Shown: positions 1 to 34,529 of the stretch, piece by piece | Position numbering within the stretch: the stretch's first letter is position 1 | How the letters are laid out: every line of letters begins with the position of its first letter | NCBI RefSeq assembly: GCF_005239125.1 | Contig: NZ_SZYE01000019.1 | Span: 1-34,529 of the forward strand | From: Cellulomonas hominis | GTDB lineage: Bacteria; Actinomycetota; Actinomycetes; Actinomycetales; Cellulomonadaceae | Reading direction: 5' to 3' | DNA: 34,529 nucleotides | Program-made: the position numbers and the translations under genes | The notes under the pieces: generated by a model | What the model saw: the letters and a program-made list of their open reading frames with translations, nothing else | What the model was told of the DNA's origin: nothing | Databases searched by the model: none

Positions 1-1575
1 GCCTGGTTGCGGGGGCTGGACCTGACGGTGCTGGCCTCGGCGGTCCTGGTCGAGGTGGTGGCGGCGCGGGCGCGGATGGAGGCGCACCAGCACGCCGCGA
101 TGCTGGACGCGGTCGCCGAGCTCGCGAGCCGCCCCGAGATGGCCCCGGACTGGTCACCGCTCGCGGGTGCGCCACCGACGCATCCGAGCGTGGCGGGGGA
201 CGAGCTGGCCATGCGGCTGGGCTGGGCGCGGGTCTCGGCGAACAAGGCCGTGAACCGGGCGCTGCTGCTGAACGGGATGCTGGCGGCCACCGGACAGGCC
301 CTGCAGACCGGGCACATCGACGCGGCCAAGGCCGACGTGATCGCGGCCGGGCTGATCGACCTGCCCTACCAGGCCGCGCACGCGGTGGAGACCGCGGTGC
401 TGCCCGACGCGGCGCAGTGCTCCCGCAAGCAGCTCGAGCAGCGCGTGGCCCGCGAGGTCCGGCTCGCCGACCCCGACGGGGAGGCGGGGCGGCACACCCT
501 GGCCCGACGAGGCAGGCGCGTCACCCACCCGCGGCGACGGCCGCACGGCATGGCCGCGATGTGGGTGGTGCTGGCCGCGGAGGACGCCACCCGGGTCGAC
601 GGGGTCCTGGACCACACCGCCCGCGCAGCCAAGGCACTCGGTGACCCACGCACTCTGGATCAGCTGCGCGCCGACGGCCTGCGGGACCTCGTGGTCGGGG
701 ACGTGCCCGAGTCCGACGGTCCCGCGTTCGAGGTCCACCTGGACCCACCCGCACCGGTGCTGCCGACCCCGCGCAGAGGGTCGGACTGGCTCGTGACCAC
801 CACCCGACGTCAACCGGTGCGCCCACGCGGCGTCGAGCCGATCCCGACCGCCACGGTGGTCCCGGTGAGTGAGCTGCCTCCCGGTCCCGCTCCCGCCGAG
901 ACCGACCCACCGCCTCCGCCGCGTCCCGCGCCGTCCTCCACCACCTCGCCGACCGAGCCGGCGCCCCGCACCGCGTCGACCGGCACCTTGACGACTGACA
1001 CCCGGCGGGGTTGCGGGCGCTGCGCCGGCCGCCCCGGTGCCGAGGTCCGCCTCACCATCGCCGCCTCCACCCTGCTCGGGCTGGACGACGCCCCGGCCGA
1101 CCTCGACGGGTACGGCCCCATCGACGCGGTCCGCGCCCGGGCGCTGGCCGACGGCGGGGTGTGGCGGCGGGTGGTCACCGACCCGGTCACCGAGCAGGTC
1201 CTGGACGTGGGGCGCGAGCGGTACCGGCCACCCGCGGGACTCGCGGAGTTCGTGCGCACCCGGGACAGAACCTGTGTCGCGCCCGGGTGCACCGTCCCGG
1301 CACGGAACGCCGACCTGGACCACACCATCGAGTACCACCCGCAGCCCGGGGACCCACCCGACACACCCCTCGGCCGCACCGACGCCGACAACCTCGGACC
1401 GCTCTGCCACCGCCACCACCGCCTCAAGACCGACGGCGGCTTCCGGCTGCGCCAGATCCAACCCGGGCTCTTCGAGTGGATCACCCCCACCGGCCACCGC
1501 TACCTCGTGCGCCCCGGCACCGGCCGGACTCACGACGCCACCAGCGACCCCCTCGACGCACCCCCGCCGTTCTGA
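1..1575 (+). CDS. DUF222 / HNH endonuclease-domain protein (5'-truncated)
   Basis: The reading frame is open from the first base, so the true start lies upstream; a TTG at 7 is only a possible in-window start. The N-terminal half is a helical, Ala-rich DUF222 (13E12-type) domain. A Pro/Ala/Thr-rich linker lies around residues 270-330. The C-terminus is an HNH nuclease domain: a Cys pair in CVAPGC, the LDH catalytic motif, then an Asn-Leu step and CHRHH with a further Cys and His for zinc. Members of this family are often present in many near-identical copies in actinobacterial genomes and are suspected mobile or intron-like nucleases, but their biological role is not established. A repeated gene at a contig edge is a common assembly break point, which would explain the truncation. 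Family assignment is firm; function is predicted nuclease only. Confidence 0.9.
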
Positions 1576-1617
1576 CCCCGGCGCTCTCGCGCCGGGCCCC
1601 CTGCCGTACGGCGGGGT
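1576..1617 (+). terminator. Tandem hairpins after the DUF222-HNH gene
   Basis: Directly after the stop codon, CCCGGCGC (1577-1584) pairs with GCGCCGGG (1589-1596) over a 4-nt loop. A second small palindrome, GCCGTACGGC, follows. There is no T-run, as is usual in such GC-rich genomes. It probably ends the upstream transcript before the recR promoter. Confidence 0.5.
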
Positions 1618-1681
1618 TCGGCCCCCGCATCCGCCGACCCGCTCCTCGTCGAGGCGCACGGCCGCTGTCGGTCGTGGGCCG

Positions 1682-1687
1682 TAGGCT
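1682..1687 (+). promoter_or_regulatory. -10 box of leaderless recR
   Basis: TAGGCT lies 7 nt before the GTG start of recR. The spacing places the transcription start at or next to the start codon, as in leaderless actinobacterial genes. Confidence 0.5.
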
Positions 1688-1694
1688 GGGGGGT

Positions 1695-2294
1695 GTGTAC
1701 GAGGGCGCGGTCCAGGACCTGATCGACGAGCTGGGGCGACTGCCCGGCGTCGGTCCCAAGAGCGCGCAGCGGATCGCGTTCCACATCCTCGCGGCGGACC
1801 AGACGGACGTGCGCCGCCTGGTGGACGCGCTCACCGAGGTCAAGGCCAAGGTCCGGTTCTGCGTGCAGTGCGGGAACGTGGCGGAGGAGGACCTCTGCCG
1901 GATCTGCCGCGACCCCCGCCGGTCGGCCGCGGTGCTGTGCGTGGTCGAGGAGCCGAAGGACGTCGTCGCGATCGAGCGCACCCGCGAGTTCCGCGGGCGG
2001 TACCACGTGCTCGGTGGCGCCATCAACCCGATCGCGGGCGTCGGGCCCGACGACCTGCGGATCAAGGACCTGATGACCCGGCTGGCCGACGGCACCGTCA
2101 CGGAGGTGATCCTCGCGACGGACCCGAACGTCGAGGGCGAGGCCACCGCGACGTACCTCGCCCGGCTCCTCGTGCCGATGGGCCTGACCATCAGCCGGCT
2201 GGCGTCGGGCCTCCCGGTGGGTGGGGACCTGGAGTACGCGGACGAGGTCACCCTCGGCCGGGCGTTCGAGGGCCGGCGCCGCATCAGCGCCTGA
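1695..2294 (+). CDS. recR: Recombination mediator protein RecR
   Basis: A 199-aa protein of normal RecR length. RecR works with RecF and RecO to load RecA at single-strand gaps in the cytoplasm. The order is visible: a helix-hairpin-helix ([15 protein letters not shown]), a four-cysteine zinc finger (FCVQCG...CRICRD), and a Toprim domain beginning [11 protein letters not shown] and including the [14 protein letters not shown] segment. The GTG start is chosen because it gives the canonical N-terminus and sits 7 nt after a TAGGCT box. A DUF5063 gene follows at 83 nt, and lysC-asd lie further downstream, matching the usual actinobacterial order apart from the inserted cassette between them. Confidence 0.97.
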
Positions 2295-2377
2295 CCGCGT
2301 CCGGTTCGTCCCACGTGGTCACCGGCGCTCCGCGTGTCGGCGTCGTCCGCGGGCGCGGCGCGACCCGGAGGGGCAGC

Positions 2378-3013
2378 ATGGCCCCCGTGACCTCTCCCGA
2401 CGACGACCTGCGTGTGGCGACCGACTCGGCCCAGGTGGACGACCTGGCGCTCGACCCGGAGGCCGCCGACCTGCGCGCCGTCGGCGACTCGACCGCCCGG
2501 GAGTGCCGCGCGTTCCTGACGACGGTCACGGAGGTCGCCTCGGGCAGCAACCCGGACGCCGCCATCCCGCTGCTGCTGCTCGCCGTGTCGGACGTGCTGG
2601 CCGTGGGCGCGCGGCTCGGGGCGATCGTGGACGTGGTGCCCGCGGACCGGTTCGAGCCGGACGTCGGCCCGGACCCGGACGTCGAGCCGCTGCGGGCCGC
2701 GCTGGCGAACGTGCTGGAGGGCGTGGACGAGTACGCCGAGGTGGTGGACCCGGTCCTCGGTGCGGAGGTCACCGCGTCCACGCTGTCGGGCGACCTGGTG
2801 GCGGTGGCGGGTGCGCTGGTGCAGGGGCTGCGGCACCACGACCGGGGCCACGTGCTCGAGGCGCTGTGGTGGTGGCAGTTCTCGTACCTGTCGACCTGGG
2901 GCGAGCGCGCGTCGAGCGTGCTGCGGACCCTGCAGACGCTGCTCGCCCACCTCCGGCTCGACGTGGACGACGACGTGGCGGCCGAGGCCGAGTACGACGC
3001 CCTGCAGCCCTGA
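2378..3013 (+). CDS. DUF5063 domain-containing protein
   Basis: A 211-aa acidic protein matching the DUF5063 family, which typically sits between recR and aspartate kinase in actinobacteria. It has no signal peptide or membrane segment. The centre is helical with conserved aromatic residues (ALWWWQFSYLSTWG near residues 165-178). The ATG is preceded by GGAGGGG at about 7 nt, which fixes the start. No biochemical role is known to me; the recurring link with recR suggests co-expression rather than a proven function. It is convergent with the LuxR regulator, with only 44 nt between the two stops. Confidence 0.85.
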   Translation: MAPVTSPDDDLRVATDSAQVDDLALDPEAADLRAVGDSTARECRAFLTTVTEVASGSNPDAAIPLLLLAVSDVLAVGARLGAIVDVVPADRFEPDVGPDPDVEPLRAALANVLEGVDEYAEVVDPVLGAEVTASTLSGDLVAVAGALVQGLRHHDRGHVLEALWWWQFSYLSTWGERASSVLRTLQTLLAHLRLDVDDDVAAEAEYDALQP

Positions 3014-3057
3014 CCGGCGGGCCGACCGGCCTGCCGCGCGGTCGCGGGTCGCGGGCG

Positions 3058-5559
3058 TCAGCCCACGATCCACCGGCTGAGGTCGCCCCTGGTCCGGTAG
3101 CCCAGCTTCCGCAGCGCCCGGCTCATGTGGTTCTCGACGGTGCGGACGCTCAGGTGCAGCCGCTCCGCGATCTGCCGGTTGCTGAGGCCATCGCGCCCGA
3201 GCGCCGCCACCTCGCGCTCCCGGTCCGACAGCGGCTCGCGCACCGCCCCCGCGGCGGCGTCCGCCGACGTGTGGTCGTCCAGCCCCAGCAGGGCGCGGGC
3301 GGCGGTGGTGAGCGCGACGCTCACCCGCGGCTGCACGGCCGGCAGCGCCGCGGCGGCGGCGGCCTCGTCGCGGTCGGCGAGGGCGAGCTGCAGGTCCAGG
3401 TACGGGTCGAGCAGCGGCAGCACGACGTCCCCGCGGGTGGCGCGGACCCGGGCGGCGCGCTCGGGGGTGAGCGGCGGCGGGGCGAACGCCCAGGTCACCA
3501 GGGCGGGCTGGCGCAGGCCGGCCTCGACGTAGGACAGCCCGGCCCGCCAGGCGATCTCGGCGCCGGTGGCGCGGTCCCCGTCGGCCACGGCGACGGCGAT
3601 CCCGCCGACGACCCGCAGGGAGCGGATCAGCGGCCGGTAGATCTTCGGGGTCTTCTCGAGCTCGCGCAGCAGCGCCCGGGCCAGGTCGACGTTCCCGGCG
3701 CCCACCTGCAGCACGGCGCCCAGGGCGAGCCCGCGCCGGTAGTACGTCGTCTCGATCGGCCCGGCGGGTCCGAGCAGCAGCGCCGTGCTGAGCACCCGCC
3801 AGGCGGCCTCGATCTCCCCGGCGAAGCACAGCACCTCCGCGAGCACGGCGGCGTGCACCCGGATGCCGAACGCGTCGTAGGCGTCGTACGCGGCGCTGAG
3901 CAGGAGCCGCTCGTGCCGCTCGGCCTCGTCGAGCCGCCCCAGCAGGCCCAGGCTCTCGCCGCGCAGGGCGGCGCGGTAGTGCCGGACCTCGGGGCCGTGG
4001 GGCTCGGCGTCGTCGTCGGCCTCCTCGGCGCGGTCCAGCACGGTGAGGGCGAGGTCCGGCCGGCCCGCCTCCAGCAGCGCCGCGGCGCGCAGCAGCTCGG
4101 GCCCGCCGCGGAACGCGGCCGCCGCGACGGTCAGCGGGGCGGCGGCGGCGACCGACTCGGCGGGCTCGCCGTCGCGGATCGCCTCGACCAGCTGCTGCTT
4201 GAGGTCCTCGAGCTCGCCGAGCCGGCCGAGCCCGTCCTCCGCCGGGTCCGGTCGCCTGTCGGGGTCGTCGCCGCCCCGCCACGCCTCCCAGCGGGTGCGG
4301 TAGTAGCGGAAGGCGACGACGTCGTCCTCCGCGTCCTCCGGGCTGCGCACGGTCTCGCGGAACACGGTGGCGATCTGGTCCCGGGCCGGCCGGCGCATGA
4401 GCTGCGCCAGGTAGACGGTCGCGGTGCCGACCCTCGGGTCGGCGGCCCACGCGGCCTGCGCCGCCGACTCCGCCGCGGCGGCGCGCTCCTGCACGACGCC
4501 GGCGACCTGGGAGCTCCACCGCAGGAAGTCCGCGCTGCCGGCGGCGTCGCGCGCGAGCAGGGCGGTCAGGTCCGGGCGCGGCGGCTCGACCACGGCCACG
4601 ACGTCGCCCACGACCGCGCGCGCGGCCGCCAGGAGCCGGCGCCGGTGCGGCGGGGCGACCCGGTCGCGCAGCGCCCGGGCCAGGGCGGGCGGCGCGACGA
4701 CGAGCACCGCGTCGGCGCCGCCGGCCTCGTTCTCGACCAGCCGGCCCTGGTCCGCCAGGTCGTCCAGCAGTGCGGGCTCGACGAGCTGGGCCGCCGCCTC
4801 TACGGTGACGGGGCCGACGACGGCGAGCCGCTCCAGCGCGTCGACGCGGGTGCTGTCGAGGTCCCCGAGGAACAGCGCCGCGACGGCGTCGGCCGGCACC
4901 TCCAGCAGGCGGCCGTCGTCGACGTGCCGGCCCTCGTCCCGGCGGAGCGCCCCCGTGGCCCGCGCGGCGGCCAGCAGCGCGACCGCGGCACCGGGGTTCC
5001 CCCCGGACTGGGCGAGCAGCGTGCCGGTGAGCGCCGCGTCCGCCGGACCGCCCAGCGTGGACGCGACGAGGATGCTGAGCGCGGGGAGCCCGAGCGGCGG
5101 GACGACCACCTCGGCCGGGGCCCGCGCGACGAGCAGCTCGCGCGGCCCGCCGCGGGGCGTGCGCAGCAGGTCGGCCGTGCTGGCGGCGACGACGCGGCAC
5201 CCGGTGCGCACCAGCGCCCGCTGCACCACGCGCAGGCTGCCCGGGTCGAGGCGGTCGACGTCGTCCACCAGCAGCACGCTGCGGGGTGGGGCGAGCTCGT
5301 CCGCGAGCCACGTGGTCAGCGCGTTCTCGTCGGGCACCCGCGGGGGCGCCGAGGGGTGGTCCAGCACCGCCGCGAAGGGCGCGGGGCCGCTGGCGCGCAG
5401 GAGGACGCCGGGCAGCCGGCGGTCGGACAGGTCGGCGCGCAGGGCCTCCAGGGTCGTGGACTTGCCCATGCCGCGCTCGCCGCGGAGCACCACGTCGCGC
5501 CCCGCCGCCAGCCAGCGACGCACCGCGGACAGGGCCTCGTCCCGGCCGCCGCCGCTCAT
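3058..5559 (-). CDS. Large LuxR-family regulator with N-terminal AAA/STAND ATPase domain
   Basis: An 833-aa transcription regulator of the LAL (MalT-like) size class. Near the N-terminus is a Walker A motif, GERGMGKST (residues 27-35), and a Walker B strand, SVLLVDDVDRLD (about 94-105). The middle 500 residues are Ala/Leu-rich helical repeats, probably a TPR-like sensor region. The last 56 residues are a LuxR (NarL-type) helix-turn-helix: SDREREV at the start, then LSNRQIAERLHLSVRTVENH as the recognition unit. ATP-driven, ligand-dependent activation is inferred from the family. No cognate gene cluster is adjacent. Downstream of ohr on the same strand, it is separated from it by a long hairpin, so it is probably a separate transcription unit. 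Its ligand and target genes cannot be told from the sequence. Confidence 0.88.
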   Translation of the reverse strand: MSGGGRDEALSAVRRWLAAGRDVVLRGERGMGKSTTLEALRADLSDRRLPGVLLRASGPAPFAAVLDHPSAPPRVPDENALTTWLADELAPPRSVLLVDDVDRLDPGSLRVVQRALVRTGCRVVAASTADLLRTPRGGPRELLVARAPAEVVVPPLGLPALSILVASTLGGPADAALTGTLLAQSGGNPGAAVALLAAARATGALRRDEGRHVDDGRLLEVPADAVAALFLGDLDSTRVDALERLAVVGPVTVEAAAQLVEPALLDDLADQGRLVENEAGGADAVLVVAPPALARALRDRVAPPHRRRLLAAARAVVGDVVAVVEPPRPDLTALLARDAAGSADFLRWSSQVAGVVQERAAAAESAAQAAWAADPRVGTATVYLAQLMRRPARDQIATVFRETVRSPEDAEDDVVAFRYYRTRWEAWRGGDDPDRRPDPAEDGLGRLGELEDLKQQLVEAIRDGEPAESVAAAAPLTVAAAAFRGGPELLRAAALLEAGRPDLALTVLDRAEEADDDAEPHGPEVRHYRAALRGESLGLLGRLDEAERHERLLLSAAYDAYDAFGIRVHAAVLAEVLCFAGEIEAAWRVLSTALLLGPAGPIETTYYRRGLALGAVLQVGAGNVDLARALLRELEKTPKIYRPLIRSLRVVGGIAVAVADGDRATGAEIAWRAGLSYVEAGLRQPALVTWAFAPPPLTPERAARVRATRGDVVLPLLDPYLDLQLALADRDEAAAAAALPAVQPRVSVALTTAARALLGLDDHTSADAAAGAVREPLSDREREVAALGRDGLSNRQIAERLHLSVRTVENHMSRALRKLGYRTRGDLSRWIVG

Positions 5560-5680
5560 CGTGTGCCCACTCCGCTCGCCCCCTAGCGGGGGGACGGCGC
5601 GCCGCCCCCGACCCTCGCCCGTGACCGCCCACGCACAGCGTAGGCCCGCGCCGGGCCACGCCCGAGGGCGCCGCCCGGAG

Positions 5681-5755
5681 CGCCGAGAGGGCAACCGACA
5701 CGTCGAGCGAGCACCCGCTGGATGCTCGCTCGACGTGTCGGGTACCCCCTCGCGG
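5681..5755. repeat. Long palindromic hairpin repeat (element C)
   Basis: A perfect 19-bp stem (5695-5713 with 5723-5741, core CGACACGTCGAGCGAGCA) closes a 9-nt loop. Outside it, an imperfect stem continues from CGAGAGGG to CCCCCTCG. The whole unit starts CGCCGAGAG and ends CTCGCGG, the same ends as the repeat at 23736-23800. It lies between ohr and the LuxR regulator and could stop ohr transcription, but it has no T-run on either strand and is much longer than the other terminators here. The remaining 242-nt gap (5560-5801) shows nothing else recognisable. Confidence 0.75.
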
Positions 5756-5801
5756 GCGGCGCGAGGCGGGCCGCGGGGCCGCGGGCGGCGCGCCCGTGGG
5801 G

Positions 5802-6227
5802 TCAGGCGACCGTGGTGTCCAGCTGGACGTCGATGTTGCCCCGGGTGGCGTTGGAGTACGGGCACACCTGGTGCGCCTGCTCGACGAGCTTCTCCGCGGT
5901 CGCCTGGTCGACGCCGCCGATCTCGACGTGCAGGGCCGCGCTCAGGGTGTAGCCGCCGGTGCCGTTCGGGAGGATGCCGATGTCGGCGACCACGGCGGAG
6001 TCCCGGATCGGGGTCTTCGCGGCCGAGGCGACGCCCTTGAGCGCGGAGTGGAAGCACGCGGCCCAGCCGGCGGCGAACAGCTGCTCGGGGTTGGTGCCGC
6101 CGCCGGGGCCGCCCATCGCGGCCGGGACGGCGAGCGTCAGGTCGAGGACGCCGTCGTCGCTGGTGACCTGGCCCCCCGCGCGGCCCTCGCCGGTCGAGGT
6201 GGCGGTGGCGGTGTAGAGCGCGCTCAT
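5802..6227 (-). CDS. ohr: Organic hydroperoxide resistance protein Ohr
   Basis: A 141-aa OsmC/Ohr-family thiol peroxidase that reduces organic and fatty-acid hydroperoxides in the cytoplasm. The two redox cysteines are visible as C58 (AACFHSAL) and C122 (VCPYSNATRGN). The N-terminal GGTNPEQLFAAGWAACF stretch is typical of Ohr rather than OsmC. The ATG has a GGAGGT ribosome site at about 7 nt. It is divergent from a TetR regulator, with a 20-bp near-palindrome between them, so control by that regulator is likely. The textbook regulator of ohr is the MarR-type OhrR, which is not seen here. Confidence 0.95.
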   Translation of the reverse strand: MSALYTATATSTGEGRAGGQVTSDDGVLDLTLAVPAAMGGPGGGTNPEQLFAAGWAACFHSALKGVASAAKTPIRDSAVVADIGILPNGTGGYTLSAALHVEIGGVDQATAEKLVEQAHQVCPYSNATRGNIDVQLDTTVA

Positions 6228-6243
6228 GCGGAGGACCTCCAGG

Positions 6244-6263
6244 TAGACGAACTAGTACGTCTA
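6244..6263. promoter_or_regulatory. Palindromic operator between ohr and tetR
   Basis: TAGACGAACTAGTACGTCTA is a 20-bp palindrome with a single mismatched pair (6250/6257). It sits 16 nt upstream of the ohr start and about 95 nt upstream of the tetR start. Size and symmetry fit a TetR-family operator. The -10 region of ohr probably overlaps it. Confidence 0.7.
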
Positions 6264-6357
6264 TGTATGCCACAGATCGCGCCCGCGTGCCAGACTGGCT
6301 CACCGGCGGACCCCGCCCCGCCCCGCCGACAGCGCCGCTCCCGAGGAGGAGGACCCC

Positions 6358-7029
6358 GTGACGCCCCCCGCGCGCACCGCCCCCGCCCCCGCGGCGCCCA
6401 CCGCCGCCGCGACCACCCCGGCGCCCGCCGCGCGACCCGCGTCGCCCGTCGCCGCCCGGATCCTCGACGCCGCCGGCCGGCTGTTCTACGCCGACGGCAT
6501 CCGCGCGGTCAGCGCGGACCGGGTGATCGCCGAGGCCGGGGTCAGCAAGGTGACGTTCTACCGGCACTTCCCGACGAAGGACGCCCTGGTCGTGGCCTGG
6601 CTGTCCGCGGTCGCGGCCGCCGAGCGCGCCGCGCTGGACGCCCTGCGCGCGGCCCACCCCGACGACGCCGGCGCGGTGCTCCGCGGCTACGCCGAGGGCC
6701 TCGGCACCGAGTCGTGCCGGCCGGGGTTCCGCGGCTGCCCGTTCATCAACGCCGCCGCCGAGTACGCCGACCCGGACCACCCGGTCCGCACGGTCGTCGC
6801 CGAGCACCGGCGGTGGATGGTCGGCACCGCGGCGGACCTGCTCGCCGACCTGGGGCTGCTGGACCCGGTCGGCGCGGCGGAGGAGCTGGTCGTGCTGCGC
6901 GACGGCGCGATGGTCGCCGGGTACGTCGGCGGGGCCGAGCGCGCGGCGGCGGTCGCGGCGACCCTCCGGCACGCGGGCGCGGCGGTCGTCGCGGCGCACC
7001 GGGGGCCCGGCACCACCCCCGCCGCGTGA
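6358..7029 (+). CDS. TetR/AcrR-family transcriptional regulator
   Basis: A 223-aa regulator. After an Ala/Pro-rich, probably disordered tail of about 30 residues comes a TetR DNA-binding domain (about 31-80), with the helix-turn-helix VSADRVIAEAGVSKVTFYRHF. The helical C-terminal ligand domain includes CRPGFRGCPFINAAAEY with two cysteines, a segment common in TetR proteins of this subgroup. The GTG start follows GAGGAGGAGG. The stop overlaps the start of the downstream TSUP gene by 4 nt (GTGA), implying translational coupling. It probably represses itself, ohr and the exporter through the palindrome at 6244-6263. The inducing ligand is unknown; the two cysteines could sense oxidants, but that is a guess. 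Confidence 0.92.
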   Translation: MTPPARTAPAPAAPTAAATTPAPAARPASPVAARILDAAGRLFYADGIRAVSADRVIAEAGVSKVTFYRHFPTKDALVVAWLSAVAAAERAALDALRAAHPDDAGAVLRGYAEGLGTESCRPGFRGCPFINAAAEYADPDHPVRTVVAEHRRWMVGTAADLLADLGLLDPVGAAEELVVLRDGAMVAGYVGGAERAAAVAATLRHAGAAVVAAHRGPGTTPAA

Positions 7030-7805
7030 CGGTCTCGGGCCTGGAGCTCACGGTCGGCACCGTGCTGCTCCTCGTGCTGGCCGGCTTCGTCGCGGGGTGG
7101 GTGGACGCCGTCGTGGGCGGGGGCGGGCTGGTGCAGCTGCCGGCCCTGCTGCTGGTGCCGGGGATCAGCCCGGTGCAGGCGCTCGCGACCAACAAGCTCG
7201 CCGGGATCATGGGCACCTCGGTGAGCGCGGTGACCTACTACCGGCGGGTGCAGCCGGGGCTGGCCACGGCCGGGCCGATGGCGCTCGCGGCGCTCGTCGG
7301 CGCCGGCGGGGGAGCGGCGCTGGCGTCGCTGCTGCCCGAGGACGTGTTCCTGCCGGTGATCCTCGTCGCGCTGGTGGCCGTCGCCGGCTACACGGTCGCG
7401 CGCCCGCAGGTCGGCCGCGCGACGGACCTCCGCTGGCAGGGCCGCACCCACCTGCTGGTGGCGCTCGCGCTGGGCGCCGGCATCGGGTTCTACGACGGGC
7501 TGCTCGGGCCGGGCACGGGCTCGTTCCTGGTGATCGCGCTGGTCGGCGTGCTCGGGTACGCGTTCCTGGAGGCGTCGGCGCAGGCGAAGATCGTCAACGC
7601 CGCCACGAACCTCGGCGCGCTGGTGGTGTTCGCCGCGCAGGGGGCGCCGCTGTGGCGGCTGGGGCTGCTGGTCGGGCTGGCGAACATCGCGGGCTCGTAC
7701 CTCGGGGCCCGCACCGCGGTCGCCCGGGGCAGCGGGTTCGTCCGGGTGGTGTTCCTGGTGGTGGTCGCGGTGCTGATCGTGCGGCTCGGCGCCGAGCTGC
7801 TCTGA
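7026..7805 (+). CDS. TSUP (TauE/SafE, DUF81) family membrane permease
   Basis: A 259-aa integral membrane protein with 7-8 hydrophobic segments. It has the two half-repeats typical of the family: AGFVAGWVDAVVGGGGLVQLPALL near the N-terminus, and the matching GAGIGFYDGLLGPGTGSFLV in the second half. TSUP proteins export sulfite, sulfoacetate or other sulfur or organic anions; the substrate cannot be read here. The GTG start overlaps the tetR stop by 4 nt, so the two form one transcript. The link with ohr through the shared TetR operator hints at a role in thiol, sulfur or peroxide stress, which is inference only. Confidence 0.9.
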   Translation: MTVSGLELTVGTVLLLVLAGFVAGWVDAVVGGGGLVQLPALLLVPGISPVQALATNKLAGIMGTSVSAVTYYRRVQPGLATAGPMALAALVGAGGGAALASLLPEDVFLPVILVALVAVAGYTVARPQVGRATDLRWQGRTHLLVALALGAGIGFYDGLLGPGTGSFLVIALVGVLGYAFLEASAQAKIVNAATNLGALVVFAAQGAPLWRLGLLVGLANIAGSYLGARTAVARGSGFVRVVFLVVVAVLIVRLGAELL

Positions 7806-7821
7806 CGGTCCCGCGATGCGG

Positions 7822-7848
7822 GCGGCGCGCGGGTGGGTGGCGCGCCGC
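7822..7848 (+). terminator. Hairpin terminator after the TSUP gene
   Basis: GCGGCGCGC (7822-7830) pairs with GCGCGCCGC (7840-7848) over a G/T loop. It lies between the TSUP stop and the lysC -10 box and would separate the two units. Confidence 0.55.
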
Positions 7849-7852
7849 GGCC

Positions 7853-10258
<2,406 letters not shown>

Positions 10259-10273
10259 CGGCGCCGCCCGCGC

Positions 10274-10317
10274 GAGGGCCCGCCGCCCGCTCCGCCAGGA
10301 GCCGGTGGCGGGCCCTC
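10274..10317. terminator. Bidirectional hairpin terminator between asd and the oxidoreductase gene
   Basis: A 14-bp stem, GAGGGCCCGCCGCC (10274-10287) with 10304-10317 and one G-U pair, over a 16-nt loop. It sits between two convergent genes and can act for both. Confidence 0.75.
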
Positions 10318-10338
10318 CGCCGTCGCGCCGGACGCGGC

Positions 10339-11277
10339 TCACGCGGCCGGGGGGACCACCACGACCTTGCCGTGCACCCGCCCGGCGTCGGCCTCGGCGT
10401 GCAGCGCCGGCAGGTCGGCCAGCGGCACCCGCCGGGCGATGTCGACGTGCAGGTCACCGGCGTCGACCAGGGCGACCAGCCGCGCCAGCACGTCGGCGTC
10501 GGGGTGCAGGTAGACCGTCACGGCCCGGACGCCGCGCGCCGGGTCGTCCGGGGTCGGCACCCGGGGGGTGGTGGAGACGACGACGCCGCCGTCGCGCACC
10601 CGGCCGGCCAGCGCGGCGAACTCCTCGGGGGTGATCGGCGCCAGGTTGAGCAGGACGTCGACGGGCTCGGTGACGGCGTCGAGCAGCGACGTGGTGGTGC
10701 GGTCGACCACCTCGTCCGCGCCCGCGGCCCGGACCGCCGCGCTGCTCCGGGGGCTCGCGGTGGCGACGACGTGCGCGCCGGCGCGGTGGGCGAGCTGGAC
10801 GGCGTAGCCGCCCACCGGACCGCCGGCGCCGTTGACCAGCACCCGCTGCCCGGCCGCGAGACCGCCGGCCTCGAACAGCGCCTGCCAGGCGGTGAGCGCG
10901 ACGGACGGCAGCCCGGCGGCGTCGGCGAGCGGGATGCGGGTGGGCGCCGGCACCAGCGACTCCGCCGGCGCGATCACGTGCTCCGCCGCCGAGCCGGCCG
11001 CGGCCATCGGCAGGAACCCGACGACCTCGTCGCCCGCCGCGAGGCCGGTGACGCCCTCGCCGAGCGCGTCGACCGTGCCCGACACGTCGTAGCCCGGCGT
11101 GTGCGGGAGCGTGATCGGGATGGGCAGGAACCCGCCGCGCATGCCGCCGTCCGCCGGGTTGTACGCCGAGCCGGCGACCCGGACCCGCACCTCGCCCGCA
11201 CCGGGCTCCGGCAGCTCGACGTCCTCGTAGCGCAGGACGTCGGCGCCGCCGGTCTGGTGGAACCGCACTGCCTTCAT
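10339..11277 (-). CDS. Zinc-less medium-chain alcohol dehydrogenase / NADPH:quinone oxidoreductase-like protein
   Basis: A 312-aa MDR-superfamily oxidoreductase. The N-terminal GroES-like fold contains AGSAYNPADGGMRGG and PHTPGYDVSGTV. The nucleotide-binding motif is VNGAGGPVGGYAVQLA in the middle. No catalytic zinc cysteines are visible, so it belongs with quinone reductases/enoyl reductase-like enzymes, probably using NADPH to reduce quinones or reactive enones. The ATG start follows a GAGGAG ribosome site. The upstream region carries three related GCTTCGAA-type palindromes, suggesting tight repression by a regulator that is not encoded next to it. The exact substrate is unknown. Confidence 0.9.
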   Translation of the reverse strand: MKAVRFHQTGGADVLRYEDVELPEPGAGEVRVRVAGSAYNPADGGMRGGFLPIPITLPHTPGYDVSGTVDALGEGVTGLAAGDEVVGFLPMAAAGSAAEHVIAPAESLVPAPTRIPLADAAGLPSVALTAWQALFEAGGLAAGQRVLVNGAGGPVGGYAVQLAHRAGAHVVATASPRSSAAVRAAGADEVVDRTTTSLLDAVTEPVDVLLNLAPITPEEFAALAGRVRDGGVVVSTTPRVPTPDDPARGVRAVTVYLHPDADVLARLVALVDAGDLHVDIARRVPLADLPALHAEADAGRVHGKVVVVPPAA

Positions 11278-11301
11278 GGTGACTCCTCGGTCGACCTCTG
11301 T

Positions 11302-11373
11302 GCTTCGGATTCGAAGCGATGTCGACGACGCTACGCGTGCTTCGAACCAGAAGCAAGTGGTGCGACTTCGAAG
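11302..11373. promoter_or_regulatory. Repeated GCTTCG/CGAAGC operators upstream of the oxidoreductase
   Basis: Three related palindromes: GCTTCGGATTCGAAGC (11302-11317), GCTTCGAACCAGAAGC (11339-11354) and CTTCGAAG (11366-11373). Centre-to-centre distances are 37 and 23 bp. They lie 25-96 nt upstream of the oxidoreductase start, where a repressor would block transcription. The neighbouring GntR gene has its own, different palindrome, so the binding protein is probably encoded elsewhere. Confidence 0.65.
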
Positions 11374-11409
11374 GGTTGCGATGGCGGTCTTGCGCGGTCC
11401 GGCGGCTCT

Positions 11410-11437
11410 GTGGTTCATTAGTGGAGTAACGAACCAC
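11410..11437 (+). promoter_or_regulatory. YtrA/GntR-type operator before the ABC cassette
   Basis: An imperfect 28-bp inverted repeat: GTGGTTC (11410-11416) pairs with GAACCAC (11431-11437), with an inner TTA/TAA pair. It lies 37 nt before the GntR start. GTTCATTAGT...GAAC-type sites are typical of autoregulating YtrA-subfamily repressors. Confidence 0.65.
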
Positions 11438-11474
11438 CGAACCACGGCAACCGCTGCGCGAGAGGAGGCCGACC

Positions 11475-11882
11475 GTGTTCGACGGCCGCGACCCGATCTA
11501 CGTGCAGATCGCCGACCAGATCCGCCAGGACGTCCTCCGCGGCGACCTCCAGCCCGAGGAGCAGGTGATGAGCACGACGCAGTACGCCACCACCTTCCGC
11601 ATCAACCCGGCCACGGCCGCCAAGGCGTTCGCCCGGCTGGTCGACGACGGCATCCTCTACAAGCGCCGCGGCGTCGGGATGTTCGTCGCCCCCGGTGCCC
11701 CCGACCGCCTGCGCGCCGAGGGCCGCGAGACGTTCTTCGCCGAGTCCGTCGACACCGTCGCGGACCGCGCGCTCGCGCTCGGCATCCCGATCGAGGACGT
11801 GGTGGCGCGGCTGCGGGCCCACGCCGCGCGCGCCGGTGGCGCCGGTGCCGCGGGCGCCGACCGGGACGGGGCGGCGTCGTGA
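11475..11882 (+). CDS. GntR-family regulator, YtrA subfamily
   Basis: A 135-aa repressor. The winged helix-turn-helix spans about residues 8-72 (PIYVQIADQIRQDVLRGDL, then TTFRINPATAAKAFARLVDDG). Only a short dimerising tail follows, which defines the YtrA subfamily and excludes a ligand domain of FadR or HutC type. The start GTG is preceded by GAGAGGAGG. The stop overlaps the ATPase start (GTGA), so it is the first gene of the ABC operon and probably represses it through the palindrome at 11410-11437. YtrA-type operons often respond to cell-envelope antibiotics; that link is by family, not shown here. Confidence 0.93.
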   Translation: MFDGRDPIYVQIADQIRQDVLRGDLQPEEQVMSTTQYATTFRINPATAAKAFARLVDDGILYKRRGVGMFVAPGAPDRLRAEGRETFFAESVDTVADRALALGIPIEDVVARLRAHAARAGGAGAAGADRDGAAS

Positions 11883-12790
11883 CCGGCCCGCTCGGCCTCG
11901 AGGCGCGCGGCCTCACCGTGCGGTACGGCCGGAAGACCGCCCTCGACGCCGTCGACCTGCACATCCCCGCCGGGTCGATCACCGGGCTGCTCGGCCGCAA
12001 CGGCTCCGGCAAGACCACCCTCGCGTCCGTGGCGGCCGCGTTCCGCCGCCCGAGCAGCGGCCGGCTGCTGGTCGGCGGCGAGGACCCGTGGGAGAACGCC
12101 GACCTGCTGCCCCGGGTCCTGCTGGTCCGCGAGTCCGGCGACGTGCTGGACACCGAGTCGCTGCGGACCAACCTGCAGTTCACCGAGGAGTGCCGGCCGG
12201 GCTTCTCCCGGGAGGTCGCCGAGCGGCTGATGGACACCTTCGGGCTCGACCCGGGTGCCAAGCCGCAGAAGCTGTCCCGCGGCCAGCGGTCGGCGTTCGG
12301 GATCGTGCAGGGCATCGCGTCCCGCGCCGACCTGACGATCCTCGACGAGGTGCACCTCGGGCTCGACGCCCCGTCCCGGTACGCGTTCTACGACGCGCTG
12401 CTCGCCGACTACGTCGAGCACCCGCGGACCATCGTGCTGTCCAGCCACCTCATCGGCGAGGTCGAGCGGCTGCTGGAGCACGTCGTCGTCCTCGACCGGG
12501 GGCGGGTGCTGCTCGCCCAGGAGGCGGACGCGCTCACGGCCCGCGGCATCGCCGTGACGGGGCCGGCGCGCGAGGTCGAGCGGTTCGTCGTCGGGCGCAC
12601 GGTGCTCGGCCGCCAGCAGCTCGGCGGCACCGCGCAGGCCACCGTGCTGGCCACGCTGTCCGACGGCGAGGCCGCCGACGCCCGCGCCGCGGGGCTCGAG
12701 ATCGGCCCCGTCCCGCTGCAGGACCTGTTCGTCCACCTGACCGAGGACGGCGCCGCCGACGCGGCCGCCGAGATGGGGAGGGCCCGATGA
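11879..12790 (+). CDS. ABC transporter ATP-binding protein (YtrB-like)
   Basis: A 303-aa cytoplasmic ATPase. Motifs in order: Walker A GRNGSGKTT, a signature LSRGQRSAFG in place of the usual LSGGQ, Walker B LTILDEVHLGLDA with the catalytic Glu retained, and the switch His in SSHL. A C-terminal extension of about 90 residues follows the ATPase core. Translational overlaps on both sides (GTGA before, ATGA after) tie it to the GntR regulator and to the following membrane protein. It probably energises an exporter or an envelope-stress ABC system. Substrate unknown. Confidence 0.93.
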   Translation: MTGPLGLEARGLTVRYGRKTALDAVDLHIPAGSITGLLGRNGSGKTTLASVAAAFRRPSSGRLLVGGEDPWENADLLPRVLLVRESGDVLDTESLRTNLQFTEECRPGFSREVAERLMDTFGLDPGAKPQKLSRGQRSAFGIVQGIASRADLTILDEVHLGLDAPSRYAFYDALLADYVEHPRTIVLSSHLIGEVERLLEHVVVLDRGRVLLAQEADALTARGIAVTGPAREVERFVVGRTVLGRQQLGGTAQATVLATLSDGEAADARAAGLEIGPVPLQDLFVHLTEDGAADAAAEMGRAR

Positions 12791-13566
12791 GCGCCGACGT
12801 CGCGCGCAGCCGCCCGCTGTTCCCGGCACGCCCGGTCCGGCGGACGTCGCCCGCGCTGCGCACCGCCCGGGACCTGCTGGTCTGGTTCGTGCAGATGGGC
12901 CTCGTCTACTGGGCCATCGTCCTGGTGGCCGTCGTCGCGGTGCCGTTCGTCGTCGACCGGTTCGGCGAGGTCGGGGTGTCCATCGTCTGGTTCGCGCGGC
13001 AGAGCGGCGTCTGGTTCCCGTTCTCGGTGCTGATCGGCGTCGCCGCGACCTACCCGGCGGTGCACGTCGCGAGCGGGATGACGCGGCGGGCCTACGTGCG
13101 CGGCGCGCTGCTCGCCGCGGTGGTGCTCGGGACCGCGTTCGCGCTGGTGATGACGCTGCTGCTCGAGGCCGAGCGCGCCTGGTACGGCGCGATGGGCTGG
13201 GGCTGGCGGCTGCAGGACGGCTGGTTCGCCCCCGACGAGGGCTTCGGCACGGTGCTGCTGGCCTACGTGGCGACCTTCGTGGTCGCGAACCTCAGCGGGA
13301 TGCTGGTCGGCACCGTCTACGGCGCCGCGGGCGGCTGGTGGGGGACGCTCAGCCTGCCGCTCACCGTCGGGCCGGTCTTCGTCGTGATCGCGCTCGTCGA
13401 CGCCGGCACCCGCTGGCTCCCGTTCGACGACCTGCTCGGGGCCGCCCGCGCCGCGCAGCTCGCCCCGCTCGCCGTGGCGGTGGTCGCGGCCGTCCTGGCG
13501 GTGGCCCTCGCCGTCGCCTTCCACCTGATCGCCGTCCGCCGGCCCGTGGCCCCGCGCCGCGGCTGA
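12787..13566 (+). CDS. ABC transporter-associated membrane protein
   Basis: A 259-aa protein with about six hydrophobic segments (for example VYWAIVLVAVVAVPFVV near the N-terminus, and a long Ala/Val helix near the C-terminus ending in a basic tail). No named domain is recognisable beyond its position: it starts within the ATPase stop codon (ATGA) and is therefore the probable permease partner. A VASGMTRRAY motif in the second loop is also seen in permeases of similar GntR-linked transporters. Function as a pore is inferred from context. Confidence 0.82.
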   Translation: MSADVARSRPLFPARPVRRTSPALRTARDLLVWFVQMGLVYWAIVLVAVVAVPFVVDRFGEVGVSIVWFARQSGVWFPFSVLIGVAATYPAVHVASGMTRRAYVRGALLAAVVLGTAFALVMTLLLEAERAWYGAMGWGWRLQDGWFAPDEGFGTVLLAYVATFVVANLSGMLVGTVYGAAGGWWGTLSLPLTVGPVFVVIALVDAGTRWLPFDDLLGAARAAQLAPLAVAVVAAVLAVALAVAFHLIAVRRPVAPRRG

Positions 13567-13654
13567 CCCCGGCCGACCCGACGCGCCCCGCGGCGCGCCG
13601 CACCCCCCCGGCACGATCCGCCCCACCCGCAGCACGCGAGGAGGAGATCCCGCC

Positions 13655-14656
13655 ATGCCCGGAGACGAGCCCGTGATCCACGCGGAGCACCTGCACAAGC
13701 GGTACGGCCGCACCGTCGCCGTCGCCGACGTCGGACTGACCGTCCACCGCGGCGAGATCGTCGGCGTGCTGGGCCGCAACGGCGCCGGCAAGACCACGAC
13801 GGTCGAGATGATCGGCGGCCTGCGCGAGCCGGACGGCGGCACGGTCCGCGTGCTCGGCCTCGACCCGGCCGGACCCGCCGCCGACCGCGCCGCCCTGCGC
13901 GAGCGGGTCGGCCTCCAGCTGCAGGAGTCGGCGCTGCCGCTGCGGATCACCGTCCGCGAGGCCGTCGAGGAGTACGCCTGCTTCTACGACGACCCCGCGG
14001 ACCCCGACGAGCTGCTGCGCGAGCTCGGCCTCGCCGACAAGGCAGGCAGCCAGTTCCGGGCCCTGTCCGGTGGCCAGAAGCAGCGGCTGTCCATCGCGCT
14101 GGCCCTGGTCGGCAACCCGGAGATCGCGATCCTGGACGAGCTCACCACCGGCCTCGACCCGCAGGCGCGCCGGGACACCTGGGACGTGGTCGAGCGCGTC
14201 CGCCGCCGCGGCGTGACCATCGTGCTGGTCACGCACTTCATGGAGGAGGCGGAGCGGCTCTGCGACCGCGTCGTGCTCGTGGACGCCGGGCGGGTGGTGG
14301 CCGAGGGCACGCCCGCCGAGGTGGCCGCGCTGGTCGGCGCCGACCAGACGCTCGCCTTCCGGCCGTCCGCCCCCGTCGACCCCGGGGTGCTGGGGTCGCT
14401 CGGGTCCGTCGGCGCGGTCGAGGTCGCGCCCGACGGGGGCGTCCTCGTCCGGGGCACCGGGAACGTCGTGCAGGACGTCATGGTCGCGCTCGCGGGCGCG
14501 GGCGTGCGGCCCGACGGGCTGCGGGTCCACCGCAGCACCCTGGAGGACGCGTTCGTGCGGCTGACCGGTGCGCCGGGGGCGGCCGACGCGCCCGGTGCGC
14601 CCGACGCCGGGGCGCGCCCCGGCACCCCGTCCGCGACCGACCGCGTGGAGGCCTGA
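13655..14656 (+). CDS. ABC transporter ATP-binding protein (drug-export type, CcmA/NatA-like)
   Basis: A 333-aa ATPase. Walker A is GRNGAGKTTT, the signature is LSGGQKQRL, Walker B is IAILDELTTGLDP, and the switch His is in THFMEEAERL. This is the DrrA/NatA layout, with an accessory C-terminal domain that ends in an Ala/Pro/Gly-rich tail. The start has GAGGAGGAG upstream. It is 88 nt after the previous transporter and may share its transcript. It pairs with the ABC-2 permease just downstream to form an exporter, probably of a drug or lipid. Substrate unknown. Confidence 0.94.
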   Translation: MPGDEPVIHAEHLHKRYGRTVAVADVGLTVHRGEIVGVLGRNGAGKTTTVEMIGGLREPDGGTVRVLGLDPAGPAADRAALRERVGLQLQESALPLRITVREAVEEYACFYDDPADPDELLRELGLADKAGSQFRALSGGQKQRLSIALALVGNPEIAILDELTTGLDPQARRDTWDVVERVRRRGVTIVLVTHFMEEAERLCDRVVLVDAGRVVAEGTPAEVAALVGADQTLAFRPSAPVDPGVLGSLGSVGAVEVAPDGGVLVRGTGNVVQDVMVALAGAGVRPDGLRVHRSTLEDAFVRLTGAPGAADAPGAPDAGARPGTPSATDRVEA

Positions 14657-14657
14657 G

Positions 14658-15428
14658 ATGTCCGCGACCAGCCCCCGGGTGCTCGCCCGGGTCACCGCCG
14701 TCGAGGGGCGGCTCGCGCTGCGCGAGCCGTCGAACGTGTTCTTCGCCGTCCTGTTCCCGGCCGTCCTGCTGGCGGTCCTCGGCCTCGCGATGCCGTGGGG
14801 GTCGACGCCGTACAGCGAGGACGACCCGCTGCTCGCGCAGATCAACGGCATCACCGGGTACACCCCGGTCGTGCTCACGCTCGCGGTCGGCACCGTGGCG
14901 CTGTCGGTCTACCCGATCACGATCGCCACCTACCGCGGCACGGGCGTGCTGCGGCGGCTGTCCACGACCCCGCTGCCGCCGTCGCGGCTCCTCGTCGCCC
15001 AGGTGCTGGTGAACGTCGCGGCGCTGCTGGTGGCGGCGGTGCTGGCGCTCGCCGTCGGGATGCTCGTGGTGGACGTCAGCGCGCCGGAGCGGCCGGGGGT
15101 GGTGCTGGCCGCGTTCCTGCTGGCGGCGACGTCGACGTTCGGCGTGGGCTCGCTGATCGCCGCGCGGGCGCCGACGGCGGGGGCCGCGACCGGCATCGGC
15201 ATGACGGCGTACTTCGTCTCGCTGTTCTTCGCCGGGGTGTGGCTGCCGCTGCCGATCATGCCCGAGGCGGTCCAGCAGGTCGCCGCGTGGACGCCGCTCG
15301 GGGCGGGCTCGCAGGCGATGCTCGACGGCTGGGTCGGGGCGGGGGTGCCCACGCGCGAGCTGCTGGTCATGGCCGGGTGGACGGTGCTGCTCGTCCCGCT
15401 GTCGGCGCGGCTGTTCCGGTGGCGGTGA
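14658..15428 (+). CDS. ABC-2 type permease
   Basis: A 256-aa membrane protein with about six transmembrane segments. The N-terminal cytoplasmic stretch ALREPSNVFFAVLFP precedes the first membrane helix, as in ABC-2 permeases, and the TYRGTGVLRRLSTTPLPPSRL loop is the typical coupling segment. The ATG is 1 nt after the ATPase stop, with GGAGGCCTGAG as ribosome site. It forms the membrane half of the exporter with the preceding ATPase. Confidence 0.93.
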   Translation: MSATSPRVLARVTAVEGRLALREPSNVFFAVLFPAVLLAVLGLAMPWGSTPYSEDDPLLAQINGITGYTPVVLTLAVGTVALSVYPITIATYRGTGVLRRLSTTPLPPSRLLVAQVLVNVAALLVAAVLALAVGMLVVDVSAPERPGVVLAAFLLAATSTFGVGSLIAARAPTAGAATGIGMTAYFVSLFFAGVWLPLPIMPEAVQQVAAWTPLGAGSQAMLDGWVGAGVPTRELLVMAGWTVLLVPLSARLFRWR

Positions 15429-15534
15429 GCGGGCGCGCCCGTCGTCGGCGCGACGCGTCCCTGGGAGCGTGCTGGGGATCACGTCGAGAACTGGTGCAGA
15501 TCTCAACCTTTCCCTGAAGTGCCGCCACCCGTCC

Positions 15535-15540
15535 GCCGAT
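15535..15540 (+). promoter_or_regulatory. Possible sigma-28/WhiG-type -10 (GCCGAT) before the GGDEF gene
   Basis: GCCGAT sits 9 nt before the ATG, matching the core of the GCCGATAA -10 element used by FliA/WhiG-type sigma factors. The best -35-like TGAA (15514-15517) is 17 nt away, not the usual 14-16, so this is weak. Only the -10 half is convincing. Confidence 0.25.
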
Positions 15541-15549
15541 GATCCCGGT

Positions 15550-16701
15550 ATGCCCCCGGTCGCGCCTGGACGTCGCGCGCACGGACGGACGCCCCCCGAG
15601 GCCCCCGTCGTCGTGCGCCTGCTGGCGCACGTCCCGCCGTGGGCCCGGGCCGGCGGCAACGCCGCGGCCGCCGGGCGGGTGCTGCTGCTGTTCGGCGGCA
15701 CGGTCGTCATCCTCGGGGCGCTGTGCCTCGGCGTCGACGGGCACGGTCTCACGGTGCTCGCCGGGACGTCGGCCGCGATGCTCGGCCTGGTCGGCCTGAG
15801 CCTGCGGGTGCGGTGGCGCCCCGACGGCTGGGGCAACCTCGCGTTCCCGCTGGCGCTGCTGCTCGCGCTCGGCGCGGTCGGGCTGATGACCACGGGCATC
15901 GCCGGCGCCTTCGTCGGGCTGATCCCGCTGTGCTTCGTGTACGCGGGCCTGTTCCACCCGGGTCGCGCGGCGTTGGTGCTGCTGCCCGCGGCCTCCGGTG
16001 CGTACGTCGCGATGGCGGCGACGCTGAACGGCAGCGCCGTGGTGCGGCTCGTGATCTACGCCGTCACCTGGTGGGGCACCGCCCAGGTGATCGCGCTCGC
16101 CACGGCCTACCAGCGGGACCTGCGCCGGCGGCTGCGCACCGACGCCCGGACGGACGCCCTGACCTCGCTCGGCAACCGCCGGGACCTCGACGAGCGGCTC
16201 GCGCGCGCGGTGCCCGGCGACTGCGTCGTCATCGCCGACCTCGACCACTTCAAGCGCGTCAACGACACCCGCGGGCACGCCGCCGGGGACCTGGTCCTGG
16301 AGCGGTTCGGGCACGTGCTCGCCGAGCACCTGCGGCGACGGGACTACGCGGCGCGGTACGGCGGCGAGGAGTTCGTGCTGATCCTGCCGCGCACCGAGCC
16401 GGTGCAGGCCGTGAACACCCTGCGGGCCCTGCGCGGGGAGTGGGCCGAGGAGGGCACCGGCGTGACGTTCTCCGCCGGGATCGCGGTCATCACGCCGGGC
16501 ACCCCGGCCGCCTCGGCGCTGGCCGCCGCCGACATCGCGCTGTACCGGGCCAAGCAGGCCGGCCGGGACAGGTTCCGGATCGCCACGGAGGCGCTCGCCG
16601 CGGCCCGGCGCCCGGCCGCGGTGGAGCGGCCGGGGCCGGGGGTGCGCGACCACTCGAGCGACCGGCCCGACGGCCGGCGGGACCAGCACGCCGGCTGCTG
16701 A
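15550..16701 (+). CDS. Membrane-bound GGDEF diguanylate cyclase
   Basis: A 383-aa protein. The first ~185 residues hold about six hydrophobic segments; the C-terminal half is a GGDEF domain starting at TDALTSLGNRRDLDERL (about residue 200). The active-site motif is GGEEF (271-275), so catalysis should be intact: two GTP to cyclic di-GMP. The RRRD tetrapeptide exactly five residues before it fits the inhibitory I-site (RxxD), implying product feedback. There is no EAL domain and no recognisable periplasmic sensor fold. The ATG is chosen because upstream in-frame residues look untranslated; its ribosome site is weak. It may have an unusual promoter. Confidence 0.9.
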   Translation: MPPVAPGRRAHGRTPPEAPVVVRLLAHVPPWARAGGNAAAAGRVLLLFGGTVVILGALCLGVDGHGLTVLAGTSAAMLGLVGLSLRVRWRPDGWGNLAFPLALLLALGAVGLMTTGIAGAFVGLIPLCFVYAGLFHPGRAALVLLPAASGAYVAMAATLNGSAVVRLVIYAVTWWGTAQVIALATAYQRDLRRRLRTDARTDALTSLGNRRDLDERLARAVPGDCVVIADLDHFKRVNDTRGHAAGDLVLERFGHVLAEHLRRRDYAARYGGEEFVLILPRTEPVQAVNTLRALRGEWAEEGTGVTFSAGIAVITPGTPAASALAAADIALYRAKQAGRDRFRIATEALAAARRPAAVERPGPGVRDHSSDRPDGRRDQHAGC

Positions 16702-16738
16702 CGAGGGGGCGCGGCGGCGGGCACGCCCCGGGACGCAC

Positions 16739-16774
16739 GACGAAGGCCCGGACCGAGCGGTCCGGGCCTTCGTC
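16739..16774. terminator. Strong hairpin between the GGDEF gene and tRNA-Pro
   Basis: A 17-bp perfect stem (16739-16755 with 16758-16774, core GAAGGCCCGGACCG) with almost no loop. It lies between two convergent units and probably terminates both. Confidence 0.8.
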
Positions 16775-16786
16775 ATCTCTCACCGG

Positions 16787-16860
16787 TCGGGGTGGCGGGA
16801 TTCGAACCCACGACCTCCTCGTCCCGAACGAGGCGCGCTACCAAGCTGCGCCACACCCCG
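16787..16860 (-). tRNA. tRNA-Pro (anticodon CGG)
   Basis: Seventy-four nt form a complete cloverleaf on the minus strand. The acceptor stem is CGGGGTG with CACCCCG plus discriminator A. The D arm is GCGC...GCGC, the anticodon stem CCTCG/CGAGG closes the loop TTCGGGA, and the T arm carries GGTTCGAATCC. The anticodon CGG (plus-strand 16824-16826) reads CCG, a major Pro codon in such a genome. The terminal CCA is not encoded. No duplicated 3' end suggesting an integrated element was seen nearby. Confidence 0.96.
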
Positions 16861-16873
16861 GTGAAGCCCGCCC

Positions 16874-16879
16874 AGCATA
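16874..16879 (-). promoter_or_regulatory. -10 box of tRNA-Pro
   Basis: TATGCT on the minus strand, 13 nt upstream of the mature tRNA 5' end, is a good -10 match. No clear -35 was found. Confidence 0.5.
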
Positions 16880-16946
16880 GCCGACGCGGGACGGTGGTCG
16901 TGAATCGAGCGACCGCCCCGGGGTGAAGTGTGAGCAGCGTCGCGTC

Positions 16947-17924
16947 TCAGGCCGCGACGAGCGTCAGCAGCGTCGCCTCCGGCCGGCACGCGAACCGCAC
17001 GGGGGCGTACGGGGAGGTGCCCAGCCCGCCGCACACGTGCAGCCAGGTCGAGTCGGCGCCGCCGCGCGCGTCCGGGCGGGGGCCCGGCCAGCCGTGCAGG
17101 CCCTTCGCCCGGTCCCGGGGCAGGTCGCAGTTGGTCACCAGCGCGCCGTAGCCCGGCACCGCGAGCTGGCCGCCGTGGGTGTGGCCGGCGAGCACCAGGT
17201 CCGCGCCGTCGTCGTGCATGGCGTCCAGCACGCGGCGGTAGGGGGCGTGCGTGACCCCGAGGTGCAGGTCGACGTCGCCGTGCCCCGTCCGCGCCACGCC
17301 CGCGTCGTCGACGACCGGCGCCGGGCGGACGTCGTCGGGGCCGCCGGCCGCGGGGAACCGGTCGCGGTCGAGGTGCGCGTCGTCCGTGCCGACCAGCGAG
17401 ATCCGCCGTCCGGCGACCTTCAGCTCGTCGCGGCGGTTGGTCAGGTCCACCCAGCCCGCGGACCGGAACCGGTTGCCGAGCTCGCGCCACGGCAGCTCGA
17501 CGGGCGGGCGCGGCGGCTGGGTGCGCGCGTCGGGGAGCAGGTACCGCGCCGGGTTCTTGGGCGACGGCGCGAAGAAGTCGTTCGACCCCCACACGAACGC
17601 GCCCGGCGTGGCCAGGTGCGGCTCCAGCGCGTGCAGCAGCGCCGGCATGGCGTCGAGGTGCGCCCAGTTGTCGCCGGTGTCCACGACCAGGTCGGGGCGG
17701 AGCGACGCGAGGTCGCGGACCCAGTCGACCTTGCGCTGCTGGCCCGGCGTGAGGTGCAGGTCGGAGAGGTGCAGGACGCGCAGCGGGTCCTGGCCGTGCG
17801 GGAGCACGGGGACGGTGACCTCGCGCAGCGCGTACCACCGGGACTCGACCAGCGTGCCCCAGGCGACCGCGGCGGCGCCGGCGAGCGCGGCACCGCCCAG
17901 GGCGCGGGCGACGGGGTGGGTCAT
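16947..17924 (-). CDS. Metallophosphoesterase (membrane-anchored)
   Basis: A 325-aa calcineurin-like phosphoesterase with an N-terminal hydrophobic helix (ALGGAALAGAAAVAWG). Metal-binding motifs are in order: LHLSDLHL, VDTGDN, GSNDFF (in place of the usual GNHD/E), VTHAPY and AGHTHGGQ. The ATG overlaps the stop of the penicillin-binding protein gene (ATGA), so the two are coupled. The same pair (ponA2 and Rv3683) occurs in Mycobacterium. Family members hydrolyse phosphomonoesters or lipid-linked pyrophosphates; a cell-envelope substrate is plausible from the neighbour but unproven. Confidence 0.92.
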   Translation of the reverse strand: MTHPVARALGGAALAGAAAVAWGTLVESRWYALREVTVPVLPHGQDPLRVLHLSDLHLTPGQQRKVDWVRDLASLRPDLVVDTGDNWAHLDAMPALLHALEPHLATPGAFVWGSNDFFAPSPKNPARYLLPDARTQPPRPPVELPWRELGNRFRSAGWVDLTNRRDELKVAGRRISLVGTDDAHLDRDRFPAAGGPDDVRPAPVVDDAGVARTGHGDVDLHLGVTHAPYRRVLDAMHDDGADLVLAGHTHGGQLAVPGYGALVTNCDLPRDRAKGLHGWPGPRPDARGGADSTWLHVCGGLGTSPYAPVRFACRPEATLLTLVAA

Positions 17925-20347
17925 CCGCCGTTGTTCCCGTTCCCGTTGCCGCCGCCGTTGCCGGGGTTGCCGGGGCCGGGGTTGCCGCCCCCGCCGTCCC
18001 CGCCCGCGGGCGGCGCCGCCGGGCCGCTGGACAGCGTCAGCGTGATCGAGCTGCCGGCCGGCGCGCTGCCGGAGGGGCTCTGGCTCACCACGGAGCCGGG
18101 GGTGATGTCGGAGGCGGTCGTGCCGCCGACGGTCGCGGAGAAGCCGGCGTTCTGCAGCGTGGCGATCGCCGCGTTCTGGTCCTGGCCGACGACGGAGGGG
18201 ATCGGGACCGCGCGGCCGAACCGCAGGTCGCTGGTCGGCGCCGCGAAGCCGGGGTTCTCCTGGCCGTCGTTCAGCGCCTCGTCCATGAAGTTCTTCCAGG
18301 TGACGCCGGCGTACGTCGCGCCGTAGGCGTACCGGGCGTACCGGCCGTTGATCCGGATGTTCTGCATCGGCTCGTTGCGGTCCGGGTAGCCGACCCACAC
18401 GATCGACGCCAGCCGCGGCGTGTAGCCGGCGAACCAGGTGTGCTCGTTGCGGGTCGTCGTGCCGGTCTTGCCGGAGGCGGTGTAGAACGACGGCCGGCCG
18501 ATGGACTTGCCGGTGCCGTTCCACACGTTGCTCATCGCCTCGTTCATGCCGGCGGCGACGTTCGGGTCGATGGCCTGGTGGCAGCCGGCGTCGGGGATCG
18601 CGAGGTCCGCGCCGTCGGTGTCCTTCACGTTGGTGATGGCGATCGGGGTGCAGTAGATGCCGCCCGACGCGAACGCCGCGTACGCGCCGGCGAGGGCGAG
18701 GGGGCTGGTGACGCCCGAGCCGAGGACGTTCGAGGGGACGGCCGAGATGGCCTCGCCCTCCGAGCCGGCGGCGGAGCTGGTCACGCCGAGCTGCTTGGCG
18801 CCCTCCATGATGTTGCAGAGGTCGAGCTGCATCGCCATCGACAGGTACGCCAGGTTCACCGAGCCCTGGGTCGCGGCCATCACCGACATCATGCCGGCGC
18901 CGCCCTCGGCGTTGCCCACGGGCCAGGTCTGGCTCGGGTAGCGGGACCCGCACGCGGTGAACTGGTTCGTGTTCAGCGTGCGCGCGGTGCCGTTGACGCT
19001 CTCGTTGAGGTTGTGGCCCTGCTTGAGCCACTCGAGCAGGGTGAACGGCTTGAACGTCGAGCCCGGCATGAACCCGCCGGACCCGCCGTACGAGTAGGAG
19101 GTGTTGTAGTTGACCGACGAGTCGCGACCGGTCGCGTCGGCGGTGTTGTTGAAGTTCCGGTTCTGGGCCATCGCCTTGATCTGCCCGGTGCCCGGCTGCA
19201 CCACCGACATCGCGGAGCCGACGCCCGTCGGGTCGTCGACCGGGACGGTCGCCTTGACCTGGGTGTCCGCGATCGTCTGGATCCGCGGGTCGAGGGTCGT
19301 CGTGATGGTGAGGCCGCCGCGGAACAGCCGCTCCTCGCGCTCCTCCGCGGTCGCGCCGAACGCCGGGTCGTTGCGGATGACCTGGGTGACGTAGTCGCAG
19401 AAGTAGCCGGAGCCCTGGACCACGTTGCCGGCGGCCATGCAGCCGCTCTGGGCCTCGCTCACGTGCAGGGTGTCGGCGATCGGTGCCGCGATGCCGGCGG
19501 CGTACTCCTCCTGCGTGATGTAGCCCTGCTCGTTCATCAGCCGCAGCACGGTGTCGCGGCGGCCCTGGGACGCCTCCGGGTTCCGGACCGGGTCGAACGC
19601 GGTCGGGCTCTTCGTGATGCCGGCGATGGTCGCGGCCTCGAGGTAGGTCAGCTCGGCGGCGGGCTTGCTGAAGTAGCGCTGCGCGGCGGACTCCACGCCG
19701 TACGTCGCGACCCCGAACTGGGCGATGTTCAGGTAGTTCTCGAGGATCTGGTCCTTCGTCATCGTCTTCTCGAGGGCGATGGAGAGCTTGGCCTCGCGCA
19801 GCTTGCGCGCGTAGCCCTCGGTCCCGTCGGCCTCCTTGGCCTCCTGCGCCGCCGCGAGGTCGCCCTCCCGGACCGCCGTCTCGATCAGGACGTTCTTCAC
19901 GTACTGCTGGGTGAGCGTGGAGGCGCCCTGCTGGGAGTCGCCGAGCTGGTTCTTCACCAGCGCGCGCACCATGCCGGCGGGGTCGATGCCGCCGTGCTGG
20001 TAGAAGCGCTTGTCCTCCGTCGCCACCACCGCGTTCTGCATCTGCACGGACACCTGGTCGAGCGCGACGACCACGCGGTTCTCCGCGAAGAACTCCGCGA
20101 GCACGGTGCCGTCGGCGGCGAGCATGACCGACTTCTCGGACAGCGGCTTCGTCTCGAGCTCGGAGGGCAGGTCCTCGAACGCCTCGACGCTCAGGTCGGT
20201 CGCGGTGTTCGCGACGGCGACGGTCGGCAGCACGAGCCCGGCGGTCAGGAGGCCGCCGACGCCGGCGGTCAGCACGAAGGCGAGCAGCAGCGCCAGCGCC
20301 TGCACGACGGTGACCTGCCGCCCGCGCGGCGTGGGGGTGGGAGCCAT
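17921..20347 (-). CDS. ponA: Class A penicillin-binding protein (transglycosylase/transpeptidase) with PASTA domain
   Basis: An 808-aa bifunctional peptidoglycan synthase. A short cytoplasmic tail and a membrane anchor (about 11-46) lead to the GT51 transglycosylase domain (about 70-250) with the catalytic Glu in EDKRFYQHGG (E111). The transpeptidase domain (about 345-640) shows the active-site Ser in STFK (430-433), SVN (496-498) and KTG (627-629). One PASTA domain spans about 714-775. The tail of about 33 residues is almost only Gly, Asn and Pro. The gene polymerises and cross-links wall strands outside the membrane. TACCCT lies 7 nt before the ATG, so it may be leaderless. It is divergent from whiB with 130 nt between, and overlaps the downstream phosphoesterase, as in the mycobacterial whiB4-ponA2 locus. 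Confidence 0.96.
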   Translation of the reverse strand: MAPTPTPRGRQVTVVQALALLLAFVLTAGVGGLLTAGLVLPTVAVANTATDLSVEAFEDLPSELETKPLSEKSVMLAADGTVLAEFFAENRVVVALDQVSVQMQNAVVATEDKRFYQHGGIDPAGMVRALVKNQLGDSQQGASTLTQQYVKNVLIETAVREGDLAAAQEAKEADGTEGYARKLREAKLSIALEKTMTKDQILENYLNIAQFGVATYGVESAAQRYFSKPAAELTYLEAATIAGITKSPTAFDPVRNPEASQGRRDTVLRLMNEQGYITQEEYAAGIAAPIADTLHVSEAQSGCMAAGNVVQGSGYFCDYVTQVIRNDPAFGATAEEREERLFRGGLTITTTLDPRIQTIADTQVKATVPVDDPTGVGSAMSVVQPGTGQIKAMAQNRNFNNTADATGRDSSVNYNTSYSYGGSGGFMPGSTFKPFTLLEWLKQGHNLNESVNGTARTLNTNQFTACGSRYPSQTWPVGNAEGGAGMMSVMAATQGSVNLAYLSMAMQLDLCNIMEGAKQLGVTSSAAGSEGEAISAVPSNVLGSGVTSPLALAGAYAAFASGGIYCTPIAITNVKDTDGADLAIPDAGCHQAIDPNVAAGMNEAMSNVWNGTGKSIGRPSFYTASGKTGTTTRNEHTWFAGYTPRLASIVWVGYPDRNEPMQNIRINGRYARYAYGATYAGVTWKNFMDEALNDGQENPGFAAPTSDLRFGRAVPIPSVVGQDQNAAIATLQNAGFSATVGGTTASDITPGSVVSQSPSGSAPAGSSITLTLSSGPAAPPAGGDGGGGNPGPGNPGNGGGNGNGNNGG

Positions 20348-20477
20348 GCCCGCCAGGGTACGGGAGCAGCCCTCGAGCCCGCCGGGTCGTCCACAGGGCC
20401 CGGGGGGACCTGCACCGTACCTGCACACCCGTGCCCCCGCTGGCCGACCGGGTGCAACAACCCGAACGGAGGATGCG

Positions 20478-20903
20478 ATGGGACGATTCGACCGGCTACC
20501 GTCGGCCGAGCAGGGGGGACTGCCGCGCCGGACCGTCGACACCGACGGTCCGCGAGCGGTGCTGTCCCGTACGCAGGGGACAGGGGACGACTCGATGACG
20601 ATCGCAGGGCCCGACGGGCACTGGACGGCGAACGCGAAGTGCGGCGCCGGGAGGGTGGCGCCCGACGCGCTGTTCGTGGAGGGCGCCGCGCAGCGCGACG
20701 CCCGCGCCGTGTGCGGGGGGTGCGCGGTCCGGCTGCTCTGCCTGGCCGACGCCCTCGACTCGCGCGCCGACTTCGGCGTGTGGGGCGGGATGACCGAGCG
20801 CGAGCGGCGGGCGCTGCGCCGCCGGCGGCCCGAGGTGGAGTCCTGGTACGACGAGCTCGTCGGCACGGAGCCGGCCGAGCAGCCCGCCGCCGTGGGCACC
20901 TGA
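20478..20903 (+). CDS. whiB: WhiB-family iron-sulfur transcription factor
   Basis: A 141-aa WhiB-like protein. The four cluster ligands are C55, C79, C82 and C88 (C-X23-C-X2-C-X5-C), followed by the GVWGG turn (100-104) and a basic tail RALRRRRPE for DNA contact. The ATG at 20478 is preferred because CGGAGG lies upstream at normal distance; an ATG at 20595 would give 102 aa and also keeps the domain. WhiB proteins sense oxygen, NO or redox state through a 4Fe-4S cluster and work with the main sigma factor. The divergent penicillin-binding gene matches the whiB4-ponA2 arrangement in Mycobacterium, so it may be the WhiB4 counterpart; that paralogue call is tentative. Confidence 0.92.
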   Translation: MGRFDRLPSAEQGGLPRRTVDTDGPRAVLSRTQGTGDDSMTIAGPDGHWTANAKCGAGRVAPDALFVEGAAQRDARAVCGGCAVRLLCLADALDSRADFGVWGGMTERERRALRRRRPEVESWYDELVGTEPAEQPAAVGT

Positions 20904-20936
20904 CGGGTGCGCCGGGGGCACGGCTAGGGTGGCGCC

Positions 20937-21098
20937 ATGGCCACCACCACGTGGGAGTACGCGACCGTGCCCCTCATCGTCCACGCGACCAAGGCGATCC
21001 TCGACCAGTGGGGTCAGGACGGCTGGGAGCTCGTCCAGGTCCTGCAGTCCGAGACCGGGCTCGTCGCCTACCTCAAGCGCCCCACGGGCGAGAAGTGA
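20937..21098 (+). CDS. DUF4177 domain-containing small protein
   Basis: A 53-aa protein fitting DUF4177: the WEYATVPL strand, then QWGQDGWELVQVL, typical of this small alpha/beta fold. It is too short to stand out on length alone, but the TAGGGT box 6 nt upstream of the ATG (leaderless start) and the 4-nt overlap with the following ridA (GTGA) support it. In actinobacteria a DUF4177 gene often precedes a RidA gene at this locus. Molecular role unknown. Confidence 0.85.
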   Translation: MATTTWEYATVPLIVHATKAILDQWGQDGWELVQVLQSETGLVAYLKRPTGEK

Positions 21099-21577
21099 CC
21101 GGCGCCGTCGTCGCGCGGCTCGCGGAGCTCGGCATCGAGCTGCCGCAGGTCGCCGCGCCCGTCGCCGCCTACGTCCCCGCCGTCCGCACGGGCGCGTACG
21201 TCCACACGTCCGGCCAGCTGCCGTTCGTGGCGGGCGAGCTGCCGGTCACGGGCAAGGTCGGCACCGGCCCCGGGCGGGTGTCCCCGGACACGGCCCAGGA
21301 CCTGGCGCGCACCGCCGCGCTGAACGCGGTCGCCGCCGTCGCGTCGCTGGTCGGGGACCTCGACCGCGTCGTCCGGGTGGTCAAGGTCGTCGGCTTCGTC
21401 GCCAGCGACCCGGCCTTCACCGGCCAGCCCGGCGTGATCAACGGCGCCAGCACTCTGCTGCACGAGGTGTTCGGCGAGGCGGGCGTGCACGCGCGGTCCG
21501 CCGTCGGCGTCGCGGTGCTCCCGCTGGACTCGCCCGTCGAGGTCGAGATCGTCGTCGAGCTCGCCCCGGAGGCCTGA
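21095..21577 (+). CDS. RidA-family protein (enamine/imine deaminase)
   Basis: A 160-aa YjgF/YER057c/UK114 (RidA-like) protein. Conserved stretches are TGAYVHTSGQLPF, LNAVAAVASLVGDLDRVVRVVKVVGFVAS and the C-terminal VEVEIVVELAP. RidA proteins hydrolyse reactive 2-aminoacrylate and related imines made by PLP enzymes. The canonical Arg of active RidA is not evident at the usual place (ARSAVGVAVLPLDSPVEVE), so the deaminase activity is not certain; it belongs to the longer subgroup. The GTG overlaps the DUF4177 stop. Confidence 0.87.
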   Translation: MTGAVVARLAELGIELPQVAAPVAAYVPAVRTGAYVHTSGQLPFVAGELPVTGKVGTGPGRVSPDTAQDLARTAALNAVAAVASLVGDLDRVVRVVKVVGFVASDPAFTGQPGVINGASTLLHEVFGEAGVHARSAVGVAVLPLDSPVEVEIVVELAPEA

Positions 21578-21589
21578 GCCCCCACGCAG

Positions 21590-21625
21590 CGACGGCCCGC
21601 ACCCCGGCGAGGGTGCGGGCCGTCG
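21590..21625. terminator. Bidirectional terminator between ridA and crp
   Basis: A 15-bp perfect stem (21590-21604 with 21611-21625, core GACGGCCCGCACCC) with a 6-nt loop. It separates convergent ridA and crp. Confidence 0.85.
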
Positions 21626-21639
21626 GCGTCGGCGGGGCC

Positions 21640-22317
21640 TCAGCGCGCGCGGCGCTCCAGGCGGTCGACGTCGAGCAGCACGATCGCCCGGCCCTCGCGG
21701 CGGACCCAGCCGCGGGCGGCGAAGTCGGCGAGCGCCTTGTTCACGGTCTCCCGGCTCGCGCCGACGAGCTGCGCGAGCTCCTCCTGCGTGAGGTCGTGCG
21801 CGACGCGGACGCCCTCGTCGGTCTGCTGCCCGAACCGGTGCGACAGGTCCAGCAGCGCCTTGGCGACGCGGCCCGGGACGTCGGAGAACACCAGGTCGGC
21901 CAGGGCGTCGTTGGTGCGGCGCAACCGGCGGCCGAGCGCGCCCAGCAGGTGCTTGGCGACGGTGGGGTTCTGCTCCAGCCACGGGATCAGGTCGTGGTGG
22001 CCCAGCTCGAGCACCACCGCGTCGGCGAGGCCGGTGGCCGTGGCGGTGCGGGGGCCCGGGTCGAACAGCGACAGCTCGCCGAACATCTCGCCGGGGCCGA
22101 GCACCGCGAGCAGGTTCTCCCGGCCGTCGGTGGAGCGGCGGCCGAGCTTGATCTTGCCGGAGCGGATCACGTAGAGCCGGTCGCCCGGCTCGCCCTCGTG
22201 GAACAGCACCTCGCCGCGGGCGACGTGCACGGGCGCCATCGACGCGAGCAGCGTCCGGGACGCCTCGGGGTCCATGTTCGCGAACAGGGGCGCCGTGAGC
22301 ACGACGTCGTCCTCCAC
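21640..22317 (-). CDS. crp: Crp/Fnr-family transcriptional regulator (GlxR/Crp type)
   Basis: A 225-aa cAMP-receptor-type regulator. The N-terminal cyclic-nucleotide domain ends with the phosphate-binding cassette GEMFGELSLFDPGPRTATA, which carries the Glu, Arg and Thr expected for cAMP binding. The C-terminal winged helix has LTQEELAQLVGASRETVNKAL. It matches the actinobacterial GlxR/Crp length and sequence style; in Mycobacterium its relative lies near ponA2 and nth, as here. The GTG start is the only one giving the normal N-terminus. A candidate self-binding site lies about 28 nt upstream. Confidence 0.95.
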   Translation of the reverse strand: MEDDVVLTAPLFANMDPEASRTLLASMAPVHVARGEVLFHEGEPGDRLYVIRSGKIKLGRRSTDGRENLLAVLGPGEMFGELSLFDPGPRTATATGLADAVVLELGHHDLIPWLEQNPTVAKHLLGALGRRLRRTNDALADLVFSDVPGRVAKALLDLSHRFGQQTDEGVRVAHDLTQEELAQLVGASRETVNKALADFAARGWVRREGRAIVLLDVDRLERRAR

Positions 22318-22344
22318 GGGAGGAACCTCACCTTCTTGCCGGGA

Positions 22345-22360
22345 TGTGACGTCCCTCAGT
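22345..22360 (-). promoter_or_regulatory. Candidate Crp/GlxR self-binding site
   Basis: TGTGACGTCCCTCAGT resembles the GlxR consensus TGTGANNTANNTCACA (conserved TGTGA and TCA, weaker ends). It lies upstream of crp, close enough for autoregulation. It is a moderate match only. Confidence 0.45.
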
Positions 22361-22368
22361 CTGCCTCA

Positions 22369-22791
22369 TCAGGCGCCGGCAGGACGGCGCAGCGCCTCGA
22401 CGCCTCCCTCGGTGACGTCCCGGGCGAGCCGGTCGATGTACCGGTCGGTGAGGCGCCGCAGGGCGTCCTCCAGCCGCATCTCGTAGCGCGCCAGCCGCAT
22501 GTCCAGGTCACGCAGGCGGGGCAGCTCGTGCACCTCGGCGATCGGCAGCGCGCCCCGGACGGCCGCCGCGAGCTCCGCGCCGGTCGGCACGTCGGTCGCG
22601 TCGGAGCCCAGGACGGTGCGCACGTCCGCGCACGCGCCCGGGACCTCGGGCGGGGCGGCGGCGGCCACGGCGAGCTCCAGGCGGTCGCGCACCAGGCGCC
22701 GCCAGCGGACGACGTGCTGGTGCTCGAGGCGCAGGGCGCCGCGCTGCCGGCGCAGCTCGACGAGCTGGTCAGCCGTGCCGGCCAGGGTCAT
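22369..22791 (-). CDS. Helical protein, possibly RsiG-like
   Basis: A 140-aa charged protein, almost all predicted helix, with no membrane segment. Two helical regions (residues about 5-45 and 85-130) are rich in Arg, Glu and Leu, including VRWRRLVRDRLEL and RYEMRLEDALRRLTDRYIDR. The layout and the RRLxxxRLEL pattern resemble the antiparallel coiled coil of RsiG, a c-di-GMP-dependent anti-sigma factor of WhiG in Streptomyces; the strict E(x3)S(x2)R(x3)Q(x3)D binding motif is not intact, so the match is suggestive only. It lies 51 nt upstream of crp on the same strand and may be co-transcribed with it. Function otherwise unknown. Confidence 0.72.
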   Translation of the reverse strand: MTLAGTADQLVELRRQRGALRLEHQHVVRWRRLVRDRLELAVAAAAPPEVPGACADVRTVLGSDATDVPTGAELAAAVRGALPIAEVHELPRLRDLDMRLARYEMRLEDALRRLTDRYIDRLARDVTEGGVEALRRPAGA

Positions 22792-22878
22792 GCGGTCCGC
22801 CCACTCTCTCGGACGACCCGTACGGCCACAGGTCGCGTCCCCCCGTCTTTCGACGTGAGGTGCGCCTGACTTGAGAAC

Positions 22879-22894
22879 TTGGTCATGTGATCAA
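22879..22894. promoter_or_regulatory. 16-bp palindrome upstream of nth
   Basis: TTGGTCATGTGATCAA is an almost perfect dyad (outer TTG/CAA, inner TCA/TGA) in the 160-nt space between divergent genes (helical protein and nth). It looks like a regulator binding site; the protein is unknown. Confidence 0.4.
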
Positions 22895-22951
22895 CTCCCG
22901 GTCACTCGCCCAGAGCAACCGATGTCCCCCGGGCGGACCTACGCTGGCCGC

Positions 22952-23683
22952 ATGAGTCCAGCCGCGGCCGGTGACCCGCAGCGGGCGACCGCGGCCCGGC
23001 CGCCGGTCGCCCTGGTCCGCCGCGCGCGCCGGGTGAACCGCGCGCTCGCGGTGCGCTGGCCGGACGCGCGGTGCGAGCTGGACTTCCGGTCGCCGCTGGA
23101 GCTGCTGGTCGCGACCGTGCTGTCCGCGCAGACCACCGACGTGCGGGTCAACCAGGTCACCCCGGCGCTGTTCGCCCGCTACCCGGACGCCGCGGCCTAC
23201 GCCGGGGCCGACCCCGCGGAGCTCGAGGAGCTGATCCGGCCGACCGGGTTCTTCCGCGCCAAGGCCCGCTCGCTGCAGGGCCTCGGGCGCGCGCTCGTCG
23301 AGCGGTTCGACGGCGAGGTGCCGCCGCGGCTCGAGGACCTGGTGACGCTGCCGGGCGTCGGCCGCAAGACGGCGAACGTCGTGCTCGGCGACGCGTTCGG
23401 CATCCCCGGGATCACCGTCGACACCCACGTCGGCCGGCTCGCCCGGCGGCTGGGCTGGACCACCGAGGAGGACCCGGTCAAGGTCGAGCGGGACATCGCC
23501 GCGCTGATCCCGCGCCCGGAGTGGACGCTGCTCAGCCACCGGCTGATCTTCCACGGCCGCCGCACGTGCCACGCCCGCCGGCCGGACTGCGCCACCTGCC
23601 CGATCACCCGGGACTGCCCCTCGGCGCTCGTACGCGTGGGCGCCCCGCCCGTGCCGCCCCGGGCGGCGCCCCCGGACGCCTGA
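22952..23683 (+). CDS. nth: Endonuclease III (DNA glycosylase/AP lyase)
   Basis: A 243-aa base-excision repair enzyme that removes oxidised pyrimidines and nicks the abasic site. The helix-hairpin-helix is LPGVGRKTA (133-141) with the catalytic Lys139, and the catalytic Asp157 is in VDTHVGR. The iron-sulfur ligands are canonical: C206-X6-C213-X2-C216-X5-C222. A short Pro/Ala tail follows. The ATG is favoured because TACGCT lies 6 nt upstream, suggesting a leaderless transcript. Position next to crp matches Mycobacterium. Confidence 0.97.
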
Positions 23684-23735
23684 CGCGACGCCGGTCCCGC
23701 GCCGCGCGCCTCCCGCGCCGCGCCCCCCCCCGCAT

Positions 23736-23800
23736 CGCCGAGAGTGCACTACCTGCCGGGTTTGGACGGCTGGAACCCCGCATGTTGTGCACTCTCGCGG
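23736..23800 (+). repeat. 65-nt palindromic hairpin repeat, copy A
   Basis: Outer arms CGAGAGTGCAC (23739-23749) and GTGCACTCTCG (23787-23797) are perfect 11-bp partners. Nested inside, GGGTT (23758-23762) pairs with AACCC (23774-23778), and ACCTGC with GCATGT imperfectly. The same 65-nt length and 41 identical positions are found in copy B downstream of the DUF559 gene, in the same direction. The rest of this 259-nt gap (23684-23942) holds a short tandem repeat and G-tracts. Confidence 0.85.
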
Positions 23801-23828
23801 GTCAGGAGTCAGGAGTCAGGGGTCAGGG
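23801..23828 (+). repeat. Heptamer tandem repeat (GTCAGGR)4
   Basis: GTCAGGA GTCAGGA then GTCAGGG GTCAGGG, four head-to-tail heptamers starting immediately after hairpin copy A. Copy number is likely to vary between strains. Confidence 0.9.
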
Positions 23829-23850
23829 GTGGGGGTCGCGGGGGCCGGGG
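23819..23850 (+). other. G-quadruplex-type motif after repeat A
   Basis: Five tracts of four or five G within 32 nt (23819-23822, 23826-23829, 23831-23835, 23840-23844, 23847-23850), with loops of 1-4 nt. This meets the usual G4 sequence rule. It lies 93 nt before the DUF559 gene start. Confidence 0.6.
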
Positions 23851-23942
23851 TCCGGCGTCCACAGGGCGTCGGGGCGTGCGTGGTCCACAGGTTCGGGCGG
23901 CCGGGCGCCCGCGGGGTGGGCGCGGCTCGGCACGCTCGGGGG

Positions 23943-24854
23943 ATGCCCGCCCACCGCGCACCGCTCCCGCCTCCGCTCACCTCGCGGCCGTTCACCGTCG
24001 CCGAGGGGCGTGATGCGGGCCTCAGCCCGGCGCAGCTGCGCCGCGCGTCCCTGCGCGCGCCGACGCGCGGCGTCCGGAGCGCCGCGGTGGCTCCCGCGCC
24101 GGACGACGTCGTCCGGCGGTGCCACGACGTGGTGCCGGTCCTGCCGCTCGGGACCGTGTTCTGCCACGTGACGGCGCTGGCCCTGCTCGACGTCCCGCTG
24201 CCCGTGGGCCTCGATGCCCGCGGGCCGCTGCACGTGCAGGTCGGGCCGGGGTGCACGCCCCCGCGGCGGGCCGGCGTGCGGAGCCACGTCCGGCCGGCGC
24301 GGGACGTCGGGAGCCGCGTCGTCAGCGGGCTGCCCGTCCTGGCACCCGAGGCGGTGCTCGTCCAGCTCGCGGCGACGGTCCCCGCCCGCGAGCTGGTGGT
24401 GCTCGGCGACGCGCTGGTCCGCCGGCGCCGCCCCCTGTGCACGCCCGCGGGCCTCGCCGCGGCGGTCGAGGCGCTGCCGCCCGGCACCCGCGGCGTCCGG
24501 CGCCTGCGCGAGGCGGTGCAGCACGTCCGGCCAGGGACGGACTCCCCGATGGAGTCCCGGCTCCGCTGGATCCTCGTCCAGGCGGGTCTGCCCTGCCCGG
24601 AGGTCAACACCCTGGTGCGGTCCGAGGACGGCTGGGTGGTCGCGATGCCCGACCTCGCGTACGTCCGCGAGCGGGTCGCGATCGAGTACGACGGCGACGT
24701 GCACCGCACCGACCGGGACACCTGGCGGCGGGACATCGCCCGGCGCCAGGCGCTCGAGGCGCTCGGCTGGCGGGTCATCACCTGCACGGCGGACGACGTG
24801 CTGCGGCACCCGGACCGCCTGGTCGCCTGGGTGCGCCGGGCCCTGCGGCGCTGA
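23943..24854 (+). CDS. AbiEi-like / DUF559 (Vsr-fold) endonuclease-domain protein
   Basis: A 303-aa protein. The N-terminal ~60 residues (GLSPAQLRRASLRAPTRGVRS) resemble the winged-helix start of type IV antitoxin AbiEi-like proteins. The C-terminal ~100 residues are a DUF559 domain of the PD-(D/E)xK/Vsr fold: E204 in SPMESRLR, D237 in MPDLAY, E248 and D250 in VAIEYDG, H254, then QALEALGWRVI. The nuclease residues look intact. No toxin, methyltransferase or other restriction gene is adjacent. The gene is bracketed by two related 65-nt hairpin repeats in direct orientation. It may cut DNA at mismatches or hairpins, but that is inference. The ATG gives the shortest form keeping the winged helix. 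Confidence 0.85.
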   Translation: MPAHRAPLPPPLTSRPFTVAEGRDAGLSPAQLRRASLRAPTRGVRSAAVAPAPDDVVRRCHDVVPVLPLGTVFCHVTALALLDVPLPVGLDARGPLHVQVGPGCTPPRRAGVRSHVRPARDVGSRVVSGLPVLAPEAVLVQLAATVPARELVVLGDALVRRRRPLCTPAGLAAAVEALPPGTRGVRRLREAVQHVRPGTDSPMESRLRWILVQAGLPCPEVNTLVRSEDGWVVAMPDLAYVRERVAIEYDGDVHRTDRDTWRRDIARRQALEALGWRVITCTADDVLRHPDRLVAWVRRALRR

Positions 24855-24907
24855 CCCACCTGCCGCACCCGCCACCCGCCCGGCGCGGCGCGGCGTGCGA
24901 TCGACCC

Positions 24908-24972
24908 CGCCGAGTCCGCAGAAGGTGCGCGGTTCGAGGGTGGTGAACCCCACCTCTTGTGCGATCTCGGCG
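24908..24972 (+). repeat. 65-nt palindromic hairpin repeat, copy B
   Basis: Ends CGCCGAG (24908-24914) and CTCGGCG (24966-24972) pair perfectly. Inner partners are CGCA/TGCG, AAG/CTT, AGGTG/CACCT and GGTTC/GAACC. It aligns without gaps to copy A over 65 nt (41 identities). Several differences alter both sides of a stem, so pairing is kept although sequence has changed. Confidence 0.82.
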
Positions 24973-24977
24973 AAGGA

Positions 24978-25013
24978 GGGGCGAGGGGAGGTGGGGGCGA
25001 GGGGCGGGGCGGG
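24978..25013 (+). other. G-quadruplex-type motif after repeat B
   Basis: Runs GGGG, GGGG, GGGGG, GGGG, GGGG, GGG (24978 to 25013), with loops of 1-4 nt. It lies between copy B and the stop codon of the convergent hydrolase. Copy A has a similar motif in the same relative place. Confidence 0.6.
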
Positions 25014-25015
25014 CG

Positions 25016-25939
25016 TCAGCCGAGCTCGCGCAGCCAGTCGCGCAGGAGGGTGGTGACCCGCGCGGGCTCCTCCTCCGGGAGGTAGTGCCCCGCGCCGGAG
25101 AGCATCTCGAACCGGTAGTGCGGTCCCAGCCGGCGCGCGACCGACCCGTGGGCCATCGCCCGGGAGACGCTGTAGCAGCCGTCCGACCCGCCGTGCACCT
25201 GCAGCGTCGGCACCGGTTCCGCGTCGCGCAGCGCGACGGCGTGCCGGCGCCCGTCGGCGCGCACGCCGGACCGGTACAGCCAGCGGACCTGCTCGAGCGC
25301 GGAGTGCGCGGCGAACGGGACGAGGGCGGCCCGGCGGTACAGCGCGAGCGCGGCGGGGTCCGGCCAGCGCGGCCCGCCCCACTCGCGCAGCAGCCGCGCG
25401 ACGAGGTCGCCGCGGGTCATCGCGCGCTCCGGCAGGTACGGGGCCTGGATCTCGGCCATCCGGCGGGTCGCGCGGGCGCGGAGCCCGGACCGCGGGTCGG
25501 CCCGGCGGGTCAGGGGGTGCGGCGAGGACAGCACGGCCACGCCCCGGGTCAGCCCGGGGTGGTAGGCGGGCATCGCCCAGGCCACGTCGCCGCCGCCCAC
25601 GCCGTGCCCGACCACCACGGCGCGGTCGCAGCCCAGCGAGCGGACGACGCCGGCGACGTCGCGGGTGAGCGTCGGCACGTCGTAGCCGCTCGGCGGCTTG
25701 TCGGAGCCGCCGGTGCCGCGCAGGTCCATGGCGACGACGCGGTGCCCGTCCTCGGCGAGGGCGGGCAGCTGATGGCGCCACGCCCACCACAGCTCGGGGA
25801 GCCCGTGCAGCAGCACCACCAGCGGGGCGTCGCGGTCGTCCGGTCCCGCGACGGCCACGTGGAACCGGGAGCCGTTCGCCGGCACGAAGTGGTGCCGCCA
25901 CGGGCCGTCGAGCAGGAGGGCGGCGGAGTCGACGGTCAT
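25016..25939 (-). CDS. Alpha/beta-hydrolase fold protein with altered nucleophile elbow
   Basis: A 307-aa member of the epoxide hydrolase/haloalkane dehalogenase-like branch. The oxyanion motif HGLPELWWAWRHQLPAL, the DLRGTGGSDKP segment and a C-terminal SGAGHYLPEEEP with the catalytic His are all present. The nucleophile elbow reads VVVGHGVGGG: Gly113 stands where Asp (GHDWGG) or Ser (GxSxG) should be. The underlying codon is clearly GGC. It may be catalytically inactive, use another residue, or act as a binding protein. It lies 11 nt after nhaA on the same strand, so the two are likely co-transcribed. Confidence 0.88.
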   Translation of the reverse strand: MTVDSAALLLDGPWRHHFVPANGSRFHVAVAGPDDRDAPLVVLLHGLPELWWAWRHQLPALAEDGHRVVAMDLRGTGGSDKPPSGYDVPTLTRDVAGVVRSLGCDRAVVVGHGVGGGDVAWAMPAYHPGLTRGVAVLSSPHPLTRRADPRSGLRARATRRMAEIQAPYLPERAMTRGDLVARLLREWGGPRWPDPAALALYRRAALVPFAAHSALEQVRWLYRSGVRADGRRHAVALRDAEPVPTLQVHGGSDGCYSVSRAMAHGSVARRLGPHYRFEMLSGAGHYLPEEEPARVTTLLRDWLRELG

Positions 25940-25950
25940 CGACGCCGAAC

Positions 25951-27222
25951 CTACCGCGTCCCGAGCTCCTGCTGGCGGGATCGGTGCTGCCGGTCGCGCA
26001 CCGCCAGCGCCACGCCGCCGAGGAGCGCCGCGGTCGTGGAGGCCAGCAGGATCGCCACCTTGAGGTGCTCGGTGTGCGGGTCGCCCGCCCCGAACGCGAG
26101 CTCCCCGATGAGGAGCGACACGGTGAAGCCGATGCCGGCGAGCATCCCGACGGCGGCGATGTCCCGCCAGTGCAGGTCGGGGGCGAGGGTGGCGCGGGTG
26201 AACCGCGCGACCAGCCAGGTCGCCGCCAGGATGCCGACGGGCTTGCCGACCACGAGCCCGAGCGCGACGCCGCGGGCGACGGGGTCGGCGACGGCCTCGG
26301 CGAACGCGTCGCCGGACAGCGGCACCCCGGCGGCGAACAGCGCGAACACCGGGACCGCGAACCCCGCGGACACCGGCCGCCAGCGGTGCTCGAGGCGCTC
26401 GGCGACGCTGCTCGTCTCACCCGGACGGGCGAGCGCCGGCGCGGTGAGGCCCAGGAGCACGCCGGCGATCGTCGCGTGCACCCCGGACGCGTGCATGAGC
26501 GCCCACGCGGTCACCGCCAGCGCGACGAGCGCGGCGTGCCCGGCGAACCCGGGCCGGCGCACCCGGACCAGCGCCGCGAACAGCGCGACCGCCACCAGCG
26601 ACGCGGCGAACCACACCAGGCGCAGCCCGTCGGTGTAGACCACCGCGATGACGACGATGCCGAGCAGGTCGTCGACGACCGCGAGCGTGAGCAGGAACGC
26701 CCGCAGGGACGCCGGGAGGCTCCGTCCGACCACCGACAGCACGGCGACCGCGAACGCGATGTCCGTGGCGGTCGGCACCGCCCACCCCTGGGGCTCCCCG
26801 CCGACGGCCGAGGAGTTGGCGAGCAGGTACAGCAGGGCGGGCACGGCCATCCCGCCCACGGCCGCGACGACGGGCACCACGGCCGTGCCGGGCCGCCGGA
26901 GCTCCCCGTCGACGATCTCCCGCTTGAGCTCGACGCCGACGACGAAGAAGAAGATCGCGAGCAGGCCGTCCGTCGCCCACGCGGCGAGGCTGAGGTCGAG
27001 GTGCAGGGCCGCGGGGCCGACCACGGTCTCGGAGATGGTCGTGTACGACGCGGACCAGGGCGAGTTGGCCCACAGCAGCGCGACGAGGGCGCCCGCGAGC
27101 AGCAGCACGCCGCCCGTGCGCTCCGCGCGGAGGGTGTCCAGCAGGTTGGCCAGCCCGCCGGGGGTCAGCGCGCCGAACAGGCGCGAGCCGGACTCCTCGG
27201 TGGGGGGCGGGGTGTGGGTCAC
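25951..27222 (-). CDS. nhaA: Na+/H+ antiporter NhaA
   Basis: A 423-aa membrane antiporter exchanging cytoplasmic Na+ for H+ for pH and salt control. About 12 hydrophobic segments are present, with FFFVVGVELKREIVDGEL early, PTATDIAFAVAVLSVVG in the middle, and the paired aspartates of the ion site in LAVVDDLLGIVVIA. The GTG at 27222 is preferred because GGAGAG lies 7 nt upstream; a GTG at 27276 would add 18 residues and follows a TACGAT -10-like box, which may instead be the promoter. It is downstream of glnR and upstream of a hydrolase on the same strand. Confidence 0.94.
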   Translation of the reverse strand: MTHTPPPTEESGSRLFGALTPGGLANLLDTLRAERTGGVLLLAGALVALLWANSPWSASYTTISETVVGPAALHLDLSLAAWATDGLLAIFFFVVGVELKREIVDGELRRPGTAVVPVVAAVGGMAVPALLYLLANSSAVGGEPQGWAVPTATDIAFAVAVLSVVGRSLPASLRAFLLTLAVVDDLLGIVVIAVVYTDGLRLVWFAASLVAVALFAALVRVRRPGFAGHAALVALAVTAWALMHASGVHATIAGVLLGLTAPALARPGETSSVAERLEHRWRPVSAGFAVPVFALFAAGVPLSGDAFAEAVADPVARGVALGLVVGKPVGILAATWLVARFTRATLAPDLHWRDIAAVGMLAGIGFTVSLLIGELAFGAGDPHTEHLKVAILLASTTAALLGGVALAVRDRQHRSRQQELGTR

Positions 27223-27286
27223 GGTGCGGCTCTCCGTGGGGTCGACGAGGTGGACGCCGACCAGACTTCCCGGCACACCGCCGAGG

Positions 27287-27292
27287 ATCGTA
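27287..27292 (-). promoter_or_regulatory. -10-like box upstream of nhaA
   Basis: TACGAT on the minus strand lies 64 nt before the GTG at 27222. It could start an nhaA transcript independent of glnR. Confidence 0.35.
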
Positions 27293-27322
27293 CCGGCGTC
27301 CCCGGAGCCGCGCGCGGTACGG

Positions 27323-28057
27323 TCAGGCGTCCGCGGGGACCTCCGCGGCCGTCGACGCGGCCCCGCTGTCGGCCGAGCGCCGGTCCTTCGGCGGGTCGAA
27401 CCGGTAGCCGACGTTCCGCACCGTGCCGATCAGCTGCTCGTGCTCGGGACCGAGCTTGGCGCGCAGCCGCCGGACGTGGACGTCGACGGTGCGGGTGCCC
27501 CCGTAGTAGTCGTAGCCCCACACCTCCTGGAGCAGCTGGGCCCGGGTGAACACGCGGCCCGGGTGCTGCACCAGGTACTTGAGGAGCTCGAACTCCTTGT
27601 ACGTGAGGTCGAGCGGCCGGCCGCGGAGCCGGGCGGTGTACCCGCCGGCGTCGATCATGAGCTCGCCGGACGAGATCTCCTGCGGGTGGTCGTCGTAGGA
27701 CGACCGGGCGGCGCGCTCGATGACGAGGCGGAACCGGGTCTCGACCTCGGCGGGCGTCGCGTTCTCGAGCACGATGTCGTCGGCGCCCCACTCCGCCGTG
27801 ACGACCGTGAGGCCGCCCTCGGTCAGCACCAGCACCAGCGGCACGGTGAGGCCGGTGGCGCGCAGCAGCCGGCACGTCGTGCGGGCGGTGACGAGGTCGC
27901 GGCGCGCGTCGAGCACGACGATGTCGGCGTCGGGGGCGTCCACGAGGGCCGAGGGCTCCACGGGCAGCACCCGGACGCGGTGGGACAGCAGGCCGAGCGC
28001 GGGCAGCACCTGGGAGGAGCCCCCCGACGCGGGCGTGAGCAGCAGCAGGTCGGCCAC
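27323..28057 (-). CDS. glnR: Nitrogen-response regulator GlnR (atypical OmpR type)
   Basis: A 244-aa regulator that closely matches the actinobacterial GlnR pattern. The N-terminal receiver-like domain ([10 protein letters not shown], then [17 protein letters not shown], with D50 in VVLDARRDL) lacks the full acidic pocket for phosphorylation and acts in dimerisation. The C-terminal winged helix is nearly invariant: [20 protein letters not shown], then [20 protein letters not shown] and [20 protein letters not shown]. GlnR controls glnA, amtB, nitrate and urea genes under nitrogen limitation; none is in this window. The GTG at 28057 is chosen for its GGGAGGAGGG ribosome site. Confidence 0.95.
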
Positions 28058-28236
28058 GCAGGGACCCTCCTCCCGTCCGAATTGGGGGACACGGTACCCC
28101 TCGGATGTCACGTCGGAGGGCGTGTCCGCGACACATGGTGGTGATACAAGCAACCCGCGTCCCGGGGCGGCCCGCGGGTCCGGCCCGCGCCGCCCCGATG
28201 CCGGGTGCGCGGTCCCGGGATGCGAGGATGGCGCCC

Positions 28237-28995
28237 GTGCCCGCCTCGAACCGCGCCGTGACCACGGCCGTCCTGGCGACGCTCGTCGCTGTCGCCGGTG
28301 TCCTCGGGGGCGTCTCGCTGGCCGGCCGGGACGGTGTCGTCCTGGCCGTGCTGCTGGTCGCCCTCACCGCCGTCCTCGCCGTCGGCTGGCCCCGGGTCGC
28401 GGGGCTGCCCGCGCCGGTCGGCAGCGGGGTCGTGATCGGCCTCGCGGGCGTCGCGGCCGTCGTGGTCGTGCACGTCACCGCCACCGAGCCGCTGCTGGGT
28501 GACGTGCCCGCGGTGTTCGCGGGCGCGGTGCTCGCCGCGTTCGTGGCGGAGCTCGTGCGGCGGGACGGTCGCGAGCGGCTCGTGGAGTCCGTCGCCGGGA
28601 CCGTCGCCGGTGCCCTGGTGCCGGTGTGCGCGGCCGGCTGGCTCGCCGCCGAGCGGACCGCCGCCGGCGACGCCGTCGTGGTGACGGGGGCGGTCGCCCT
28701 GGCGGTCGGGTCCGCGGTCACCGCCCTGCCCCTGCGCGGCTGGGCCGGCGCCGGCGCCACGCTCGGCGCGGCCGTCGCGGGCGGTCTGGTCGCGGGCGCC
28801 GCGCTGCCGACCGTCGGGCTGCTGTCGGGGGGGCTGCTCGGCGCCGCGATCGGCGTCCTGGTCGCCGCGGGCGACGCCCTGTTCGACCGGCTGCCGACCC
28901 TGGAACATCGTCTCGCGGGGTGGGCGGTCGCTGTGCTGCCCGTCGCCGTCACCGGCATCCTGGTCTACGTCGTCGGCCGCGTCATCGTCGGCTGA
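28237..28995 (+). CDS. Conserved hypothetical membrane protein
   Basis: A 252-aa protein, almost entirely Ala/Val/Gly/Leu with about seven or eight hydrophobic segments and short loops; no named domain recognised. A basic loop, [17 protein letters not shown], sits in the middle. The GTG at 28237 is preferred over the ATG at 28228 because GAGGAT is 7 nt upstream of it, matching the leaderless pattern elsewhere here. It is divergent from glnR over a 179-nt gap that shows no other gene, and is followed by a thioredoxin-like gene. Confidence 0.8.
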
Positions 28996-29044
28996 CGACC
29001 GGGTCGCCCGCCGGGCGCGCCCGCGCCGCGACCCGGGGGTGGGC

Positions 29045-29479
29045 ATGGGGCTGCGCGTCCTGCTCGTCCTCGGCGTGCTCGCCGTCGCCCTCGTCGCCGG
29101 CCTGCTGTGGCGCTCCCGCAACGGCCGGTTCGTGGCCGCCCCCGCGGGCCCGCGGGCGGTCGACCGGCTGACCGCCGCCGACCTCGGCGCGCCGCTCGGG
29201 GCCGGGGCCACGTTCCTGCAGCTGTCCTCCGCGGCGTGCGCGCCGTGCCGCAGCACCGCCGCGGTGCTGACCGCCCTCGCGGGCGAGCGACCGGGCGTCG
29301 CGCACGTCGAGGTGCCCGCCGAGGACCGTCTGGACCTCGTGCGCCGGTTCGCCGTGCTGCGCACCCCGACGGTGCTGGTGCTGGACGGCACCGGCGCCGT
29401 GCGCGGGCGGCTGTCCGGGGCGACGACGCGGCAGCAGGCGCTCGACGCGCTCGACCGCTGTCCGGCCACCGCCGCCTGA
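29045..29479 (+). CDS. Membrane-anchored thioredoxin-like protein
   Basis: A 144-aa protein. An N-terminal hydrophobic helix (VLLVLGVLAVALVAGLLW) anchors a thioredoxin fold with the redox pair C65-A-P-C68 in SSAACAPCRS and a cis-Pro in LRTPTVLVLDG. It probably carries out thiol-disulfide exchange outside the membrane. A GTG at 29039 is an alternative start adding two residues. A DUF4395 gene follows at 44 nt; the pair is common in actinobacteria, which suggests a shared sulfur or redox task. Confidence 0.88.
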   Translation: MGLRVLLVLGVLAVALVAGLLWRSRNGRFVAAPAGPRAVDRLTAADLGAPLGAGATFLQLSSAACAPCRSTAAVLTALAGERPGVAHVEVPAEDRLDLVRRFAVLRTPTVLVLDGTGAVRGRLSGATTRQQALDALDRCPATAA

Positions 29480-29523
29480 CCGGCCCCGTCGCCGCCCACC
29501 CCACCACCTCACCGGAGACCACC

Positions 29524-30021
29524 GTGCCCGCGTCCCCCCGCACGCCCGTGCCCGCCGCCGGCGGCACCGCCGCCGCGACCCCGCACGCCCCCACGGCCGG
29601 CATCGACCCCCGCGGCCCCCGGGCGGGGGCCGCCCTCACCGCCGTCCTGCTGGTCGTCGTGCTGCTGCTCGCCGGCGCGGCCGCGGTCGTCGCGCTGGCC
29701 GTGGTCGCCGCGCTGTTCGCGGTCGGCGCCGTCCGCGGCGCCCAGGGCTCCGTCCAGGGGCTGCTGTACCGCCGCCTGGTCCGGCCCCGGCTCGCCCCGC
29801 CGGCCGAGCTGGAGGACCCGCGCCCGCCGCGGTTCGCGCAGCTGGTCGGCCTGGTCATCACCGGAGCCGGCGTGCTGCTCGCGCTGGCGGGCGTCCCGGG
29901 CGCGGCGCCGGTCGCCGCGGCCCTGGCGCTCGTCGCCGCGGTGCTCAAGGCGGCCTTCGGCCTGTGCCTCGGCTGCGAGCTCTACCTGCTCGGCGTCCGG
30001 CTGCGGCGCGCCCGGGCCTGA
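29524..30021 (+). CDS. DUF4395 family membrane protein
   Basis: A 165-aa protein. After a Pro/Ala-rich tail there are about four transmembrane helices. The family signature is visible: AQGSVQGLLYRRLVRPRL, then EDPRPPRFAQLVGL and, near the C-terminus, FGLCLGCELYLLGVR with two cysteines. The GTG follows a GGAGA ribosome site. DUF4395 genes are often beside thioredoxin-like or sulfurtransferase genes, as here. Function unknown; the two Cys suggest redox or sulfur handling. Confidence 0.88.
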   Translation: MPASPRTPVPAAGGTAAATPHAPTAGIDPRGPRAGAALTAVLLVVVLLLAGAAAVVALAVVAALFAVGAVRGAQGSVQGLLYRRLVRPRLAPPAELEDPRPPRFAQLVGLVITGAGVLLALAGVPGAAPVAAALALVAAVLKAAFGLCLGCELYLLGVRLRRARA

Positions 30022-30065
30022 GGAGCCGGGAAGGCGCGGGGCCCCGTCGTCGTTAGGATCGGCAG

Positions 30066-30173
30066 ATGCACGCACTCGAGATCGTGTTCATCGGTCTGCT
30101 CGTCGCCGCGACGATCACCATCGGGTGGTTCGCCGGTTTCGTCGTCTACCGGCTGTTCAAGGGACAGCGCTGA
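30066..30173 (+). CDS. 35-residue single-span membrane microprotein
   Basis: A small gene read directly from sequence. It encodes 35 aa: MHALE, one hydrophobic helix of about 23 residues with a conserved-looking GWFAGFVVY segment, and a basic end RLFKGQR. TAGGAT lies 6 nt upstream of the ATG, the same leaderless layout as recR, nth and DUF2516 in this window. It ends 14 nt before the FABP gene, so it may lead that operon. The basic end and the position of the single span predict an inner-membrane protein with the C-terminus in the cytoplasm. Function unknown. Confidence 0.75.
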   Translation: MHALEIVFIGLLVAATITIGWFAGFVVYRLFKGQR

Positions 30174-30187
30174 CAAGAAGGGCTACC

Positions 30188-30775
30188 ATGGCGTTCACCC
30201 TGCCCGAGGGTCTCGCACCCGAGATGTACCCGCTCGCCTGGCTCGTCGGGCGGTGGCACGGCGAAGGCGTCGTGGGGTACCCGGGCATCGAGGAGACGGC
30301 GTTCACCCAGGACGTGGTGATCGACCACGACGGTGGCCCGTACCTGTCCTACACGTCCACCATCCGGCTCGTCGTCGTGCCGGACGACGCCTCGGCGATC
30401 GCCGACGCGGACGGCACCCCGGCCGAGGCCGACGCGGGCCCGGACGCCGAGGGCGCCGTGTGGTCGACCGAGCAGGGCTACTGGCGGATCCCGCCCGAGC
30501 GGCCCGAGGGCATGGGGTCCGCCCTGTCGCCGGTCGAGCTGCTGCTCGCCGACCCGTCCGGGCACGTCGCCGTGTACGTGGGCGCGACCGGGAACGGCCG
30601 GATCGACCTGGTCAGCGACGTGATCGCGCGCACCGCCACCGGTGCCGACGTCTCCGCCGGCAAGCGCCTGTACGGCCTGGTCAACGGCGAGCTGATGTGG
30701 GCGCACGACCTGGCCGCGTTCGGGCACGAGCTGCAGTCGTACGCCTCCGCGCGGCTGAGCCGCGTGGTGGGCTGA
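30188..30775 (+). CDS. FABP-like / nitrobindin family protein
   Basis: A 195-aa beta-barrel protein (DUF1794, nitrobindin-like). The N-terminal signature is LVGRWHGEG (19-27). The final segment FGHELQSYASARLSRV carries His180 at the expected place of the haem-ligand histidine. Nitrobindins bind haem b and isomerise peroxynitrite; a cytoplasmic role in nitrosative stress is likely by family. An acidic insert of about 25 residues (DDASAIADADGTPAEADAG) is unusual for the family and probably a surface loop. The ATG follows AAGGG. The stop is 1 nt before the YgfZ-like start. Confidence 0.9.
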   Translation: MAFTLPEGLAPEMYPLAWLVGRWHGEGVVGYPGIEETAFTQDVVIDHDGGPYLSYTSTIRLVVVPDDASAIADADGTPAEADAGPDAEGAVWSTEQGYWRIPPERPEGMGSALSPVELLLADPSGHVAVYVGATGNGRIDLVSDVIARTATGADVSAGKRLYGLVNGELMWAHDLAAFGHELQSYASARLSRVVG

Positions 30776-30776
30776 C

Positions 30777-31940
30777 ATGGCCGAGGACGTCGCGGCCGGG
30801 CCCCGGCACCGCAGCCCGCTGCTCGACCGGCACGGTGCCGTCGCCGCCTCCGGCCCCGACGCGGGCGTCGCCTGGCACTACGGCGACCCCACCGCGGAGC
30901 AGCGCGCGCTGACCCGCGGCGGCGCGGTCGTCGACCAGTCGCACCTCGGGGCGGTGCGGGTCGCCGGCCCGGACCGCCTGTCCTGGCTGAACTCCATCAC
31001 GTCGCAGGAGCTCACGAGCCTGCCGCCGCGGACCTCGACGGAGACGCTCGTGCTCAGCCCGCAGGGGCACGTCGAGCACGTGGCCGCCGTGGTGGACGAC
31101 GGCGAGGCCACCTGGCTGATCAGCGAGACCGCGCCCGCGCTGGCCGCGTGGCTGGACCGGATGCGGTTCATGCTCCGCGTCGAGGTCGCGGACGTGACCG
31201 ACGACTGGGCCGCGATCGGCGAGCCGGTCGACGCCGAGGGCGCCGAGGGCGAGCCGGTGACCTGGCGCGACCCGTGGCCGCGCACGCTCCCCGGCGGCAC
31301 CCGGTACGGGCTGCCCGACGACGAGCACCCCGGCGCGGACCGCGCCTGGCGGCTGGTGCTGGTCCCGCGCGCGGGCCTGGCCGACGCCGTGCGGGCCCGC
31401 GAGGCGGCGGGCTGGCCGCTGGTCGGCACCTGGGCGAGCGAGGCGGTGCGCGTCGAGGCGTGGCGCCCCCGCGCGGGCCGCGAGGTCGACCACCGGACGA
31501 TCCCGCACGAGCTCGACTGGCTGCGCACCGCGGTGCACCTGCACAAGGGCTGCTACCGCGGCCAGGAGACGATCGCGCGGGTGCACAACATGGGCCGGCC
31601 GCCGCGCCGCCTGGTGCTGCTGCACCTCGACGGCTCCGGGCACGTGCTGCCCGAGGCCGGCGCGGTCGTGCGCGACCTCGGCGACCTGCTCACCACCGGG
31701 GAGCCCGGTCGCGAGGTCGGCCTGGTCACGACCGTGGCCCGGCACCACGAGCTCGGCCCGGTCGCGCTCGCGGTCGTGAAGCGCTCGGTGCCGGTGGACG
31801 TCGAGCTGGTGGTCGAGGCGGACGGCGGCGTGCTGACCGCCGGCCAGGAGGTCGTGGTCCCGGGCGACGGCGTGTCCGTCGACCGCCCCGCCGCGCGCGG
31901 GCCGCTCACCCGCGGCCTCGGCGGCCACCCGATGCTGTGA
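30777..31940 (+). CDS. YgfZ/GcvT-like folate-binding protein (Fe-S cluster assembly factor)
   Basis: A 387-aa protein with GcvT-type domains. The YgfZ signature KGCYRGQE (residues 257-264) is intact, including the Cys used by the Fe-S cluster function in bacteria. The N-terminal half has LSWLNSITSQEL, the family's folate-site region. Such proteins help repair or build Fe-S enzymes; acting near a nitrobindin gene is common in actinobacteria. It starts 1 nt after the FABP stop, consistent with co-translation. Length is somewhat above the E. coli protein. Confidence 0.93.
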   Translation: MAEDVAAGPRHRSPLLDRHGAVAASGPDAGVAWHYGDPTAEQRALTRGGAVVDQSHLGAVRVAGPDRLSWLNSITSQELTSLPPRTSTETLVLSPQGHVEHVAAVVDDGEATWLISETAPALAAWLDRMRFMLRVEVADVTDDWAAIGEPVDAEGAEGEPVTWRDPWPRTLPGGTRYGLPDDEHPGADRAWRLVLVPRAGLADAVRAREAAGWPLVGTWASEAVRVEAWRPRAGREVDHRTIPHELDWLRTAVHLHKGCYRGQETIARVHNMGRPPRRLVLLHLDGSGHVLPEAGAVVRDLGDLLTTGEPGREVGLVTTVARHHELGPVALAVVKRSVPVDVELVVEADGGVLTAGQEVVVPGDGVSVDRPAARGPLTRGLGGHPML

Positions 31941-31947
31941 CGCGCGC

Positions 31948-33069
31948 GTGACGGGCGGGTCGCGGCCGGTCGGCGGGCCGTCGTCGGTGCGGGTGCAGGT
32001 CGCCGCCCGGGTGCGCCAGGGCCGCGCGCGGGTGCGCACCGCGTTCGTGCCGGTCCTGCAGGCGGTGGTCGCCGCGGGCGTCGCGTACTGGATCGGCGCC
32101 GAGGTCCTCGGGCACAGCGCCCCGTTCTTCGCGCCGGTGAGCGCCTGGGTCGCGCTCGGCTTCACCGCGGACCGGGACCTGCGCCGGGTCGCCGAGCTCG
32201 CCGTCGGCGTCGCGATCGGCGTCGGGCTGGGCGACCTGGTGGTGCACGTCATCGGCACCGGGGCCTGGCAGGTGGCGTTCGTCCTGCTCGTCGCGGCGCT
32301 CACCGCCCGGTTCCTCGACCGCGGGCCGATGCTGACGACGCAGGCGGGCGTCCAGGCGATCGTCATCGTCGGGCTGCCCGCGGTGAGCGCGTCGGGCGGC
32401 CCGGTCGGGCGGTGGACCGACGCGCTGGTCGGCGGCGCGGTCGCGCTCGCCGTCGCCGCGCTCACGCCCAGCGACCCCCGGCGCCGTCCCCGCGCGCAGG
32501 GGCGGGCCGCCGTCGAGGAGCTCGCCGGGATGCTGCGGCTGCTCGCCCGCGGGATGCGCGGCCGCACGGTGCACGACGTCGAGGACGCGCTGATCCGCGG
32601 CCGCGCGTCGCAGCCCGCGCTGGACGAGTGGCAGGACGCCGCGGCCTCCGCGCGGGACCTGGGGCGCGTGTCGCCCGCTGCCCGCCGGCACCGCACGGAG
32701 CTCGCGTGGATCGGGCAGTCGGCCGTCCGCGTCGACCGCGCGGTGCGGAACTCGCGGGTCCTGGCGCGGCGCGCGCTCGCCTCCGTGCAGGCCGACCACG
32801 AGCGCGACCTCGGGCCGGTCGCGGACGCGGTCGACCGGGTGGCGCTCGCCGCCGACTCCCTGGCCGCGGCGCTGGGGTCCGGGTCCGAGCCGCTGCGCGC
32901 CCGGGAGGACCTGCTGCGGCTCGCCGCCGAGCTCGACCCGTTCACCCTGACGCCGGACGACCTGCAGGCGCAGAGCCTGCTGCTGCTGGTCCGGTCGCTC
33001 GTGGTCGACCTGCTCGAGGCCGCCGGGGTCGACCCCCGCACGGCGCGCGAGGCGCTGCCCGAGATCTAG
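31948..33069 (+). CDS. FUSC / aromatic acid exporter-like membrane protein
   Basis: A 373-aa protein. The N-terminal half (about 30-180) holds about six hydrophobic segments with APFFAPVSAWVALGFT and a paired LTTQAGVQAIVIVGLPA, typical of FUSC/ArAE transporters. The second half is a cytoplasmic, Arg/Glu-rich helical domain with coiled-coil features. It probably exports aromatic or other organic acids; substrate unknown. The GTG is 8 nt after the YgfZ-like stop. Confidence 0.87.
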   Translation: MTGGSRPVGGPSSVRVQVAARVRQGRARVRTAFVPVLQAVVAAGVAYWIGAEVLGHSAPFFAPVSAWVALGFTADRDLRRVAELAVGVAIGVGLGDLVVHVIGTGAWQVAFVLLVAALTARFLDRGPMLTTQAGVQAIVIVGLPAVSASGGPVGRWTDALVGGAVALAVAALTPSDPRRRPRAQGRAAVEELAGMLRLLARGMRGRTVHDVEDALIRGRASQPALDEWQDAAASARDLGRVSPAARRHRTELAWIGQSAVRVDRAVRNSRVLARRALASVQADHERDLGPVADAVDRVALAADSLAAALGSGSEPLRAREDLLRLAAELDPFTLTPDDLQAQSLLLLVRSLVVDLLEAAGVDPRTAREALPEI

Positions 33070-33105
33070 GGCCGGGCGGGCGCGGCGGCCGCGGGCGGCG
33101 CCCCG

Positions 33106-33111
33106 TAGGCT
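33106..33111 (+). promoter_or_regulatory. -10 box of leaderless DUF2516 gene
   Basis: TAGGCT lies 6 nt before the GTG start, the same spacing as at the 35-residue gene and recR. Confidence 0.5.
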
Positions 33112-33117
33112 CGGCCC

Positions 33118-33465
33118 GTGATCTTCGGCAACGTGCAGGTCGTGCTCTTCCTCCTGTTCACCCTCGTCATCCTCGTGCTGGCGGTCTGGGCGCTGGTCGA
33201 CGCGCTCCGCCGGCCCGCGTCCGCGTACGTCGCGGCGGGCAAGCAGACCAAGCAGATCTGGTCGATCATCCTGGGCATCGCGACCGCGGTGGCGTTCTTC
33301 TCCGTGCCGCCGCCGCTCGGGCTCGGGGCGTTCCCGACCTTCCTCGCGCTGCTGAGCGCCGTCGCCGCGATCGTCTACCTGGTCGACGTGCGCCCGGCGA
33401 TCGCCCCGCACTCGCGCCGGGGCGGCGGGCGCGGCGGCCAGGGCCCGACCCGCGGCGGGTGGTGA
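33118..33465 (+). CDS. DUF2516 family membrane protein
   Basis: A 115-aa protein of a family confined to actinobacteria. There are three hydrophobic segments: VVLFLLFTLVILVLAVWAL, then a region around WSIILGIATAVAFF, and a third near FLALLSAVAAIVYLVDV. Between the first two comes the family's ALRRPASAYVAAGKQTK loop. The tail is Gly/Arg-rich. Function unknown. Its stop overlaps the asparaginase start (GTGA). Confidence 0.9.
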   Translation: MIFGNVQVVLFLLFTLVILVLAVWALVDALRRPASAYVAAGKQTKQIWSIILGIATAVAFFSVPPPLGLGAFPTFLALLSAVAAIVYLVDVRPAIAPHSRRGGGRGGQGPTRGGW

Positions 33466-34529
33466 GCGTGCCCGGCATCCGGCAGGGCGGCCCCGACCTG
33501 GCCGACCGGCTGCACGGCACCCCGGGCGCCGCCGCCGTCGTGGCGCGGCACGGCGCGGGGGCGGGGGACGTCGCCTCGTCCGCGGTCCCGCTGGCCCGGG
33601 TCGTCCGCGGCGACCTCGTCGAGTCGGTGCACCTCGGCCACCTGGTCGTGCTCGCGCCCGACGGCTCGGTGCGCCTGGCCCTCGGCGACCCGCAGGTCAC
33701 CGTGCTCGCCCGGTCGTCCCTCAAGCCGCTGCAGGCGGTCGGCATGCTGCGCGCGGGCCTCGACCTGGACGGCCCGCACCTCGCGCTCGCGTGCGCCAGC
33801 CACGACGGCACCCCCGAGCACCTGCGCGTCGTGCGCGAGACGCTGCTCGGCGCGGGCCTGGACGAGTCGGCGCTCGACAACACCCCCGACCTGCCCCTCG
33901 ACGCCGAGGCCGCGTTCGCGTGGCGGACCGACGGGCACGGGCCGGAGCCGGTCGCGCAGAACTGCTCCGGCAAGCACGCGGCGATGCTGGCGACCTGCGT
34001 CGCGCACGCCGACGAGCCCGGCTGGGAGCCCGAGCGGTACCGCGAGGCGGAGCACCCGGTGCAGATCGCGTGCCGCGCCGCCGTCGAGGAGCTGACCGGC
34101 GAGCAGGCCTGGCACGTGACCGTCGACGGCTGCGGGGCGCCGCTGTTCTCCACGACCCTGGTCGGCCTGGCGCGGGCCTTCGCGCGGATCGCCGTCGCCC
34201 CCGTCGCCGAGCCGGGCACCCCGCTGGCGCGGGTCGCGCTCGCGATGTCCGAGCACCCCGAGCTGGTCGGCGGCGCCGCGCGCGACGTCACGCGGGCCAT
34301 GCGGGCGGTACCCGGGCTGGTGGCCAAGGACGGGGCGGACGGCGTGTACGCCGCGGCGCTGCCCGACGGGTCGGCGCTCGCGTTCAAGGTGACCGACGGC
34401 GCCGGCCGCCCGCGGCCCGCGGTGCTCGCGGCGGCCCTGCGGGTCGCGGTCGCGGCAGCGTCGAACGCCGGCACCACCGCCCCGACGGGCTCGCCGTGCC
34501 CGAGGACCGGCACGTCCCCGAGCGCGTCG
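33462..34529 (+). CDS. Asparaginase II family protein (3'-truncated)
   Basis: The frame runs to the window end without a stop. It matches the actinobacterial/rhizobial-type asparaginase II family, which hydrolyses asparagine to aspartate and ammonia. Motifs: ARSSLKPLQAVGML, CASHDGTPEHL, NCSGKHAAML and DGCGAPLFSTTL. The GTG at 33462 overlaps the DUF2516 stop; a GTG at 33468 is two codons later. Family-like sequence continues to about VLAAALR (34442); after that the frame reads low-complexity residues (AAASNAGTTAPTGSPCP), unlike the expected C-terminus, so the last ~85 nt seem misplaced. Confidence 0.9.
   Translation, partial: MSVPGIRQGGPDLADRLHGTPGAAAVVARHGAGAGDVASSAVPLARVVRGDLVESVHLGHLVVLAPDGSVRLALGDPQVTVLARSSLKPLQAVGMLRAGLDLDGPHLALACASHDGTPEHLRVVRETLLGAGLDESALDNTPDLPLDAEAAFAWRTDGHGPEPVAQNCSGKHAAMLATCVAHADEPGWEPERYREAEHPVQIACRAAVEELTGEQAWHVTVDGCGAPLFSTTLVGLARAFARIAVAPVAEPGTPLARVALAMSEHPELVGGAARDVTRAMRAVPGLVAKDGADGVYAAALPDGSALAFKVTDGAGRPRPAVLAAALRVAVAAASNAGTTAPTGSPCPRTGTSPSAS
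34443..34529 (-). other. Inverted terminal segment carrying an asparaginase II-like C-terminus
   Basis: On the minus strand, 34528 down to about 34460 reads (in part) DVPVLGHGEPVGAVVPAF, the kind of C-terminal motif that ends asparaginase II proteins, while the plus-strand frame loses similarity at 34443. The simplest reading is that this piece is flipped relative to the gene, as a contig-end chimera or a true inversion. The join lies between about 34443 and 34460. Confidence 0.55.

Follow-up and report, generated by a model that had tools for sequence, protein, structure and literature searches.

A solo nuclease gene of Cellulomonas hominis lies between two related palindromes, and most of the genes of its kind that were examined, which encode proteins with an AbiEi-like region and a Vsr-type nuclease domain, are bracketed in the same way by two palindrome copies, typically about 57–66 nt in length. 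Palindrome sequences are particular to each gene lineage, and in the cases where copies were counted, solo copies of the genome's own type, up to tens of them, are dispersed in the genome. On balance we think it probable that in the palindrome–gene–palindrome unit we see a small REPtron-like selfish element in its autonomous form, which would be driven by the Vsr-type nuclease through recognition of its own palindromes.

The window, i.e. the whole stretch of DNA that was analysed, is 34,529 nucleotides in length (contig NZ_SZYE01000019.1, positions 1 to 34,529 of the forward strand). The features of the cassette are as follows; bit scores are those to model R1, which was built from 23 sites, A and B among them.

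23736..23800, + strand: left palindrome A, 65 nt, of type 1 (58.5 bits)
23943..24854, + strand: solo nuclease gene (ATG to TGA; 303 aa) that encodes Pfam domains
24908..24972, + strand: right palindrome B, 65 nt, of type 1 (62.7 bits)
23736..24972, + strand: whole cassette A–gene–B, between nth and a hydrolase gene

A and B are both 65 nt in length, have the same orientation and share 41 of 65 positions without gaps. Among the window 65-mers (34,465 starts on the + strand, overlaps with A and B left out), B alone reaches 41 identities to A. Self-complementary positions number 23 of 32 in A and 21 of 32 in B, and 12 window 65-mers, A and B included, are palindromic at the level of B or above. 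Folding of the + strand as single-stranded DNA gives z values of −5.3 for A and −4.45 for B, with none of 200 shuffles folding equally well. A pattern derived from A and B matches only these two in the window (shuffles expect 0), the Rfam scan of the window at the gathering threshold returned tRNA alone, and a plasmid search with A gave two weak partial matches of 84–86%. The first-pass annotation had described two related 65-nt palindromes around a solo nuclease, and the 41/65 identity, the coordinates and the folding agree with that description.

The gene is flanked by the endonuclease III-type gene nth on one side and by an alpha/beta hydrolase gene on the other; beyond these are an antiporter gene on one side and a gene for a Crp-type regulator on the other, the latter at a distance of two genes. 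The same annotation had noted no adjacent toxin, methyltransferase or transposase, and none was found among the tested neighbours, nor was a modification gene or partner. The AbiEii nucleotidyltransferase toxin does not adjoin the gene, whose neighbours are nth and the hydrolase gene.

The window protein has a C-terminal Vsr-type DUF559/MTES_1575 domain, and its N-terminal/central region appears to be AbiEi-like. Its matches to Pfam MTES_1575 (E 1.1e-9) and DUF559 (E 2.5e-6) are both over cut-off, and MTES_1575 is described as a Vsr-family REase domain (PMC3710099). Among 60 relatives, 58 match MTES_1575 and 54 match DUF559 (E 0.1 or better); residues E248, H254 and W261 are invariant, and D237 and D264 nearly so. 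The protein is thus a Vsr/DUF559 nuclease by a domain over cut-off and by conserved acidic and histidine residues. PADLOC AbiEi models match it at residues 108–158 alone (E 0.0016). They match the protein of locus L276 in the later part of the model (E 4e-9), and that of L235 at residues 11–153 over most of one model's length (E 4.5e-6). The Pfam domain AbiEi_1, the antitoxin C-terminal domain, is found in one of the 60 members. No close solved relative was found by sequence; the family profile comes nearest, weakly in both cases, to 3hrl, an endonuclease-like protein (E 0.072), and to 3r3p, a mobile intron protein (E 1.7) that we take to be I-Bth0305I.

The association of the gene with palindromes was assessed in a named sample of 80 loci, of which L229 was too short and was dropped, leaving 79. 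Matching palindromes are present on both sides of 55 of the 79 relatives as against two of the 548 genes that served as controls in those loci, under a second rule (the right flank extends over the gene's last 50 nt and the left one over its first 30 nt, with a threshold of 16) that was fixed after the result of the first scoring version, 47/79 relatives versus 2/549 other genes in the same loci, was known. Both controls above threshold (L258 8086 and L260 9032) adjoin a target gene. Bracketing was scored in 36 of 39 closer relatives and in 19 of 40 farther ones; 21 of the 24 genes not scored as bracketed are in the more distant half. The right palindrome starts a median of 1 nt past the stop codon, with 25 of 55 beginning before the stop codon ends, and the left palindrome ends a median of 83 nt ahead of the matched coding stretch, which in most loci starts at or near the start codon. 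It had been proposed from the window that the DUF559 protein may recognise and spread, or protect against, such hairpins; these counts support a tie between genes of this subfamily and matching palindromes. Orthologues that routinely lack the repeats had been named as the contrary outcome; this is not what closer relatives show, and the picture is mixed in farther ones.

An earlier survey, in which palindromes were sought without a covariance model and judged by eye, overlaps with the named sample (G009 L225, G015 L224/L227, G017 L234, G035 L228, G001 L229). It takes in a clade that comprises the genome of C. hominis itself (G000) together with G015, G009, G028, G001, G017 and G035. The paralogue C221 of G000 and its G009 counterpart have another palindrome, of 66 nt (type 2), on both sides; the G028 and G015 C32 genes are bracketed by a third palindrome (type 3), and the G035 gene by a type-1-like palindrome. 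Outgroup genes in G039, G057, G040, G042, G051 and G055 are bracketed by still other palindromes. A matching pair was absent by eye at G052, at G041 and at a distant G028 paralogue; the G017 gene and G015 C19 have a palindrome on one side at most, and the G001 gene, at a contig edge, has a single side visible. G015 C19 is the third close DUF559 gene of its genome, and its weak palindrome on one side may mark a decaying cassette.

L190 7884-8765: third close DUF559 gene of G015 (C19)

Palindrome type follows gene type. Over the 47 loci bracketed in the first version, the similarity of palindromes rises with protein identity (Mantel r 0.669, reached in 0/5000 permutations), high palindrome similarity is found only above about 60–75% protein identity, and in 36 of 47 loci no palindrome matches the left one better than the right one of the same locus. 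One locus, between genes for MarR and UDP-glucose dehydrogenase (UGDH), holds eight cassettes (G000, G009, ACRRI, G028, G015, G035, G017 and G001, the G001 contig covering the MarR side alone). Neighbouring genes there are 86–97% identical across genomes. The nucleases are 92% identical between G000 and G009 (type 2), 76–82% among ACRRI, G028 and G015 (type 3), and 46–64% in every other pair, G035 versus G001 (63%) included. ACRRI has neighbours with 97% identity to their G000 and G009 counterparts. Its nuclease, by contrast, shows 64% identity with the nucleases of those two genomes and 82/78% with those of G028/G015, and both its palindromes are of the G028 type. The gene and its palindromes therefore change as one. 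In an alignment of five cassettes, the outer ends CGCCGA..TCGGCG are common to both types, and it is the inner arms that differ.

In genome-wide counts, type-2 palindromes of at least 59 bits were found only in G000 (9) and G009 (7) among 12 genomes searched, bracketing pairs counted, and both genomes have the type-2 gene. Type-3 strand matches number 82 in G028 and 50 in G015, which both have the type-3 gene, and 41 in G000, 37 in G017, 24 in G009 and 15 in G035, which do not; none were found in G001 or in five non-clade genomes, and the type-2 and type-3 models (R2 and R3) cross-match. G009 has 72 type-1 strand matches, yet no type-1 gene was found in it, its single close gene being of type 2. 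The simplest reading of types that lack their gene is that they are orphan repeats left after gene loss, and they weaken a strict one-to-one rule between type and gene. At the genus level, the hairpins and the close gene subfamily coincide, each being present in 7 of 36 genomes, and under stricter filters model R1 has no match in 29/29 genus genomes outside the clade. This match was dropped as proof: nth identity is 88–94% within the seven genomes and 74% or less to others, so they are one clade and the match counts once.

In G000 the A/B pattern has 72 strand matches (reversed control 0), and the covariance model built from 23 sites has at least 106 (150 candidates scored). The type-1 family comprises at least 54 sites, and 52 of the 54 lie between genes, in loci with 90% coding sequence. 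Convergent gaps hold 21 of the 46 sites that have a called gene on each side, compared with 18 of 134 background gaps (p 1.7e-5), and divergent gaps hold 6/46 versus 48/134 (p 0.003). Among the genes that adjoin G000 sites, none belongs to a family that is met three times. All sites save A and B (52/54) are away from DUF559 genes. Five genes were recovered with the window protein (C110, C221, C352, C111 and C355), and the contigs that bear them have no site save A and B. The expectation that hairpins would be linked to DUF559 genes thus gains no support, in that form, from the own genome: the hairpins do not mark such genes, and the link runs from gene to hairpins.

Dispersal was also observed outside the clade. 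A Cryobacterium pattern, drawn from the brackets of four of the six genomes that later scored copies, was counted in ten gene-bearing Cryobacterium genomes at 82, 70, 20, 6, 2, 2, 0, 0, 0 and 0 copies; five other genera have 0, as does the reversed-pattern control in all 15 genomes. In the six Cryobacterium genomes with copies, and in no other of the ten, the searched type brackets the gene. As for the four without copies, L289 has a different pair of its own, and L274, L279 and L282 have no matching pair. Samples of two outgroup genomes give a similar result, with four solo copies of its own type in G039 (about 0.23 Mb) and three in G040 (about 0.25 Mb), all of one of its three types; the other two G040 types have no solo copy in that sample, and neither sample contains the other genome's types. 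Nine of 55 bracketed named loci have further copies of the locus's own palindrome elsewhere in the fetched stretch (20 altogether), and of the extra copies outside the own locus, 40 are in same-genus loci and two in other genera. In one Cryobacterium genome the palindromes cluster near the gene, with six listed sites in about 13 kb, which suggests local spread.

L263 and genome G062 C4:251-265 kb: clustered Cryobacterium sites

The cassette itself is polymorphic. At the nth–hydrolase interval, the A-to-B unit is present in two of the seven clade genomes (G000 and G015) and absent in the other five (G009, G028, G001, G017 and G035), where the matched gene ends are 8–88 nt apart with no gene between; the G028 interval has a lone palindrome of another kind. 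The suggestion that A to B may be a mobile cassette is in this respect, presence versus absence, borne out. Solo sites are polymorphic as well. G009 has a type-1 palindrome at four of five intervals comparable with G000 type-1 sites. When type-1 sites of G000 and G009 were compared with G028, G015 and G001 by a simple end-motif scan, by which decayed copies could be missed, none of 13 comparisons showed type 1; 11 were empty and two had type 3, the two cases being one G028 palindrome and some sites being counted from both genomes. At two orthologous intergenic sites, the solo type varies by genome (2 versus 3, and 1 versus 3), as might be produced by a hot spot or by conversion.

L335 6830; L336 8830; L337 7915; L077 5643-5808; L350 10058: type-varying solo sites

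A G009 pair 1.2 kb apart (C50:168353/169598), which at first resembled a second cassette, brackets an unrelated gene. A gapped-insertion search among fetched loci gave 11 in-alignment and 112 paired cases, and those inspected (all 11, and 40 of the 112) are ordinary GC-rich terminator-like hairpins. Neither a clean empty target nor a target duplication was seen at the empty sites among fetched loci, where the flanks are too diverged. The RAYT-type domain Y1_Tnp (PF01797) is found in 3 of 58 genomes overall and in none of the seven clade genomes; with no match in the clade, a RAYT was rejected as mobiliser.

The palindromes consist of two arms around a variable centre of about 9–13 nt. In type 1, arm segment 14–18 has a symmetry of 0.645 versus 0.435 when shuffled (44 sites with no palindrome filter; 0/2000 shuffles), and of 0.705 versus 0.451 in the palindrome-filtered set (42 sites). 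Free shuffling of the arms is thereby rejected for this segment, and columns 8–10 and 29–32 show no clear symmetry excess. In the Cryobacterium type, symmetry at the centre is lower than after shuffling, 0.279 versus 0.360, with 1984 of 2000 shuffles equal or higher (48 of 82 copies, namely the listed ones that have no more than one mismatch). AbiEi is reported to bind a pair of 23-bp inverted repeats separated by 3 bp, and for a relative the spacing of the bound pairs is 13 bp (PMC7319586); by analogy, the arms and variable centre resemble operators of the AbiEi family. Arm symmetry together with low pairing at the centre is compatible with a dyad to which two monomers bind, or with an open-loop hairpin. 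Given the AbiEi-like region, a double-stranded dyad is as likely a substrate as a hairpin.

Other palindrome families were seen in passing. One is 75 nt in length with a 35-nt core and similar outer ends, and one of its sites is common to G000 and G028. Nested palindromes of 74 nt, with a CGCCGAG-like motif repeated within the arm, form a further family in the clade.

Window 5701-5735; L340 7378-7412; L339 11621-11695; L335 1946-2020; L352 2943-3017: 75-nt family
L332 4263-4336; L354 12704-12777; L364 12066-12139; L333 2579-2652: 74-nt nested palindromes

From the association of gene and palindromes, we infer recognition, cutting and spreading by a route such as the following. The AbiEi-like region may bind one palindrome arm per monomer, in analogy to AbiEi antitoxins on paired inverted repeats, and two monomers would set two Vsr-type nuclease domains on one palindrome. 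These might then cut or nick DNA at the palindrome or a related target, and repair would copy the palindrome, or the entire palindrome–gene–palindrome unit, to new sites. We know of no strand-joining activity in PD-(D/E)XK nucleases, and spreading would therefore need host repair. The upstream palindrome probably doubles as the operator of the gene itself. Solo palindromes would be non-autonomous offspring, able to persist after gene loss.

The layout is that of the REP/REPIN–RAYT (TnpA-REP) REPtron and the TIRtron, in which a dedicated nuclease gene is flanked by palindromes and there are dispersed non-autonomous copies. Enzyme and palindrome are described as co-evolving in the REPtron (PMC3733652; PMC8266576), and the window-type enzyme and its palindrome likewise co-vary. 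A further likeness is the dispersed intergenic cognate copies, the intergenic position being that checked in G000 alone (52/54). In place of the HUH tyrosine transposase of the REPtron, there is a Vsr-type nuclease that also has an AbiEi-like region, and whereas REPs are given as 20–40 bp (PMC3733652), the palindromes here are longer and a GTAG tag was not seen in them. Since RAYT/Y1_Tnp is absent from the clade and the enzyme belongs to another family, the system is not classed as a REPtron: the enzyme class is unrelated to that of the REPtron, and the layout works like a known kind.

Other known systems share part of this design. The weak match to 3r3p suggests a catalytic domain related to that of Vsr-fold (EDxHD) homing endonucleases, e.g. 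I-Bth0305I, and presence/absence and allelic replacement fit homing; unlike these enzymes, the window nuclease is free-standing, with no intron or intein seen, and its brackets are palindromes that are also dispersed. The type IV antitoxin AbiEi is similar to the N-terminal/central region and has paired inverted repeats of similar span, but the window gene has no toxin gene beside it, its AbiEi-like region is fused to a nuclease, and its palindromes are genome-wide. Solitary Vsr-like proteins such as Caulobacter VsrA also have a DUF559 domain; VsrA is described as functionally linked to a cytosine methyltransferase, and, unlike in the window system, palindromes are not mentioned for it in the relevant passages (PMC12907096). 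Compared with an insertion sequence or MITE, the one gene of the cassette is by Pfam no transposase, and the flanks are too diverged for a duplication to be called. In searches of open-access literature (titles, abstracts and some passages), no link was found between DUF559/Vsr-type nucleases and dispersed palindromes.

An alternative is that the palindromes are passive, i.e. operators for AbiEi-type self-regulation that also act as two-way terminators, with copies spread by an unseen enzyme or by chance duplication and not by the nuclease. The AbiEi-like region, the arm and spacer geometry and the preference of solo sites for convergent gene pairs all agree with this, but it leaves unexplained the second copy at the stop codon, the tens of solo copies at a distance from the gene, and the joint exchange of the gene with both palindromes; moreover, neither a gene family recurring three times beside G000 sites nor a RAYT-type gene in the clade was found. 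We consider it unlikely. That ordinary terminators merely chance to flank the gene has a negligible probability: GC-rich terminator-like hairpins do occur in these genomes, but coincidence is contradicted by the bracketing of 55/79 relatives versus 2/548 controls, and by the 29/29 non-clade genus genomes without an R1 match under the stricter filters.

Two further readings give the nuclease another task. The Vsr-type protein might bind or cut hairpin RNA, as Vsr/RAP-fold RNA-binding proteins do, and so tune the 3′ ends of genes. A Vsr-like mitochondrial RNA regulator has been described (PMC11879112) and would serve as a precedent, weak RAP matches occur in three of the 60 members, and the sites in convergent gaps and the arm symmetry of type-1 segment 14–18 would be expected; set against this are the 6/46 G000 sites between divergent genes, the centre of the Cryobacterium type, which self-pairs less than shuffled, and a unit exchange and dispersal typical of mobile DNA. 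We consider an RNA role very improbable. A policing function, in which the nuclease attacks DNA with no palindromes or with foreign ones and the copies are self marks or decoys (defence or addiction), is likewise very improbable. It would account for a nuclease far less conserved than its same-locus neighbours (46–64% between types versus 86–97%) and for the differing solo types at two loci, and the AbiEi models do stem from a defence library. However, palindromes are retained in genomes that lack the gene of that type, their distribution is patchy and their densities low, and the tested neighbours of the window gene include no modification gene or partner.

The selfish-element reading can be taken further, to a new class of element in which an AbiEi-type DNA-binding domain, joined to a Vsr-type homing nuclease, would recognise a dyad palindrome and disseminate it across the genome by break repair, with concerted conversion. 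As its specificity drifted, the nuclease would cause resident palindromes and rival cassettes to be replaced by its own type. This is put forward as a tentative possibility, one that may well prove wrong. If true, it would explain the genome-to-genome differences in type both at the two solo sites and at the home locus.

Palindromic repeats are common in bacteria. In the work cited here, the enzymes tied to them are tyrosine (HUH) transposases, the RAYTs and their kin (PMC3733652; PMC8266576). If an enzyme unrelated to these also co-varies with its own palindromes, such systems would have arisen more than once. Matched pairs of nuclease and palindrome, with shifting specificity, are available for bench study, and if the system holds, a role is suggested for a set of actinobacterial DUF559 genes with no assigned function.
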